Origin: Thermosipho atlanticus DSM 15807
GTDB lineage: Bacteria; Thermotogota; Thermotogae; Thermotogales; Fervidobacteriaceae
Reading direction: 5' to 3'
Length of the DNA: 64,000 bases
Assembly: GCF_900129985.1 (NCBI RefSeq)
Contig: NZ_FQXN01000001.1
Coordinates: 186,001 to 250,000 of the forward strand
Each line of letters begins with the position of its first letter. The stretch's first letter is position 1. Below the pieces are notes generated by a model. It saw only the letters and a program-made list of their open reading frames with translations. It did no database searches and was not told where the DNA came from. This document shows positions 1 through 64,000 of the stretch, piece after piece. Made by a program: the position numbers and the translations under genes.

Positions 1-1
1 T

Positions 2-484
2 GGAAATAACGGATTAACTATAATAGATATTAGTATACCTACCAATCCTACAATTGTAGGAAATTATAGTGAACCAATAGGATATGGTGTTAATATAGAT
101 GTAGTTGGGGAGTATGCCTATTTAGCGTATGATTATTATGGTTTAAAAATAATAAATATAGCTGTTCCAACTAATCCAACATTAGTAAAGACTTTTGATA
201 CCCCTGGGAATGTTAGAGATATTAAAGTAGTAGGAAATTATGCGTATATTGCTGATGGTAACAACGGTTTAGTTATTTTAGATATAAGTGATCCAACGAA
301 TACAAGCTTGGTAAGTAATTATGACACAGAAGGTTACTCATCAGGCATATATGTGGAAGGGAACTATGCTTATGTTGCTGATGGTAACAACGGATTGTTG
401 ATTTTTGATGTAAGCACTCCATCTGAACCAGATTTAATATCGGATATGGAATGGATTAAAATTTTAGATGTTTGCGCTCAATGA
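2..484 (+). CDS. LVIVD-repeat beta-propeller protein, 3' end only
   Basis: This is the last 160 codons of a gene whose start lies left of the window; it reads in frame from base 2 to a TGA at 482-484. The protein is made of repeats of about 42 residues, each with a core like YAYIADGNNGL followed by VILDISDPTNP. This is the pattern of LVIVD repeats, which fold as a beta-propeller in secreted or surface proteins of bacteria and archaea. The repeat is also visible in DNA: the same 17 bases occur at 251 and 377, exactly 126 bases apart. Signal peptide and domain order cannot be seen. The ligand is unknown; a role at the cell surface is inference from the family. Confidence 0.75.
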   Translation, partial: GNNGLTIIDISIPTNPTIVGNYSEPIGYGVNIDVVGEYAYLAYDYYGLKIINIAVPTNPTLVKTFDTPGNVRDIKVVGNYAYIADGNNGLVILDISDPTNTSLVSNYDTEGYSSGIYVEGNYAYVADGNNGLLIFDVSTPSEPDLISDMEWIKILDVCAQ

Positions 485-840
485 TTAACTAATTAATTGT
501 GTAAGATTCTAAAACTGGGGTGAAGGATTATTTGTATGTTAAATATAAAATTGAAATGTTTAATATTTGTAAATATGGAATTTTGTTTTATGTTTTTGGA
601 GTAGTTATAAAAAAAATCAAAAAGTTAATATTCATTGTTGTAGTTTTTTAAAGGTAGAAAAATAGTAAAAAAAGATAAAACAAAAACATTTTTTCGCTTT
701 TGATGGAAAAGAGAGGTAAAAAATGGTAAAATAAAATTGAAAATATATTTTTTATTATATATACCAACTGAATTTGAACTAAGTTGTTTTAACTGTTTGT
801 ATTGGAATTTTGTTGTGACTTATATTTGAGGAGGATAGGT
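485..840. other. AT-rich intergenic stretch
   Basis: These 356 bases hold no coding region I can support. The sequence is very AT-rich with several A runs. I see no strong hairpin that would end the upstream gene. A weak promoter candidate for the long plus-strand run has TTGAAA at 737-742 and TATATA at 758-763 with a short 15-base spacer. The stretch ends in the ribosome binding site GAGGAGG at about 828-834. Confidence 0.5.
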
Positions 841-1452
841 ATGAACAGAGAAGAGTTGATAAAACGAATAGTAGAAGAAAAAGGTTCAAAAGCTATATCA
901 GATTTAATCAAGCTTTTAGAGGATGAAGATGCAGAAGTAAGAGAAATTGTTTCTGAAACTCTTTTTAAGCTAGGCGATGAAGCGAAGAAAGCTTTGTTGA
1001 AAGAATTTGAGAGAAGAGTGGAAAGGAGAAATAAAAATGATATTACGTTACTTTATATAGTTGATTTATTGGCAGATTTTGGAGAGAAAAGTATTGTAAA
1101 GTCTTTGTACAATATTTTGTCATTATATAGTTGGGAGGAAGCGGAATTAATAATATATGAGGCCCTTTCAAAACTCGGTGAAGGAGAAAAAATTTATGAT
1201 ATTTTAAGATATTTTTTATTAGAAGATTTAGAAAGAAAAAAGCTGGGCCCTCACGCAGCTATGGCTCTTTCGTATATAGATAAGCCTGAAGTTATAAAAG
1301 ATCTAGTTATGGCAATTGATAGTAATGAGTTTAAAGGAGAGGACCTTGAAATTATTAAAAAATCTCTTTCGCAAATTGTAATGAAAAATCCTATGTATCA
1401 TGAAATTTTAATGAAACTCGTCGGGGATAGAATCGATGAATATCTAGGGTGA
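841..1452 (+). CDS. HEAT-repeat protein
   Basis: The 203-residue product is almost entirely helical and shows helix-pair repeats such as AISDLIKLLEDEDAEVREIVSETLFKLG near the N terminus and a second set around residues 125-165, as in HEAT/armadillo repeat proteins, which serve as protein interaction scaffolds. The ATG at 841 is preferred over a TTG at 802 because GAGGAGG lies just ahead of it. The gene stops four bases before the ATG of the polyprenyl synthase gene, so the two are co-transcribed. No catalytic motif is visible and the binding partner is unknown. Confidence 0.6.
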   Translation: MNREELIKRIVEEKGSKAISDLIKLLEDEDAEVREIVSETLFKLGDEAKKALLKEFERRVERRNKNDITLLYIVDLLADFGEKSIVKSLYNILSLYSWEEAELIIYEALSKLGEGEKIYDILRYFLLEDLERKKLGPHAAMALSYIDKPEVIKDLVMAIDSNEFKGEDLEIIKKSLSQIVMKNPMYHEILMKLVGDRIDEYLG

Positions 1453-1456
1453 TGTG

Positions 1457-2488
1457 ATGGATTTCGTGGAGTTTAAAAAGCTGCATTTGGAGAAAATTGA
1501 TTTTTACTTAAATAAAATATTTGAAGAAAAAAAGTTGACTTTGAATAAGGAATTAAGTGAATTAATAGAAGAGGTAAAGAATTTTTCTTTACGACCCGGT
1601 AAGAGGATAAGGCCACTTTTATTTATATTAGGATATGAAGCATACAAAGAAAACGAGGAATTAACGGAAGAACAACTGTATTCCATTGCAGCATCTTTGG
1701 AGATTATGCATGCTTTTTTGCTAATACATGATGATATTATGGATCGTGCTACGATGAGGCGTGGAGCTCCAACTTTGCATCTTTCGTTAAATGCTAAGTA
1801 TATGAATATTGTAAATAATAAAAAAATTGGAGAAGATCTATCAATAGTTTTAGGTGATCTTTTGTTTTTTTATGTATTAAATGTAATTTCAAAAATTAAC
1901 ATTCCGAACTTTCGTGATTTTTTAGAAGCATTTTCAGAGTGTTATATAAGTACAGCTTATGGCCAGCTGCTGGATTCATTGTATTCTTTAAGAAAAAAAC
2001 AAAGGATTAAGGGTATGTCTTTTGAAATTGCTAAGTTAAAAACCGCTTATTATTCTTTTTATTATCCATTTTATCTTGGATATCTAGCAACTAATTCGGC
2101 AAGTAACTTGGAAGAAATAGAAACAATTAAAAAGGCGATTATTCCAGCCGGAATAGCTTTTCAAATAAGAGATGATATAATAAGCGTTTTTGATAAAAGT
2201 TCGGGAAAAACAAATACTGCTGATATTATGGAAGGAAAATATACTTCTTTAATTGATTTGGGTGACTATGATAAAAGTTTTTTCAGTATATTTATTAAAA
2301 GTGAAAAAACTAGTGAAGAGATTCAATTTTTAATTGAGTCAATAAAAAAAAGTAAGGCGTATGATAGAGCATTAGAAAAAATGAATAAGTTATTTGATGA
2401 ATCACTTGAAAAAATTGAGGATTTAAAAATTGATGAAGAATATAAACAACTCTTAAGGGAAATAATAAATACCTTAAGGAGTATTTAA
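1457..2488 (+). CDS. Polyprenyl diphosphate synthase (trans-isoprenyl type)
   Basis: The 343-residue protein belongs to the FPP/GGPP synthase family that condenses isopentenyl diphosphate onto an allylic diphosphate in the cytoplasm, supplying the lipid carrier for cell wall synthesis or quinone-like tails. Both aspartate-rich motifs are present: HDDIMD near residue 93 and RDDII near residue 236, which bind the diphosphates through magnesium. The upstream sequence RPGKRIRPLL near residue 49 is also typical. Chain length cannot be read safely. The second motif is DDIIS rather than DDxxD, a common variant. ATG 1457 is chosen over GTG 1454. Confidence 0.85.
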   Translation: MDFVEFKKLHLEKIDFYLNKIFEEKKLTLNKELSELIEEVKNFSLRPGKRIRPLLFILGYEAYKENEELTEEQLYSIAASLEIMHAFLLIHDDIMDRATMRRGAPTLHLSLNAKYMNIVNNKKIGEDLSIVLGDLLFFYVLNVISKINIPNFRDFLEAFSECYISTAYGQLLDSLYSLRKKQRIKGMSFEIAKLKTAYYSFYYPFYLGYLATNSASNLEEIETIKKAIIPAGIAFQIRDDIISVFDKSSGKTNTADIMEGKYTSLIDLGDYDKSFFSIFIKSEKTSEEIQFLIESIKKSKAYDRALEKMNKLFDESLEKIEDLKIDEEYKQLLREIINTLRSI

Positions 2489-2489
2489 T

Positions 2490-3113
2490 GTGCCAAATTT
2501 TAATAATCATATAAATATAAATATTTTTAGTTATCCACTGGTTATAGCAATCTATAGCTTATTTGTGAAAATATTTGATTATCCTTTGCCCCCAAGACAA
2601 ATAGTTGGTTGGGGTTTTATATTGTTTGTAATTTCTGGAGATTTACCGGATATTGATCATGCTTCTGCTGTATTGCGAAAGATTGTGAAATTGTTTGTTA
2701 TTTTTACAGTTTTTTATTTTGAGTTTACGCGTGGTTATTTTATACGTTTTTTGGGATTAAATTATCTACATATCCCTTATTCTTTGCAAGTTCTGGTAGC
2801 AATTTTGGTTGCTTCTTTCATAGGAAAATTATTTGATTTTATAATCCCAAAACATCGAGGGCCTTTACATAGGATATGGAGTGCTTTTGTGTATGGTTTG
2901 AGTATTTTTTATGGATATTATTATTTATTTTCAGTTATGAAAAATGCGATTTTTCTTGGTATAATATCTACAATAGGTTATTTAATCCATATATTCTTAG
3001 ATAAAAATTTTCGAGAAGTAAATGGAAGATTAAAATTGAAAAGGAAGGGAAAAAATGTTTATAATTGGTATTGGTGGAGGAACAGGTTCTGGAAAAACTA
3101 CGGTAGCAAATAA
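2490..3113 (+). CDS. DUF457-like (YdjM type) membrane-bound metal-dependent hydrolase homologue
   Basis: This 207-residue protein has four to five hydrophobic helices and the family motifs DLPDIDH near residue 50, HRGPLHR near residue 124 and a late LIHIFLD. The D, H and HRGxxH residues match the metal-site pattern of the YdjM/DUF457 family, integral membrane proteins of uncertain activity. It starts at a GTG one base after the previous stop, with AAGGAG correctly placed ahead. Its last 59 bases overlap the start of udk in another frame, so the final 19 or so residues (rich in W, N and K) are encoded by udk P-loop DNA and may have no function of their own. Confidence 0.6.
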   Translation: MPNFNNHININIFSYPLVIAIYSLFVKIFDYPLPPRQIVGWGFILFVISGDLPDIDHASAVLRKIVKLFVIFTVFYFEFTRGYFIRFLGLNYLHIPYSLQVLVAILVASFIGKLFDFIIPKHRGPLHRIWSAFVYGLSIFYGYYYLFSVMKNAIFLGIISTIGYLIHIFLDKNFREVNGRLKLKRKGKNVYNWYWWRNRFWKNYGSK

Positions 3114-3669
3114 AATAAATGAAATAATAGGTAAAGAAAATTGTATTATTTTACCTATGGATAATTATTATCGAGATATGAGTCACATTCCTTTAGAAGA
3201 AAGAAAAAAGTATAATTACGATCATCCTGATATGATTGAATACACATTAATGATAGGCCATCTAGAGCAATTAATTAGTGGCAAAAGTATAGACTTGCCT
3301 GAGTATGATTTTACTCAATATACTAGGACGGGAAATTTTGTTAAATTAGAACCAAAATCTGTAATTATTGTAGAAGGAATTTTTGCGTTGTATTATGATG
3401 ATCTAAGAAAATTTTATAATCTTTCTATTTTTGTTGATGCTGAAAGCGATGTGCGGTTTATTAGAAGACTTGAACGTGACATTAAAGAGAGAGGCCGGAC
3501 AATTGAAAGTGTTATAAATCAATATTTAAATTTGGTTAAACCAATGCATGATGCGTATGTAGAACCCACAAAGAAGTATGCTGATTTAATTATTCCTAAA
3601 GGAGGATTTAATGAAAAAGCCATAGATGTAGTTGTTGAGTTTATTTTTAAGAAATTGGCCGAAAGTTAA
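3055..3669 (+). CDS. udk: Uridine kinase
   Basis: The product phosphorylates uridine (and usually cytidine) to the monophosphate, using ATP or GTP, in pyrimidine salvage. The P-loop GGTGSGKT lies at residues 8-15, and the family sequences NYDHPDM near residue 60, YDFTQYTR near residue 84 and VIVEGIFAL near residue 103 are present. The length of 204 residues matches bacterial uridine kinases. The ATG at 3055 follows AAGGAAGGG. Upp, another salvage enzyme, is encoded at 31382-32008. Confidence 0.92.
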   Translation: MFIIGIGGGTGSGKTTVANKINEIIGKENCIILPMDNYYRDMSHIPLEERKKYNYDHPDMIEYTLMIGHLEQLISGKSIDLPEYDFTQYTRTGNFVKLEPKSVIIVEGIFALYYDDLRKFYNLSIFVDAESDVRFIRRLERDIKERGRTIESVINQYLNLVKPMHDAYVEPTKKYADLIIPKGGFNEKAIDVVVEFIFKKLAES

Positions 3670-3689
3670 AGGCTAAAGGGAGTGGAAAA

Positions 3690-5198
3690 ATGTATTATAA
3701 AGTTTCAAGAGATCCTATTCATTCAGAAGTGTTTATGTATCCTTTGGAGATAATTGCTTCAGATACGAAAGCAATGCAGAGATTAAGATATTTGTCTCAG
3801 TTAGTAGGAGCAGAATATGTTTATCCGGGAGCTACTCATACAAGATTTGCTCACTCTCTGGGAGTAATGCATATTGCAGGAATGTATGCTGAGCATCTTT
3901 TTGATTCTCCCGAAAGAATAAGAATTTTGAGGCTTGCAGGTTTGTTGCATGATATAGGTCATGGTCCATTTAGTCACCAATTTGATGAGATAGTTTATAA
4001 AAAAATGGGTCTTGAGGATGGCCATGATGAATATAGAGAGAAAATTCTTTTGGAGTACATGCCTTTGAAAATGTATGAAGTTTATGAAAGAGCGCCAAGT
4101 AGTTTAAAGAAAGCTGTTTGTGAAGATTTGGAGATTGTGCTTGGTGGATATTCTGAAAATTTGGTTGATGATTTTAGAGAAGTTTTGAAGAGGGTTGTAG
4201 AAATTTTTAAAGGTGAAAGTGAGGGGACTATCGATTTTGCAATCATCCAAGGTCCATTAGGTGCAGACAGGTTAGATTTTGTTTTGAGGGATTCATATTT
4301 TGCTGGTACTAGAGGATTTGGAACAGGTTCTCTTGATAGATTAATAAGAAATTCTTTAATAATTAATAAGGATGAAAGAGATTATCTAGCTTATAATATT
4401 AAAGTTATTGATGAAATATACACTATTTTATTTGGTAGATTTATGATGTATAAAAATGTATATTTTCATAAAACTTCTAGAGCAGCCGACCTTATGATTC
4501 AAGAATTATTGGAACTTGCATATAGACCATTAAAATTAAAAGAAAGAGTAAAGAATTTAGAAGCATTTATGGAACTTACAGACCAAAAAATTATAAATGA
4601 AATAGAAATAATGTTTAATCAAATAGTTAATGAATATTCCTTAGATTCTTTTGAATTTACAAAAAGGGATATTTTAGAGTATAAAATTGATCTTCAACCT
4701 GTGGAATTAGATGTAGTTATGGCTTATGAAATAATTGAGCGATTAAAAAATAGAAACCTTTGGAAAACAATAATTGAGACACCATTTTTTGTAGAAGGTA
4801 TAGATCCTTCTGTTGCAAGTCAAGGATTTGCAATGGATATTTTGCAAAAAATAAGATTTAGACTTGAACGAGCAATTGAAACTTGTGAGGAAACAGATAA
4901 AGAAAAACTTTCAATGATTTTGTCAAATTTTGATGAAATATTCAAAGTTGATACTCCTTATAAACTTTCTTTAGTGCATCCTGAGGAATTTTTAAAAAGC
5001 AATATTTATATTTACGATACTTGGAAAGATCAGATTCTCTCGTTTGATGAATATGTCAAAAATTATCCAGCTTACAATTTGATGAGCAATAACCTAATTC
5101 AAATAGTAAGAGTTTATGTGACAGAAGATATTAGAGAGATATTAGATAAGTACAATATAATCCCAAAAGTTCAAACGTTATTAACTACGAGGTGGTAG
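3690..5198 (+). CDS. HD-domain phosphohydrolase (COG1078-type dNTPase-like)
   Basis: The 502-residue protein has an N-terminal HD domain: the first histidine lies in THTRFAHSLGV near residues 50-60, the HD pair is H87-D88 in LLHDIGHGPFSH, and a final aspartate is in ADRLDFVLRD near residue 190. These are the metal ligands of HD phosphohydrolases such as dGTP triphosphohydrolase relatives. The rest is helical and typical of the COG1078 family. Hydrolysis of dNTPs or another nucleotide is likely from the family; the substrate is not deducible. It is co-transcribed with udk and coaX. Confidence 0.8.
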   Translation: MYYKVSRDPIHSEVFMYPLEIIASDTKAMQRLRYLSQLVGAEYVYPGATHTRFAHSLGVMHIAGMYAEHLFDSPERIRILRLAGLLHDIGHGPFSHQFDEIVYKKMGLEDGHDEYREKILLEYMPLKMYEVYERAPSSLKKAVCEDLEIVLGGYSENLVDDFREVLKRVVEIFKGESEGTIDFAIIQGPLGADRLDFVLRDSYFAGTRGFGTGSLDRLIRNSLIINKDERDYLAYNIKVIDEIYTILFGRFMMYKNVYFHKTSRAADLMIQELLELAYRPLKLKERVKNLEAFMELTDQKIINEIEIMFNQIVNEYSLDSFEFTKRDILEYKIDLQPVELDVVMAYEIIERLKNRNLWKTIIETPFFVEGIDPSVASQGFAMDILQKIRFRLERAIETCEETDKEKLSMILSNFDEIFKVDTPYKLSLVHPEEFLKSNIYIYDTWKDQILSFDEYVKNYPAYNLMSNNLIQIVRVYVTEDIREILDKYNIIPKVQTLLTTRW

Positions 5199-5199
5199 T

Positions 5200-5952
5200 T
5201 TGTTTTTGTTATTTGATGTTGGCAACACTCATACGACAGTGGCTATAACTGATGATGGTAAAAATTTTGATATAAGAAGAATTTCTACAAAGTTACTTCA
5301 AACTGAAGATGAGCTTTTTGTGTTTTTAAGGGGATTTTATGATGTAAAAGTAAAACAGGTGGTTGTTTCTTCGGTAGTTCCAAATATCAATCACGTTTTA
5401 AGCTTTTTTGCTCAAAAGTACGTTGGCTGTGAAGCAGTTTTTGTTGAAGCAATAAAATTTTCAAGGATTAAATGGAACGTTAAGATTCCTGAAGAAATAG
5501 GAGCTGATAGAGTAGCAGATGTAATAGCAGCATATTATGATTATGGAAAAGATGCGATTGTGGTTGATTTTGGTACAGCAATCACAATTGAGGTCCTTAA
5601 AAATGGTATTTATGAAGGCGGAGTAATTATTCCTGGTTTTTCTATGTTAATTAATGCTTTATTTGAAGGAACTGCGAAACTTCCTATGGTAGAAATAAAA
5701 GCAGCTGATAGGTTTGTGGGAAAAGATACAGAAAGTAATATAAGAATAGGTACAATCAATGCTATTATGGGTGGAATAAGATATTTGATAGATAATATTA
5801 AAAAAGAGCAAAAATTCAAAGATGTACCATTAATATTTACCGGAGGACAAGCAAGGTTAATTCAGAATCAAAAGATTTTTAGTGAAGCAATAATTGATTA
5901 CAACCTTGGATTAAGGGGGATCTTCTACTTTTATGAAAGCCTTACTAATTAA
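5200..5952 (+). CDS. coaX: Type III pantothenate kinase
   Basis: CoaX phosphorylates pantothenate in the first step of coenzyme A synthesis. The ASKHA-fold motifs are visible: FDVGNTHTT at residues 5-13, GADRVAD near residue 107, DFGTAITIE near residue 125, and GGVIIPG near residue 147. The 250-residue length fits the family. The start is TTG 5200, with GAGGTGG at 5189-5195. Its last 20 bases overlap the start of the radical SAM gene, so translation is probably coupled. Confidence 0.92.
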   Translation: MFLLFDVGNTHTTVAITDDGKNFDIRRISTKLLQTEDELFVFLRGFYDVKVKQVVVSSVVPNINHVLSFFAQKYVGCEAVFVEAIKFSRIKWNVKIPEEIGADRVADVIAAYYDYGKDAIVVDFGTAITIEVLKNGIYEGGVIIPGFSMLINALFEGTAKLPMVEIKAADRFVGKDTESNIRIGTINAIMGGIRYLIDNIKKEQKFKDVPLIFTGGQARLIQNQKIFSEAIIDYNLGLRGIFYFYESLTN

Positions 5953-7303
5953 TCCTTGGATTGAAGATTTTGCAGCGTATGATTTCTGGCTAAAACCATT
6001 GGGATTGTTGTATGTTGGTGCGTATTTAAAAAAGTTGGGATTTGACGTTTTCTTGATAGATTTAATGAATAGACATGATAAAAATTTAGAAAAATATGTA
6101 AAAGTTCCAAAGGATAAGTTTTATAAAACAGGGAAATTCCCATATACAGAAGTAAAGAAACCTGAAATTTTATCATTTGTTCCACGAAAATATAAGCGAT
6201 ATGGTGCTCCGGAAAAGTATTTTTTGGACAAGTTGAATGAAATAGGTAAAATAGATATCATTCTAGTAACATCAACTTTAACATATTGGTATCCAGGTTA
6301 TTGGGAAACAATAAATTTTTTAAGAAAATACTATGGTAATAAAATTCCAATTATTTTTGGAGGTTTTTATGTTAGAAATTTGCCCTCACATGCCCAAAGA
6401 ACAAACACAATTATTTATAGTGGAAATGATTTAAATAGATTATCTAGTTTGTTAGAAAAATTATTTTCAAAAAATTTTAGAAAGAACTTTATTGATTGGT
6501 TTGAAGATTTAGACCCTGCTTATGAATTATATGACAATTTGGGCTATCTTGTGTTTACAACAACTGTTGGTTGTCCATTTAAATGTTCTTATTGTATTGC
6601 TCATAAAATTTGGAATGGAATGAAATTCAGAAATCCCCATAAGGTTGTAAATGCGATTGAAAAATACGTTGAAAAATTTAAAGTTAGTGATGTTGTTTTT
6701 TTTGATGATGCCATACTTGTTAATTCTAAAAAACATTTCAACCAAATTTTAAAAGAAATTATAAAAAGAAATTTGAAGTTAAATTTTCATCTTCCCAATG
6801 GAATACATGCAAAGATGGTATCAGAGGAAACAGTTGAACTTATGGCACAAGCGAACTTTAAAACAATAAAGCTTGGATATGAGACTGCAGGTGAGCTCCA
6901 ATTGAAAACTGGTGGGAAAGTTAAAGATGAAGATTTAATCAGAGCAGCAAGGATATTTAGAAAGTATGGTTTTACTGAAAAAGAAGTTTCCGCTTACATA
7001 ATGGTTAACATTCCAAATCAAAACCCGGATGACGTTATAAATGCAATGAAAATTTGCAAAAACGAAGGAATTGGTTTTTCTCTAAATGAATTTACACCGA
7101 TTGTGGGGACAGATGATTGGATTAATTTAATAAATGAGGGTAAATTAACTGGTTTGGAAGATCCTTTGTTGTTGAATAATACTGTATTACCGTTTTGGTG
7201 GAAATATGGAATGAATGAGAATATGGTGCAACGTTTGAAAGATTTGGCACGAAAAATCAAGGACGGTGAACTTGTTGACAAATTTAAGGGAAATATTAGT
7301 TAA
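5933..7303 (+). CDS. Radical SAM protein with N-terminal B12-binding-like domain
   Basis: The 456-residue protein starts with a Rossmann-like domain of the B12-binding type (LLINPW, then PLGLLYVGAYLKKLGFDV) but without the DxHxxG cobalamin histidine motif that I can recognise. It continues with a radical SAM core whose iron-sulfur cysteines are C214, C218 and C221 in CPFKCSYC. Proteins of this layout modify small molecules, lipids or RNA; the substrate cannot be told. It overlaps coaX upstream and the M50-like gene downstream by 38 bases. Confidence 0.8.
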   Translation: MKALLINPWIEDFAAYDFWLKPLGLLYVGAYLKKLGFDVFLIDLMNRHDKNLEKYVKVPKDKFYKTGKFPYTEVKKPEILSFVPRKYKRYGAPEKYFLDKLNEIGKIDIILVTSTLTYWYPGYWETINFLRKYYGNKIPIIFGGFYVRNLPSHAQRTNTIIYSGNDLNRLSSLLEKLFSKNFRKNFIDWFEDLDPAYELYDNLGYLVFTTTVGCPFKCSYCIAHKIWNGMKFRNPHKVVNAIEKYVEKFKVSDVVFFDDAILVNSKKHFNQILKEIIKRNLKLNFHLPNGIHAKMVSEETVELMAQANFKTIKLGYETAGELQLKTGGKVKDEDLIRAARIFRKYGFTEKEVSAYIMVNIPNQNPDDVINAMKICKNEGIGFSLNEFTPIVGTDDWINLINEGKLTGLEDPLLLNNTVLPFWWKYGMNENMVQRLKDLARKIKDGELVDKFKGNIS

Positions 7304-7889
7304 TTTAACAACAGGTTTCTTAGCGGTCATTTTAGTGATCTTACCTAGAGAATATGTAAAGGCTTATACAATAACAAAATTGGGGGATCAAACTCCCAAA
7401 AAACTTGGGAGGCTTTCGCTGAATCCTTTTGTTCATCTTGATCCTATTGGAACAATATCATTTATACTTTTTAATTTTGGTTGGTCTAGACCTGTACCAA
7501 CAATACCTTTGAAATCGAGTAAATTAAAAAAAAGTTTATTAATAACTTCTATTATCGGCCCAGTTTTTGGTATAATATTGTTTGTAATATATGGTATAAT
7601 TACAAGAAATATTGATAATAGATATTTATTTCTGATATTTTATAAGGCAACTAAATGGAGTTTAACATATGCGATTTTTTCTATGTTGCCGATACCACCG
7701 TTAGATGGTTCAAGGTTTTTGAGTGCGTTTTTGCCAGGCGAATATATCGAGTGGTATGTGAAATATGAAGTTTATGGTATACTTTTTATGTTGGCATTGT
7801 TATTTATTTGGATTTTACCATTGGTTATGAGTCCATTCGTAGCTTTTATTGAGAATTTAACCAATTTTATTATAAATGGAGGGGGATAA
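7266..7889 (+). CDS. M50 (site-2 protease-like) membrane protein lacking the catalytic HExxH
   Basis: The 207-residue membrane protein aligns by eye with the short M50/S2P-like family: LGDQTPKKLGRLSLNP then HLDPIGTI near residues 46-67, RPVPTIP, and PIPPLDGSRFL with D147. In active members the first transmembrane helix carries HExxH just before the GDxT segment. Here that place reads PREYVKA, so both zinc histidines are replaced (R28 and K32) while the glutamate remains. It is therefore probably a non-proteolytic homologue. The start is uncertain: GTG 7266 or TTG 7272/7275, all behind AAGGA. It is followed directly by a coiled-coil gene. Confidence 0.75.
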   Translation: MNLLTNLREILVNLTTGFLAVILVILPREYVKAYTITKLGDQTPKKLGRLSLNPFVHLDPIGTISFILFNFGWSRPVPTIPLKSSKLKKSLLITSIIGPVFGIILFVIYGIITRNIDNRYLFLIFYKATKWSLTYAIFSMLPIPPLDGSRFLSAFLPGEYIEWYVKYEVYGILFMLALLFIWILPLVMSPFVAFIENLTNFIINGGG

Positions 7890-7890
7890 C

Positions 7891-8145
7891 ATGGAAGAGA
7901 AAATTAGGGAATTAGAAAATGTTATTGAGGAGGTATTGAAGAAGTACGAAGAATTAAAAAAGGAAAACAAAGAGCTTTGGAAGGAGCTAAACGCGACTAT
8001 TGAAAGGGCTAATCATCTAGAACAGGAAAAGAGGGAATTAGAAGAGCTTTTAAGACAAAATGAAGGAACAATTGAGAACTTGCTGGGTAAAGTAAAAAAT
8101 CTTTTAGGTACCGTATCTGAGATAAATGGCGAAGAAAATATTTAA
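7891..8145 (+). CDS. Small coiled-coil protein (ZapB-like by appearance)
   Basis: The product of 84 residues is one long charged heptad-repeat helix from residue 2 to about 70, rich in E, K and L. No conserved catalytic residue is seen. The ATG at 7891 sits behind GGAGGGGG and is preferred to an ATG at 7876 that would lie before that site. The next gene, overlapping by 20 bases, resembles ZapA, so a ZapB-like cell division accessory role is a reasonable guess, but sequence alone cannot separate this from any other small coiled coil. Confidence 0.6.
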   Translation: MEEKIRELENVIEEVLKKYEELKKENKELWKELNATIERANHLEQEKRELEELLRQNEGTIENLLGKVKNLLGTVSEINGEENI

Positions 8146-8392
8146 TCTAGGGCTGCGTAAATTTGTTGTTGAAAGTGACAGCAGTAATGAAGTTTTAGAT
8201 TATATAGAGAATAGACTAGCACAGTTGAATAATAAATATAGTTATCTTTCATCAATTGATGAAAGGTTTCTTGCTATTATCTGTGAAATTTTGGAGAAAG
8301 AATATGGGACGAAATTAACAATTGAACAACTTTTAAAAAAATTACGGAATATTACTACTGGAGGAAGTTCACTTGAAGATAGGTCTATTTGA
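8126..8392 (+). CDS. ZapA-like small protein
   Basis: The 88-residue product has a short N-terminal strand pair (KIFNLGLRKFVVESD) followed by helices with the spacing of ZapA: residues of the YIENRLAQLNNKY type, then FLAIICEILEKEYG. ZapA binds FtsZ filaments in the cytoplasm and helps bundle them. The match is one of pattern, not of long identity, so the call is tentative. The gene is overlapped by the coiled-coil gene upstream and by murI downstream, which fits a division or wall-synthesis setting. Confidence 0.45.
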   Translation: MAKKIFNLGLRKFVVESDSSNEVLDYIENRLAQLNNKYSYLSSIDERFLAIICEILEKEYGTKLTIEQLLKKLRNITTGGSSLEDRSI

Positions 8393-9170
8393 CTCAGGAA
8401 TTGGTGGAATCTCCGTATTAAAAAAACTTACATATTTAAATGGAGCTCATTACATTTATATTGCTGACACAGAAAGAGCTCCGTATGGTATAAAAACTCC
8501 AGAAACGCTGGAAAGTTTTGTTTATCAGTTTATTGACTTTTTTGAAAGAAAAAATGTTGATGAGGTATTTGCTGCATGTAACACTACTGATTCAATTATT
8601 ATAGAAAAGGAATTAAAATTTAATATTAAGTATCATAGCATTGTAAAAGCAGGGGTCAATGCGAGTAAGTCTTGGAAGGTAGGTGTTATTGGTACAAATG
8701 TAACTATTAAAAATGAGACTTATAAAAAACAATTGGAACGGCTAGAAAAAGAAGTTTTTCAGAAATCAGCTCAGTTATTTGTTTCATTAGTTGAAGAAGG
8801 GATCTTTTATGGCCGAATGGTTGAAGCTATTGCGAATTTTTATTTAAATTCATTTAGGAAAACTGGTATAGAAGAATTAATTTTAGGTTGCACTCACTTT
8901 CCATTTTTAAAAGGCATTATTTCCAGGGTTCTGCCCAAAGTTAAAATAATTGATCCAGCTGAGGAATTATCTAAAGAAATTTCGATTGACAGAAGTAAAA
9001 AACCTTTTGTTGAGTTTTATGTCACTGGGGATATAAAAGCGTTTGAGAGAAAGCTAAAAAGAATTAATTTTAGAGTACCACACGTTGTACACAGATTGGA
9101 AATCAGGAAGCTAAAGGTGATTGATAGTGAAAAACCTAATATTATTAACTGGGATGTCAGGAGCGGGTAA
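8373..9170 (+). CDS. murI: Glutamate racemase
   Basis: MurI converts L-glutamate to the D-glutamate needed for peptidoglycan. The signature FDSGIGG is at residues 6-12 and the two catalytic cysteines are C69 in AACNTTDS and C173 in GCTHFPF. The 265-residue length is normal. The start is TTG 8373 behind GGAGGA at 8360-8365. The last 44 bases overlap rapZ in another frame. Confidence 0.93.
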   Translation: MKIGLFDSGIGGISVLKKLTYLNGAHYIYIADTERAPYGIKTPETLESFVYQFIDFFERKNVDEVFAACNTTDSIIIEKELKFNIKYHSIVKAGVNASKSWKVGVIGTNVTIKNETYKKQLERLEKEVFQKSAQLFVSLVEEGIFYGRMVEAIANFYLNSFRKTGIEELILGCTHFPFLKGIISRVLPKVKIIDPAEELSKEISIDRSKKPFVEFYVTGDIKAFERKLKRINFRVPHVVHRLEIRKLKVIDSEKPNIINWDVRSG

Positions 9171-9966
9171 GTCAACAGCATTAGGTTTACTAGAAGATTT
9201 AGGTTTCTATTGTATAGATAATTTCCCGCCGGCATTAATCGATAAATTATTGCCGGTTTTGTCTATTAATATTGAGAAACTTGCTCTTGTGATTGATGCA
9301 AGAAGTGGTGAATTGAAAAAATTGAAAGAAGTTGTGGATTTTCTCAAACAAAAATATTCAAATAATTTGAAGATAATTTTTCTCACTGCTAAAAGAAATG
9401 TATTGATCAATAGATATGCTCTTACCAGAAGAAATCATCCTCTCCATAAAGAAGGGTTATCTCTAGAACAAGCTATAGAAAAAGAGAAAAGATATTTATC
9501 GCCTATCTTAGAAAAATCAGATATTATTATTGATACTTCCAATTTAAATCCTCATCAGTTAAGAGAAAAATTGAAAGTTATTTTGGAGGATTTATCATAC
9601 CAGTTTAATGTGAGAATACTTAGTTTCGGATTTAAATATGGAATACCTTTAGATGTCGATTTTGTTTTTGATGTAAGATTTTTTCCAAATCCTTTTTATG
9701 TAAATGGATTAGAAGAAAAAAGTGGGAAAGATCCTGAAGTGAAAGAATTTTTGTACAATACTGATGGTGTAGAAGAATTTTTAAAGCTTTTGGAAAAAAT
9801 TGTAGAGTTTGCGATAAATCGATACGAAAATGAGGGTAGAATGGAAATAAATATCGGAATTGGGTGTACAGGTGGCCAACATCGATCTGTGTTTTTTGCT
9901 GAGGAGCTTGGAAAAAGATTTTCAGGTAAATATAAAGTTAATGTTGAACACCGGGATGTGATTTAG
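9127..9966 (+). CDS. rapZ: RapZ/YvcJ family P-loop nucleotide-binding protein
   Basis: The product (279 residues from GTG 9127) has the P-loop GMSGAGKST near the N terminus and the family sequences GFYCIDNFP and, near the C terminus, GCTGGQHRSVF. In Escherichia coli RapZ is an RNase adaptor controlling glmS mRNA; in Bacillus YvcJ binds nucleotides and affects competence. Which role applies here is unknown. TTG 9121 is an alternative start but lies too close to the ribosome binding site AAAGGTGA at 9113-9120. It begins the conserved rapZ-yvcK-whiA cluster. Confidence 0.9.
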   Translation: MKNLILLTGMSGAGKSTALGLLEDLGFYCIDNFPPALIDKLLPVLSINIEKLALVIDARSGELKKLKEVVDFLKQKYSNNLKIIFLTAKRNVLINRYALTRRNHPLHKEGLSLEQAIEKEKRYLSPILEKSDIIIDTSNLNPHQLREKLKVILEDLSYQFNVRILSFGFKYGIPLDVDFVFDVRFFPNPFYVNGLEEKSGKDPEVKEFLYNTDGVEEFLKLLEKIVEFAINRYENEGRMEINIGIGCTGGQHRSVFFAEELGKRFSGKYKVNVEHRDVI

Positions 9967-9967
9967 A

Positions 9968-10909
9968 GTGAATGTTGTTGCAGTGGGGGGCGGAACAGGA
10001 ATTTCCACACTTTTAAGAGGTTTAAAATATTTTGATGATATAGATTTAAAAGCTATTATTACAGTAACTGATGAAGGTGGAAGTTCAGGGATATTGAGAG
10101 CAGAATATCTAATTCCTCCTCCAGGAGATATCAGGAATAATTTAGTTGCACTTGCAAAAGACGAAGAAATTCTTGGAGAACTTTTTAATTTTAGATTTTC
10201 AGATGGGTTTCTTTCGGGGCACACAGTAGGGAATATTATTTTAACTGCTCTAACCAAAATCACTGGAAATTTTACAAAAGCTGTTGAATTAGCTTCAAAG
10301 GTTCTTGCAATAAAGGGTAAAGTAATACCTGTTTCAGAAGAATTAATTAGAGTGGTAGCTGAATATGAAGATGGTAGCATCGCGTATGGTGAAAAACAAA
10401 TTCAGAAGATTAGGGGTAAGCAAGTAAAAAACTTCTATTTGGATAAAAATGATGTTATAATATCTAAAGATACAGAAAAAGCTTTATTAAATGCAGATAT
10501 CATTATTTTCGGGCCTGGGAGTTTATATACAAGTATTATATCAAATATTATAGTTAGAGGCTTTGTCGATGCAATCCATAAAAATGAAAATGTTAAACTT
10601 GTTTATGTTTCGAATATTATGACTCAAGCAAGCGAGTCATATATGTTTTTGTTATCGGATCATATAAATGTAATAGAAAGTTATTTGAAAAGGAGATTTG
10701 ACTTTATAATAGCAAATGATTCGGACTTTTCTGAGGAGATATTAGAAAGTTACCGAAAAGAATTATCAGAACCTGTAATAATTGATATTGAAGATAGTAG
10801 AATAGTAAAAGAAGATTTGGTTGAAGTATTAATTGATAAAGATGGAAGGAAAAAGGTACGACATAATCCAATCAGATTAGCTAGTATTATTATGGACTTA
10901 ATTAGGTGA
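9968..10909 (+). CDS. yvcK: YvcK/CofD-like gluconeogenesis factor
   Basis: This 313-residue protein begins with VVAVGGGTGISTLLRGLK, the nucleotide-binding signature of the YvcK/CofD-like family, and has TDEGGSSG near residue 37, PPGDIRNNL near residue 52 and a late FGPGSLYTSI. In Bacillus subtilis YvcK binds UDP-sugars and is needed for growth on gluconeogenic carbon and for normal cell shape. It starts at GTG 9968, two bases after the rapZ stop. Confidence 0.9.
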   Translation: MNVVAVGGGTGISTLLRGLKYFDDIDLKAIITVTDEGGSSGILRAEYLIPPPGDIRNNLVALAKDEEILGELFNFRFSDGFLSGHTVGNIILTALTKITGNFTKAVELASKVLAIKGKVIPVSEELIRVVAEYEDGSIAYGEKQIQKIRGKQVKNFYLDKNDVIISKDTEKALLNADIIIFGPGSLYTSIISNIIVRGFVDAIHKNENVKLVYVSNIMTQASESYMFLLSDHINVIESYLKRRFDFIIANDSDFSEEILESYRKELSEPVIIDIEDSRIVKEDLVEVLIDKDGRKKVRHNPIRLASIIMDLIR

Positions 10910-10913
10910 GAAA

Positions 10914-11837
10914 ATGTTGTTTACTTATTCTGAAGATGTAAAAGGTGAATTATGTCAATTAGATATAAGTTCAATAGAAGAAGCCAAATCGGAAATTTCG
11001 GGTTATTTGAAAGCAAGAGGGATAATCACGAAAACATCGAGTGATGTTTTCATTAACCTTGAGGTTGGATTTATACCTGCAGCTAGAAGAATAATGAACC
11101 TTTTAAGTACAATAGGGGTCGATAAAAAAAAGCTTACAATGATAAAGAACAAATTGAAAAGGAAAAGAGTCCAGATTTTTATACCAATATCTATTTTAGA
11201 AAAGCTTTCTATTTCACCTTTAGAAATTCCACGTTATATATTTGAAGATATTAGTTTTTTTGCAGGTTTTTTAAGAGGAGTATTTGTAGCTAGCGGTTCT
11301 TTGACAGATCCAGTAAAAAGTTATCATTTGGAAATAGTTTCTCATAGCGAGGAGTTGTTGTATACGATTGATGAACAACTTTTCGAAATATTAGGAGTGA
11401 AAGGTAAGATAATTAAGTTAAATTATAATTACAGATATTATTTAAAAAAATCGAGAGATATCATAGAAATTCTTTATTTTGTAGGTGCTCAGCGTGCAGC
11501 AGACAAGATGGAAAAAATAGTAAGTTCTAGAGAAATTAAAGGAGATTTTAATAGATCGATGAATTTTTTAACTGCTAATGCACGGAAGGTTGGGGAAAGT
11601 AATGCAAGGCAGATAAAATTGATAAAAGAAATAATAGACAAGTACGGTTTGGAAACGTTGCCTGAAGAATTGCGGAATATAGCAATAGCAAGGTTAGAAA
11701 ATGAGGACCTTAGTTTATCAGACTTAGGAAAATTATTTGATCCTCCACTTTCAAAGACGATGGTTTATAATCGTTTGAGAAAAATATATAAAATATATAA
11801 AAATCTTGAACAGAAAAATTGGAGTGATAAATCATGA
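10914..11837 (+). CDS. whiA: WhiA DNA-binding protein
   Basis: WhiA combines a LAGLIDADG-homing-endonuclease-like N-terminal domain (without nuclease activity in known members) with a C-terminal helix-turn-helix. Here [19 protein letters not shown] near residue 120 is the LAGLIDADG-type helix and [20 protein letters not shown] near residue 270 is the helix-turn-helix. It regulates division genes in actinobacteria and affects chromosome segregation in Bacillus. The 307-residue length fits. Its last codons overlap the nrdR start by four bases. Confidence 0.9.
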
Positions 11838-12289
11838 AATGTCCGTATTGCGGTTTTGAAGAAACAAGAGTTCTTGATTCAAGAGTTGATTCCTCAGGCT
11901 TTACTGTTAGAAGAAGGAGAGAATGTTTAAAATGTAAAGGAAGATTTACAACTTACGAGAGATATGAATTTGGTCCAATTTTTGTTATAAAGAAGGATGG
12001 AAGAAGGGAAAAATTTGATAGGGAAAAAATATTAAAAGGTATTATGAAAGCTTGCGAAAAGACACCAGTTTCTTTGGAAGACATGGAAAAAGCTGTTGAT
12101 ACAATTGTTAATATTCTTCAAAAGTCAGGTAATTTGGAAGTTTCAAGTACTGAGATAGGAAAATTAGTTATGGAACAACTAAAAGGATTGAATGAGGTTG
12201 CTTATGTGAGATTTGCGTCAGTATACAAAGATTTTAGAGAGATTGATCAATTTCTTGAAGTTGTTAAAGAGTTAAAAAATGAAAAATAA
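11834..12289 (+). CDS. nrdR: Transcriptional repressor NrdR
   Basis: NrdR senses ATP/dATP and represses ribonucleotide reductase genes. The N-terminal zinc ribbon has C3, C6, C31 and C34, with the strongly conserved RRRRECLKC run, and an ATP-cone domain follows ([19 protein letters not shown] near residue 52). The length of 151 residues is typical. No ribonucleotide reductase gene lies in this window, so its targets are elsewhere. Confidence 0.95.
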
Positions 12290-12309
12290 TATACATTGGA
12301 GGTGCTGAA

Positions 12310-12780
12310 ATGGCAAAAGAGACGATATATCTTACAAAGGAAGGGTATGAAAAATTAAAAAAAGAGTTGGATACTTTAAAACAGAAACTCATGTTTGAAA
12401 TTGCAGAAAGAATAAAAGAAGCTAGAGAGTTAGGAGATCTTTCTGAAAATTCTGAGTATCAAGAAGCAAAAAATGAGCAAGGGAGAATTGCGGCTAGAGT
12501 TAATGAATTAGAGAATATGCTTTCGAAAGCGGAAGTGATAGAAAGTTTGGGTACAAATTCAGTTAATATAGGAAATTGGGTAATTATTAAAAATTTAGAT
12601 ACGAATGAAGAAAAGAAGATTCAAATAGTTACCCCACATGAAGCAGATGTTTTTCAAAATAAAATCAGTATTGAATCTCCGCTAGGTAGAGCTTTGGTTG
12701 GGAAAAAAGTTGGTGAAATTGTAAAGATTAAAGCGCCAAATGGTGCTTTTAAATATGAAATTTTAGGTATTCAGATTTAA
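12310..12780 (+). CDS. greA: Transcription elongation factor GreA
   Basis: GreA enters the RNA polymerase secondary channel and stimulates cleavage of backtracked transcripts. The 156-residue protein has the N-terminal antiparallel coiled coil with the tip sequence [18 protein letters not shown] near residues 41-58, whose acidic residues act in cleavage, and a C-terminal FKBP-like domain with [15 protein letters not shown] good site, GGAGGTG, precedes the ATG. It lies directly upstream of lysS. Confidence 0.95.
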
Positions 12781-12794
12781 CAGGAGGGATAGAA

Positions 12795-14306
12795 TTGCTT
12801 AAAGAATTTAGGGAACAGAGGATACAGATGATAAAGAAACTCAGAGAATTGGGAGTGAATCCTTATCCATATAGTTTTGACAAAACGCATAGTAGTATGG
12901 ATATCAAAGAAAAATTTTCGGCTTTAAATCCTGGAGAAATTGCTGAGGATTCTTTTGTTTCGGTTGCAGGAAGAATAATGTCTTTGAGGGAGCATGGAAA
13001 AAGTGCATTTTTCCATATTAAAGATTTTGAAGGTAGAATACAAGCATATATAAGAAAAGATATGGTAGGAGATGAAAGATATAAATTTTTTAAAGAATTT
13101 ATTTCAATTGGAGATATTGTTGGCGTTAGAGGAAATATTTTTAAAAGTAGAACGGGTGAAGTTACTGTTTTAGTTAAGGAAATTGAGCTCCTAAATAAGC
13201 CTTTGAGACCGATGCCAGAAAAATGGCATGGAATAAAAGATAAGGAAGTACTTTATAGGCAAAGGTATGTTGACATGATTGCCAATGATGATACTTTAAA
13301 AAGATTTAAAACTAGATTTGAAATTATAAAACTTATTAGAGAGTTTTTAAACTCAAAAGGTTTTATTGAAGTTGAAACACCTGTCTTAGAATATGTAACT
13401 GGTGGAGCATCTGCAAGACCATTCGAGACACATTTAAATGTCTTTGATATTGACATGTATCTTAGAATAGCCACTGAATTATATCTTAAAAGGTTTGTAG
13501 TAGGTGGATTTGAGAAAGTATATGAACTTGGTAAAAATTTTAGAAATGAAGGTTTATCTTATAAGCATCACCCTGAATTTACATCAATTGAAATTTATCA
13601 GGCATATGCAGATTATGAAGATATGATGAATCTGACAGAAGAGTTAATAACTTTTGTAGTTGAGAAATTGTTTGGAACTACTAAAATAAATTATCAAGGT
13701 GTAGAGATTGACTTTACAAGGCCGTGGCGTAGGGTGAAAATGAGAGATTTTATACATGAAAATCTTGGGGTTGATATTTTAGAAGACACAAACGAAAAAA
13801 TGATAGAAGTTTTAAAAGAACATGAAGTAGAAGTTGAAATTAAAGACAGAGGACATTTAATTGAAAAATTGTGGGATCTTGTTGAAGATAAAGTATTGCA
13901 GCCAACATTTTTACTTGAACATCCAGTTGAGATCTCACCTCTTGCTAAGAGGCATAGAGAAGACCCAAGAGTTACGGAAAGATTTGAACTTATTATTTTT
14001 GGTAGGGAGATGGCTAATGCTTTTAGTGAGTTAAATGATCCAATTGACCAATATGAAAGATTTTTGAAACAAGTTGAATTAAGAGAAGCTGGAGATGAAG
14101 AAGCACAAATGATGGATTTGGATTTTATAAGGGCTTTAGAATATGGAATGCCTCCGACGGGAGGCTTAGGCATAGGTATAGATAGATTGGTAATGTTGTT
14201 AACAAATTCACCAAGTATACGTGATGTTATTGCATTTCCTCTAGTTAGACCCATATCATTTGAAGAGGAAGAAAAGGAAAACGAAAGGGGAGTTGATGAA
14301 AGATGA
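12795..14306 (+). CDS. lysS: Lysyl-tRNA synthetase, class II
   Basis: The 503-residue enzyme charges tRNA-Lys. An N-terminal OB-fold (about residues 55-150) binds the anticodon. The class II core has motif 2 around [14 protein letters not shown] near residue 252 and motif 3 in [13 protein letters not shown] near residue 455. The start is TTG 12795 behind GGAGGG. Four bases overlap the next gene. Confidence 0.95.
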
Positions 14307-15940
14307 GAAAATGGTTTGAAAAAGCACATGGTGCAATTATTTGGACAATTGCTTTTGCTTTTGTAGCGGGAATTGTTATTTGGTCACTTATGTCATATTT
14401 TTCTACCAGAAGAAATTCTGAGGAATATAAATATAGTTTGAGTGATTCTGTGGCATATTTAACGAAAGATGGAACTGCTTTGAGTTCTGAATATTGGATT
14501 TTCCCGTGGGATATAGAAAATTCATATGGTCAAGCTTTATCATATTATCAGATTACAGAGGTTGATCCTATTTTTGAAGAACCATTGATAAAAGCATCAT
14601 TACTTTCAGATCTAATTAATACTAAAGTGATTCTTTACTATGCAGAAATTAATGATATTTCACCAACTGATGAAGAGATAAAATCTGAACTTGATAAGCA
14701 GTTAGAACAAATAAATGCGAATGAAAAATTGAAGAATTACATAAATCAAAAGTATGGTAGTGTACAAAAATATTTGGATTCTATAAAACCTGATGTTGAA
14801 AAATATTTGACTATTTCAAAAGTAAAAAATTTGTTAGGTGTTGTTAGTGATGAAGAAATAAAAAAATATTACAACGAAAATAAAGAAGATTTGAAAGCAA
14901 AATATGATAGTGCTAATGTGGATTATGTATATTTTAGTTCTCCTGCTAGCGCTAATGAATTTATTAGTAGTGCTATGGAGAAAGGATTTTATCAGGCAGC
15001 TACAGATGCAAGTTTAAATGTTCAAAATGTGGCAGAGTTTAAGAGAGGAATATTAGATAAGAACATTGAAGAAACCATTTTTGAAAGTTCGAATACAATG
15101 GTAGGTCCCGTGCCAATTGGTAACAGTCTTTTTGTTTTTAATGTGAAAGACGTGAAAACGGTTGATACTTACGAAAAATTCGTACTCTCAAAGGGTTATC
15201 AAGAAGTACTTTCTACATTAAAAGACAAGAAATTTAATTCGGCAATTCAAGAATTTAAAGAAAATAATAATATTTCATTTGAAATTATTGATCCAATTTA
15301 TAAAGTATGGTATAACGTACTCCATAATTCAGGTAAAGATTTAATACAAGTTTACAAAGAAATTCAGGAGCAAATTTTTGATGATACAAGTTTGAAAGTA
15401 GGAGTTCCTGTTGAGATTAAATCGGCTTTTGTAACACTTGTAGAGAAAATGAAACATGCTACAGAAGTTACTCAAGATCCTAATTTGAACAAGGTTTTAA
15501 AAGATGCAGAGAAGGAAGCAAATATGGTTGTTGAAAATATTTACGAGGAGTATCCTGATTCGTTTGTGGCCGTAGAGAAAATGAAAAACCTTCATCCAGA
15601 TAGGATAGATGTAAGCTTTAAATATTACTCAAGACTTTATTCAAAGATAAAGCCGTATCTTGAGTATGGAATGATGCAAAGTGTTATGAATGATTTTATT
15701 GATTTATATAGTGGTCTAAGTACACTTGCTGATGCTACTGATATTAGTTTAGATATGAAGGCAGAAGTTCTGTATGATTTGTATGAAATAAATAAAATTT
15801 TAAAAGATGCAACTACCGCAAGTGAATATCTCGAAAGATTAAAAGAGGCCACACCAGATTATATGGATTATGACTCAGCATTTTCTGAACTCAAATTTAT
15901 GTTGACAAATGAATCTACTACAAGTAATACAAATCAGTAA
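14303..15940 (+). CDS. Membrane-anchored SurA/PpiC-like peptidyl-prolyl isomerase or chaperone
   Basis: The 545-residue protein has one N-terminal membrane helix (about residues 11-31) and a long helical exterior part. Residues 90-190 resemble the SurA N-terminal chaperone domain ([24 protein letters not shown], then [18 protein letters not shown]), and the following 190-280 region looks like a parvulin domain ([35 protein letters not shown]). A periplasmic folding role for outer envelope proteins is likely from the family. The C-terminal 250 residues are helical and not recognised. A terminator follows 21 bases after the stop. Confidence 0.75.
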
Positions 15941-15960
15941 GCATATAATTAATCTGTGTT

Positions 15961-15993
15961 TTTTAAGGTGACCGTTAAAGGTCACCTTTTTAT
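15961..15993 (+). terminator. Intrinsic terminator closing the long lysS-side operon
   Basis: A perfect 7 bp stem GGTGACC/GGTCACC, extended by two A-T pairs, has a six-base loop at 15974-15979 and is followed by a T run. It ends the run that begins near 841. Confidence 0.9.
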
Positions 15994-16012
15994 TAGCATA
16001 ACAAACAAAATG

Positions 16013-16021
16013 TGATATAAT
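16013..16021 (+). promoter_or_regulatory. Extended -10 promoter of the rqcP-like operon
   Basis: The sequence TGATATAAT is an extended -10 element lying just after the terminator and 17 bases before the next start codon. TTAGCA at 15993-15998 is a weak -35 at 17-base spacing. Confidence 0.6.
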
Positions 16022-16037
16022 TTTTGAGGTGATAGAT

Positions 16038-16289
16038 ATGAGACTTGATAAATATTTGAAGACAACACGGCTAATAAAAAGAAGAACAATTGCGCAACAA
16101 TTGGCCAAAAACAACAGAATTTTTCGAAATGGTTATTCATTGAAACCATCTACTGAGATAAGGCCAGGAGATGAATTAGAAATTTTTTATGGTTCGAGAT
16201 ATTTAAAAATACGAGTTGTTGATGAAAAAAGATATGAGATTTTAGAAGACAAAAAATTTTGGGGGGATAACAATGAGAAATTTGATTGA
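16038..16289 (+). CDS. S4-domain RNA-binding protein (RqcP/Hsp15 family)
   Basis: The 83-residue protein is a lone S4 domain: MRLDKYLKTTRLIKRRTIAQQL is the helix-turn of the RNA-binding fold, followed by NGYSLKPSTEIRPGDELEI. RqcP and Hsp15 bind obstructed large ribosomal subunits in ribosome quality control. The ATG at 16038 is preferred to GTG 16029 because GAGGTGAT overlaps the latter. It overlaps the GAF gene by 17 bases. Confidence 0.85.
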   Translation: MRLDKYLKTTRLIKRRTIAQQLAKNNRIFRNGYSLKPSTEIRPGDELEIFYGSRYLKIRVVDEKRYEILEDKKFWGDNNEKFD

Positions 16290-17217
16290 AAACCATATTG
16301 AAGAGTTTGCTGAGATTTTGAGATATGATAAATTATTGTGGCCTAAAGTATGGAAACAATTAAAAAAAAGATTTTCTCCAATTCTTGATGAATTAGAAAA
16401 AAGCATTGGTGAAGTTAAATTTAGTGATATAGAAAGAAGAGAGTTGGATAGGTTCATCCAAAATTTCAATGAGTTTATTAAGGTAAGAAAAGAAAAGCTT
16501 GCGGAACGAATACGAAAAAATTCTCGTGAATTTGAACTTTATAAAGAAGATTTTATTATTTTTCTTGGGTTTGCTCCAACAGAGTTTGACTTTGACTGGA
16601 TTGTTGTAAAAGGGAAAAAGGAAAATGTAATATTTTTAAATGTGTTTTCTATATGGAAAAGAGGAGAGCTAGATAACTTAGAAGATGTGATTTATCAATC
16701 AGTAGTTCATTATAGGCATAGTGAGAAGAAAGGTATTTATTACAATAAGGAAAAAATCTTTGAAGCTGTATTGGTTAAATTAAAATCAATTTCAAAAAAT
16801 GAACCGAAGGTATTTATGAAAAACGTATGTGATCTTTTGTATAATAAAATTCCCTATTATGATTGGGTAGGATTTTACATGCTTAATGATGAAAATTTGT
16901 TAGAATTAGAAGAATTTACCGGAGAACCTACGGAGCATGTAAAAATTCCTGTAGGAAAAGGTATTTGTGGTCAAGCTGTTGAGAAAATGGCTACTTTTAT
17001 AGTTCAAGATGTTTCAAAGGAAACAAATTATTTAGCATGTAGTCCCAAAGTGAAAAGTGAGATTGTAGTTCCCATTTTTCTTGGAAAAGAAATTATAGGT
17101 GAAATAGATATTGATAGTCATTATATTGCTCCATTTGATGAAAGAGATGAAAAATTTTTGAAAAAAATCTGTGAAGAGGTTTCCAAAATATGGAAAATGA
17201 ATTTGAACGAAGAGTAA
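16273..17217 (+). CDS. GAF-domain protein, free methionine-R-sulfoxide reductase-like C terminus
   Basis: The first 180 of 314 residues are helical and charged, with no recognised domain. Residues 185-310 form a GAF domain close to free methionine-R-sulfoxide reductase: YDWVGFYMLNDENLL, KIPVGKGICGQAV, LACSPKVKSEIVVPI, and IGEIDIDSHYIAPFDERD. Of the three cysteines of that enzyme, those in GICG and LACS are present while the first is missing. It may reduce methionine sulfoxide with two cysteines, or serve as a sensor. Its gene overlaps the GGDEF gene by 28 bases, which supports a signalling link. Confidence 0.7.
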   Translation: MRNLIENHIEEFAEILRYDKLLWPKVWKQLKKRFSPILDELEKSIGEVKFSDIERRELDRFIQNFNEFIKVRKEKLAERIRKNSREFELYKEDFIIFLGFAPTEFDFDWIVVKGKKENVIFLNVFSIWKRGELDNLEDVIYQSVVHYRHSEKKGIYYNKEKIFEAVLVKLKSISKNEPKVFMKNVCDLLYNKIPYYDWVGFYMLNDENLLELEEFTGEPTEHVKIPVGKGICGQAVEKMATFIVQDVSKETNYLACSPKVKSEIVVPIFLGKEIIGEIDIDSHYIAPFDERDEKFLKKICEEVSKIWKMNLNEE

Positions 17218-18605
17218 AAATAGCTTATTTAGATAGTTTTTTATTATATATATTACAGCAAATTAAAGATTCCTCTAAAATTAGTTTCAAACTATTTGTA
17301 TCCAGAAATCATTCAGAGGTTCCAGAGAATTTATATAGGGCTTGGAAAATCTCCAGATATTACTTGAAAAAAGAGGATATTGTTTTTGTTGATGATATAA
17401 ATCAACAAAAGTTGTTGTTAAATATTGATGGTGAAACTTATGAATTTACATATAAAATCTTAACGAAAAATCTAAAAGGTTTTATTTTCGAATTGTATAA
17501 TACTTTACCTCAAAAAATTCAAAAATTTTTGTTTAAACATTTTTATGATGGGTTAAAAGTTGCATATCTTTTAAAAAATGCCTCCATAGTTTTAAATTAT
17601 GCTTTAAGCACAAACTTTAATTTAGAAACAATGATTTATGCTATTTTAACCGGAATAACTGCAGGTTATTCTGGGGCATTTAATAGGTGTTTTATGTTTT
17701 TGAAAAAGAATGATTACTATGTTTTTTATAAAGGATTGGGTCCTAATGATGAAAAAGAAGCACATGAAATTTGGGAAGCAATTGAAACTATTGAATATTC
17801 AATAGAAGATTTTTTAAGAAATATTTCGGACGATTTTACTACGAGTTTGGAAAAAGAGTTCAAGGATGTAAAAATTAGAGAAAAGACTTTGAAGAGTTTC
17901 TTGGATTATTCAAAAGATATTGAATCTCGAAAAATTAAATTTGAAGTAATACCAAAAGAAATAAAAGATAAATTGAAAATCACTACAGATATAGCAATAA
18001 TCCCTTTAAAGATTAAAGGTAAAATAAATGGATTTTTAATTGCTGATAATAAGTTTGATAAAAAGCCGATTGATAAGTACCAAATGCTAGCATTTGATTT
18101 TTTTGGAAAGCAATTATCAACTTTTCTTGAAAATACAGAGTTTTTGATTGAATTAAGTCAAAAAGCCTTTACTGATGCTTTAACAGGGCTTGAAAATAGA
18201 AGATCGTTAGATCAGTATTTACAAACTAATAGTAGAAAAAGTGTGGTAATTTTTATTGATTTAGATAAATTTAAATCTATAAATGATACAAAAGGTCATA
18301 ATTTTGGAGATCAGGTATTAAAAAGATTTGGAGAAATAATTAAAAGTAATATTAGAGAATGTGATAAAGCATTTAGGTATGGAGGGGACGAGTTTGTAAT
18401 AATTTTAGATTCCAAGGATTTTAAAGTGGCTTTAAAAGTATTGGAAAGAATTAAAAAAGAAGCTTATCACAATTTAGGACTATCTTTTTCGGCTGGAGTT
18501 GTTTTAAGCAGTAATTTGGAGAAGGCAATTAAAGTGGCTGACAATTTGGTATATAATTCCAAAAAAAGTGGAAGTTTTGAGTTTTATGAAGGGGAGATTG
18601 AATGA
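17190..18605 (+). CDS. Diguanylate cyclase with GGDEF domain
   Basis: The 471-residue protein ends in a GGDEF domain (residues 325-471) that makes cyclic di-GMP from two GTP. The active site GGDEF is intact at 398-402, DALTGLENRR at 329-338 is the domain start, and FIDLDKFKSIND near 355 carries the metal aspartate. An inhibitory I-site RxxD is present (R389, D392), exactly five residues before GGDEF, so product inhibition is expected. Residues 140-320 look like a GAF-type sensor. The N-terminal part is unrecognised. No membrane helix is seen. Confidence 0.88.
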   Translation: MENEFERRVKIAYLDSFLLYILQQIKDSSKISFKLFVSRNHSEVPENLYRAWKISRYYLKKEDIVFVDDINQQKLLLNIDGETYEFTYKILTKNLKGFIFELYNTLPQKIQKFLFKHFYDGLKVAYLLKNASIVLNYALSTNFNLETMIYAILTGITAGYSGAFNRCFMFLKKNDYYVFYKGLGPNDEKEAHEIWEAIETIEYSIEDFLRNISDDFTTSLEKEFKDVKIREKTLKSFLDYSKDIESRKIKFEVIPKEIKDKLKITTDIAIIPLKIKGKINGFLIADNKFDKKPIDKYQMLAFDFFGKQLSTFLENTEFLIELSQKAFTDALTGLENRRSLDQYLQTNSRKSVVIFIDLDKFKSINDTKGHNFGDQVLKRFGEIIKSNIRECDKAFRYGGDEFVIILDSKDFKVALKVLERIKKEAYHNLGLSFSAGVVLSSNLEKAIKVADNLVYNSKKSGSFEFYEGEIE

Positions 18606-20338
18606 AATTATTGTCTAGATTGTTGAAGTATGCCAAACCTTATATAGTGTTGTTTATTTTAGCAATAGCAATAGTTCTGTCGCTTACTTTTGTTACTTTA
18701 CTTCCGCCACAGATTGTTAGAACAACCATTAACAATTATATTACTAATAACAGTCTACCACTTGATCAAAGATTTAAAGGTATTTTTAAAATGGCAATTT
18801 ATTATTTGCTTTCCACAAGTGCTATTTTTGTTTTGGAATATTTTTCGATTTTTTTGACAACATATATTGGAGGAAAAATTGTATACGATATTAGGAATGA
18901 TTTATTTAAGCATGTTTTGAGGTTACCCATGTCGTTTTTTGATAGACATCCTAGTGGGCAAATAACTACTAGAATTGCAAATGATACTCAGAATGTGATG
19001 GATTTTTTCACATCAGTAATTACTAGTATTGTTAATGATGTTTTTTTGTTATCAGGTGTAATAATAATGATGTTAAGGGTCAGTTCAAGTTTATTTGTCA
19101 ATATTTCATTTGTATTTCCAGTTTTAATTATTGCAATGCTGTTGTTTAGATATTTTGATTTAAAAGCTTATAAGGCTGTAAGATCGAATATCTCTAGAGT
19201 AAATGCTTACCTTGCTGAACACATTGCTGGAATGCCTGTTGTAAAACTTTTTAATGCTGAAGAATATGAAAGTAAAGGATTTGATAGAGTCAATAAAGAC
19301 TTGTATAAATCAAGAATTCAGCAAATGTATGTTTTTGCTATTTTTAGGCCGACTGTTAGTACACTTTATAGACTTGCTATTGCAGCTATTGTGTGGATGG
19401 GGGCAAATTATATTGCCAACAAAACCTTAAACTTCGGTGATTTGTATGCTTTTGTTGCATATTTAGAGTTATTCATGAGACCACTTGAAGATTTATCCGA
19501 AAAATATGACGTTATTCAAAATACTATTGCAAGTGCTGAAAAGATCTTTACTTTAATGGATGAGTCAGAAGAACATTTTGGAGACGAAGAAGGAAAGTCT
19601 AAGATAGAAAAAGGAGAAATCGAATTTAGAAATGTCTGGTTTAGATATACTGAGGAAAGATGGATTTTAAAAGATATAAATTTGCACTTTAAACCCGGAG
19701 AATTAATAGCAATAGTTGGTGAAACGGGAGCAGGAAAAACTTCTATTATGAATTTGATTAATGGAATGTATCGTCCTGAAAGGGGAAAGATATTGATTGA
19801 TAATGTAGAGCTAGAAAAGTACAATATACATGAACTTAGAAAACAGGTTTCTGCGGTACCTCAAGATGTGGTTTTATTTACAGGGACTTTACTGGATAAT
19901 GTGAGATTATTCCACGAAGAAATTGATGAAGAAGCAGTAAAAGAAGCTTTGAAAAAGGTTTATGTGTGGGATCTTATAGAAAGATTACCAAATGGACTTT
20001 ATACGAAGATTATTGAAAGAGGGAAAGGAATTTCAGCTGGCGAAAGGCAATTAATAGCGTTAGCTAGATCAATTTTATTTGATGCAAAAGTATTTATATT
20101 AGATGAAGCAACTAGCAATATTGATGTGCAGACTGAAGAAAGGATTCAAAAAGCAGTAAGGGAACTTTCTAGAAATAAGACTGTTATTATGATTGCGCAT
20201 AGATTAGCTACAGTAGTTAATGCCGATAGGATAATTGTTGTACACAATGGACAAATTGTAGAAGAAGGCACACATTTTTCTCTTATGAGAAAAAAGGGAA
20301 TATATTATAAACTGTATGAAATACAGTTTGCAAAATAA
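18602..20338 (+). CDS. ABC exporter, fused membrane and ATPase domains
   Basis: The 578-residue half-transporter has six membrane helices in residues 1-310 and an ATPase domain from about 340. Motifs are Walker A GETGAGKTS, signature SAGERQLIAL, Walker B KVFILDEATS and the switch histidine in IMIAHRLA. One copy only is present, so it probably works as a homodimer, exporting a lipid, drug or peptide. The stop codon lies two bases from the 3' end of the oppositely oriented SRP RNA. It overlaps the GGDEF gene by four bases. Confidence 0.88.
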   Translation: MKLLSRLLKYAKPYIVLFILAIAIVLSLTFVTLLPPQIVRTTINNYITNNSLPLDQRFKGIFKMAIYYLLSTSAIFVLEYFSIFLTTYIGGKIVYDIRNDLFKHVLRLPMSFFDRHPSGQITTRIANDTQNVMDFFTSVITSIVNDVFLLSGVIIMMLRVSSSLFVNISFVFPVLIIAMLLFRYFDLKAYKAVRSNISRVNAYLAEHIAGMPVVKLFNAEEYESKGFDRVNKDLYKSRIQQMYVFAIFRPTVSTLYRLAIAAIVWMGANYIANKTLNFGDLYAFVAYLELFMRPLEDLSEKYDVIQNTIASAEKIFTLMDESEEHFGDEEGKSKIEKGEIEFRNVWFRYTEERWILKDINLHFKPGELIAIVGETGAGKTSIMNLINGMYRPERGKILIDNVELEKYNIHELRKQVSAVPQDVVLFTGTLLDNVRLFHEEIDEEAVKEALKKVYVWDLIERLPNGLYTKIIERGKGISAGERQLIALARSILFDAKVFILDEATSNIDVQTEERIQKAVRELSRNKTVIMIAHRLATVVNADRIIVVHNGQIVEEGTHFSLMRKKGIYYKLYEIQFAK

Positions 20339-20340
20339 AA

Positions 20341-20613
20341 TGGTGCCGTGCACCCCTGCTTCGATCAATCAAGACCTGAGCGTTCCTTTGGTAAAGGCTC
20401 CAGCTGGGCACCCCTACGGCACACACTTGCCTGCTTAGGGCTGCTTCCTTCCGGACCTGACCCGGTTCGCAGGTAGTTGTTGCGTAGGACCCAGCCTTCA
20501 ACACCCCACCAAAGGTCGTTTTCAGACCTTGACGACCTCGGCAGAGGATTTCAGCCCCGCTAGGTGGATTTCGGGTTCAGGGGACCACCAACCCCCCGCT
20601 TAGCACGGCACCA
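20341..20613 (-). ncRNA. ffs: Signal recognition particle RNA, long bacterial type
   Basis: On the minus strand the sequence contains GGTCAGGTCCGGAAGGAAGC, the universal SRP helix 8 core with its GGAA tetraloop. The two ends pair: TGGTGCCGTG at the right end and CACGGCACCA at the left, giving a closed 273-base molecule. The 5' third (CTGAACCCGAAATCC and its surroundings) resembles the Alu domain of the Bacillus 6S-type SRP RNA, so this is the long form. The GGTGC-ACG-GCACC hairpin and a following TTTTATTTT at the 3' end could terminate transcription. Confidence 0.95.
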
Positions 20614-20618
20614 AAATT

Positions 20619-20646
20619 ATTCTACCATCAATTTTCAAAAAGTCAA
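20619..20646 (-). promoter_or_regulatory. Promoter of the SRP RNA gene
   Basis: Read on the minus strand, TTGACT (20646-20641) and TAGAAT (20624-20619) are separated by 16 bases, and the RNA 5' end follows about six bases later. This places the likely start at about 20613. Confidence 0.8.
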
Positions 20647-20652
20647 AAAAAT

Positions 20653-20681
20653 TTTTTAATTCAATTAAAATTTGTTATAAT
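20653..20681 (+). promoter_or_regulatory. Promoter of the membrane protein and Opp operon
   Basis: TGTTATAAT at 20673-20681 is an extended -10. The -35 is poor (T-rich near 20655). It faces away from the SRP promoter with about 30 bases between the two -10 elements and their -35 regions nearly touching. Confidence 0.65.
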
Positions 20682-20698
20682 ATACGAGGGGTGAAAGA

Positions 20699-21298
20699 TT
20701 GAAAGGCTGGCTAATAATATTCATCATAACTGTTTTAGTAATTGTAGGATTTTTTATAAATCTTAATTTGCCAAAAAAAATCTATTTAAAAGGTAATAGT
20801 TATATTGTTTCAAAGTTTATTGACTACTTAAACAAAAATGGAATTAATTTTAAATTGGTTGATGAAAAAAATGCAAGATATGTGATTGATTTTAACAATT
20901 TAAAAGTTTCTCTTTTTAATGGGTTGGATTTTCAAGTTAATTGGAAAGATGAAGATTTAAAGAAATGTCTCGAAAAATTTGAAGAATTTAATGGTTGTAA
21001 AATTTTAAGAAAAAATAACGAACTTAACTTATCTAATGTGTATTTTTACGAACACTTTACATTTTTTCTTAGTTGTGGTATAAATATTATAGTTAGTCCG
21101 AGTGCTATTGAGGGTCTCGAAAACTTCGTATATCAAACTTTTCTGAAAATAATAAAAGGTGATTATAGTGATTTCGAAAATGGCTTTCTTGTAACAGATA
21201 TGTATGTTTATGTTTTAAATGATAAATTAGATTTAATAGGAATTTACGATCCAAAATTGGATGTTTTAAATGTAGTGATTGAAAAAAATATACAGTAA
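20699..21298 (+). CDS. Hypothetical protein with N-terminal membrane anchor
   Basis: I do not recognise this 199-residue protein. It starts with one hydrophobic helix (residues 3-22) and continues as a mixed alpha/beta part without cysteine-metal motifs or nucleotide-binding loops; two cysteines are near residues 81 and 92. The start is TTG 20699 behind GAGGGGTGA. It is 15 bases upstream of oppD and shares its promoter, so it may be connected with the transporter, but nothing in the sequence proves this. Confidence 0.6.
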   Translation: MKGWLIIFIITVLVIVGFFINLNLPKKIYLKGNSYIVSKFIDYLNKNGINFKLVDEKNARYVIDFNNLKVSLFNGLDFQVNWKDEDLKKCLEKFEEFNGCKILRKNNELNLSNVYFYEHFTFFLSCGINIIVSPSAIEGLENFVYQTFLKIIKGDYSDFENGFLVTDMYVYVLNDKLDLIGIYDPKLDVLNVVIEKNIQ

Positions 21299-21313
21299 GA
21301 GAGGTGAAAGCTT

Positions 21314-22324
21314 TTGGAACCTATACTTTCTGTTAGAAACCTTAGTACTTGGTTCTACATGGAGGAAGGCATTGTAAAAGCAGTGAACGAAGTAAATTTC
21401 GACCTCCATGAAAATGAAGTTGTAGGTATAGTTGGTGAAACTGGATCTGGGAAGAGTGTAACAGTGCGTTCTATAATGAGGTTGATTCATAAACCTGGTA
21501 AGATAGTTGATGGTCAGGTTATTTATAGAGGAAGAGGTAAAGAAGAGGATATTTTGAAATTACCTGAAGATGAAATGACAAAAATTCGCGGAGAAGAAAT
21601 AAGTATGGTTTTTCAAGATCCACTTACTTCATTAAATCCATTGTACACAATTGGAGATCAGCTTGTTGAAACGATCATTCAACATCAGGATGTTGATAGG
21701 AAAACGGCATGGGAAATTGGTATAGAGATGTTAAAGAAAGTTCAAATTCCCGAGGCTGAAAAAAGGATGATGGCTTATCCGTTTGAATTCAGTGGAGGGA
21801 TGAGGCAACGTGCAGTAATTGCAATTGCATTATCATGTAATCCTAAAGTTTTAATTGCGGACGAACCTACGACAGCCTTAGATGTAACTATTCAAGCACA
21901 AATTTTGGACTTAATGAGAGAATTACAAAAAGAATTTAAGACAGGATTGTTGTTTATAACTCACGATTTAGGAGTTATTGCTTCAATGGCTGATAGGATA
22001 ATTGTAATGTATGGTGGAAGGCAAATGGAATTTGCTAGTGCTGAAGATATTTTTTATAAACCTATGCATCCATATACCCATATGTTATTGAGAGCGATTC
22101 CTAGACTTGATAAAAAGCAAGATAAGTTGGAAGCTATTCCTGGGCAACCTCCGAGAATGATTGATGTGCCTAATATTTGTCCATTTGCGCCAAGGTGTCC
22201 AAGGAGATTGGATAAATGTACAAAAGAACTCCCAGAATTTACTGAGATTGAACCAGGACATTATGTGAGATGTTTTAATCCGGTTATAGAGACAAAGAAA
22301 TCGGAGGCGATTGCCAATGAATGA
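21314..22324 (+). CDS. oppD: Oligopeptide-type ABC transporter ATPase (OppD family)
   Basis: The 336-residue ATPase powers uptake with OppF. It has Walker A GETGSGKS, Q-loop FQDPLTSLNP, signature FSGGMRQRAVIA, Walker B VLIADEPTTALD, and the C-terminal oligopeptide-transporter extension with cysteines in ICPFAPRCPRRLDKC, which in relatives binds an iron-sulfur cluster. The start is TTG 21314 behind GAGGTGA. In Thermotogota, transporters of this family often carry oligosaccharides, so the substrate is open. Confidence 0.9.
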   Translation: MEPILSVRNLSTWFYMEEGIVKAVNEVNFDLHENEVVGIVGETGSGKSVTVRSIMRLIHKPGKIVDGQVIYRGRGKEEDILKLPEDEMTKIRGEEISMVFQDPLTSLNPLYTIGDQLVETIIQHQDVDRKTAWEIGIEMLKKVQIPEAEKRMMAYPFEFSGGMRQRAVIAIALSCNPKVLIADEPTTALDVTIQAQILDLMRELQKEFKTGLLFITHDLGVIASMADRIIVMYGGRQMEFASAEDIFYKPMHPYTHMLLRAIPRLDKKQDKLEAIPGQPPRMIDVPNICPFAPRCPRRLDKCTKELPEFTEIEPGHYVRCFNPVIETKKSEAIANE

Positions 22325-23309
22325 TGTAATAATTAGAGTTCAAAATCTAAAAAAATATTTTCCAATTACCAAAGGCTTTATGATAAAAAAACGTGTGGGA
22401 GATGTTAAAGCAGTAGACAATGTTTCTTTTGAAGTAAGAAGAAAAGAAACTTTTGCTTTAGTTGGCGAGTCTGGATGTGGGAAAACCACAACGGCAAGGA
22501 CAATGTTAAGGTTAATTGATCCCACAGATGGAAAAATAGAAATTTTGGGAACGGATATATCACATTTAAATCGAAGAGAATTGCTTCCATTTAGGAGAAA
22601 AATGCAAATTGTTTTTCAGAATCCTATTGGTTCGTTAAATCCAAGAATGACAATTGGACAAATTTTGACTGAACCTCTATTATTTCATAAAATTGTTAAT
22701 TCCAAGCAAGAAGCATATGATAAAGCTGTTGAATTGTTAAAGATGGTTGGTCTTAAAGCATATCATATGGACAGATATCCTCATCAGTTTAGTGGTGGGC
22801 AAAAACAGAGGATAGCTATTGCAAGAGCTTTATCTGTTGATCCTGAAATAGTTTTTCTTGATGAGCCAACTTCGGCTTTAGATGTTTCAGTTCAAGCTCA
22901 AATTATTAATCTTTTTATGAAATTTCAGGAAGAATTGGGATTAACTTATGTATTTATATCTCACGATTTGTCCTTAGTAAGATTTATAAGTGATAAAGTC
23001 GCTGTAATGTATTTAGGTAGAATTGTTGAAATGGGCGATGTTGACGAAATTTTCGATAATCCGATTCATCCGTATACGAAAGCATTGTTATCAGCATCGC
23101 CAATTCCAGATCCAAAAGTTGAAAAGAAAAGAAAGAGAATAATTTTAACAGGCGGAGTACCTAGTCCAATTGCAAGGCCTAATGGATGTTTCTTTCATCC
23201 GAGATGTCCGTACAAAATGGAAAAGTGTGAAAAAGAGTATCCAATGATGTATAATGTTTCTGAAAATCACCAGGTATCATGTTACCTGGTAGAAAAAGAG
23301 GGGGTGTGA
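22317..23309 (+). CDS. oppF: Oligopeptide-type ABC transporter ATPase (OppF family)
   Basis: The 330-residue second ATPase has Walker A GESGCGKT, Q-loop FQNPIGSLNP, signature FSGGQKQRIAIA, Walker B IVFLDEPTSALD, and the C-terminal cysteine extension GCFFHPRCPYKMEKC. ATG 22317 is chosen over TTG 22311 because CGGAGGCGA lies at 22302-22309. It overlaps oppD by eight bases. A hairpin lies at its 3' end just ahead of the binding-protein gene. Confidence 0.9.
   Translation: MNDVIIRVQNLKKYFPITKGFMIKKRVGDVKAVDNVSFEVRRKETFALVGESGCGKTTTARTMLRLIDPTDGKIEILGTDISHLNRRELLPFRRKMQIVFQNPIGSLNPRMTIGQILTEPLLFHKIVNSKQEAYDKAVELLKMVGLKAYHMDRYPHQFSGGQKQRIAIARALSVDPEIVFLDEPTSALDVSVQAQIINLFMKFQEELGLTYVFISHDLSLVRFISDKVAVMYLGRIVEMGDVDEIFDNPIHPYTKALLSASPIPDPKVEKKRKRIILTGGVPSPIARPNGCFFHPRCPYKMEKCEKEYPMMYNVSENHQVSCYLVEKEGV
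23269..23290 (+). other. Hairpin ahead of the binding-protein gene
   Basis: The arms ACCAGGTA and TACCTGGT form a perfect 8 bp stem with a six-base loop, inside the last codons of oppF and 23 bases before the next ATG. No T run follows, so it is not a terminator. It may protect or mark a processing site for the downstream mRNA. Confidence 0.55.
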
Positions 23310-23313
23310 GTTT

Positions 23314-25053
23314 ATGAAGAAACTCTCAGTACTTTTGATAGTTTTAGCAGTGGTATTTGCTTTTGCTGCTCAGCTTCCATATATTGGAGCAGATGCAACT
23401 GGTAAACATGGTGGACAGTTTGTTATAGGAACTTTGTCTGGACCAAAAACTTTGAATGATGTTGTTGCAAAAGAAACAAGTTCCACAGATGTTATTGATT
23501 TGTTTATGGGATATGGTGGAACGTTGATTGAAAGACATGGTGTTGATATGAAGTTTTATCCCGCGATTGCTGAAAGTTGGGAAGGTCCAAGGTTGACTTC
23601 AGATGGTGGTATGGAAATTATTTGGCACATCAGAAAGGGAGTTAAATTTAGTGATGGTCATCCTCTTACAGCGGATGATATAGTCTTTACTCTTAACGAA
23701 ATTTACACAAATCCAGATATTCCAAGTTCAATGCAAGATGTTTTAATGAGCACAAACGGATATTTACCAAAAGCAGAAAAAATTGATGATTACACAGTAA
23801 GAATGTATTATCCTGAACCATTCAGGTTAGCATTTAGATATTTGGGCGGAATGTACATTTTCCCAAAACATATAGCCGAAGAATATGTAAAGAATGGAAA
23901 CTTCCAAGAATTTTGGACAGTTGATGCAATTAACGATGGAAAAATAGTTGGACTAGGTCCATATATTCCAGTAGAATATGTTCCAGATCAATATGTTAGA
24001 TTTGTAAAAAATCCTTACTATTGGAAAAAAGATGCAAATGGTGAACAATTACCATACTTTGATGAAGTAGTATTTAAAATTATCTCCAACCAAGATGCAA
24101 TGAGACTTGCATTTGAAAATGGTGAAATTGATGTATACGCTCCAAGAGGAACAGAGTTTGCTGAACTTAAAGAAAAAGAAAAAGAACTTAATATTGTAGT
24201 TACTACAGCTGGACCAGCATATGGTACGACATTTATTACATTTAACTGGAATACACCAGATCCAGTTAAGAGAAAATGGTTCAGAAACGAACACTTTAGA
24301 AAAGCAATTGCACATGCAATTGATAAAGACTCTATAATTGATACACTTTATAATGGTTTGGGTATTGCACAATGGTCACCTGTTTCAATGAGTTCACCAT
24401 TCTATAATGAAGATGTTGTAGTAAAATACGAGTTTGATCTTGATCTTGCAAGAGCAGAGCTTGAACTTGGTGGATTTACCTGGAATGAAAATGGGCAACT
24501 TGTTGATGAAGATGGAAATCCTGTTAAATTCTTGTTAACAACTAATGCTGGAAATAGAGTAAGAGAAGGAGTAGCAAATATTATTCAAGACGCATTAAAG
24601 CAACTTGGTATGGATGTAACATTTACTCCAATTGACTTTAATACATTAGTTCAAAAACTTCTCAATACAGGTGATTGGGAAGCAGTTATTATTGGTTTAA
24701 CTGGTGGAGATGAACCACAAGGTGGTGCAAATGTATGGAAAGTAGATGCAGGTTTACATTTCTGGAATTATTCACCTGAAGTGGCAGAATATGTTGATAA
24801 AAATGATTATTATTTACCAGATTGGGAACTTGAAATTGATAAGATATTCAGAGAAAATGTAAAAATACTTGACGAAAAAGTTGTATATGACTACTTCTCA
24901 AGGTTCCAACAACTTGTTTCTGAACATCTACCTTTAATTTACACAGTTAACTCTTTGAGACTTTATGCATATAAAGCAACACTTAGAAATGTAAAGATAG
25001 GACTTCTTGGTGGAACAACCTGGAATATTTATGAAGAGTGGAAAGAAGAATAA
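23314..25053 (+). CDS. oppA: Extracellular solute-binding protein, family 5
   Basis: The 579-residue periplasmic protein captures the substrate for the transporter. Residues 1-19 are a signal peptide ending in AFAA, with no lipobox cysteine, so the protein is probably free in the periplasm. Family 5 features include GVKFSDGHPLTADDIVFTL near residue 109 and AFENGEIDVYAPRG near residue 266. Peptide or oligosaccharide binding cannot be told apart here. The gene is flanked by hairpins, which fits higher expression than the permease genes. Confidence 0.88.
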   Translation: MKKLSVLLIVLAVVFAFAAQLPYIGADATGKHGGQFVIGTLSGPKTLNDVVAKETSSTDVIDLFMGYGGTLIERHGVDMKFYPAIAESWEGPRLTSDGGMEIIWHIRKGVKFSDGHPLTADDIVFTLNEIYTNPDIPSSMQDVLMSTNGYLPKAEKIDDYTVRMYYPEPFRLAFRYLGGMYIFPKHIAEEYVKNGNFQEFWTVDAINDGKIVGLGPYIPVEYVPDQYVRFVKNPYYWKKDANGEQLPYFDEVVFKIISNQDAMRLAFENGEIDVYAPRGTEFAELKEKEKELNIVVTTAGPAYGTTFITFNWNTPDPVKRKWFRNEHFRKAIAHAIDKDSIIDTLYNGLGIAQWSPVSMSSPFYNEDVVVKYEFDLDLARAELELGGFTWNENGQLVDEDGNPVKFLLTTNAGNRVREGVANIIQDALKQLGMDVTFTPIDFNTLVQKLLNTGDWEAVIIGLTGGDEPQGGANVWKVDAGLHFWNYSPEVAEYVDKNDYYLPDWELEIDKIFRENVKILDEKVVYDYFSRFQQLVSEHLPLIYTVNSLRLYAYKATLRNVKIGLLGGTTWNIYEEWKEE

Positions 25054-25074
25054 TAATTTGTAAAGATTTTCTTT

Positions 25075-25101
25075 TGCGGGCGTGCTCCCGCCCGCATTTT
25101 T
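25075..25101 (+). terminator. Hairpin with T run between oppA and the permease genes
   Basis: The 8 bp GC-rich stem TGCGGGCG/CGCCCGCA with loop TGCTCC is followed by TTTTT. Its place in the middle of the operon suggests partial termination, giving more oppA than permease mRNA. Confidence 0.85.
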
Positions 25102-25127
25102 CAAATATTTGAAGAGAGGTGAATGAA

Positions 25128-26093
25128 TTGCTAAGATATATAGCACGTAGATTGATAATATTAATTCCTGAGCTCTTCATAATAACGTTGATAGTATTTT
25201 TAATAATGCAAGCAGCACCTGGAGATTTTTTGGATCAATATAGGCTTGATCCTTCTGTTTCAAAGGAATTTTTGGAGTCTTTACAAAAACAATATGGTCT
25301 TGATCAACCTATCATGGTCCAATATTTCAAATGGTTGAAAGGGCTTTTAACAGGAGATCTTGGTTATTCTTTTTATTATAGAAGACCCGTCACTGATTTA
25401 ATTGGCGAAAGAGTACTTGCAACTTTGATTTTATCATTATATTCTTTTGTGATTTCTTGGATTTTAGGAGTTATCTTGGGTGTAGTTTCAGCACTAAAAA
25501 AATATTCATTTTGGGATAAATTCTTAACAGTTATTGCATTTACTGGAATTGCTATTCCTGGATTTTTCTTAGCTTTGTTATTACTATATTTTGCAGCAAA
25601 AACTGGTACATTTCCTGTTGCTGGAATGTATAGTGTAACGCATGGCCAGATGAATGTTTGGCAGGGGTTTAAGGATATTTTTTGGCATTTGCAACTTCCT
25701 GCGTTTACTTTAACTTTTGGTGGTTTTGCAGGTTTGATGAGGTATATGAGAGGAAGTTTATTGGACGTGCTTAATGAAGATTATGTTGAATTTGCTCGTG
25801 CAAAGGGCATGCCTGAAAGAGTTGTAATATTTAAGCATGCAATGAGAAATGCGATAAATCCATTAATTACGATGTTTGGTTTTAGTTTGTCAGCATTATT
25901 AGGTGGTGCAGTTATTACTGAAACGATCTTTTCATGGCCAGGATTAGGAAGGCTTGTCTATCAAGCATTAGTTCAACAAGATATTTATGTAGTTATGGCA
26001 AGTACAGTGATTAGCGTCATTATGTTGATAGCTGGAAATTTAGTTGGTGATATTCTTCTAGCTGCAGTTGATCCAAGAATTAGGTTGGAATAG
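25128..26093 (+). CDS. oppB: Oligopeptide-type ABC transporter permease (OppB family)
   Basis: The 321-residue membrane protein begins LRYIARRLIILIPELFIITL, as is usual for OppB, and has six membrane helices. The ATPase-contact loop is EYVEFARAKGMPERVVIFKHAMRNA (here EDYVEFARAKG, then KHAMRNAINPLITMFG) near residue 215. TTG 25128 is preferred to GTG 25119, which overlaps the ribosome binding site AGAGAGGTGA. Confidence 0.9.
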   Translation: MLRYIARRLIILIPELFIITLIVFLIMQAAPGDFLDQYRLDPSVSKEFLESLQKQYGLDQPIMVQYFKWLKGLLTGDLGYSFYYRRPVTDLIGERVLATLILSLYSFVISWILGVILGVVSALKKYSFWDKFLTVIAFTGIAIPGFFLALLLLYFAAKTGTFPVAGMYSVTHGQMNVWQGFKDIFWHLQLPAFTLTFGGFAGLMRYMRGSLLDVLNEDYVEFARAKGMPERVVIFKHAMRNAINPLITMFGFSLSALLGGAVITETIFSWPGLGRLVYQALVQQDIYVVMASTVISVIMLIAGNLVGDILLAAVDPRIRLE

Positions 26094-26106
26094 GAGGTAG
26101 TATTGG

Positions 26107-27741
26107 ATGGCAAAAAAGAAGGATGAATTAAAAAATAAAAATAATGTGAATAATGAAAATATAGATTTTGAAGAAGTTTATTTATCTCGTGGACAATTGA
26201 TGTGGCGTGCTTTTAAAAAGAATAAATTAGCAATGTTTGGTTTATGGATTTTAATAATCATGTATATCGTGATGTTCGCTGCTGATTTCTTAGCTCCATA
26301 TAATCCTTTTGATCAGAGTCTAAAACATTCTTATGCTCCTCCAACTAAAGTTTCATCAGTGTATAAGGTAAAAGATTTTGAACAAAAAGTGGGATTGCAT
26401 GTTTTGCCTTGTACAAGTTATGTTGATAAGTTAGATTATACAAGAAAAACTAGACAATTACTTTTTCCTAGTCGTTTAACTTTAGAGTATAAAGGAAAAG
26501 TTATTACATTAGTTGTTAATAATGCAAAATATTTTCCAAGAAATGAATTTCCTGGTGAAGTAATTAATACTGATAAAATTCAATTTAGTTTGAAAAAGGA
26601 AGAATATGCATTTGTAGGTGGAAAATGGATAAAACTTTCTTCATCAAGTGAAAAAACGGATTATTTAGTTTTTGGAATTAACGATTCTATTTTAACTGAT
26701 GGAGAAGCCTTTGTTGAAAATGATACTAGGACAGCCAAAAATGTAATTTTTGGGAAATATTCATTCAAACTCAGAGTAAATTCAGAAGATGAAATAGAAA
26801 AAGTAGGTTTAAAGTATTACATTAACTATATAAAATATACAGATGAAAATGGAAAAACAAAGATTTTAATGGGTAAGGATTTAAAGGTCTTAGATTTTGA
26901 TTATAAGTATTATCCTATTAAGTGGTTTGTAAAATCCTGGGGTCCAAAAGAGAAAGATTATGGAAGAGTAGGTTACATTTTATGGGTCATTCCTTTAAAA
27001 CATCATTTGTTTGGTGTGGATAATTATGATAACAATCCATTTGTGAAATTATATATTCTTGGTTCAGATCAATTTGGTCGAGATGTATGGAGTAGAATAA
27101 TTTTTGCATCAAGGATTTCGTTATCTATAGGGTTCATTGGTTTAGCGATTACTTTGACATTATCTTTGTTCTTTGGAGGAATAGCAGGTTATTATGGAGG
27201 TATGGCCGACGAATTGTTAATGAGATTTACAGAAATTATAATGTCCATACCGGGTTTTTATCTTCTTATATTGCTGAGGTCATTATTACCTCTTGATATG
27301 CCGTCATCTCAAATATATATACTTCTTGTTTTTATATTATCATTCATTGGTTGGGCCGGAAGAGCGAGAATTATAAGAGGTATGGTTCTTTCTATCAAAA
27401 GAAACGAATTTGTTGAAGCAGCAGTTGCTTTGGGCTATCCTGATAGGAAGATATTGTGGAAGCATGTTATTCCGAATACAATGACATATATGATTGTAAC
27501 CTCAACATTAGCAATTCCAGGATATATTTTAGGTGAGGCTGGGTTATCGTTCTTAGGGCTCGGAATTCGTGAACCATCAGCCTCGTGGGGGCTTATGATG
27601 GCAAGGGCGCAAGATATTTATGTACTACAAAGTGCGCCATGGTTACTCATACCAGGTATATTTATATTTGTAACCGTTCTTGCTTTTAACTTTGTTGGCG
27701 ATGGTTTACGTGATGCATTTGACCCAAGAGCGTTAGGATAA
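26107..27741 (+). CDS. oppC: Oligopeptide-type ABC transporter permease (OppC family) with large insertion
   Basis: OppC proteins are normally about 300 residues; this one has 544. The N-terminal helix (residues 41-62) and PYNPFDQ are in place, but the conserved LGSDQFGRDVWSR comes only at about residue 318. The 230 or so residues between them (about 78-310) look like a beta-rich soluble domain outside the membrane. The last 220 residues are a normal permease with EAAVALGYPDRKILWKHVIPN as the ATPase contact and GLSFLGLGIREPSASWG at the end. The insertion may bind the solute-binding protein or the substrate. Confidence 0.88.
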   Translation: MAKKKDELKNKNNVNNENIDFEEVYLSRGQLMWRAFKKNKLAMFGLWILIIMYIVMFAADFLAPYNPFDQSLKHSYAPPTKVSSVYKVKDFEQKVGLHVLPCTSYVDKLDYTRKTRQLLFPSRLTLEYKGKVITLVVNNAKYFPRNEFPGEVINTDKIQFSLKKEEYAFVGGKWIKLSSSSEKTDYLVFGINDSILTDGEAFVENDTRTAKNVIFGKYSFKLRVNSEDEIEKVGLKYYINYIKYTDENGKTKILMGKDLKVLDFDYKYYPIKWFVKSWGPKEKDYGRVGYILWVIPLKHHLFGVDNYDNNPFVKLYILGSDQFGRDVWSRIIFASRISLSIGFIGLAITLTLSLFFGGIAGYYGGMADELLMRFTEIIMSIPGFYLLILLRSLLPLDMPSSQIYILLVFILSFIGWAGRARIIRGMVLSIKRNEFVEAAVALGYPDRKILWKHVIPNTMTYMIVTSTLAIPGYILGEAGLSFLGLGIREPSASWGLMMARAQDIYVLQSAPWLLIPGIFIFVTVLAFNFVGDGLRDAFDPRALG

Positions 27742-27748
27742 AAAGTAT

Positions 27749-27778
27749 AAAAGCCTGGTTGATTGCCAGGCTTTTTAT
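27749..27778 (+). terminator. Terminator of the Opp operon
   Basis: The stem AAGCCTGG/CCAGGCTT has a seven-base loop and is followed by TTTTT. It lies eight bases after the oppC stop. Confidence 0.9.
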
Positions 27779-27803
27779 TTGACTTATAATAAAAATCTTG
27801 CAT

Positions 27804-27833
27804 AAAAAAAAGGGCAAGTTGCCCTTTTTTTAT
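27804..27833. terminator. Bidirectional terminator between Opp operon and tRNA-Ser
   Basis: The stem GGGC/GCCC with loop AAGTT is flanked by seven A on the left and seven T on the right, so it can work on both strands. On the minus strand it lies 11 bases past the tRNA-Ser 3' end. Confidence 0.8.
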
Positions 27834-27844
27834 TTTTAAAGAAA

Positions 27845-27935
27845 TGGCGGAGGCGGTGGGACTCGAACCCACACGGGGGTGTAACCCCCACCGGTTTTCA
27901 AGACCGGCCCCTTAGCCAATTCGGAACACGCCTCC
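27845..27935 (-). tRNA. tRNA-Ser (anticodon UGA)
   Basis: Read on the minus strand, the acceptor GGAGGCG pairs with CGCCTCC, followed by discriminator G and an encoded CCA. The anticodon loop CTTGAAA gives UGA for serine UCA codons. The long variable arm with a GGGGG/CCCCC stem and the GGTTCGAGTCC T-loop confirm a class II serine tRNA. Confidence 0.97.
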
Positions 27936-27942
27936 GATAAAG

Positions 27943-27970
27943 ATTATATCACATTTTTTAAGATTTTCAA
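27943..27970 (-). promoter_or_regulatory. Promoter of tRNA-Ser(UGA), inside the end of yqeG
   Basis: On the minus strand TTGAAA (27970-27965) and the extended -10 TGATATAAT (ending 27943) are 16 bases apart, seven bases before the tRNA. The element overlaps the last codons of yqeG. Confidence 0.8.
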
Positions 27971-28408
27971 GAGAATTTTTTCAAAAAATCTAAGTAATTT
28001 TGTAATTATAAATTCTTTTGATGTGTCAATTGGCTGTACCTTTATTGTATAAGCTCCAAGCAATTTTCCGAAAATAATGTCTGTAAAAATTTGATCACCA
28101 ATAACTACTTTTTTTTCTTTATCTAGTTTTTTAAATTTTAAAAAACGTTTAACTTTAAAAATCAAAGGTTTTCTAGCTAACCAGAGGGCTTCAACGTTAT
28201 AATTTAATTTTCTTGGTTTTCCGTTTGATACTATAAAAACATGAACATTTTTGCTTTTAAGATTTTCAAAAAGTTGAATAGTTTCGTTACTTATACTAGA
28301 ATTTCTCCATTTATTTAATGTGTTGTCAAAGTCGAACAAAAAAATTTTGTACCCTTGTTCTATTAAACTATTATAATCGATCTCAAAAATGTTGTTTTTT
28401 AATTCCAT
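27944..28408 (-). CDS. YqeG family HAD phosphatase
   Basis: This 154-residue HAD-superfamily enzyme has motif I FDFDNTLNKW near residue 25, motif II IVSNGKPRK near residue 58 and motif III/IV VVIGDQIFTDI near residue 102. The YqeG/GEP4 family hydrolyses phosphatidylglycerophosphate in lipid synthesis or related phosphates. It lies downstream of the LolA-like gene, 13 bases away, on the same strand. Confidence 0.8.
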   Translation of the reverse strand: MELKNNIFEIDYNSLIEQGYKIFLFDFDNTLNKWRNSSISNETIQLFENLKSKNVHVFIVSNGKPRKLNYNVEALWLARKPLIFKVKRFLKFKKLDKEKKVVIGDQIFTDIIFGKLLGAYTIKVQPIDTSKEFIITKLLRFFEKILLKILKNVI

Positions 28409-28421
28409 ATTTTTACTCCTT

Positions 28422-29021
28422 TTAGTTGATATCTAGAATTTTAAATTGTTTAAATTTTATTGTCACAGTTTCAGTACTATCATCTGTAGAAAATACTATT
28501 TCGTCGAACCCATCTTCAGTTAATGTAATATTTATTTTTGTAGGTTCTAGTCCTAATCTTTTAAGAAACGGATAGCCAGTAGGTGAGAAAATTAGACCAT
28601 TTTTAGTTTCTGATACTCTGAAAACGGACGAAGATAAAAAATCTGAAGCAGTTTTGAAAATTTCATAAATTGAATCTATCGTATAATTACTTACCTCAGA
28701 ATTCGTATTATTTTGATATTTAAATACAGAAATATTGTTAAGTGCATTGAATTCAATTTCTATATCTTTTAAAAATTCAGGTGCAAGAAATTTTACAGTA
28801 AATTTTTCAAGATTGATTATTGTTGCTTCTAGAGATATATTTGTGTGAAATTCGCTTTTTTGTTCATCCATTACATCAAAAATTATCTCAGTACTTATAA
28901 AAAAGTCTCGCTTACCGGAAAAACTTTTTATAAAATTAAAAATTAAAGGTTCTGAGAATGAAATAGAAGATATAAGAATAAATATTAGTGTTAGAAGATA
29001 TGGAAGTTTTTTAATGTTCAT
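28422..29021 (-). CDS. Secreted protein, possibly LolA-like
   Basis: The 199-residue product has a signal peptide (residues 1-22, ending SISFS) and a beta-rich mature part with alternating hydrophobic strands, as in the LolA/LppX fold that carries lipoproteins or lipids through the periplasm. Identity to LolA cannot be shown by eye. The ATG at 29021 follows AAAAGGAG; an upstream extension in the same frame has no such site and is rich in aromatic residues, so I reject it. Upstream lies the remains of an ion transporter gene. Confidence 0.55.
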   Translation of the reverse strand: MNIKKLPYLLTLIFILISSISFSEPLIFNFIKSFSGKRDFFISTEIIFDVMDEQKSEFHTNISLEATIINLEKFTVKFLAPEFLKDIEIEFNALNNISVFKYQNNTNSEVSNYTIDSIYEIFKTASDFLSSSVFRVSETKNGLIFSPTGYPFLKRLGLEPTKINITLTEDGFDEIVFSTDDSTETVTIKFKQFKILDIN

Positions 29022-29194
29022 CACTCCTTTTAAGATGATTCTATTAATACTAAATATATTATAACAATAATGAAGGAAAAAGAAAAAGAAAAAGATGAAA
29101 AATGACTTCCATATTTTCAAGTTGTAAATGGTAAAATACAAATGGCCAAGAAGAGGAAAATAAATTTTTGAACAACAGGTATTAAGATCATATA

Positions 29195-30064
29195 TCATAG
29201 TCCATGGTCGAAAGGGCACATTGACGATTTCCTAATAGTAAAAATGAAGTAACAAAAAGTAATATATAATACTTTTAAGAAGTGGCCCTCGATACAATTT
29301 ATATCTTTGCGTATTTTTATTTGAAAGCAAAGGAAAAAAGCAACTCTAGTTAGGATTATTAAAGAAAGTTCATAGTCTATATATTTATGAATGTCAAAGA
29401 TGGAAATGAACATTAAAAAAATTAGAAAGGTTTTCACTAAAAGTTTTTTGTTAATTATCGAAAATTCAGGATTTATTTTGATAGGATTTTGCGCTTTTAA
29501 TTTATATCACCTACAAATTTTAATTTTTTTGCAACAAAGGAGATAATCATATAAATACTATTGATAGTGGGAATATTTTAGTAATAAATTTTAAGAACAT
29601 TTTTACTACAATTACGATTAAAATATTAGGTTGAATACCAATAATTGTTGAAAGATTATCAATAAGGTAAGAAATTATAGAGAAAAACATAACAGGTTTT
29701 GAGTTGATATAAGCAGAATTTGAAATGAGCAAAATAATAGGAACAAAAAATAATTGCTGCCACATTATCTAAAATGACTGAAACAATAAAAATTTACGAA
29801 AAAGAGTAATCTATGAATATTAGATTTAATAAATTTCGCAGTGTTTATCGCTACATATTGAAAAAGCCTATAGATTTTAAAATTGGAATAATCATTATTT
29901 CAATAAGAAAAAACATTGTATTAAAGTCAATAAATTCAGAAGCTTTTTCAATTTTTGTACTACCTATTTTCAAAAGACCAACCATTAAACCTATCAAAAA
30001 ATTTTCTTTTTTCTTTTTTAAAAATAACGAAATAGTAGGCAAGTGTAAGGAAAACAATTGTCAT
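29195..30064 (-). pseudogene. Decayed ArsB/NhaD-type ion transporter gene
   Basis: No intact gene lies between 29022 and 30097, but on the minus strand the pieces of one transporter appear in order over three frames. The N-terminal piece begins MTIVFLTLAYYFVIF at 30064, then shifts frame near 30010 to FLIGLMVGLLKIG and FIDFNTMFFLIEIMIIPILK, which matches the DxNTxxxLxGMMIIVxILK element of the ion transporter superfamily. A further shifted piece carries SVILDNVAAI near 29790 (the SAFLDN element), followed by FFVPIILL and TIIGIQPNILIVI (the ATLIGDPPN element). A last piece at 29437-29195 resembles the start of the second half; the rest is gone. The gene is inactive by several frameshifts and a deletion. 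Confidence 0.7.
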
Positions 30065-30097
30065 AATTTCAAGTAATTTTGAAACGTTCTTGAATAT

Positions 30098-31369
30098 TTA
30101 ATTTCCTTTTTGAAGATCGATTAATGCTAGAAAATCATCATTAGATTTAGTATCACGAAGTTTTGAAAGGATCAATTTTAGCCCTTCTTCTTCAGTCATT
30201 GATGAAAGCATTTTTCTTAATAGCCATATTTTCTTCAGGGTAGCTTCATCTAATAAAAGTTCTTCTCGCCTTGTTCCTGAAAGAATAAGATTAATTGCAG
30301 GGAATATTCTTTTGTTAGCAAGTTGTCTTGAAAGAACGAGTTCCATATTTCCTGTTCCTTTAAATTCTTCAAATATTACTTCATCCATTTTAGAACCAGT
30401 ATCTATTAACGAAGTAGCGATGATAGTTAAACTTCCACCCTCTTTTGTATTTCGTGCAGCTCCGAAAAAGTGTTTGGGTTTATATAAAGCAGCAGGATCA
30501 ACTCCGCCAGATAATAATTTTCCACTTGGTGGTACATTAATGTTATAAACTCTTGCAAGTCTTGTCAAACTGTCGAGTAAAATAACAACATCGTGACCAT
30601 ATTCAACTAGTCTTTTTGCCATTTCTAAAGTTAATTCCGCTTTTTTAATTTGTTTTTCAGGTGGCATGTCAAAAGGAGCAGCTATTACTTGAGCATTAAC
30701 TGATTCCTTTATATCTGTTACTTCTTCTGGTCTTTCATCAATTAACAAAACAATTCGAATGGTTTCAGGGTGGTTTTTGGCGATGCCATTTGCAATCTCT
30801 TTTAAAATAGTTGTTTTTCCAGCTTTAGGAGGAGCTACAATCATTCCTCTTTGGCCTTTTCCAATAGGTGAAAATAAGTCAATTAAACGTGTTGACATTA
30901 CGTTCTTTTCTGTTTCTAAAACATATTTTGAATCAGGGTATGTTGGGGTTAAATTTTCAAAATTGACTCTTTCATTCGCAAGTTCAGGCGATTTATAATT
31001 AACTGCTTCAATTTTTATCATGGCAAAAAATCTTTCTCCTTCTTTTGGTGGGCGAATTACCCCAGAAATAATATCTCCAGTATTTAAATTAAATTTACGA
31101 ATTTGTGAATTGGAAAGGTAGATATCTTTTGAGCTTGGCAACATGCTTTCTAAGCTTCTTAGAAAGCCGAACCCGTCGGGGTGAACTTCAAGCACTCCCT
31201 CGCCAAAAAAGTAACCTTCAGATTCAGCCTTTGCTTCTAGAATTGCAAAAATTAGATCTTGTTTTCTTAAAGATGTATAGCGTGGGATATCATATTGTTT
31301 TGCGAGCTTATATAATTCTTTGATTGTCATTTTTTCCAAGTCATTGATATTTAATGCATCTGATTTCAA
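30098..31369 (-). CDS. rho: Transcription termination factor Rho
   Basis: The 423-residue helicase ends transcripts by pulling RNA from the polymerase. An N-terminal RNA-binding cold-shock-like domain (EGVLEVHPDGFGFLRS near residue 57) precedes the ATPase with Walker A APPKAGKT, LLIDERPEEVTD, and the Q-loop/R-loop region. The start is TTG 31369 behind AGGAGG. It is the last intact gene of a minus-strand run; no clear intrinsic terminator follows. Confidence 0.95.
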   Translation of the reverse strand: MKSDALNINDLEKMTIKELYKLAKQYDIPRYTSLRKQDLIFAILEAKAESEGYFFGEGVLEVHPDGFGFLRSLESMLPSSKDIYLSNSQIRKFNLNTGDIISGVIRPPKEGERFFAMIKIEAVNYKSPELANERVNFENLTPTYPDSKYVLETEKNVMSTRLIDLFSPIGKGQRGMIVAPPKAGKTTILKEIANGIAKNHPETIRIVLLIDERPEEVTDIKESVNAQVIAAPFDMPPEKQIKKAELTLEMAKRLVEYGHDVVILLDSLTRLARVYNINVPPSGKLLSGGVDPAALYKPKHFFGAARNTKEGGSLTIIATSLIDTGSKMDEVIFEEFKGTGNMELVLSRQLANKRIFPAINLILSGTRREELLLDEATLKKIWLLRKMLSSMTEEEGLKLILSKLRDTKSNDDFLALIDLQKGN

Positions 31370-31381
31370 ACTAACTCCTCC

Positions 31382-33061
<1,680 letters not shown>

Positions 33062-33074
<13 letters not shown>

Positions 33075-34123
33075 CCTAGTCTTTTTTGCACCTCCTGTAA
33101 GTTCCTAACATTTTCTAATAACGTTTCTTTGGTGATTATTTCCTTCAAGTAAGCTTCAATTAAAACATCATCAAATAATGTATTTCCTTGCGATTTGCTT
33201 GCTTGCATAACACCTTCTATTTGGTGTAATTTTCCTTCACGAATCAAGTTTCTTATCGCCGGTGTTGCAACCATTATTTCTGTAATAGGAATTACTCCAG
33301 AGTCTTTTTTGGGGACCAATCGTTGAAAGATTACGGCGACCAAGGTATTTGCAAGTTGTAGGGATATTTGTTTTTGTTGATGTGCCGGGAAAACATCCAC
33401 AATTCTTTCAGGAGCAGAAGCTGCGGAGTTTGTATGAACGGTGGCAAAAACAAGATGCCCCGTTTCGGCTGATGTTAATGCCATAGAAATTGTTTCTAAG
33501 TCTCTCATTTCCCCAACTAGTATAACATCTGGATCTTGCCTTAAAGCATATTTTAAACCATCTGAAAAACTTAGTGTATCTGTTCCGACTTCACGTTGAT
33601 GAATTAGTGATTTATTATTTTCAAAGACATATTCTATAGGGTCTTCAATGGTAATAATGTGTTTAGCGTATTCACTATTAATATGTTCGATCATTGCGGC
33701 AAGAGTGGTTGATTTTCCACTACCAGTTGGTCCGGCAACTAATACAAGACCATATGGTCGTTCTGCAAATGTTTTTAGAATTTGAGGAAGGCCCAATTCA
33801 TCAACTGTTCGGATTTTTCTAGTAATTAGTCGTAATGCTAGTGCAGGATTTCTTCTTTCATAATAATAGTTTGCTCTAACTCTCAAATCTTCCAATGAGA
33901 AAGAAAAGTCAACTTCTTTTTTTTGGCTTTCAATACTATATTCTGAAAGGATTTCTTCTACTGCCTGTTTCAATTCATTTGCATTAATTGGGGGAAAGTC
34001 GGAAAGTTTAACTAATTTCCCATCAACTCTGATGATTGGTTCTAATCCTGTGGACAAATGTATATCCGAAGCTCTCATTTGCTTTGCTTTTAGAATAATA
34101 TCTTTTAGAATTAGCAAATTCAT
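33062..34123 (-). CDS. pilT: PilT-type pilus retraction ATPase
   Basis: The 353-residue hexameric ATPase has an N-terminal PAS-like domain with [18 protein letters not shown], Walker [10 protein letters not shown] near residue 131, the Asp box [10 protein letters not shown], Walker [12 protein letters not shown] and the His box [12 protein letters not shown]. The C-terminal [10 protein letters not shown] near residue 295 is the PilT-specific AIRNLIRE motif. It drives pilus retraction, and so twitching and DNA uptake. No other pilus gene lies in the window. ATG 34123 is chosen; GTG 34126 and TTG 34117 are also possible. Confidence 0.92.
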
Positions 34124-35589
34124 CACTCCTCTATTGTATAGTTGTTACCAAATATGGCTTTTAATTTTTTTAGTACTTGATCCGTTTCATTGTTATCTTC
34201 TGTTTTTACAATAAATGTTTTTCTGATACCTGCTTTTGTTAAGTAAAATTTTTCTAGAACATCAATTTTGGATTTAACAATTTCAAGCTGTATTTTTTTA
34301 TCAGGGGGGAAAGAAATTATAATTTCATTATTAGTTTCTTCAATTTTTGCAAAAGATAATCCAACATACAAAGATAAATCACCTTTTATCTTTAATTCTT
34401 CGATAATTTCATTAATAATGCTGCCTTCATTTTCCAAAACTTTTAAATCATTATTAGCACTGTTTGATATTGATGATTTATTAATGATATCTTTAATTTC
34501 AGGAGTATTTCCATTACTCGGACTATTTGTTGGTTGTACTTCTTTTAGATTGTTTTTTTGGTCTAGATTATTTTCGAGAGGTTTACTAATATAATTTTTT
34601 GATAATTCTATTAATCCAAGTTTAACTAATAAGAACTTCTCATCTGAATATTTTATATCTTTAAGAATCAATGAAATAGGTTTTAAAAGATCGATTTCGC
34701 TTAAATCTCCATTTTGAACCTTAAGAATAATGTGTTCAAGTATTTGATTTAAAAATAGTTCAATGTCTTTTCCTGAAAAATAAATTTCTTCTACTAAATT
34801 GAGTACTTGTTTTATGTTACCTGTTCTAATAGCTTCGAGTAATTTTTTGATAATTTCTTCAGAAATCATTCCAAGCGTTTCTTTGACTGTATCAACTGTT
34901 ACTTTTTCGCTTGCAAATCTTACTACCTGTTCCAAAATGGTAAGTGCATCTCTTAATCCACCATTTGCTCTTATTGCAATTTCATGTAATGCTTCGTTTG
35001 TGATGTCAAAACCTTCTTTCTCTGATATATATTTTAATCTTTCGACAATTTTATTAAGTTCAATATTTTTAAAATCTATTACTTGACATCTTGAGATTAT
35101 CGTTGTAGGTATTTTTTCTGGGTTGGTTGTAGCTAGAATGAAAATAACATTTTGCGGAGGTTCTTCAAGAGTTTTTAGCAAAGCATTAAATGCTTCTTTT
35201 GTTAACATATGGGCTTCATCAATAATATAAATTTTATATTTTCCTTGTGCAGTATGATATCCAACGGTATCTCGTATTTTTCTAATTTCATCAATCCCTC
35301 TATTTGAAGCAGCATCTATTTCATATACATCCATAAAATTACCGTTATCTATTGAAATACAAGAAGAGCATTTATTACATGGTTCAATATCAATACGATT
35401 TTCACAATTTAAAGACTTTGCAAGAATTCTTGCAACAGTGGTTTTACCCGTACCTCGAGGGCCTGCAAAGATATATGCATGTGAAACCATATTATTTTTA
35501 AGAGAGTTAATGAATAATCTTTTGACATGTTCTTGACCTATGACTTCTGAAAACGTTTTAGGCCTATATTTTCTATAAAGGGTTTCCAT
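34123..35589 (-). CDS. dnaX: DNA polymerase III gamma/tau subunit
   Basis: DnaX is the motor of the clamp loader. The 488-residue protein has Walker A GPRGTGKTT (43-51), zinc cysteines C62, C71, C74 and C77, Walker B YIIDEAHML, the sensor region LATTNPEKIP and arginine finger SRCQ. Domains I-III end near residue 340, and a polar linker and a small C-terminal domain follow. At the linker (codons 344-346) the sequence is CAA AAA AAC, which contains an in-frame A AAA AAC slippery heptamer; a -1 shift would stop after nine more codons, giving a 355-residue gamma-like form. It overlaps miaA by 17 bases. Confidence 0.95.
   Translation of the reverse strand: METLYRKYRPKTFSEVIGQEHVKRLFINSLKNNMVSHAYIFAGPRGTGKTTVARILAKSLNCENRIDIEPCNKCSSCISIDNGNFMDVYEIDAASNRGIDEIRKIRDTVGYHTAQGKYKIYIIDEAHMLTKEAFNALLKTLEEPPQNVIFILATTNPEKIPTTIISRCQVIDFKNIELNKIVERLKYISEKEGFDITNEALHEIAIRANGGLRDALTILEQVVRFASEKVTVDTVKETLGMISEEIIKKLLEAIRTGNIKQVLNLVEEIYFSGKDIELFLNQILEHIILKVQNGDLSEIDLLKPISLILKDIKYSDEKFLLVKLGLIELSKNYISKPLENNLDQKNNLKEVQPTNSPSNGNTPEIKDIINKSSISNSANNDLKVLENEGSIINEIIEELKIKGDLSLYVGLSFAKIEETNNEIIISFPPDKKIQLEIVKSKIDVLEKFYLTKAGIRKTFIVKTEDNNETDQVLKKLKAIFGNNYTIEE
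34523..34558 (-). promoter_or_regulatory. Candidate programmed -1 frameshift site in dnaX
   Basis: On the minus strand A AAA AAC (34558-34552) is in the X XXY YYZ frame. After a -1 slip the next codons encode QSKRSTTNK and then TAG at 34525-34523. A weak 5 bp hairpin GAGTA/TACTC follows at 34519-34503. No Shine-Dalgarno-like stimulator is seen upstream. Confidence 0.5.
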
Positions 35590-36505
35590 TTCCTCCTCCT
35601 CTAGCTTTTGTTATAATATTTTCTAATAAAGTGAGAATTTCTTTTCTTGAAAGTTCAGATAAATTAAACCACCTGGCATTTTTATATCTTCGCAACCATA
35701 TAATTTGTCTTCTTGCAAATCTTCGTGTATTTCTTTTTATTAAATGTATTGCAGTTTTGAAATCATATTTTCTTTCAAAATGAAGAATTAGTTCTTTATA
35801 TCCAATTGTTTGAAAAGCATTTAAATTTACAGGATACTTCATAATTAGTTTTTTAACTTCGTCTACAAGTCCATTTTTTATCATTGCATCGACTCTTGTA
35901 TTAATTCTTTCATGTAATTCATCTCTGTTCCTATTTAAGACAATTATAATATAATCATCAGAAATAGAATGATGGTGCTGCAATTCTGAAATTTTTTTTC
36001 CAGTTTTCATATAAACTTCCAAAGCTCTTATTGTTCTTTTTATATCAGCCGGGTGAATTCTTGTAGCTGAAGCTGGATCGTACTTTTCAAGCATACTTCT
36101 AAGAATCCCAGGCTCTTGTTTTTCAAGATTACTTAATTCTTTTCTTAGGTTTTCATCTCTAGGGACTCCTTCAAACATTCCTTTGGTTAAAGCATCGATA
36201 TATAACCCTGTACCACCTACAAAAACAGGATAAATACCTTGTTTCAATAATTTTTGCTGAATTTTTAAGGCATCTTGTCTATATTGAAATGCATTGTAGT
36301 ATTCATCAGGTTTGATGAAGTCGATTAAATGATGCCTAACTAATTTTTGTTCTTCAACTGTGGGTTTTGCTGTGCCAATATCCATATGTTTGTAAACTTG
36401 TCTTGAGTCAACAGAAATAACATGGAAGTTTAATTTTTGACCAAGTTCCAAGATAATATCAGTCTTTCCAACAGCTGTTGGGCCACTAATAATTATGTAT
36501 TTCAT
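35573..36505 (-). CDS. miaA: tRNA dimethylallyltransferase
   Basis: MiaA adds the isopentenyl group to A37 of tRNAs reading UNN codons. The 310-residue protein has the P-loop GPTAVGKT (8-15), the catalytic region VISVDSRQVYKHMDIGTAKP, and later VGGTGLYIDAL and TRRFARRQIIWLRR. ATG 36505 is clear. Confidence 0.95.
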   Translation of the reverse strand: MKYIIISGPTAVGKTDIILELGQKLNFHVISVDSRQVYKHMDIGTAKPTVEEQKLVRHHLIDFIKPDEYYNAFQYRQDALKIQQKLLKQGIYPVFVGGTGLYIDALTKGMFEGVPRDENLRKELSNLEKQEPGILRSMLEKYDPASATRIHPADIKRTIRALEVYMKTGKKISELQHHHSISDDYIIIVLNRNRDELHERINTRVDAMIKNGLVDEVKKLIMKYPVNLNAFQTIGYKELILHFERKYDFKTAIHLIKRNTRRFARRQIIWLRRYKNARWFNLSELSRKEILTLLENIITKARGGGNGNPL

Positions 36506-36506
36506 A

Positions 36507-37130
36507 CTACTCCACCACTATTTCAACTTGTACTTTTTCACCTTTTAGATTGTTATTTTCAGTATTTAAAATAATTTTCACGGCTTTTATTTTAATGTTC
36601 TTTTCTTTGTCAATTAGTTCCACATTATCTTCTAGAATTAGTTCACCTTTTTCTTTGTTATAGAAAAATTTATTTGAATAAGCGGTGATGCTCCCCTTAA
36701 TGATTTCAATCTTTTGATTTTTTGAATTTCCTTCAAAAACGTTGTTTAATAAATCAAAATTTAGTTTTTCACAATTTATAAAGATAGTTTCTGAACTTTT
36801 AGAATCTATAATAGTTAAAGATGAGTCTTCAATTGTCCCATATTGGGTTTCTATATTGTAACTTAGATTTTCACCTTCTAATTCTCCTTTATCAAAAGAA
36901 ATTTGAACAGTTCCTGTTGCCGATAAAAGTATCCATTTATTTTGAATTTTTTCAATTTCCATTCTTTCAGTTTTAAGAGATAGATTGTCAGGTTCGATCA
37001 AAACTACAATATTACCACTGTAACTTATAACGCTATCAGTTGGTTCGACATAGTCGGAAGAAATATGAATAGTTTTTGAAAAAGAAATTAGTACAACAAA
37101 TATCAAAAAGGATAAAACAATTTTTTTCAT
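36507..37130 (-). CDS. LptA/OstA-like periplasmic protein
   Basis: The 207-residue protein has a signal peptide (1-18) and a row of beta strands with the OstA pattern: HISSDYVEPTDSVISYSGNIVV near residue 22, TERMEIEK, and YSNKFFYNKEKGELILEDNVEL near residue 155. LptA forms the periplasmic bridge for lipopolysaccharide export. Thermotogota are generally thought to lack classical lipopolysaccharide, so its cargo here is open. It follows GGAGG and overlaps the upstream gene by four bases. Confidence 0.7.
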   Translation of the reverse strand: MKKIVLSFLIFVVLISFSKTIHISSDYVEPTDSVISYSGNIVVLIEPDNLSLKTERMEIEKIQNKWILLSATGTVQISFDKGELEGENLSYNIETQYGTIEDSSLTIIDSKSSETIFINCEKLNFDLLNNVFEGNSKNQKIEIIKGSITAYSNKFFYNKEKGELILEDNVELIDKEKNIKIKAVKIILNTENNNLKGEKVQVEIVVE

Positions 37131-37861
37131 AATATACCTCCAATGTATTTTTCGGAAATTTCGTATAATTTTGTTGATAAATTAAAAGGATTTAGACTAC
37201 TTGTAGTTATTTTAAGTTTATATTTTGCATTGTTAAATCGTTTTCTCATGATTTCATTGGTTCTTGCATAAGTAGAATATACCATATAATCAATTGCATT
37301 TTTTAAATTAACATCAAATTTTTTGTTAATGAGAATTACAAAATCACCTTCAGGAACACCATAGACCCATGAACCAGAAACGAAGCCATTATAAGGAGAA
37401 TATTCTATAGGAAAAGATAAAGTTTTAATCATTGCATCTTGAAGATTATCATCTTCAAGTATTTCGTCATTAAATGTATTTAAATTAAAAGCGTGAATTT
37501 TTAATTTTTTTGTTATTTTCTCATCAGGAAAATATTTTGTTACATATTTTATTAGTGTTCTTTGATTTTTGAAGCCATTAAGAGTTTTTGAAGCTTTATA
37601 AAGAGCAAGAATTTGTTCAATAATATTCGTAAAGTTGAAACCATATGCGAAATGAAAGGTTTTTAAAGTTTCATCATATATTGTACGAGTATAAGCATAA
37701 CTTCGGTTTGATGAATTGGTTTTTAAATAAAAATAAGCAGGTATACAAGAAAATCCCGTACAGTGTATTTCATCAAATTCTAATCCGAATTTTTCGCACG
37801 CTTTGAAAAAAGCTGGTAAAGAAAAATAGAGGACTGAATTACCTCCAATTGCGAGGATCAA
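37127..37861 (-). CDS. Degenerate patatin-like protein
   Basis: This 244-residue protein looks like a worn copy of its upstream neighbour. It keeps LAIGGNSVLYFSLPAFFKACEKFG where patatins have the glycine-rich oxyanion loop and first helix, has GFSCIP where GxSxG is expected (serine kept, last glycine lost), and VSGSWVYGVPEGDFVIL where the DGG aspartate and VPV should be (aspartate lost). It should therefore lack the Ser-Asp dyad. TTG 37861 is chosen, behind AAAGGAGAG; an ATG at 37885 precedes that site. A partner or regulatory role is inference. Confidence 0.65.
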   Translation of the reverse strand: MILAIGGNSVLYFSLPAFFKACEKFGLEFDEIHCTGFSCIPAYFYLKTNSSNRSYAYTRTIYDETLKTFHFAYGFNFTNIIEQILALYKASKTLNGFKNQRTLIKYVTKYFPDEKITKKLKIHAFNLNTFNDEILEDDNLQDAMIKTLSFPIEYSPYNGFVSGSWVYGVPEGDFVILINKKFDVNLKNAIDYMVYSTYARTNEIMRKRFNNAKYKLKITTSSLNPFNLSTKLYEISEKYIGGIL

Positions 37862-38636
37862 AATCTTCTCTCCTTTCGTATGCATAGGAAAGAGCGGACT
37901 GATAAATCTGTTCGTATTTGGGAAACTCGAACCACTCGTAAGGAATCCTATAATATATTACCACATTTGCATTATCTAAATCAATATATTCAATTTCTAT
38001 TTCTTTCCACGTATCTATGTAAAACATTAATTCTAATTGATCTTTAGGATAGTCAATTGGTGTTCTTGAGAAAGTGCTTGCAATAACGAAATCTGCTCCC
38101 ATTTTTATAGCTTCACTTACTGGCACAGGAGATAATACCCCCCCATCTGTGTTTTGTACACCTGCCAACCATAGAGGCGAAAACACTCCAGGAACGGATG
38201 AACTTGCCATAATTGCGTCAACTAGATAACCTTCTGTGATCAAAAGTGAGTTTGCGTTTTCATTATCAAATGTTACTACACCTATTTGAATTTTGCAATC
38301 ACTAAATTTTTTTCTACCAAATAAATATCTAAAAAATGGATAATATTCTTCTATTGGAATTAATGAACGTTGTAAGATTCCCCAAGTACCTGAAGATTTA
38401 TTGAGTTTATTATAATATTTTTTAAACAGTGGTAGGAACTTATCAATAGCAGAGGAAAATTTTTCGTATACTTTTTCACTATTTCCATACAAACCATATA
38501 AACCGGCTATTATAGAACCAGCGGAGGAACCTGTAATTATTTCAGGTTTTACGTTGTATTCTTCTAACAATTTAAGTGTAGCAATATGAGAGATTCCTTT
38601 AACTCCGCCAGCAGCTAGTGCAAGACCTATTTTCAT
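37839..38636 (-). CDS. Patatin-like phospholipase (RssA type)
   Basis: The 265-residue acyl hydrolase has the oxyanion loop AAGGVKGISH, the nucleophile elbow GSSAG near residue 37 and the aspartate in NTDGGVLSPVPV near residue 165, making a complete Ser-Asp dyad. Such enzymes cleave lipid esters at the membrane. ATG 38636 and ATG 38639 are both possible starts behind GAGGTGG. It overlaps the degenerate copy by 23 bases. Confidence 0.85.
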   Translation of the reverse strand: MKIGLALAAGGVKGISHIATLKLLEEYNVKPEIITGSSAGSIIAGLYGLYGNSEKVYEKFSSAIDKFLPLFKKYYNKLNKSSGTWGILQRSLIPIEEYYPFFRYLFGRKKFSDCKIQIGVVTFDNENANSLLITEGYLVDAIMASSSVPGVFSPLWLAGVQNTDGGVLSPVPVSEAIKMGADFVIASTFSRTPIDYPKDQLELMFYIDTWKEIEIEYIDLDNANVVIYYRIPYEWFEFPKYEQIYQSALSYAYERREDFDPRNWR

Positions 38637-39484
38637 CATTCCACCTCTAAAATTTTCAATACTTCTTTGATATCTTGAGCGTGTACGTCATTATCACCGG
38701 GGGTTTCTAATATCCAAGGTATTTTTTTGATAATTTCATGGTTTAAGAAAACTTTAAACCCATTTATTCCAATTCTTCCTTTTCCTATGTTTTCGTGTCT
38801 ATCTTTATTAGAACCAAGTTCATTTTTTGAATCATTGAGATGAACAAATAACAACTTTTTTAATGAAAAAAGCTTGTCAATTTTATTTAAAAATTTATCG
38901 AGTTCAATTGGGTCTGTAATATTGTATCCTGCATCCCACGCATGGCAAGTATCGATGGTTATTCCAATTCTTTCTGGATATCTTGCTTTATCGATAATAT
39001 TTTTTAAATGTTCTAATTCATACCCTATATTTCCGCCTTTTTTTGTTACATTTTCTAGTAAGATGAATGTAGACTTTTCTTGTTCCATTGCAATATCCAA
39101 GGCTTTTACAATATTTCCTACACCAATTTCTAGACCTTCACCCAGATGGCTGCCAGGATGAATATTTAAATATTTGATTCCTAACGTTGTACATATTTGC
39201 ATTTCAGAAATTAACAATTTTAATGATTTTTCCCAAGTTTCGTGTTTAGGGCTTGCTAGGTTAATGAGATAACCACTATGGCATAACATTGAATCTTGTG
39301 AAATTCCATATTTCTTTATCCCATCGTTGAATTTTTTTACATCATCTTTTTTTGGTAAGTTAGCTTTCCATTGCCGGGGATTGTGTGGAAAAATTTGAAA
39401 CGTATTTCCACCAATTCCAACAGTTTCTTTGGGTACCCTCTTAAAACCTCCCCCGATAGGCATATGTGCTCCTATTTTTACCAC
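38636..39484 (-). CDS. nfo: Endonuclease IV (AP endonuclease)
   Basis: Nfo cuts DNA 5' of abasic sites in base excision repair. The 282-residue TIM barrel shows KIGAHMPIGGGFKRVP at the start, FQIFPHNPRQW, NIHPGSHLG, LENVTKKGGNIG, TIDTCHAWDAGY and HLNDSKNELGSNKDRHENIGKG, carrying the His, Glu and Asp residues that bind three zinc ions. The start is GTG 39484, behind AAGGCGGTGA; a longer reading frame upstream adds residues not found in the family. Confidence 0.94.
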   Translation of the reverse strand: MVKIGAHMPIGGGFKRVPKETVGIGGNTFQIFPHNPRQWKANLPKKDDVKKFNDGIKKYGISQDSMLCHSGYLINLASPKHETWEKSLKLLISEMQICTTLGIKYLNIHPGSHLGEGLEIGVGNIVKALDIAMEQEKSTFILLENVTKKGGNIGYELEHLKNIIDKARYPERIGITIDTCHAWDAGYNITDPIELDKFLNKIDKLFSLKKLLFVHLNDSKNELGSNKDRHENIGKGRIGINGFKVFLNHEIIKKIPWILETPGDNDVHAQDIKEVLKILEVE

Positions 39485-39503
39485 TATGTTCACCGCCTTC
39501 TTT

Positions 39504-41231
39504 CTACCACTCTCTATATTTATTTGTGATTGGCATTCTCCTATCTTTTCCAAATGATCTTTCCGTTATTTTTATTCCCGGGGCGCTTTGTTTTCTCTTA
39601 TATTCATTTTTGTCAACCAGTTTAGCAACATACTTAACAGTTTCAAGGTTATAACCTTTTTCAGAAATTTCTTCTACAGATTTTTCTTTTTCAATGTATT
39701 CTTTTAAAATCCCATCAAGTATTTCGTATGGGGGCAATGAATCTTCATCCTTTTGGTTTGGTTTTAATTCAGCACTAGGTGGTTTAATAAAAACATTTTC
39801 GGGGATAATTTCTTTTCTTTTATATTTATTATACCACCTGGCAATTTTGTATACTTCAGTTTTGTAAACGTCTTTTATAGGTGATAAACCTCCAACCATA
39901 TCCCCATATAATGTGGCATATCCAGTAGCTGCTTCACTTTTATTACCAGTAGCCAAAACTAGGTATCCAAATTTGTTTGAAAGTGCCATTAAAATATTTC
40001 CTCTGATTCTTGCTTGTAAGTTTTCTTCAGTTGTATCTTCCTTTAAGCCTTTGAAAATCTCTGAAAAACCTTCTTTGTATTTTTCAAAAATATCTTCTAT
40101 AGAAATAATATGGTATTTAATATTTAAATTTTGGGCAAGGGTAATTGCATCATCAATACTGTGTTGAGAGGTATACATAGAAGGCATCAAAACTCCTATA
40201 ACATTTTCTGGTTTAAGAGCTTCAGCAGCGATAACAGCGACTAATGAAGAATCTATACCACCACTTAATCCTAGAACAACTTTCGAAAAACCATTTTTAA
40301 TTACATAATCTTTAAGTCCTAAAGTTAATGCTTTAAATATTTCTTCTTCTTTTTCAAGTTTATATTCTTTTTTATTAACAAATTCGAATTTTTTTGGTGT
40401 AGGGTTAAGTTGAGCCTTTACTGTAATAACTTCAGAGTTTTTGATTTTTTCAATATATCTTCTTCTTGGATCATGTAAATTTGTCCGAAGATTTTCTTCG
40501 ATTGGTATGTCGATTATTATTAATTCTTCTTCAAAAGGTTTCCCTTCGAATATTATATTTCCTTCTGAATTTGTTACAATACTTCCACCGTCAAAAACAA
40601 TTTCATCTTGCCCACCTACAAGATTACAATATACTATTGGGCAATGATAATCATAAGATTTTTGAGCCAAATAGTTTTTCCTTAATTCTCGTTTGCCATA
40701 AAAATATGGAGACGCGGAAAGATTTAGAATAAGTTGTGCGCCATTAGTTACTTGATAATGCATTGGACCTAAGGGACTCCAAATGTCTTCACAAATGTTA
40801 ATACCAATTTTTATGTTTCCATAATTTATTATTACAATTTCTTCACCAGGCTTGAAATATCTTCTTTCATCAAAAACACTGTAATTTGGTAAGAGTTGTT
40901 TGTGATATTTACCAATTAGTTGACCATTTTGAATAATTGCAGCTGCATTATATGCATCATTTTTAACATCAATAAAACCAAGCAAAATAACCGGATTTTT
41001 ACCTTTAGAATAATCTATTATTTTGTTTAAGTATTCTATGTTTTTCGATAAAAACGAAGTTCTAAGAACTAAGTCTTCTGGAGGATAACCGGTTAGAAAT
41101 AATTCAGGAAATATAACGAAATCAGAATTTTTTTCTTCGGAAAAATTTATAGCTTCAATTATTTTTTTATAATTTGTTTCAAAATCTCCAAGTGTAGAAT
41201 TTAATTGGGCCAAAGTTACTCTTATAAACAT
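39504..41231 (-). CDS. nadE: Glutamine-dependent NAD+ synthetase
   Basis: The last step of NAD synthesis. Residues 1-260 are a nitrilase-type glutaminase (catalytic E in VIFPELFLTGYPPEDL, K in KYHKQLLP, C in NICEDIWSP). Residues 300-575 are the synthetase with the ATP pyrophosphatase loop LGLSGGIDSSLVAV and the C-terminal RSFGKDRRMPITNKYR. Ammonia passes between the halves. It is transcribed away from the palindrome at 41252-41283, whose left arm contains its -10 element. Confidence 0.95.
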   Translation of the reverse strand: MFIRVTLAQLNSTLGDFETNYKKIIEAINFSEEKNSDFVIFPELFLTGYPPEDLVLRTSFLSKNIEYLNKIIDYSKGKNPVILLGFIDVKNDAYNAAAIIQNGQLIGKYHKQLLPNYSVFDERRYFKPGEEIVIINYGNIKIGINICEDIWSPLGPMHYQVTNGAQLILNLSASPYFYGKRELRKNYLAQKSYDYHCPIVYCNLVGGQDEIVFDGGSIVTNSEGNIIFEGKPFEEELIIIDIPIEENLRTNLHDPRRRYIEKIKNSEVITVKAQLNPTPKKFEFVNKKEYKLEKEEEIFKALTLGLKDYVIKNGFSKVVLGLSGGIDSSLVAVIAAEALKPENVIGVLMPSMYTSQHSIDDAITLAQNLNIKYHIISIEDIFEKYKEGFSEIFKGLKEDTTEENLQARIRGNILMALSNKFGYLVLATGNKSEAATGYATLYGDMVGGLSPIKDVYKTEVYKIARWYNKYKRKEIIPENVFIKPPSAELKPNQKDEDSLPPYEILDGILKEYIEKEKSVEEISEKGYNLETVKYVAKLVDKNEYKRKQSAPGIKITERSFGKDRRMPITNKYREW

Positions 41232-41251
41232 AAATTTCGCCTCCTTTATAA

Positions 41252-41283
41252 AAAATTATAACACGAAAATGTGTTATAATTTT
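41252..41283. promoter_or_regulatory. Perfect palindrome carrying two divergent extended -10 elements
   Basis: Two perfect 13 bp arms, AAAATTATAACAC and its complement, flank the six bases GAAAAT. Each arm contains TGTTATAAT, an extended -10 element: one reads right toward the regulator gene at 41302, the other left toward nadE. Neither has a good -35. Symmetry over both start regions suggests an operator for a dimeric repressor, perhaps the regulator encoded 19 bases away. Confidence 0.7.
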
Positions 41284-41301
41284 GGCGAAAGGAGTGAAAT
41301 A

Positions 41302-41928
41302 GTGGTAAAGATTAGTAATTTAAAATTTTTTGAACCTTCTCCTTATTTTAGAAAAATGTTAATTCTAGAATCTATATACGAAGATGAAACTATAACACAA
41401 AAGCAGTTGTCAATAAAGGTAGGAATAGTACCTTCATTGATTAATAAATACTTGTCTGAATTAAAAAAAGATGGATTTATAACTGTTACAAAAACAGGAA
41501 AACGTGCGAAATACAATCTTACCAAAAATGGCTTATCAGAACTTAATTTGATGAGATTAGCTTTTTTTAATGACATAGTTAACCTTTCAAATCAAATAAA
41601 TGTACACCTTGAGAGTATATTTTTGAAATTAAAAGGTAAAAGACATATTGCTGTTTACGGGGCAGGAATAGTGGGAAAGACATTGTGTGAGTTATTGGTT
41701 AATAGAAATTTTAATGTTGTAGTTTTTTTCGATGATGATGAAAGTAAAATTGGTACACGTATTCGAGGGATTCCTGTTATTAGTATTAATTCTCCAGCGA
41801 AGTTTGATGCATTAGTAGTTGCCTCTTTTAAGAACGCTCGAAAAATGGCAAATAAAGCTTTAAGTATTGGGTTTAGGGATGTATACATTTTCAAAACGGA
41901 GGGTATAAAACTAATATGGTATGGTTAA
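41302..41928 (+). CDS. Two-domain regulator: winged helix plus Rossmann (CoA-binding/PglD-like) domain
   Basis: The 208-residue protein starts at GTG 41302 behind GAAAGGAG. Residues 12-80 are a winged helix-turn-helix (ILESIYEDETITQKQLSIKVG, then LSELKKDGFITVTKTGKRAKYNLT). From about residue 115 a Rossmann-like domain follows with VYGAGIVGKTLCELLVNRN and FFDDDESKIGTRIRGIPVI, as in CoA-binding or PglD N-terminal domains. It probably binds DNA in response to a nucleotide or cofactor. It lies next to a palindrome shared with nadE, so a link to NAD supply is possible. Confidence 0.7.
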   Translation: MVKISNLKFFEPSPYFRKMLILESIYEDETITQKQLSIKVGIVPSLINKYLSELKKDGFITVTKTGKRAKYNLTKNGLSELNLMRLAFFNDIVNLSNQINVHLESIFLKLKGKRHIAVYGAGIVGKTLCELLVNRNFNVVVFFDDDESKIGTRIRGIPVISINSPAKFDALVVASFKNARKMANKALSIGFRDVYIFKTEGIKLIWYG

Positions 41929-42545
41929 AAATATTAAAGTATATTTCGATCTTTTTGATATTTCTTGTTCTACTTTCGATGTTATTTGAAAAATCTAGTT
42001 ATTCTATAAATTTCTCTTCTCTTGGAGAAGTAAATAATTTTGTGACTGAAATTTATTTAAAAAACAGATTATATGATACAATTTTTGAGGTTTTAGTATT
42101 TTCTTTGGCTGCTTTAGGTGTTTTATTATTTAATTTTTCTATTGAATTGAATAGAATATTTTTGCATGAAGAGCATATAAGGATTTTATTAAGATTTTTA
42201 AGTTTTTTTGTAATGTTGAGTTCTTTTTATTTGGCATATTATGGCCATATTACTCCAGGTGGAGGTTTTTCAGCTGGAGTTGCAGGTGGGACAGCACTTC
42301 TTCTATATGCCTTAAGTACTACTATAAGTGAATTTGAACATTTTTTTCACGGTTTTAAAGTAAAATTGTTTGAAAAAATTTTCTTATTTTTTATTTATAT
42401 TTTTTCTGTGGTTACTTTTTTTGAAGGTACTAGCTTTTGGCAAATTAATAATATTATTCTTTTGAATATATTGATTTATCTCAAAGTGATGTTTGGAACA
42501 TGGATAATATTGTACAGTTTTATTAAACATCGTGGAATAATTTAG
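41916..42545 (+). CDS. Mrp/Mbh antiporter subunit, MbhE-MbhF (MrpB) type
   Basis: The 209-residue membrane protein has about six helices. Its centre has YLKNRLYDTIFEVLVFSLAALG, the MbhE-like signature, followed by YYGHITPGGGFSAGVAGGTALLLYAL, the MrpB/MbhF signature. These subunits belong to multi-part Na+/H+ antiporters and related membrane-bound hydrogenases. No other subunit is encoded nearby, so it must work with partners encoded elsewhere or alone. The gene overlaps the regulator by 13 bases. Confidence 0.75.
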   Translation: MVWLKILKYISIFLIFLVLLSMLFEKSSYSINFSSLGEVNNFVTEIYLKNRLYDTIFEVLVFSLAALGVLLFNFSIELNRIFLHEEHIRILLRFLSFFVMLSSFYLAYYGHITPGGGFSAGVAGGTALLLYALSTTISEFEHFFHGFKVKLFEKIFLFFIYIFSVVTFFEGTSFWQINNIILLNILIYLKVMFGTWIILYSFIKHRGII

Positions 42546-42562
42546 AAAGTTGGGGTGATATT

Positions 42563-43435
42563 TTGAAAAAAAAGTTTTTTTATATCCTAATTTCAATATT
42601 TATCATAATTTTGATCGGTATTTTTTTATCAAAAGTTTTTAGTGGAGAAATTATTGTCAAAAGATATATTTTTCGGATAGGCAGATTTGAATTAAGATGG
42701 TACAGTGTAATGATTGTGTTTGGTATCATATTATCATATATTCTTGTTAGAAGACGTTTAGAAATTTATAAAATTAATCCTGAAGAACTTGATGAAGCTT
42801 TATTTTGGGGAATTATTTTTGGGATAATAGGTGCGAGAATTTATTATGTAATTTTTATGTGGAAAGATTTTTATTCTAAATATCCTTCTGAGATTTTTAA
42901 GATCTGGCATGGAGGGCTTGCAATACATGGTGCCATTATTGGTGCAATATTAGCAACATACTTATATACAAAATTGAAAAAAAATTGTTCGTTTACATTT
43001 TTGCAGGGTTTGGATTTGTTTACAAGTGTTTTGCCTTTAGGGCAAGCTCTTGGGAGATGGGGTAATTTTTTTAATTACGAAGCGTATGGCAGGCCCACCA
43101 ATTTACCTTGGGGTATGTATGTTCCTCTATCAAACAGAATGCCCGGGTATGAAGATTTCAGTAAATTTCATCCAACTTTTTTATACGAAAGTGTAATTGA
43201 CTTTTTAATATTCTTGTTTCTTTATAGATATGATTTAAAAAAGAAAAGTCATGGAGAAACAACGGCACTTTATTTTATATTGTACTCATTGAATAGATAT
43301 TGGATTGAAGCTTTGAGAACAGATAGTCTTTATTGGGGAAAAATTAGGGTTGCACAATTAATAAGTGCAGTTTTGATGGTATTTGGAATCAGTATGTTTA
43401 TTTATTTAAGGATAAAAAAAGCGAAGGAGGTGTGA
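42563..43435 (+). CDS. lgt: Prolipoprotein diacylglyceryl transferase
   Basis: Lgt attaches diacylglycerol to the lipobox cysteine of prolipoproteins in the inner membrane. The 290-residue protein has about seven helices, the conserved WHGGLAIHGAIIG near residue 112 and LGRWGNFFNYEAYG near residue 158 with the essential arginine and asparagines. It has an extra N-terminal helix compared with the shortest family members. The start is TTG 42563 behind GGGGTGAT. A target lipoprotein is encoded at 62231-63307. Confidence 0.94.
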   Translation: MKKKFFYILISIFIIILIGIFLSKVFSGEIIVKRYIFRIGRFELRWYSVMIVFGIILSYILVRRRLEIYKINPEELDEALFWGIIFGIIGARIYYVIFMWKDFYSKYPSEIFKIWHGGLAIHGAIIGAILATYLYTKLKKNCSFTFLQGLDLFTSVLPLGQALGRWGNFFNYEAYGRPTNLPWGMYVPLSNRMPGYEDFSKFHPTFLYESVIDFLIFLFLYRYDLKKKSHGETTALYFILYSLNRYWIEALRTDSLYWGKIRVAQLISAVLMVFGISMFIYLRIKKAKEV

Positions 43436-43437
43436 AA

Positions 43438-44646
43438 ATGTTAGACAGGCAAAACGTTATTAAAGATTTGATATCCTCTAATAACTCAAAAATCGTAATG
43501 TTGGTAATGGATGGTATAGGTGATATTCCCAATGAACAAGGTGTAACTCCATTACAAAAAGCAAATACTCCTAATCTTGATTTTCTCGCAACCAAGAGTG
43601 ATTTGGGACAAACCATTCCTGTTTTACCTGGAATAACCCCTGGAAGTGGTCCCGGTCATTTGGGAATTTTTGGGTATGATCCTTTAAAATATCAGATAGG
43701 TAGAGGAATATTAGAAGCATTGGGAAGCGATGTAGAAGTTGGTGAAAAAGATGTTGTTGCAAGAGGAAATTTTGCAACAATAGATGGTAATATAATTTTA
43801 GATAGAAGGGCAGGTAGGCCGGCGACTGAAGAAAGTGCGAAAGTAGTTGAATTATTAAACGAAAAGATAAAACAAATAGATGATGTGAAGATAACATTTT
43901 ATCCTGGTAAAGAGCATCGTTTTGTAGTAAAACTTACAGGTGAAGGTTTAGGTGATAAATTAGAAGATGCAGATCCGCAAAAAGAAGGCAAGCCTATAAA
44001 GTATACAACGGCTTTAGAACCAGGTTCTGAAAAAACAGCAATTATTGTAAATAAACTATTAGATAAAATAAAAGAGGTTTTAAAGGATAACCCCAAGATG
44101 AATTTCGCACTCTTAAGGGGTTTTTCAAAATATCCAGATTTACCTCAATTTGGAAATGTTTTTAAATTGAAAGCTGCTGCAATTGCTGTGTATCCAATGT
44201 ATAGAGGGCTTGCCAAATTGGTTGGCATGAATGTTGTAACAACAGGTCAGACAGTTGAAGATGAATTTAATACTGTTAAAGAGATATGGAATGAATTTGA
44301 CTTTTTCTATATACATGTTAAAAAGACTGATTCATATGGTGAAGATGGAAACTTTGAAAACAAAGTAAAAGTTATTGAGGAAGTTGATAGAGCTTTACCT
44401 ATTTTACTTGAATTAAAACCAGATGTTTTAATAATTACTGGTGATCATTCCACACCTTGTCTTATGAAAGGACATTCTTTTCATCCTGTTCCTTTAATGA
44501 TTAGTGCTAAATATACTAGGAGAGGTTTATCAAAAACATTTGATGAGTTTGAATGTGTAAGAGGAACTTTAGGAACTATTTATGCAGTTGATATTATGCC
44601 TCTTGCACTAGCATATTCAGGAAGACTAAAAAAATACGGAGCATAA
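43438..44646 (+). CDS. apgM: Cofactor-independent phosphoglycerate mutase, archaeal type
   Basis: ApgM interconverts 3- and 2-phosphoglycerate in glycolysis. The 402-residue alkaline-phosphatase-fold protein has VMDGIGDIP near residue 20, the serine region PGSGPGHLGIFGYDP near residue 66 and the metal histidines in ITGDHSTPCLMKGHSFHPVP near residue 340. ATG 43438 is chosen over GTG 43432 because AAGGAGG is at 43424-43430. The stop overlaps the first base of comEC. Confidence 0.94.
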   Translation: MLDRQNVIKDLISSNNSKIVMLVMDGIGDIPNEQGVTPLQKANTPNLDFLATKSDLGQTIPVLPGITPGSGPGHLGIFGYDPLKYQIGRGILEALGSDVEVGEKDVVARGNFATIDGNIILDRRAGRPATEESAKVVELLNEKIKQIDDVKITFYPGKEHRFVVKLTGEGLGDKLEDADPQKEGKPIKYTTALEPGSEKTAIIVNKLLDKIKEVLKDNPKMNFALLRGFSKYPDLPQFGNVFKLKAAAIAVYPMYRGLAKLVGMNVVTTGQTVEDEFNTVKEIWNEFDFFYIHVKKTDSYGEDGNFENKVKVIEEVDRALPILLELKPDVLIITGDHSTPCLMKGHSFHPVPLMISAKYTRRGLSKTFDEFECVRGTLGTIYAVDIMPLALAYSGRLKKYGA

Positions 44647-45890
44647 TGGTCGTTATTTTGTTTCTTTTAGCTATTTTAGGGGCTTTAATAGCCCCTATTT
44701 TTTCTGTTCCGAGGCTTTTATTATTTTTACCTATACTTTTTTACAAACGGCCTATGTTCTTTTTAGGTTTATCAATTATTTTAATTGTTAATTATATGGG
44801 GGGAATAAATGTTCAGGGTAATTTTGAATTTGTTGGTCGTGTTGTACAAACAAATGATAACTTTTCAATTGTTCGGGGAAAAATTTATTACGAGGAGGAA
44901 TGGCGTAATCTAAATTTAAGTGTAGGAGTTTATAAAGAAATTCCACTTGGTGATATTGTTTATTATTATGGCGATATGACAAGTAGGAAATTGAATTATC
45001 CAAAAGTGATATTAAACAAAAATAGGGTGATGTCATCACCCTATTCTTTGAGTATTATTAGAAAAGTTTATCTAGTTACTGAAAGTTTTAGAGAAGAACT
45101 TCTAAAATATAGCGAAGTTTTTTATGGATTATTTGGTGGAAAAATTAAAAATAATGATTATTATAATAGTGGTTTGTATCATTTTTTCAGTGTTTCTGGT
45201 ATGCATGTTTCATTGTTATTTAGTTTTTCTTTGCTGTTTTTTTCGATTTTTGGTATTAAGAGAAAAATTAGAAATACGATTTCTTTAGTAATTCCGTTTG
45301 TATTTATTGTCGGTACAGGTTTAAACTTACCATCTCTGAGAGCCTTTATTTATCTTTTAGCATTGGTGATACTAGAATTATTGGAATTAAAATTTTCTAA
45401 ACTCAATGTATTGTGTGTTGTAGGAATTACTTTTCTTTTGTTGGAACCTTCACTTTCATACTCTCTATCATTTTACATGAGTTTTTTCAGTACATTTGGT
45501 ATATTAAGTGTTGAAAACAAATATTTAAAACCAATTGCTGCGTTTTTGGGAAGTGCACCATATCTGTCGCTGTTTTCATCTATTAATATTTTTTCAATTG
45601 TAGGAAGTATTATTATTTTGCTTCCTGTACAAGCTGTGCTTATTCTTCTCTCACTTTCGTTTTTATTTTATTTGTTAAATTTTCATGTTTTAACTCATGC
45701 ATTTTTATATATAGCACTTCCTTTTACAAAAATTATTGAAGCGGTTTCTTATATATTTTCTAAACTACCGTACATTCCAGGTAGTATTTATTCTTATTTT
45801 TTCTTTTCTTTTCTTTTTTTTGTTTTTTTATTACAGTTCGGACAAATTCCATATATTTTAAAATCAAAGTTTTCGAAAACAAATCCCTGA
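44646..45890 (+). CDS. comEC: ComEC/Rec2-type DNA uptake channel, without the beta-lactamase domain
   Basis: The 414-residue membrane protein has an N-terminal hydrophobic pair, a small OB-like exterior part (about 45-130) and the Competence domain with GLYHFFSVSGMHVSLLFSF near residue 177 and LNLPSLRAFIYLLAL. ComEC carries single-stranded DNA across the membrane in natural transformation. The C-terminal metallo-beta-lactamase domain of long ComEC proteins is absent. An intrinsic-terminator-like hairpin lies inside codons 11-19, and the last 97 bases overlap fur on the other strand. Confidence 0.85.
   Translation: MVVILFLLAILGALIAPIFSVPRLLLFLPILFYKRPMFFLGLSIILIVNYMGGINVQGNFEFVGRVVQTNDNFSIVRGKIYYEEEWRNLNLSVGVYKEIPLGDIVYYYGDMTSRKLNYPKVILNKNRVMSSPYSLSIIRKVYLVTESFREELLKYSEVFYGLFGGKIKNNDYYNSGLYHFFSVSGMHVSLLFSFSLLFFSIFGIKRKIRNTISLVIPFVFIVGTGLNLPSLRAFIYLLALVILELLELKFSKLNVLCVVGITFLLLEPSLSYSLSFYMSFFSTFGILSVENKYLKPIAAFLGSAPYLSLFSSINIFSIVGSIIILLPVQAVLILLSLSFLFYLLNFHVLTHAFLYIALPFTKIIEAVSYIFSKLPYIPGSIYSYFFFSFLFFVFLLQFGQIPYILKSKFSKTNP
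44677..44703 (+). terminator. Terminator-like hairpin inside the start of comEC
   Basis: The arms TAGGGGCT and AGCCCCTA form a perfect 8 bp stem with loop TTAAT and are followed directly by six T. It begins 31 bases inside comEC, so it could end apgM transcription and limit comEC. Confidence 0.75.
45021..45045. repeat. Perfect 25-base palindrome inside comEC
   Basis: The arms AATAGGGTGATG and CATCACCCTATT are exact complements around one central T. It could be a protein binding site or an RNA hairpin; the T run after it is poor. Confidence 0.7.
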
Positions 45891-46246
45891 TTTTTTAGCT
45901 CTCTTTTCAATGTTTTGAGATGTTTTTCTTCAATTTCATATATTTTCCCGCAATTTTTACATATGAAATGATGATGTTGCTTATTCTTTTTTGCTAATTC
46001 ATATCTATAAATTCCTTCTCCGAAATCTAATTTTCTTAAGAATCCAAATTCTACCAAAAGTTCTATTGTGCGATAAACTGTTGCCTTACTAACTGAATGT
46101 TTGTTAGAAAACAGAATCCTATAAACATCTTCTGCTCCAAGGTGTTCATCTTCATTATCCATAAATACTTTCAAAACAAGTTCTCTTTGAGGTGTCATTC
46201 TGTATTTTTTATCTTTTAATGTTTTTTTCAACGCGTCGAGATACAT
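45794..46246 (-). CDS. Fur family metal- or peroxide-responsive repressor
   Basis: The 150-residue protein has a winged helix (MTPQRELVLKVFMDN, then SKATVYRTIELLVEFGFLRK) and a dimerisation domain with KQHHHFICKNCGKIYEI near residue 90 and ICPNCNKK near the end, forming the Cys4 structural zinc site. Whether it senses iron, zinc or peroxide cannot be decided. It is 11 bases downstream of nusA. The second cysteine pair is encoded in DNA that is also the comEC 3' end. Confidence 0.9.
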   Translation of the reverse strand: MYLDALKKTLKDKKYRMTPQRELVLKVFMDNEDEHLGAEDVYRILFSNKHSVSKATVYRTIELLVEFGFLRKLDFGEGIYRYELAKKNKQHHHFICKNCGKIYEIEEKHLKTLKRELKNQGFVFENFDFKIYGICPNCNKKTKKRKEKKK

Positions 46247-46257
46247 ATTCTTCCTCC

Positions 46258-47292
46258 TCAGATATTCATTATAGGTTTGATATCAATTTTCCAACCTGTT
46301 AATTTTGCTGCAAGGCGTGCATTTTGGCCACCCTTGCCAATTGCTAGAGAAAGTTGGTTTGGTGGAACAATAACACGAGAAGCTTTATTTTCAAAATCTA
46401 AAATTTCAACTTCAATTACACTTGCTGGCTGAAGAGCTGCTGCAATAAATTCTTTCGGATCTTCCGACCATTTTATAATGTCTAATTTTTCACCTTTTAA
46501 TTCTTTCAATATTGCTGCAATCCTTATACCTTCTTCGCCAATACATGCCCCAACGGGATCAACTTTTGGATTATTTGATTTGACTGCTACTTTTGTCCTG
46601 ATTCCTGGTTCTCTTACAATTTTGACTATTTCAACAACTTTGTTTTCTATTTCAGGGACTTCAAGTTCTAATAAACCTTTTATGAAATCTTCATTAATTC
46701 TTGTAACCATTATTCTTGGTCCTTTTTTATCTTTTTTAACGTCTTTAATATGGACTTTGATTAATGATGATGCTTCTATCTCTTCACCTGGTATCCATTC
46801 TTTTTTTGGAAGTCTTGTTTCAAGTTTTCCTATTCTTATATCTGCCCAATCTGGTGTTACTCTTATTACTTCGGCTGTAGTGATTTTTCCGATTAATTCT
46901 GAATATTTTTCAAACTGTTTTTCTTTTTCTATTTCTCTAATTTTTTGAATAAGAACCTGCTTGGCAGTTTGAGCTGCAATCCTGCCAAATTTTTTTATAT
47001 TCAATCTTTTTTTTACGATATCTCCGACTGAAGCATCTGATTTAATTTTTAAAGCGTCCTCCAAAGATATCTGTTTTTTGTCATCTTCGACTTCATCAAC
47101 TACTTCAAGTAATTGATATACTTCAATCTCTCCTGTTTGTCTGTTGATTATTATCTCAACGTTTTTTTCGCCTCCATGGTCTTTCCTGTATGCGCTAACA
47201 AGTGCTTTTTCAATCACTGGTATTATTTCATCTGGTTTAATTCCTTTTTCTTCTTCTAACTGTTCTAAAGCCCTTAAAAAATCTAAATTCAT
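46258..47292 (-). CDS. nusA: Transcription termination/antitermination factor NusA
   Basis: The 344-residue protein has the N-terminal polymerase-binding domain (1-130), an S1 domain (about 132-200, GKITTAEVIRVTPDWADIRIG) and two KH domains (PVGACIGEEGIRIAAI near residue 247, LSLAIGKGGQNARLAAKLTG near residue 317). There is no C-terminal acidic repeat extension, as usual outside proteobacteria. NusA modulates pausing and hairpin-dependent termination. rimP lies 11 bases upstream. Confidence 0.96.
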   Translation of the reverse strand: MNLDFLRALEQLEEEKGIKPDEIIPVIEKALVSAYRKDHGGEKNVEIIINRQTGEIEVYQLLEVVDEVEDDKKQISLEDALKIKSDASVGDIVKKRLNIKKFGRIAAQTAKQVLIQKIREIEKEKQFEKYSELIGKITTAEVIRVTPDWADIRIGKLETRLPKKEWIPGEEIEASSLIKVHIKDVKKDKKGPRIMVTRINEDFIKGLLELEVPEIENKVVEIVKIVREPGIRTKVAVKSNNPKVDPVGACIGEEGIRIAAILKELKGEKLDIIKWSEDPKEFIAAALQPASVIEVEILDFENKASRVIVPPNQLSLAIGKGGQNARLAAKLTGWKIDIKPIMNI

Positions 47293-47303
47293 TTAAATCC
47301 CTC

Positions 47304-47756
47304 CTAAAATTCAATTTCTAAATTTGCTTTTTCAATTTCTGAATAATTAATCCTTTCGGTATTTCCATTTTCTAAGAGAATGTAGATAACATTATTCTCA
47401 ACATTTAAAATTTGACCAATAATTGTTTTTGTTTTTGTGATTATTTTTGCTTTTTTATTTTGAAATCTAATAAAATCATTTATATTTCTTAAAGGTCTAT
47501 CAAGTCCAGGTGAAGAAACAGTAAGAAAATATCTTTTTGGGATGATATCTAGCATATCTAAAGTAGCTTCAATTTCTCTAGAGACCTTTTCGCAATCTGT
47601 TGTGCTAACATAATCAAAAGGGTTGTCTATAATGATTTCTAAGATCCATTTTCCGGATTGATTATAATACTTCACATCAAATAATTCTAAACCATATTTT
47701 TCGGTTGCACTTTTTGCAAGTTCTTTGACTTTTTTAATTAATTCATTGTTTTTCAT
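47304..47756 (-). CDS. rimP: Ribosome maturation factor RimP
   Basis: RimP helps assemble the 30S subunit. The 150-residue protein shows the family sequences GLELFDVKYYNQSGKWILEIIIDNP near residue 21, VSREIEATLD and YFLTVSSPGLDRPLRN near residue 79. GAGGTGAT precedes the ATG at 47756. The rimP-nusA pair is conserved. Only a hairpin separates it from a tRNA gene upstream. Confidence 0.93.
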   Translation of the reverse strand: MKNNELIKKVKELAKSATEKYGLELFDVKYYNQSGKWILEIIIDNPFDYVSTTDCEKVSREIEATLDMLDIIPKRYFLTVSSPGLDRPLRNINDFIRFQNKKAKIITKTKTIIGQILNVENNVIYILLENGNTERINYSEIEKANLEIEF

Positions 47757-47782
47757 GAAATCACCTCACATATAAATATTAA

Positions 47783-47802
47783 ACCGGGACTTTAGTCCCG
47801 GT
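47783..47802 (-). terminator. Hairpin between tRNA-Ser(GGA) and rimP
   Basis: The perfect 8 bp stem ACCGGGAC/GTCCCGGT with a four-base loop lies six bases past the tRNA 3' end. Its T tract on the minus strand is weak (TTTAATATTT), so it may be a leaky terminator or a processing signal. Confidence 0.6.
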
Positions 47803-47808
47803 AATTTC

Positions 47809-47899
47809 TGGCGGAGAGGGTGGGATTTGAACCCACGGACGCCTTGCGGGCGTCACACGCTCTCCAGGCGTGCGCCTTCGACCGCTCGGCCACCTCTCC
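47809..47899 (-). tRNA. tRNA-Ser (anticodon GGA)
   Basis: Read on the minus strand, the acceptor GGAGAGG pairs with CCTCTCC and is followed by G and an encoded CCA. The anticodon loop CTGGAGA gives GGA for serine UCC/UCU. The long variable arm (GACGCC/GGCGTC) confirms serine. Confidence 0.97.
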
Positions 47900-47914
47900 A
47901 TGAATCTGTAAATG

Positions 47915-47942
47915 ATTTTACCATAAAAATTGAATTTTGCAA
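47915..47942 (-). promoter_or_regulatory. Promoter of tRNA-Ser(GGA), and probably of rimP-nusA-fur
   Basis: On the minus strand TTGCAA (47942-47937) and TAAAAT (47920-47915) are 16 bases apart, with the tRNA 5' end 15 bases further. There is little room for a separate rimP promoter. Confidence 0.7.
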
Positions 47943-47957
47943 TACTTAACTTATTAT

Positions 47958-47985
47958 TTGATTTTATTTGTGATTAAGATATACT
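47958..47985 (+). promoter_or_regulatory. Promoter of the DUF368 operon
   Basis: TTGATT at 47958-47963 and TATACT at 47980-47985 are 16 bases apart, 37 bases before the start codon. Confidence 0.6.
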
Positions 47986-48022
47986 ATATTTATGGATTGA
48001 ATATGTATGTGAGGTGATCGAA

Positions 48023-48787
48023 TTGTTCAGATATTTTTTTGGAGGAATACTAATGGGACTTGCAAATTTAGTTCCTGGTATTAGCGGAGGAACTATGGCA
48101 GTGATAGCAGGTATTTATAATGATTTAGTGGTATCTATTTCAGATTTATTTAAATTTAAAAAAAATAGTTTTAAAATATTGTTTGTTATTGGAGTAGGAA
48201 TTTTTGTTTCTCTTTTTTCCGGAGCAAAAGTTTTCGAATTTGGACTTGAAAATTATCCGTTTTATATGTATTCATTCTTTTTTGGTTTGATTCTGGCTTC
48301 TATTTTTTACTTGAAAAGGAAAATTAAATTTAGGATTTTGCCGACAATTGTTGGTATAATTTTAGTATTAGTACCGAATTTTCTTCCTTATAGTTCATCA
48401 GTTTCAAATTTAAAACTTTTTTTTGGTGGATTTTTAGGTGGAGCTGCAATGATAATCCCAGGATTAAGTGGCTCTTTGATGCTGCTGATTTTAGGGATAT
48501 ATGATACGGGAATTTCAGCAATTAGTAATATGAAACTTGGCGTATTAATAATTCTTGGTTTAGGAGTTTTAGTAGGAATTTACGCTATTTCTCATTTGAT
48601 AAGGTGGGCTTTAGAAAAGAATGAAGTATTTGTTAATAATTTCGTTTTTGGTTTGGTCATTGGATCATTATATCCTATTTTTCCAACAATGCATGGAAAA
48701 GGTAGTATTTTTTTAGGACTTTTTGTGGCAATTGTAGGTTACTTTTTGGCATTATTAATAGAAAAAATTGATAATAATATGCTATAA
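48023..48787 (+). CDS. DUF368 membrane protein
   Basis: The 254-residue protein has about eight helices and the two repeated signatures of the family, ANLVPGISGGTMAVIAGIYN near the start and GAAMIIPGLSGSLMLLILGIY near residue 148, which suggests two inverted or tandem halves. DUF368 proteins have been linked to undecaprenyl phosphate translocation in recent work on related families. TTG 48023 is chosen over GTG 48014, which lies inside GAGGTGATC. Confidence 0.85.
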   Translation: MFRYFFGGILMGLANLVPGISGGTMAVIAGIYNDLVVSISDLFKFKKNSFKILFVIGVGIFVSLFSGAKVFEFGLENYPFYMYSFFFGLILASIFYLKRKIKFRILPTIVGIILVLVPNFLPYSSSVSNLKLFFGGFLGGAAMIIPGLSGSLMLLILGIYDTGISAISNMKLGVLIILGLGVLVGIYAISHLIRWALEKNEVFVNNFVFGLVIGSLYPIFPTMHGKGSIFLGLFVAIVGYFLALLIEKIDNNML

Positions 48788-48807
48788 TAAATTGGGAGGT
48801 GTAATTT

Positions 48808-49077
48808 ATGGAAATAAGAATTAAAAAGCTTTCTGATAAAGAAATAGAGGAACTGGGAATAAAAAATTGGCCAATTTGGACGAAAGAAGTATCAGTTTTT
48901 GATTGGTATTATGATGAAAAGGAAAAATGTTATTTTTTAGAAGGTGAAGTAGAAGTTGAAACACAAGATGGGAAAACATATACTATAAAAAAAGGTGATT
49001 TTGTTGAATTTCCAAAAGGGTTAAAATGTATTTGGAAGATCAAATCACCTGTCAGAAAGCATTATAAAATTGGTTAG
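48808..49077 (+). CDS. Small cupin (DUF861/EutQ-like)
   Basis: The 89-residue single-domain cupin matches the Thermotoga protein TM1112 in layout: IKNWPIWTKEVSVFDWYYDE, CYFLEGEVEVETQDGKTY and KKGDFVEFPKGLKCIWKI. The metal histidines usual in cupins are mostly missing, as in that family. The function is unknown. GGGAGGTG precedes the ATG. Confidence 0.85.
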   Translation: MEIRIKKLSDKEIEELGIKNWPIWTKEVSVFDWYYDEKEKCYFLEGEVEVETQDGKTYTIKKGDFVEFPKGLKCIWKIKSPVRKHYKIG

Positions 49078-49090
49078 TAGGGGTGATAGT

Positions 49091-49714
49091 GTGGATATCA
49101 AAAATATGCCTCTTAAAGAGTTTTGTGATAAAGTTGCTGAAAAATCTCCGGTTCCTGGTGGAGGAGCGGTAGGTGCAGTTGTGGCTGCTCTTGCTGCATC
49201 GCTGAATCAAATGGTTGCAAATTTAACTATAGGCAAGAAAAAGTATGTTGATTATCAGGAAATTATGGAAGAAGTTTTAGAAGCTATGGAGTATTCTAGA
49301 AATAAATTACAAGAAATTGCTATGAAAGATATTGAAGCATTTAATGAAGTTATGAAGGCTATAAAAATGCCTAAAGATGATCCAAGTAGAGAGAGAATAT
49401 TACAAGAAGCATTAAAAAAAGCTGCAGATATTCCTTTTGAACTTGCAAGAGAAGCCCGAAATATTCTAAGGTATTGTCAAAATACATGTAGATGGGGAAA
49501 TAAAAATGCTATTTCTGATGCTTATTCTGCTGCAGAATTAGCAAAAGCTGCTTATAGGATAGCGATGTATAACGTTTTAATAAATTTAAAGTCTATTAAA
49601 GATAAAGAATTCGTAGAAAAATACATAACAGAACTTGAAGAGTTAAAAAATGAAGTAAGAGGTTTCTACACTGATATTAGGGAGTTGGTTAAAGAAAATG
49701 GCTTTGAAATTTGA
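49091..49714 (+). CDS. Cyclodeaminase/cyclohydrolase family protein (FTCD C-terminal type)
   Basis: The 207-residue helical protein has [20 protein letters not shown] near residue 16 and conserved aspartates in the second half, the pattern of the formiminotransferase-cyclodeaminase C-terminal domain. Free-standing members act on one-carbon tetrahydrofolate compounds or are uncharacterised. GTG 49091 is chosen, behind AGGGGTGA, over TTG 49070. It overlaps tgt by 17 bases. Confidence 0.82.
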
Positions 49715-50801
49715 ATTAATAAAAGTTTTAGGGAAAGCTAGGAGAGGTAGAATATATCTACCTCATGGAATTGTTGAAACACCTACTTTTATGCCTGTTG
49801 GGACAAATGCAAATGTTAAATTAATGACTCCTAAGGAACTTGAAGAAGTAGGGGCACAGATTATTTTAGGGAATGCTTTTCATTTGTATTTAAAGCCCGG
49901 AATGGAAGTGTTAAAATTTCACGGTGGAATAAATAATTTTATTGGATGGCATAAACCTGTTTTAACAGATAGTGGAGGATTTCAAGTTTTTAGTTTAAGA
50001 GAAGGAAGAAAAGTTACTGATGAAGGAGTATTAATTAAATCTCCTTTAGATGGGAGTAAACACATGATAACCCCTGAGCTTTCAATGGAAATTCAGAATG
50101 CTATCAATTCAGATATAGTCATGGCCTTTGATTATTGTGCTGAACCGGGTATTGAGTATGATAAAGCAGTAAGAGCTTTAGAGTTGACTACGAAATGGGC
50201 TGAAAGAAGTTTAAAAAGGATCAGAGAATTGTCTGATCAAGCTATTTTTGGAATAGTTCAAGGAGCATTTTTTCATGATTTAAGAGAAAGAAGTGCAAGA
50301 GAAATTACAAGTATGGAGTTTGATGGATTTGCAATTGGTGGTTTGAGCGTGGGAGAAGAATATGATATTACATTAAAGATGACAGAATTTACTGTTCCAT
50401 TTCTCCCGGAGAATAAGCCAAGATATTTCATGGGGGCTGGTTCCCCAAAGCTTATTGTTGACCTGGTTTATAATGGAGTGGATATTTTTGATAGTGTTCT
50501 TCCTACAAGAGTGGCGAGGCATGGTCAAGCATTGACTTGGATAGGAAAGTTAAACATTAGAGCAGCAAAATTCAAATTTGATAAATCTCCAATTGAGGAA
50601 ACTTGTACTTGTTATACGTGTAAAAACTTTTCTAGGTCTTATATAAGGCATTTATTTGATCGAAGAGAAGTTTTAGGTCAAATCCTACTAACGATTCATA
50701 ATTTGCATTTTATGATGGATTTGAGTAAAAAAATAAGGGATTCAATTGAGGAGGGTACTTTTGAAAAGTTAAGAGGGGAGGTATTAAAACATTATGATTA
50801 A
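49698..50801 (+). CDS. tgt: tRNA-guanine transglycosylase
   Basis: Tgt swaps G34 for preQ1 in Asp, Asn, His and Tyr tRNAs. The 367-residue enzyme has [12 protein letters not shown] near residue 92 (general acid aspartate), the nucleophile aspartate in [15 protein letters not shown] near residue 260 and the zinc site CTCYTC with a later RHLFDR. No queuosine synthesis gene lies nearby. Confidence 0.95.
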
Positions 50802-51585
50802 AAAAGTTTTTGTATTTTTAATTTTAGTTATTTCAGTTTTTTTGTTTGGTGTAAGATATGTTGAGAATCCAGCGTTTTCTTTAAACCAAAATACTGCTTT
50901 AGGTTTTGAGTACGGTACATATTTTGGGGGAATTCATGGTTGGACAACAAATTTTGGGTTGTATTATAATGAATTTGAAGAAAATATGATAGGTAATTTT
51001 TATTTATTTGCGTCAAAAGATAGTTCTCAAAGTATAAATGAAGTGGGTTACAGTATTAGCGGAGAAAATGACACGATAAAGTGGGGAGGAGACATTAAAA
51101 TAGTTAATTATACGGATGAATCAACAAGTGCTTTTTTAATGAATATTGGTATAGGCTTTGCGGGAGAAATTTTTGATAATGTATTTTTAGGAGCATTTCT
51201 TGATGATTTTTCTATTTATTCTCAATATCCTGGAGAGGCTTTCAAGGGAAACGTTGGAATAGATTTAGTTTATGATTTAGGAAACTTTGTTCTTTATGCA
51301 AACATGAATTATATAAAACAAGAATATTTCCAATTTAATATTGGTGGGGGAGTAGATTTCGACTTTATTGCATTGGGAGGATACTGGTCACCTGAATATT
51401 ATAACAAAGTTGGAGCATTTTATAACAAAATGAAAGGATACTTTGCATTTAAAATAGGTAATTTATCGGCAAAAATAGATGCTTTCTATTCATTTTCAAA
51501 TGTTAGTTCTGCTACGGTTGATTTACCTATGAATTATGAAAATCATTCTTATGGGTATAATGTAACAATAGAGGTGAGGTTTTGA
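50794..51585 (+). CDS. Predicted outer-envelope beta-barrel protein
   Basis: The 263-residue protein has a signal peptide (1-18, ending LFG) and then alternating amphipathic strands rich in Y, F, G and N, ending in VRF, the terminal phenylalanine typical of outer membrane barrels. Ten to twelve strands are plausible. This fits the outer sheath (toga). The cargo is unknown. It overlaps tgt by eight bases and pyrR by four. Confidence 0.65.
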
Positions 51586-52115
51586 AGAAGAAAATTCTAG
51601 AGAAAGATGATATTAGACGTTCTCTAGTTCGGATTTCCCACGAAATTCTTGAAAAAAATAAAGGGATAGAAAATTTGGTAATTATTGGAATTTTAACTCG
51701 AGGTTATTATTTAGCAAAGAGAATAGTTGAAAATATAGAAATTTTTGAAGGTATCAAAGTGCCTCTAGGTAGTTTAGACGTGGGCCCTTTTAGAGATGAT
51801 GAGAAAAGAAAAAAAGAAGATAAAAGTGAAATAAGTTTTAGTTTAACTAATAAAAAGGTTGTTCTTGTTGATGATGTTTTATTTACAGGTAGAACTGTAA
51901 GAGCTGCAATGGATGCTATAACAAGTCGAGGTAGGCCAAGTTTAATTCAACTTGCTGTATTAGTAGATCGAGGTCATCGTGAGTTTCCTATAAGACCAGA
52001 TTATGTTGGAAAAAATATTCCGAGTTCGAAGCATAAAGAAATTGTTAAAGTAAGAGTTGAGGAAGTAGATGGAGAAGATGCAGTATATATCGAAAAACTT
52101 GTTAAGGAGGAATAG
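51582..52115 (+). CDS. pyrR: PyrR uracil phosphoribosyltransferase/regulator
   Basis: The 177-residue protein has the PRPP loop VVLVDDVLFTGRTVRAAMD near residue 90 and LVDRGHREFPIRPDYVGKNIP near residue 131, characteristic of PyrR. In Bacillus PyrR binds pyr mRNA and controls attenuation. No pyr gene or PyrR-binding leader is seen in this window. TTG 51582 follows GAGGTGAGG. Confidence 0.93.
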   Translation: MKKKILEKDDIRRSLVRISHEILEKNKGIENLVIIGILTRGYYLAKRIVENIEIFEGIKVPLGSLDVGPFRDDEKRKKEDKSEISFSLTNKKVVLVDDVLFTGRTVRAAMDAITSRGRPSLIQLAVLVDRGHREFPIRPDYVGKNIPSSKHKEIVKVRVEEVDGEDAVYIEKLVKEE

Positions 52116-52118
52116 AAA

Positions 52119-53399
52119 GTGAAGCTTTTTGGAACAGATGGAATAAGGGGAGTTGTTAACGAATTTCTGACTCCAGATTTAGCATTTAGAATGGGGAACG
52201 CTGTTGGTAGAATTATTGATGGTAGGGTTTTTGTAGCAAAAGATACGAGAAATACAGGAGATTTACTTGAATCTGCTTTAATTGCAGGTTTAGTTTCTTC
52301 AGGAGTAGATGTTTATAGATGTGGTATAATGCCTACTCCTGCCTTGGCTTTAATAACTAAGTTAGAAGACTCAGCTGGTATAATGATATCTGCTTCTCAT
52401 AATCCCCCTGAGTACAATGGCTTAAAAATCATATTTAAAGGTTATAAGCTACCTGATGAAATTGAAGAAAGAATTGAAAATGAAATGAAAAATATAAAAT
52501 ATGTGAATTATAGCGAAGTAGGAAAGGTGATTGATTACCAATTTGCAATAGAAGAGTATGTAAATTATATTCATAAACTTTATCCAAATTTGAATTTGAA
52601 TGGTATAAAGATATTAATAGATACAGCAAATGGAGCGACTTTCAATTTAAATCCGATGATATTAGAAAGTTTTGGTGCAAAAATAAAAGTAATTAATAAT
52701 AAACCAGATGGATTTAACATTAATGATAATTGTGGCTCTACTCATCCTGAACACGCAAGGAAATTTTTAAAAGATGGAGATATTGCAATTCTTCATGATG
52801 GAGATGGCGATAGGTGTATTTTTCTTGATGAGTCAGGAGAAGAAGTTCATGGAGATAAAATTTTAGGTATTACTGCTTGTCAGATGAAAAACGAAAACAG
52901 ACTTTCAAAAAATACAGTTGTGTTAACAATTCTTTCAAATATGGGATTAGAAAAATATTTAACAGATAATGGTATTAGAGTGATTAGAACTAGAGTTGGC
53001 GATAGGTATATTTTACAAGAAATGCTAAACAATGGTTTTGTTTTAGGTGGAGAAAGAAGTGGACACATAATTTATTTGGATCGAACTACAACAGGAGATG
53101 GTTTAATTACGGCATTAGAAGTATTAAGTGTCATTACAAAGACGGGTAAATCTTTATTTGAGCTTGCAAGTGTGATACCAGATTATCCACAGGTAATGTT
53201 AAATTTAAAAGTAGAGAATAAAGAAATTTACAAAAATAAACTTGTATTTGAAAAAATTAAGGAGTATAAAGATTATAGGATAATTATTCGACCGTCTGGG
53301 ACAGAACCTGTTATTCGAATTTTAGTTGAAGGGCCAAATTTAGAAAAATCGAACGAAATTGCTGAGGAATTTTATAGTTTAATTGAATCATTGCTTTGA
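52119..53399 (+). CDS. glmM: Phosphoglucosamine mutase
   Basis: GlmM converts glucosamine 6-phosphate to the 1-phosphate on the way to UDP-GlcNAc. The 426-residue protein has FGTDGIRGV at the start, the phospho-serine in [12 protein letters not shown] near residue 92, the metal loop DGDGDRC near residue 228 and the sugar/phosphate loops GGERSGH and [13 protein letters not shown] 52119 is the start. Confidence 0.94.
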
Positions 53400-53412
53400 G
53401 AGGAGTGAGTTG

Positions 53413-53718
53413 ATGGATAAAGTAACAAAAGAAGCCGTTTGGAACAAGTTAAAAGAGGTTATTGATTTTGAAATAGGATTGGATGTAGTTTCCTTAGGAT
53501 TGATATATGATGTACAAGTTGACGAGAAAAACAATGTATATGTTTTAATGACTATGACTACTCCTATGTGTCCCTTAGCGGGTATGATAATGCAAGATGC
53601 GGAGACAAAATTAAGGGAAATAGAGGGAGTGAACGAAGTAAAAGTTGAACTTACTTTTGATCCTCCTTGGACACCCGATAGAATCGATCCAGAGGTGAGA
53701 GGTCAATTAGGAATATGA
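53413..53718 (+). CDS. MIP18/DUF59 family protein (SufT/PaaD-like)
   Basis: The 101-residue protein resembles the Thermotoga protein TM0487: VSLGLIYDVQVD, MTTPMCPLAGMI with the conserved cysteine, and FDPPWTPDRI. The family helps in iron-sulfur cluster maturation. ATG 53413 is chosen, behind GAGGAGTGAG, rather than an upstream in-frame start that overlaps glmM. It overlaps prmC by four bases. Confidence 0.88.
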   Translation: MDKVTKEAVWNKLKEVIDFEIGLDVVSLGLIYDVQVDEKNNVYVLMTMTTPMCPLAGMIMQDAETKLREIEGVNEVKVELTFDPPWTPDRIDPEVRGQLGI

Positions 53719-54500
53719 AAATCAAAGAAGCTTTGAAAATCGCAAAAGAAAATGGGCTTCCTGAGTTGGAAGCCCATCTTATTATTTGCAGTATTATTAA
53801 TAAAAATAAGGAGTTTATTATAGCACATCCTGAGTATGAATTATACGAAGAAAGTTTTATCAAGTTGATAGAAATGAGAAAAGAAGGTTATCCTTTACAA
53901 TATATAACAAAAGGAAAAGAATTTTTTAAAAGATGGTTTTATATTGAGGAAGGTGTCTTTATTCCACGGTATGAAACGGAATTCTTAGTGGAAGTAGCGA
54001 TAACTTATATAAAAAAATATAACATAAAAAAATTTTGTGAAATTGGGGTTGGTAGTGGAGCAATAATAATCAGTATTTTGAGTGAAACAGCTACTTTTGG
54101 ATATGGTACAGATATTTCTCGAAAAGCGATAAAAGTTACAAGTATAAATGCCGAAAGGTTAGGAGTGAAAGATAGATTAGTATTGAAAAAGGGTTCATTT
54201 TTAGAGCCTTTTAAAAAAATTTATAATGATTTAGAGTTGATTGTTTCCAACCCGCCCTATGTAAAAATTTATAGTAATCTTCAAAAAGAATTATTTTGGG
54301 AACCAAGAGAAGCTTTATTTGCAGGTGAAGATGGTTTAGATTTTTACAAAGAATTCTTAAATATGTATAACTTATCTGGTAAAATTGTAATATTGGAGAT
54401 AGGTCATGATCAGGGGGATTTCTTTAGGAAAATGGGTTGGAAAGTGTTGAAGGACTATTCAGGTAATGATAGAGTTGCGGTATACAATTCAAGGAGGTGA
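53715..54500 (+). CDS. prmC: Release factor glutamine methyltransferase
   Basis: PrmC methylates the GGQ glutamine of release factors such as the RF1 encoded at 31989-33074. The 261-residue protein has a helical N-terminal domain, the SAM-binding [14 protein letters not shown] near residue 109 and the NPPY motif in [10 protein letters not shown] near residue 176. A strong hairpin lies in codons 13-21. Confidence 0.93.
53752..53777 (+). other. Strong hairpin in the start of prmC
   Basis: The arms ATGGGCTTCC and GGAAGCCCAT form a perfect 10 bp stem with loop TGAGTT. The bases after it (CTTATTATTTG) are T-rich but not a clean T run, so weak termination or an effect on translation are both possible. 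Confidence 0.6.
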
Positions 54501-54504
54501 AAAA

Positions 54505-54960
54505 GTGAAAGTTGTTTTGTTAAAGGATGTTCATAAAATTGGAAAAAAGGGAGAAGTTAAGAATGTTTCTGATGGATATGCAAGAAATTATTTAATTCCC
54601 AAAAAATTAGCTGTTGAGGCAACACCAGAAATTTTAAAGAAATTAGAACTTGAAAAACAAAGACAACTTGAAAAGGAGAAAGAGTTGAAGAAGGAAAGCC
54701 AGGAGTTGTTAAAACAATTTCAAAAACAATTGTACAAGATAGAAGTAAAAGCTGGAGGTAGTGGAAAATTATTTGGTGCACTAACTAGTGCTGATATTGC
54801 AAATGCAGTCTTTAAAAAGACAGGAAAATATGTGGATAAAAAGTGGATAGTTTTAGATAAACCTATAAAAAAATTGGGGCTCTATGATGTTACTGTCAAA
54901 TTGCCTGGTGGAGTTTCAGGAATTATAAAAGTAGAAGTTGTACAGGAGGTTAAAAGTTGA
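54505..54960 (+). CDS. rplI: Ribosomal protein L9
   Basis: The 151-residue protein has the L9 N-terminal RNA-binding domain ([20 protein letters not shown] and [13 protein letters not shown]), the long connecting helix (about 45-75) and the C-terminal domain with [18 protein letters not shown] 54505 is chosen, behind AAGGAGGTGA. It overlaps the RNase Z gene by four bases. Confidence 0.95.
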
Positions 54961-55799
54961 ATATAATAGGCTATTCAAAAGCTTTATATACAACGTGGGT
55001 TTATTATTCTCCTGAAAGAATTTTGTTTGATGCAGGAGAAGGTGTATCTACTATGATGAATAATAAAATTTATGCAATAAAACATATATTTTTAACACAT
55101 GGTCATGTAGACCATATTTCTGGTTTATGGTCGTTAATTAACACAAGAAATAATGCAATGGGAGATAGAGGAAAAGATTTAAGTATATACTATCCGAAGG
55201 GGAACAAAGGGATAGAGGAATATTTAACTTTTATTCGAAAAGTTAATTCAGATTTAAGGTTCAATTTGAATATTTATCCTATTGAAGATGGTAGTGAAAT
55301 CATTTTGCGTGATTCGAAACAAAATAAAAAGTTTATAAGAGCATTCAAAGTAAAGCATACACAAAATGAAAAAAGTTTTGGTTATCATGTCTTTGAAGAA
55401 AGAAAAAAATTAAAAAAAGAATTTCAAAATTTATCTCAAAATGAGATTGCAGAATTAGCTAAATTATATGGAAGTGATTATATAACTGAAAAGTATAACA
55501 GTAAAATTTTGACTTTTTCTGGTGATACATATTTATTGAAAAAGAAGGATATAGAAGATACCGAAATACTATTCCACGAATGTACGTTTTTAAACAAAAA
55601 CGATAGGAAATACAATAATCATGCAACTATCGAAGATATTGTAGAATTAGTAAAAGATACAAAAATAAAGAAATTAATTCTCTATCATATTTCTGGAAGA
55701 TATTTGAGAAAAGTAGAAAGTATAATCTCAAGATATAGATATGAATTGGAAAATATAGAGTTATATTATATAAAACCTGATAAATTGTTTAAGCTATAG
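54957..55799 (+). CDS. Ribonuclease Z-like metallo-beta-lactamase-fold nuclease
   Basis: The 280-residue enzyme has the zinc motif THGHVDH near residue 48, a later [17 protein letters not shown] and LYHISGRY, the layout of tRNase Z of the Thermotoga kind. It would trim tRNA 3' trailers. Since the tRNAs here encode CCA, cutting after CCA, as in Thermotoga, fits. TTG 54957 follows AGGAGG. Confidence 0.8.
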
Positions 55800-55807
55800 G
55801 AGGTTGT

Positions 55808-56989
55808 ATGAAAAGGTATTTGTTTATAAGTGACTTACATATAGGAGATGGAAGTGCAAAAGATGATTTTGAATTTGATAAAGTTTTTGAAAAAACTTTG
55901 GAGGATTTTTCATCTTTAAGCGAAGTGGAATTGTTTATAGTTGGAGATGGTTTTGAATTATTGGAAACATCAAAGGTTTCTAAGTTTGGTTTAATTGAAT
56001 TTGAAGAATTAATAAATAAACTGGAACCGGATATTATTATAGATATTGAAAAAAAGCATCGCAAAGTATTTGATGCATTAAGAAATTTTGCAAAAAATAA
56101 TAAAATACATTATATAGTTGGAAACCATGATTATTATCTATTAAAAAATTTGAAACTTCAAGAAAAGTTGAAGGAATTAATCCCAAATTTGGAAGTTGAA
56201 CCATATTTTTATGATGAACATGTGAAATTGTTGGTTATTCATGGAAATCAATTTGATCCTGTAAATAAATTTGCCATAAACAAAAAAAATGGTGAGATTG
56301 TCCCGCCTTTGGGTGATTTTATTGTTAGGTATATGATGAGTAATTTTGATAAAAAAATTGAAAATTTTGTTCCACAATATGTAATAAAAGAATATGATAA
56401 CGTAAGACCTACTCTTGATTTATTTAATTGGTTTGAAGTAATAATGGAAACGTATGATTTGAGCATAGATTTATTTGAAATGTGGATAACTGAATTTTTA
56501 AAAATGATGAGGAGTTTAGAAGCCAAGGAATGGATGAAGAACAATTATCCTTTTTTGAGTATTTTTTCTAAAGTATTTTTAAATAGGTTTGGAGGTATAA
56601 AATTTGGAGAGTTATTGGTTCGTTTAATTATGAACATAAGGAAAGTTAAGAAAACTGATTATTTGTTAAAAAAAGCCAAAAAGATTCTTTCGGGAAAAAT
56701 GCAGTTGGAAGAATATTTAGTTGGATACGAAGATGGGAAAGAAATAGGTGATGTTAATGGGGTCATTATGGGGCATATACATCACAATAATTTTAAAATA
56801 ATTGATGTGGATAATAAACCAAAATATTATATAAATTGTGGTTCGTGGAAACCAATTGTAGAAAAATTAAAAAAGAATTTTTTTCACAAAAAAAACGAAT
56901 TATTTTATGCCCTCTTAACTTTGGACAAAGATGTTGAAATTACAACTGCAACAATTAATCAGCTAAAAAGACGGGAAGTGGTAACTTGA
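55808..56989 (+). CDS. Calcineurin-like metallophosphoesterase
   Basis: The 393-residue protein has all five metal motifs: SDLHIGDG near residue 8, VGDGFELL, VGNHDYYL near residue 104, VIHGNQFDP and MGHIHHNNF near residue 320. The layout is similar to LpxH-type UDP-diacylglucosamine hydrolases but longer, with a helical insertion (about 200-300). The substrate is open. It overlaps the CCA-enzyme gene by four bases. Confidence 0.8.
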   Translation: MKRYLFISDLHIGDGSAKDDFEFDKVFEKTLEDFSSLSEVELFIVGDGFELLETSKVSKFGLIEFEELINKLEPDIIIDIEKKHRKVFDALRNFAKNNKIHYIVGNHDYYLLKNLKLQEKLKELIPNLEVEPYFYDEHVKLLVIHGNQFDPVNKFAINKKNGEIVPPLGDFIVRYMMSNFDKKIENFVPQYVIKEYDNVRPTLDLFNWFEVIMETYDLSIDLFEMWITEFLKMMRSLEAKEWMKNNYPFLSIFSKVFLNRFGGIKFGELLVRLIMNIRKVKKTDYLLKKAKKILSGKMQLEEYLVGYEDGKEIGDVNGVIMGHIHHNNFKIIDVDNKPKYYINCGSWKPIVEKLKKNFFHKKNELFYALLTLDKDVEITTATINQLKRREVVT

Positions 56990-59577
56990 AGGTAGTAACT
57001 ACCCACAAAAATCCCGATTTTGATGGATTTGCAGCTGCTTATGCTTACAAAAAGTTGAATCCTGACTTTGAAATTGTTATAAGTGGAAAAATTCAACAAA
57101 ATCTTGAAGAATTTCTCAGATTATTTGAGTTTAAATACTTAAATGAAAGTGAATGGAAAAATAAAATAGAAAAATTGGTAATTGTTGACAATTCTCTTTT
57201 AAGTAGAGTTGGAAAAACAATTTTGGAAATGTCTAAAGATGCAGAAATTTTAGTTTATGATCATCACCCTGATATCAAAAATGTTGATAATAGGTTGGAA
57301 ATTAATAGTTTTAACGTAGGAGCTATAACTACCTATTTTGTCAAAAAGATAATGAAAAGAAATATAGTCCTAAACGAAAGAGAAGCGACACTTTTTGCTA
57401 TAGCAATATACGAAGATACAGGTAATTTTTTATATAATACAACTTCACCATTAGATTTTGAAGTAGCAAAATTTTTGATTGAAAATGGAGCAAACATTGA
57501 TATAATCCACGAGTTTACTACATTAGAATTGAACGCTGAACAGAAAAATTTGTTGAGGATTTTACAAGAAAATTTGGAATCATTTGTAATTCAGGATTAT
57601 GAATTAACAATTTCTAAAGCTGAAATAGAAAAGTTTATTGGTGGTTTGAATGTCATAACTACCAAATTATGGGATTTTACAAATGATGATACTTTAATTG
57701 TTGTGGTTAGAATGGGCAAAAAAACTTATATAGTTGGAAGAACTAAAAATCCAGATGTGAGAATTAAAAAGTTAATGGAGTTTTTTGATGGTACCGGACA
57801 TGAAAGAGCTGCTTCTGCAACACTTGTTAATGTTTCAGTTGATGAAGTAATATATAAAATTAAAGAAAAATTTCCTGAATGTGTAACTCCTTCATTGAGA
57901 GCTAAGGATATTATGTCGTATCCAGTTAGAACTATTCTTGCAAATGAATCAATAAAAAGAGCATATGAAATTATGCAAATAACAGGTCATGGAGGATTGC
58001 CTGTAGTTGAGAAAAATAAACTCATTGGTATTGTGACACGAAAGGCAGTTGACAAAGCAATGAATCACAACTTGGAAGACAGACCTGTAAAATCTATAAT
58101 GAATACAAAATTAATTACTGTAGAAATTGACACTTCGGTTCAAAAAATAAGAGAGATAATGTTAGAAAACGATATAGGGAGAGTCCCAGTATTAGATAAA
58201 AACAACATATTAGTAGGAATCATTACACGTTCCGATTTGTTGAGAGCCACAAATTCTGAAAGAAGAGCAAGATTTGTTCTAAAAAAAGAGGATACAGAGG
58301 ATGTAAAAGATTTAATGTTTGAAAGATTACCTAAAAGATTAATAAACCTTCTTAGGCTTCTTGGAGAATATGGAGAGGAATTAAATATGCCAGTGTATGT
58401 TGTTGGGGGATTTGTTAGAGATCTATTACTAGGAATCGAAAATTTTGATGTGGATATTGTTGTTGAAGGTGACGGTTTGGAATATGCTAAATATGTGGCA
58501 AAACAACTAGAAGCTACAATGGTTTCTTATGAAAAATTTCTTACAGCCTCTATTTTTTTTAAAGATGGTTATAGGATAGATATTGCAACTGCAAGAACAG
58601 AGTATTATGAAAGGCCAGCAGAATTGCCTTTGGTGGATATAAGTACGATAAAAAAAGATTTGTATAGAAGAGATTTCACGATTAACGCAATGGCAATAAA
58701 GTTAAATTTAGGGAATTTTGGGGTTTTATATGACTTTTTTGGTTCTAGAGATGACCTGAATAAAGGAATAATACGCGTATTACATAAATTGAGTTTTATA
58801 GAAGATCCCACGAGAATAATAAGGGCGGTAAGGTTTGAGCAAAGGTTTGGTTTTAATATCGAAAAAAGTACTTTGGAATTGCTTGAAAGAACACTTGAGG
58901 AAGGATACCTAGAAAAGGTGACTGGGCAAAGAGTGAGGCAAGAACTAGAAAAGATTTTAGAAGAGAAAAAGCCGTTGGATGCAATTAAAAGGCTTGCAAA
59001 CTTAAAAATTTTAAATCATATCTTTGCAAAAACATATTATACTAAGGTTATGGAAGAAAAATTAAAGAGATTATTTGCAGGGTTTCAGGAATTAGAAAAA
59101 ATATATGGCCAGATTAATAAGTTTTATTGTGTGTTGAGAATTTTGCTAGAATTTTATGATGAACAGACACTAAAAGAAGTTGTGAAAAAATATGGTATTC
59201 CCAAGAAATTTGCAGATGATTTAAAGGTTACCGAGAAGAAGGTTGGATTTGTAAAAGAAATGGTTGAAAAAAGGGTAAAATTTTCTGAGTTATATAAAAT
59301 ATTAGGGAAACCTGTTTCGGAAACTGCTGCACATATTGTCGCATATTTGGATCGAGAAGACCGAAAATACTTGTTTGATTATTTGAGAAGAGTTTTCAAC
59401 ACTAAACTTGAAAAAGTTTCAGGAAATATGGTGATCAAAAAATACAATTTAAAAGCTAGTCCTTTAATAGGAAAAATCATGAATGAGCTGTTTTGTAAAA
59501 AGCTTGATAACCCTGAAATTGATGAAATAGAGGAACTTGATAAATTGGTCGCTAAGTATTTTGGAGGTGTGAAATAG
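56986..59577 (+). CDS. DHH-CBS-nucleotidyltransferase fusion, probable CCA-adding enzyme
   Basis: The 863-residue protein has a DHH phosphoesterase domain (NPDFDGFAAAYAY near residue 8, IVDNS, YDHHPD near residue 88, YEDTGNF near residue 143), a DHHA1 part with GTGHERAASAT near residue 266, two CBS domains (about 306-425), and a class II nucleotidyltransferase with VVGGFVRDLLLG and the DVDIV catalytic aspartates near residue 486, followed by RRDFTINAMAI. Thermotoga has the same fusion. It repairs or adds CCA; the DHH part may degrade short RNA. The start is TTG 56986. Confidence 0.9.
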   Translation: MKVVTTHKNPDFDGFAAAYAYKKLNPDFEIVISGKIQQNLEEFLRLFEFKYLNESEWKNKIEKLVIVDNSLLSRVGKTILEMSKDAEILVYDHHPDIKNVDNRLEINSFNVGAITTYFVKKIMKRNIVLNEREATLFAIAIYEDTGNFLYNTTSPLDFEVAKFLIENGANIDIIHEFTTLELNAEQKNLLRILQENLESFVIQDYELTISKAEIEKFIGGLNVITTKLWDFTNDDTLIVVVRMGKKTYIVGRTKNPDVRIKKLMEFFDGTGHERAASATLVNVSVDEVIYKIKEKFPECVTPSLRAKDIMSYPVRTILANESIKRAYEIMQITGHGGLPVVEKNKLIGIVTRKAVDKAMNHNLEDRPVKSIMNTKLITVEIDTSVQKIREIMLENDIGRVPVLDKNNILVGIITRSDLLRATNSERRARFVLKKEDTEDVKDLMFERLPKRLINLLRLLGEYGEELNMPVYVVGGFVRDLLLGIENFDVDIVVEGDGLEYAKYVAKQLEATMVSYEKFLTASIFFKDGYRIDIATARTEYYERPAELPLVDISTIKKDLYRRDFTINAMAIKLNLGNFGVLYDFFGSRDDLNKGIIRVLHKLSFIEDPTRIIRAVRFEQRFGFNIEKSTLELLERTLEEGYLEKVTGQRVRQELEKILEEKKPLDAIKRLANLKILNHIFAKTYYTKVMEEKLKRLFAGFQELEKIYGQINKFYCVLRILLEFYDEQTLKEVVKKYGIPKKFADDLKVTEKKVGFVKEMVEKRVKFSELYKILGKPVSETAAHIVAYLDREDRKYLFDYLRRVFNTKLEKVSGNMVIKKYNLKASPLIGKIMNELFCKKLDNPEIDEIEELDKLVAKYFGGVK

Positions 59578-60776
59578 TGAAAAAGGTAACTATATTATTT
59601 CTTTCTTTTCTTTTATTTCTAACGGCATTTTCAATAGATGCGAATGAACATACATATACGATTGGTGTGATTACATTTCTAAGTACAGAAACACAAGCAG
59701 TTTTTGAGGATGCAAAAAAAGTTTTGGAAGAAAACTTAGAGTATGGAAATGTATTGTTTATTAATGCTGCTACAGAAGCTACATGTGATGAATATGTAAA
59801 TCTTTATCTCAGTTATAATGCAACTGATAATGTTTACAAAGCAACTTATGAGGATGGAGATTATCTTGTAAGTTCGATATATTCTCCTGAAGGTTATAAA
59901 AGTTATAAAACTTTTTTGATGGAAATTATTTACTATCCTCTTGAGAAGTTGGCTATACATAGGTTGAAAACAAAGGATTTTTCGGGATATTTGAGACTTA
60001 CGTATTATCCTGGAGTAGATGAATACGGCGATTATTCAAATGGATTGTTTTTATTTATTACTGACAGATTAGCTGGAAATAGAAATATAGCATACATAGA
60101 TATTTTTTCAAACAAAATAAAATTATTACCAGTTTTTGGCAGTAGTGAGTATTATCCAAAATTTTCACCAAATAGTGAAAGTATTCTTTTTCAAGGTTCT
60201 CTTCATGGTTTTTGGAATATTTATGTTATGCCTTTTGGCGATCCAAATTATTCAAGAAAAATCAAGAGAATTTCAAAGGGGAACTTTCCTGCTTACTCCC
60301 CTGAATGGTACGATGAAAATACGGTATTGTATATTCAAGATACTGAAACTGGAAATGTTATGATAAAAAAGAACATAAAAACTGGTCAGATTCAGAAGGT
60401 AAATACAGTTGGTGCAATGGTGTTTACTCCAAAGGTGTTTAATACTGAAATATATTATACCTCTCTTCAAGGAGCCAATTTTGGAATATATAAGAATGTA
60501 GATGGTGAGAATTATAAGGTTGAAGATACTTTTTATAACGAACATGATCCTGTAATTATAGATGCAACTCACATGATCTTCACATCTAATAGAGATGGAC
60601 TTTACAGAATTTGGATGAAAAATCTTGAAACTGGTTCGGTTACTTGTTTAACTCCGGATTTAAACTATGATGTTTTTTATCCAGCGTATGGTGATGGTAT
60701 CTTGTTCTTTTCAGTTTATGAAGAGGGGCAGGAACCTGATATTTATGCGTTGAAGTTAAATTTGGATGATATGTAA
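59577..60776 (+). CDS. TolB-like WD40/PD40 periplasmic protein
   Basis: The 399-residue protein has a signal peptide (1-20) and a C-terminal propeller with PD40-type blades, such as GSSEYYPKFSPNSESILFQ near residue 184, GNFPAYSPEWYDENTVLYIQD and ATHMIFTSNRDGLYRIWM. The N-terminal part (25-130) resembles the small TolB N-terminal domain in layout. The start is GTG 59577. Its stop is four bases from the convergent NYN-domain gene, and no terminator lies between. Confidence 0.72.
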   Translation: MKKVTILFLSFLLFLTAFSIDANEHTYTIGVITFLSTETQAVFEDAKKVLEENLEYGNVLFINAATEATCDEYVNLYLSYNATDNVYKATYEDGDYLVSSIYSPEGYKSYKTFLMEIIYYPLEKLAIHRLKTKDFSGYLRLTYYPGVDEYGDYSNGLFLFITDRLAGNRNIAYIDIFSNKIKLLPVFGSSEYYPKFSPNSESILFQGSLHGFWNIYVMPFGDPNYSRKIKRISKGNFPAYSPEWYDENTVLYIQDTETGNVMIKKNIKTGQIQKVNTVGAMVFTPKVFNTEIYYTSLQGANFGIYKNVDGENYKVEDTFYNEHDPVIIDATHMIFTSNRDGLYRIWMKNLETGSVTCLTPDLNYDVFYPAYGDGILFFSVYEEGQEPDIYALKLNLDDM

Positions 60777-60780
60777 TTTT

Positions 60781-61704
60781 TTAGATATCAATATTTAGTA
60801 AATATTTTTTGAGATTTACATCCCAATCTCTAAATTTATCTCTTGAAATAATTTTTGCCTTTTTTGAAATTGCAAGATTAATTATTAGTTCATCAGCAGG
60901 TGAATGAAAATAAACATTCGGAAAATTGAAAATATGGCTTTTATACATATACCTTACGTTTTTATCAAAAACTATATAAAAGGGAAAATAAAGTTTTTTG
61001 ATTTGAGATAATTGCCAGATAACCTTTTCGATATTGTTTAGAGATGGGGGAATGGTCCAATAAATAATATTATTTCCGTCGAGGATTACTTCACAAACAG
61101 GTTTAGAAAATAGAGCTTTTTCAATATATTCATTGATATTAATGGAATCTTTGATTTTTTGTCTCGAGATGGGGTTCAATTCAAATATTAATTCTCTAAG
61201 CCATGTGATTTTTTCAAATTCGTAAATTTTTAAGGAGTTTATTTCTGTTATAATCTCAATTAAAAAATCATTTTTTGCGTTTTTGTATGTATCTAAGGCA
61301 TATAATTGTAAAAAATCATCAAGGTTGCTTTTTTTTAACCGATTTCGCTCACTTTCTATAAAGTGTTTTGAGTATTTTTTCTGAAAATTTGGAAAAGGAT
61401 ATTTTTGAGGATTAGCCCAGAATAAAATCTCAGCAATTTCATTTGGCATAATACCAATTTCTTCGAATAGATTTAATCTAGCTTTTAAAGCACCTTTACC
61501 GTATAAAAGATTTGCGGTGTATAAAGAAAAATAACTAATGTCTAGTTTTTTAAGTTTATCTTTTAGTCTTCCTTCGAGATTTTTGATTAAGATTTTGTAA
61601 TTATTCAGATTTATTGAATTAATATTTTTTAGAATACTAATTATTACGCTTCTTTTTCTTTGTAATTCATGGTATCTATCTAAAAATTCTGGATCGTATA
61701 TCAA
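60781..61704 (-). CDS. NYN/PIN-type nuclease domain protein (Zc3h12a-like C terminus)
   Basis: The 307-residue protein has a helical N-terminal 200 residues that I do not recognise, and a C-terminal domain with the PIN-like pattern VILDGNNIIYW (D209), PFYIVFDKNVRY, SPADELIINLAISKKAKIISRDKFRDW (aspartates near 271, 289 and 293). This matches Zc3h12a-like NYN ribonucleases, which cut RNA with a metal held by aspartates. TTG 61704 is chosen, behind GTGGAGG, over GTG 61719. RNA target unknown. Confidence 0.65.
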   Translation of the reverse strand: MIYDPEFLDRYHELQRKRSVIISILKNINSINLNNYKILIKNLEGRLKDKLKKLDISYFSLYTANLLYGKGALKARLNLFEEIGIMPNEIAEILFWANPQKYPFPNFQKKYSKHFIESERNRLKKSNLDDFLQLYALDTYKNAKNDFLIEIITEINSLKIYEFEKITWLRELIFELNPISRQKIKDSININEYIEKALFSKPVCEVILDGNNIIYWTIPPSLNNIEKVIWQLSQIKKLYFPFYIVFDKNVRYMYKSHIFNFPNVYFHSPADELIINLAISKKAKIISRDKFRDWDVNLKKYLLNIDI

Positions 61705-61828
61705 TTTAATAACCTCCACAACAGATTTTTATAAATCAAAAGTTATTATAACATATGGAAAATGTGTAAAAGATAATTATTAACTTCTTATTTTTTCAGT
61801 TGTCAGTTAAAAGTAACAATTCAAATGC

Positions 61829-61856
61829 TTGACAAAAGTAGGATTTCTGATATCAT
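61829..61856 (+). promoter_or_regulatory. Promoter of the tRNA Glu-Val-Phe operon
   Basis: A consensus TTGACA at 61829-61834 and TATCAT at 61851-61856 are 16 bases apart, 25 bases before tRNA-Glu. A GC-poor leader follows. Confidence 0.85.
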
Positions 61857-61881
61857 ATTAATTGGTTTCTTACTTCATTGA

Positions 61882-61957
61882 GCCCCCATCGTCTAGCGGT
61901 CTAGGACACTGGCCTTTCAAGCCAGAGGCACGGGTTCGAATCCCGTTGGGGGCGCCA
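61882..61957 (+). tRNA. tRNA-Glu (anticodon UUC)
   Basis: The acceptor GCCCCC pairs with GGGGGC, and the anticodon loop CTTTCAA gives UUC. The CCA end is encoded. It is first in a three-tRNA operon. Confidence 0.97.
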
Positions 61958-61966
61958 GGGCAGGAA

Positions 61967-62041
61967 GGGCGCGTAGCTCAGTGGGAGAGCGCCTGCCTTA
62001 CAAGCAGGAGGTCGTAGGTTCAAGTCCTGCCGCGCCCACCA
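61967..62041 (+). tRNA. tRNA-Val (anticodon UAC)
   Basis: The acceptor GGGCGCG pairs with CGCGCCC; the anticodon loop CTTACAA gives UAC. The CCA end is encoded. It follows tRNA-Glu by nine bases. Confidence 0.97.
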
Positions 62042-62054
62042 AAAGAATACAGGT

Positions 62055-62130
62055 GGCGAGGTAGCTCAGTTGGTAGAGCAGTGGACTGAAAATCCACGTG
62101 TCGACGGTTCGATTCCGTCCCTCGCCACCA
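62055..62130 (+). tRNA. tRNA-Phe (anticodon GAA)
   Basis: The acceptor GGCGAGG pairs with CCTCGCC; the anticodon loop CTGAAAA gives GAA. The CCA end is encoded. It is the last gene of the operon. Confidence 0.97.
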
Positions 62131-62143
62131 GCGTTATTGAAGC

Positions 62144-62180
62144 AAAAAGCCCCGTTTTTAAGGGGCTTTTTGTTTTTTTG
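62144..62180. terminator. Terminator of the tRNA operon, probably bidirectional
   Basis: The stem AAAAAGCCCC/GGGGCTTTTT with an eight-base loop is followed by a long T run on the plus strand. On the minus strand it also has a T run and could end the lipoprotein gene. Confidence 0.9.
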
Positions 62181-62230
62181 AAATTGTGAACTTTTAGGGA
62201 TTTTTCAGTTTTGTTATTATCTAATTCAAG

Positions 62231-63307
62231 TTATTGAATATTAGGTGATACTGGAAGTCCCATAATGTAGCGGATGGTTCTAGTAAGCATAAGGACAAAT
62301 AAATCTTTATAACTAATGTTATAGTTGTAATTTGGGGGAACTTCCGTAGGACCATTTTCAACGTACCATTCTAAAGGAACTGTGGTAGCAATTACTCTTC
62401 CGTATCCGTATCTATATTCTATAAATGTTGGTAGTAGTCCAGTAGTTTCTTGCATATAAATTACCACATTATTTATAAGGTTATTGTTTGTTATTTGAAA
62501 ACCTCCATGACTGGCAAAATTTCCTACCATTTGGGATGGAAAGTTTATAGTAATTGGATGATTGAAAGTTGCGACATCGTTTGTGCTTTCATAACTATCT
62601 CTCCAAGTTACACTTCCTGGAAGCGTAGAAGTAAAATCACCATATGCCCATCCATTATCAGCAGCTACCCATAACATAATTCCTCCATTGTTTATGAAGT
62701 TATCAAAAGTGCTTTTATGTGCTGTATAAATGTCATAAAAATCTTGTGGTTGATCTCCTTCGATGATTAAAAGATCACCAAAATTAAATTGAAGATTAGG
62801 GGTTCCTCCTCTTAAGCTTCTGTATTCAAATTGGTTGACACCCGCTCCTTCAGTCATACCAATGTTATTGCTTAGTATATCTCCTATAACAGTTGTTGGA
62901 ACTCCTGCATTTGCCCAACCAGATTCATCTTCGCGAAAGATAACTACATGGTTGACAACTTTTGTAAGAACGAGGTCTTGAACATTTAATAAACCAGTAG
63001 CAGAAATTGTAATTGATAAACTTGCAGGAAAATAAATGTTGGAAGGATCTTTAGCAACAATTATATAATCTCCCAATGCCAATCCTGAGAAAGAGTAATT
63101 TCCATTTGCATCAGTATTTGTGGTTACAGTTGAAACATTAGAATACAAAGAAATTTCGATTCCTCCATGTTGTCCCAGGTTTTTATCAAAAAATTTGGCA
63201 GTTCCTTTTATAGTAGATCCGGTTAAAACAGGAAGTAAATTAAAACAGCCTTGAATGATAATTAGAAGAATAAACATGGAAATGATAATGAGAAAAACTT
63301 TTTTCAT
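62231..63307 (-). CDS. Lipoprotein with carboxypeptidase-regulatory-like domain
   Basis: The 358-residue protein has a lipoprotein signal with lipobox IQGC (C21), so Lgt is expected to lipidate it. Residues 33-115 form a carboxypeptidase regulatory-like beta-sandwich (IKGTAKFFDKNLGQHGG, TDANGNYSFSGLALGDYIIV). Residues 118-350 resemble the glutamine-amidotransferase-like/ThuA fold by layout (VVIFREDES, DLLIIEGDQPQDFYD, NNGGIMLWVAADNGW), but no catalytic triad is clear. Function unknown; a surface role is likely. Confidence 0.7.
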   Translation of the reverse strand: MKKVFLIIISMFILLIIIQGCFNLLPVLTGSTIKGTAKFFDKNLGQHGGIEISLYSNVSTVTTNTDANGNYSFSGLALGDYIIVAKDPSNIYFPASLSITISATGLLNVQDLVLTKVVNHVVIFREDESGWANAGVPTTVIGDILSNNIGMTEGAGVNQFEYRSLRGGTPNLQFNFGDLLIIEGDQPQDFYDIYTAHKSTFDNFINNGGIMLWVAADNGWAYGDFTSTLPGSVTWRDSYESTNDVATFNHPITINFPSQMVGNFASHGGFQITNNNLINNVVIYMQETTGLLPTFIEYRYGYGRVIATTVPLEWYVENGPTEVPPNYNYNISYKDLFVLMLTRTIRYIMGLPVSPNIQ

Positions 63308-63367
63308 TTTATCCCCTCCTTTTTCGAATGAAACTCGAAATATCTATTTTTAAATTATTACATAAAT

Positions 63368-63376
63368 ATTATATCA
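63368..63376 (-). promoter_or_regulatory. Extended -10 of the lipoprotein gene
   Basis: On the minus strand TGATATAAT lies about 60 bases before the ATG at 63307. No clear -35 is seen. Confidence 0.55.
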
Positions 63377-63496
63377 ACAAAGAATAGGAAATATATTATT
63401 TATACATTAATATTATGTAACTTATATAGACTTTATAATTTAATTTTATCTAACTTTTGGAATATTATTTTAAAAAACACTTAAAAATTATTTGAT

Positions 63497-63525
63497 TTGA
63501 ACAATGATTATTTCTAATGTATAAT
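63497..63525 (+). promoter_or_regulatory. Promoter of a short transcript
   Basis: TTGAAC at 63497-63502 and TATAAT at 63520-63525 are 17 bases apart, the ideal spacing. The predicted start near 63532 is only 17 bases before a terminator. Confidence 0.6.
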
Positions 63526-63548
63526 ATATAATGGATGGATTCGAGCAC

Positions 63549-63575
63549 AAAAGACGGGTTCCCCCGTCTTTTAAT
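63549..63575 (+). terminator. Terminator right after the short-transcript promoter
   Basis: A perfect 10 bp stem AAAAGACGGG/CCCGTCTTTT with loop TTCC is followed by TTAATTT beyond the stem Ts. No plus-strand gene lies upstream since the tRNA terminator at 62180. Confidence 0.8.
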
Positions 63576-63629
63576 TTGCATTTTTGAAGAATTTATTTGT
63601 TGTTGAGCAAGTAGTTAAAAACTTTTCGT

Positions 63630-63638
63630 GATATAATA
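63630..63638 (+). promoter_or_regulatory. Extended -10 promoter of ricT
   Basis: TGATATAAT lies 45 bases before the ricT ATG. The TTGAGC at 63604-63609 is too far (23 bases) to be a normal -35. Confidence 0.6.
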
Positions 63639-63682
63639 AAATGTAAAGTATTGAAAAATTCGGATACAGGAGGTTAATTATA

Positions 63683-64000
63683 ATGTTTCTGACTGCTGAA
63701 GTGTATGGAGTTGAATTAACTCCGTTAGGGCCAATAATTTATTATACTGATAATGGTGAGAAAATTAATGTTAAAGATACGGTAATTGTAATGAGTGAGT
63801 TTGGATTAGATTATGGAAAAGTTTTGATTGGTAAAAGAGAAATGAGTATAGAAGACATCGGATATGAATTGAAACCGATTATTAGAAAAGCAACCGAAGA
63901 AGATTTGAAAGCTATTAGTGAGAATGAGAAAGAAGCTCAAAGAGCAATTGAAATAACAAAAAAGTTAGTGAAAAAGCATGGCCTTAATATGAAAATACTT
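63683..64000 (+). CDS. ricT: PSP1-domain protein RicT/YaaT, 5' part
   Basis: The first 106 codons are in the window and run off its end. The reading frame shows the PSP1 pattern: IIYYTDNGEKINVKDTVIVM, GLDYGKVLIGKREM, ELKPIIRKATEEDLKAISEN and a late LNMKIL. In Bacillus RicT with two partners matures RNA through RNase Y and affects competence and biofilm. The ATG follows AGGAGG at nine bases. Confidence 0.85.
   Translation, partial: MFLTAEVYGVELTPLGPIIYYTDNGEKINVKDTVIVMSEFGLDYGKVLIGKREMSIEDIGYELKPIIRKATEEDLKAISENEKEAQRAIEITKKLVKKHGLNMKIL

Follow-up and report, generated by a model that had tools for sequence, protein, structure and literature searches.

Several described systems bear on the locus considered here. 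Rex proteins combine a winged-helix domain with a Rossmann domain, in that order. Nucleotide-sugar Rossmann domains are found in 3nkl (UDP-D-quinovosamine 4-dehydrogenase) and at the N terminus of PglD, NeuD and VioB. The WbpA-WbpB-WbpE-WbpD-WbpI pathway leads to UDP-ManNAc3NAcA, and its enzymes WbpA and WbpB are NAD+-dependent (PMC10622841). In the bidirectional promoters of E. coli, the two transcription starts are placed on either side of a shared -10 element or inside it, commonly at a distance of 10, 18 or 23 bp (PMC12825309). We have compared these systems with the region between nadE and a divergent regulator gene in a stretch of 64,000 nucleotides (the window). The comparison, which covers promoter layout, protein family, candidate operator, gene linkage and joint absence, makes it quite likely that this region holds a back-to-back promoter pair, and that the adjacent gene encodes a separate Rex-like nucleotide-sugar repressor that acts elsewhere.

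The nadE gene (39504-41231, minus strand) encodes a glutamine-dependent NAD+ synthase of 575 residues, with a score of 768.7 bits for NCBIfam NF010588 (cut-off 479) and Pfam matches to NAD_synthase and CN_hydrolase. As described in an earlier note on this DNA, it diverges from a winged-helix/Rossmann reading frame (41302-41928, plus strand; GTG start), the product of which has 208 residues and consists of a winged helix, a long helix and a Rossmann domain; this protein is referred to below as the regulator. The end of its gene is overlapped by the start of an MnhB-like gene (41916-42545, plus strand; assigned by family matches), followed on the same strand by lgt-like and other genes, the names of which were read from sequence. 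Between nadE and the regulator gene lies an inverted repeat, AAAATTATAACAC-GAAAAT-GTGTTATAATTTT (41252-41283), which does have the perfect 13-bp arms, containing both divergent -10 elements, that had been reported for it, around a centre of 6 nt. Only two inverted repeats with arms of at least 13 and a gap of at most 10 occur in the whole window, and none was seen in 20 runs of a first-order Markov simulation; the palindrome is real and beyond chance. The second such repeat (27805-27831) is a G+C-rich hairpin followed by a T run, resembling a terminator.

Most of each arm is an extended -10 element (TGNTATAAT), since TGTTATAAT is present on both strands: at 41255-41263 (minus strand) in the predicted nadE promoter and at 41272-41280 (plus strand) in the predicted regulator promoter. 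The -10 hexamers proper, at 41255-41260 and 41275-41280, are 14 bp apart. Among relatives in the window's genus (g1) and in genera g4 and g5, both the -10 of nadE and the TGNTATAAT element of the regulator gene are conserved. No -35 hexamer could be identified for either promoter. Placed by the usual 7-nt rule, transcription is predicted to start near 41248 (nadE) and 41287 (regulator), each start being followed closely by a Shine-Dalgarno sequence. For 41252-41283 an RNA hairpin could be dismissed, because both predicted start sites lie downstream of it.

In the regulator, a winged-helix DNA-binding domain (residues 14-73; 41341-41520, plus strand) was delimited by a profile of orthologs and by AlphaFold2, and matches HTH_24 at 1e-9. 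A Rossmann domain with a GAGxVG loop (residues 113-206; 41638-41919, plus strand) was delimited by the ortholog profile and by structure comparison. The model comprises the winged helix, a helix of 35 residues and the Rossmann domain (mean pLDDT 89.4; 94.9 for the Rossmann domain modelled alone). The recognition-helix region, GIVPSLINKYL, hardly varies among the 24 orthologs of the profile, and one type of operator is therefore expected throughout the family. Invariant residues of the Rossmann domain are G120, A121, G122, G125, D144 and K149, the acidic D144 following strand 2. This domain is closest to 3nkl, both by profile (E 3.4e-11) and by structure (Z 13.1 over 96 residues, 2.2 A), followed by succinyl-CoA synthetase alpha (Z 11.6) and Rex (3wg9_D; Z 11.2 over 94 residues, 3.2 A). 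PglD_N is matched at E<=0.001 by 20 of the 24 family members, the window's protein scoring 21.4 bits against a cut-off of 23.4. When the whole protein was searched with Foldseek, Rex ranked first, with a TM of only about 0.37 owing to a different arrangement of the domains; hhalign against the genome's own Rex proteins gave 97.6% over residues 11-198. The proposal that the regulator falls outside the NrtR, NadR and NiaR families holds, as Nudix, 3H and NadR domains were absent in Pfam at E<=1 and among the best 25 of 40 NCBIfam matches. A search of the open-access literature revealed no described regulator of this winged-helix/Rossmann sugar type, which is weak evidence.

The profile was used to search 103 genomes of the phylum, and the regulator was found as a single copy in 67 of them (26 of 38 genera); family f3 and genus g8 lack it. 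Outside the window's family the next gene almost always encodes a DegT/DnrJ/EryC1 aminotransferase and the one after it a nucleotide-sugar dehydrogenase, with a Gfo/Idh oxidoreductase or a hexapeptide transferase nearby. By family and gene order, the regulator thus usually appears to head an operon for UDP-amino-sugar acids with WbpE-, WbpA- and WbpB-like products. All three Wbp-like genes are present in the window's genome, distant from the regulator gene. An exception is formed by four genomes of genus g20 in family f8 (L106-L109), in which the regulator lies upstream of a LemA-like gene and of fba-, ackA- and pyrB-like genes, and in which no match to the operator described below was found at the regulator loci; g20 is possibly a rewired branch of the family.

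In families f2, f5, f7, f9 and f10 and in part of f8, the -10 of the regulator gene is immediately followed by a 19-bp palindrome, ATTCACTYAGTGARTGAAT, the candidate operator of the regulator family. Across the phylum it occurs about once per genome. The strict pattern was found in 47 of the 67 genomes with the regulator and in one of the 36 without it, and in that single case (G098) a contig ends just inside the regulator start. This association is partly trivial, as the site often precedes the regulator gene itself. The window's family (f1) provides an independent test, because the regulator lies elsewhere there: each of the 12 genomes examined that carry the regulator has the operator 39-55 bp ahead of wbpA (scores 22 to 30), against none of 10 regions upstream of wbpA in genomes without the regulator (best score -2.1). 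In the window's genome it is located outside the window, upstream of wbpA (G000:C1:97479-97495; ATTCAGTCAGTGAATGAAT), with a PWM score of 28.8. The earlier note had taken the palindrome beside nadE for the operator of the regulator, which is at odds with this result: no family operator is present in 41210-41310, where the best score is -8.8. Throughout the window's family, the regulator promoter lacks the self-site that it has in most of the phylum. Extra copies precede wbpB in g2 genomes (L189, L190, L281-L283) and wbpD in G087 (L197); none was found upstream of wbpB or wbpE in the window's genome or genus. In G083 a perfect operator with a -10 (L196:2255-2271) precedes small ORFs and a membrane protein gene instead of sugar genes, and one of these ORFs reads like a bacteriocin-type leader peptide. 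Comparison across genomes thus suggests that the regulator pairs with ATTCACTYAGTGARTGAAT as its predicted operator.

The likeness of the Rossmann domain to nucleotide-sugar enzymes, together with the nucleotide-sugar regulon, makes a UDP-sugar of the pathway the likeliest ligand, at roughly even chances; NAD(H) comes next, as a more tentative candidate, and the fold does not decide. A feedback loop had been suggested, in which the regulator responds to NAD(H) and acts on nadE by way of the palindrome. Such a loop would suit the GAGxVG loop with its invariant acidic residue, the distant whole-length similarity to Rex seen with hhalign and Foldseek, and the divergent arrangement with nadE in genera g1, g4 and g5. 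Gene linkage speaks against it: the two genes are not adjacent in two genera of the window's own family or anywhere else in the phylum, and beyond this family the regulator stands at the head of nucleotide-sugar operons. Moreover, the conserved operator sits at sugar genes, and none is found near nadE. We regard NAD feedback as very improbable; the best reading is that nadE is a neighbour of the regulator by gene order.

The palindrome itself resembles a promoter arrangement that is widespread in the window's family. The pattern ATTATANCA-N4-10-TGNTATAAT was found at 56 sites in 20 genomes of this family, with 1 to 8 sites per genome; in the same genomes the pattern read backward gave no sites, and a convergent arrangement of the same elements gave six. 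Sixteen of the 19 classifiable loci that were fetched lie between divergent genes, the other three overlapping spurious-looking ORFs. The centre ranges from 4 to 10 nt, unlike an operator with fixed half-site spacing. These counts, the position between divergent genes and the variable centre all argue for paired back-to-back extended -10 promoters. The element at 41252-41283 is a predicted pair of this kind, its layout is generic in the window's family by sequence comparison, and this layout is a common solution there for tight divergent intergenic regions. A genome-wide regulon based on the palindrome motif, for which a genome search had been proposed, was rejected: with up to three mismatches five sites were found, as many as for the reversed control.

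A very similar element was observed elsewhere in the window's genome. The 26-bp perfect palindrome ATTATATCACAACGTTGTGATATAAT (L058; G000:C2:94432-94457) is nearly identical to the one beside nadE and lies between two divergent genes of L058, encoding a polysaccharide-export protein (SLBB, wza-like; 3614-6403, minus strand) and a Wzc-like kinase (6512-8677, plus strand). A similar one is found in G028 (L216).

Symmetric overlapping promoters recur at the same spot in close relatives. The window's genus and two of four g4 genomes retain a palindrome between nadE and the regulator gene, in which the two arms have changed in step. The element reads ATTATAACAC-GAAAAT-GTGTTATAAT in the window, ATTATAACAT..ATGTTATAAT in L036, ATTATATCAC..GTGATATAAT in L040 and ATTATATCAT..ATGATATAAT in L039, while the site in L038 is asymmetric. 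It is absent from L041 and L042 (g4) and from L043 (g5). In genera g2 and g3 the regulator lies behind a chemotaxis-like gene, without such a promoter. A preset test of co-conservation of regulator and palindrome therefore fails in two of the four g4 genomes, in g5 and in all g2 and g3 genomes, and the layout recurs at unrelated gene pairs. Two further features of these regions may be mentioned. In L044-L051 (g2 and g3), genes resembling cheA, cheB and those of a response regulator and a chemotaxis receptor precede the regulator gene, apparently in one operon. A conserved protein of about 440 residues, with no Pfam or NCBIfam match, is encoded between the regulator gene or mnhB and lgt (L043:9378-10691, with equivalents in g2, g3 and g4); it is missing there in the window's genus.

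The symmetry of the arms allows other readings. The earlier note recognised the -10 elements without setting them apart from operator symmetry; extended -10 elements explain most of each arm. At the two positions left free by the promoter (R and N of TRTGNTATAAT), symmetry was found in 7 of 8 sites of the nadE/regulator and wza/wzc loci against 9 of 43 other unique sites (Fisher p 6e-4), in a post hoc comparison of sites that are related by descent and not independent. This extra symmetry suggests that a protein dimer may also bind there. The palindrome would then be a genuine second operator, at which the regulator or another protein binds as a dimer and closes both promoters, so that nadE and polysaccharide export (wza/wzc) would respond to the sugar-nucleotide state. 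The concerted change of both arms in g1 and g4 relatives (TGTTATAAT to TGATATAAT, GTG to ATG) and the near-identical wza/wzc palindrome would fit such a role. However, the covarying positions are precisely those that the promoter leaves free, the centre between CAC and GTG varies from 5 to 7 nt among close relatives, the palindrome is lost in L041-L043 and in all g2 and g3 genomes, and its sequence is unlike the family operator, as the scores given above indicate. We consider a second operator unlikely. The broader proposal, that phylum-wide and apparently undescribed repressors of surface-sugar synthesis, reading a UDP-amino sugar or the NAD(H) consumed by its enzymes, also use this second, unrelated palindrome in the window's lineage and so place both NAD synthesis and polysaccharide export under one signal, is more doubtful still.

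The arms could also owe their symmetry to mutation, through quasipalindrome correction by template switching and with no selection on symmetry. This would account for perfect arms around a centre of varying length, and the remaining back-to-back sites are indeed mildly more symmetric than shuffled ones (11 against 5.7 expected, p 0.019). The symmetry at nadE/regulator is clearly above that of other sites, which argues against such an origin; we give it a low probability, comparable to that of a second operator, and it is compatible with a back-to-back promoter pair.

For this promoter pair and the separate repressor we propose the following mechanism. Each -10 in 41252-41283 falls within the -35 zone of the other promoter, so that RNA polymerase could engage only one of the two promoters at any moment; promoter layout by itself would couple nadE to the regulator operon. 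The regulator would be a Rex-like winged-helix/Rossmann repressor, with its predicted operator ATTCACTYAGTGARTGAAT just downstream of the -10 and overlapping the transcription start. By occupying this site, a dimer would keep transcription of the UDP-amino-sugar-acid genes from initiating; that it represses rather than activates is inferred solely from this position across the start. Putative targets are the regulator-wbpE-wbpA-wbpB operon in most of the phylum, and wbpA (in some genera wbpB) in the window's family. The ligand of the Rossmann domain is probably a UDP-sugar of the pathway, or the NAD(H) that WbpA and WbpB use, and DNA binding would be altered in response. In the window's lineage the regulator gene, beside nadE and without an operator of its own, would act in trans.

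A concrete predicted operator and regulon can thereby be assigned to a regulator family that two thirds of the sampled phylum genomes carry, which opens its ligand and its part in supplying cell-surface sugars to direct tests. In addition, promoter architecture, and not an operator, can underlie a conspicuous palindrome that covers two promoters, which calls for caution in motif-based regulon prediction in AT-rich genomes.

Compared with the described systems, the regulator shares with Rex its domain order, length and Rossmann motif, including the dinucleotide-type loop (G120, A121, G122, G125, D144), but it differs in operator and regulon, does not match the Rex DNA-binding domain PF06971 at E<=1, and reaches at best 30.7 bits against an NCBIfam cut-off of 130. 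The genome also encodes two true Rex proteins, which match PF06971 at 8e-21 and 1.6e-13. By sequence and fold its Rossmann domain is closest to those of 3nkl and of the PglD/NeuD/VioB N termini, but it is fused to a winged helix and lacks an acetyltransferase or dehydrogenase part. The linked genes, assigned here by family and gene order alone, belong to the same enzyme families as those of the Wbp pathway for UDP-2,3-diacetamido-2,3-dideoxy sugar acids (PMC10622841). The promoter pair differs from the E. coli bidirectional promoters in having two separate -10 elements and predicted starts about 39 bp apart, and resembles them in that symmetric DNA serves divergent transcription, with one polymerase excluding the other (PMC12825309).
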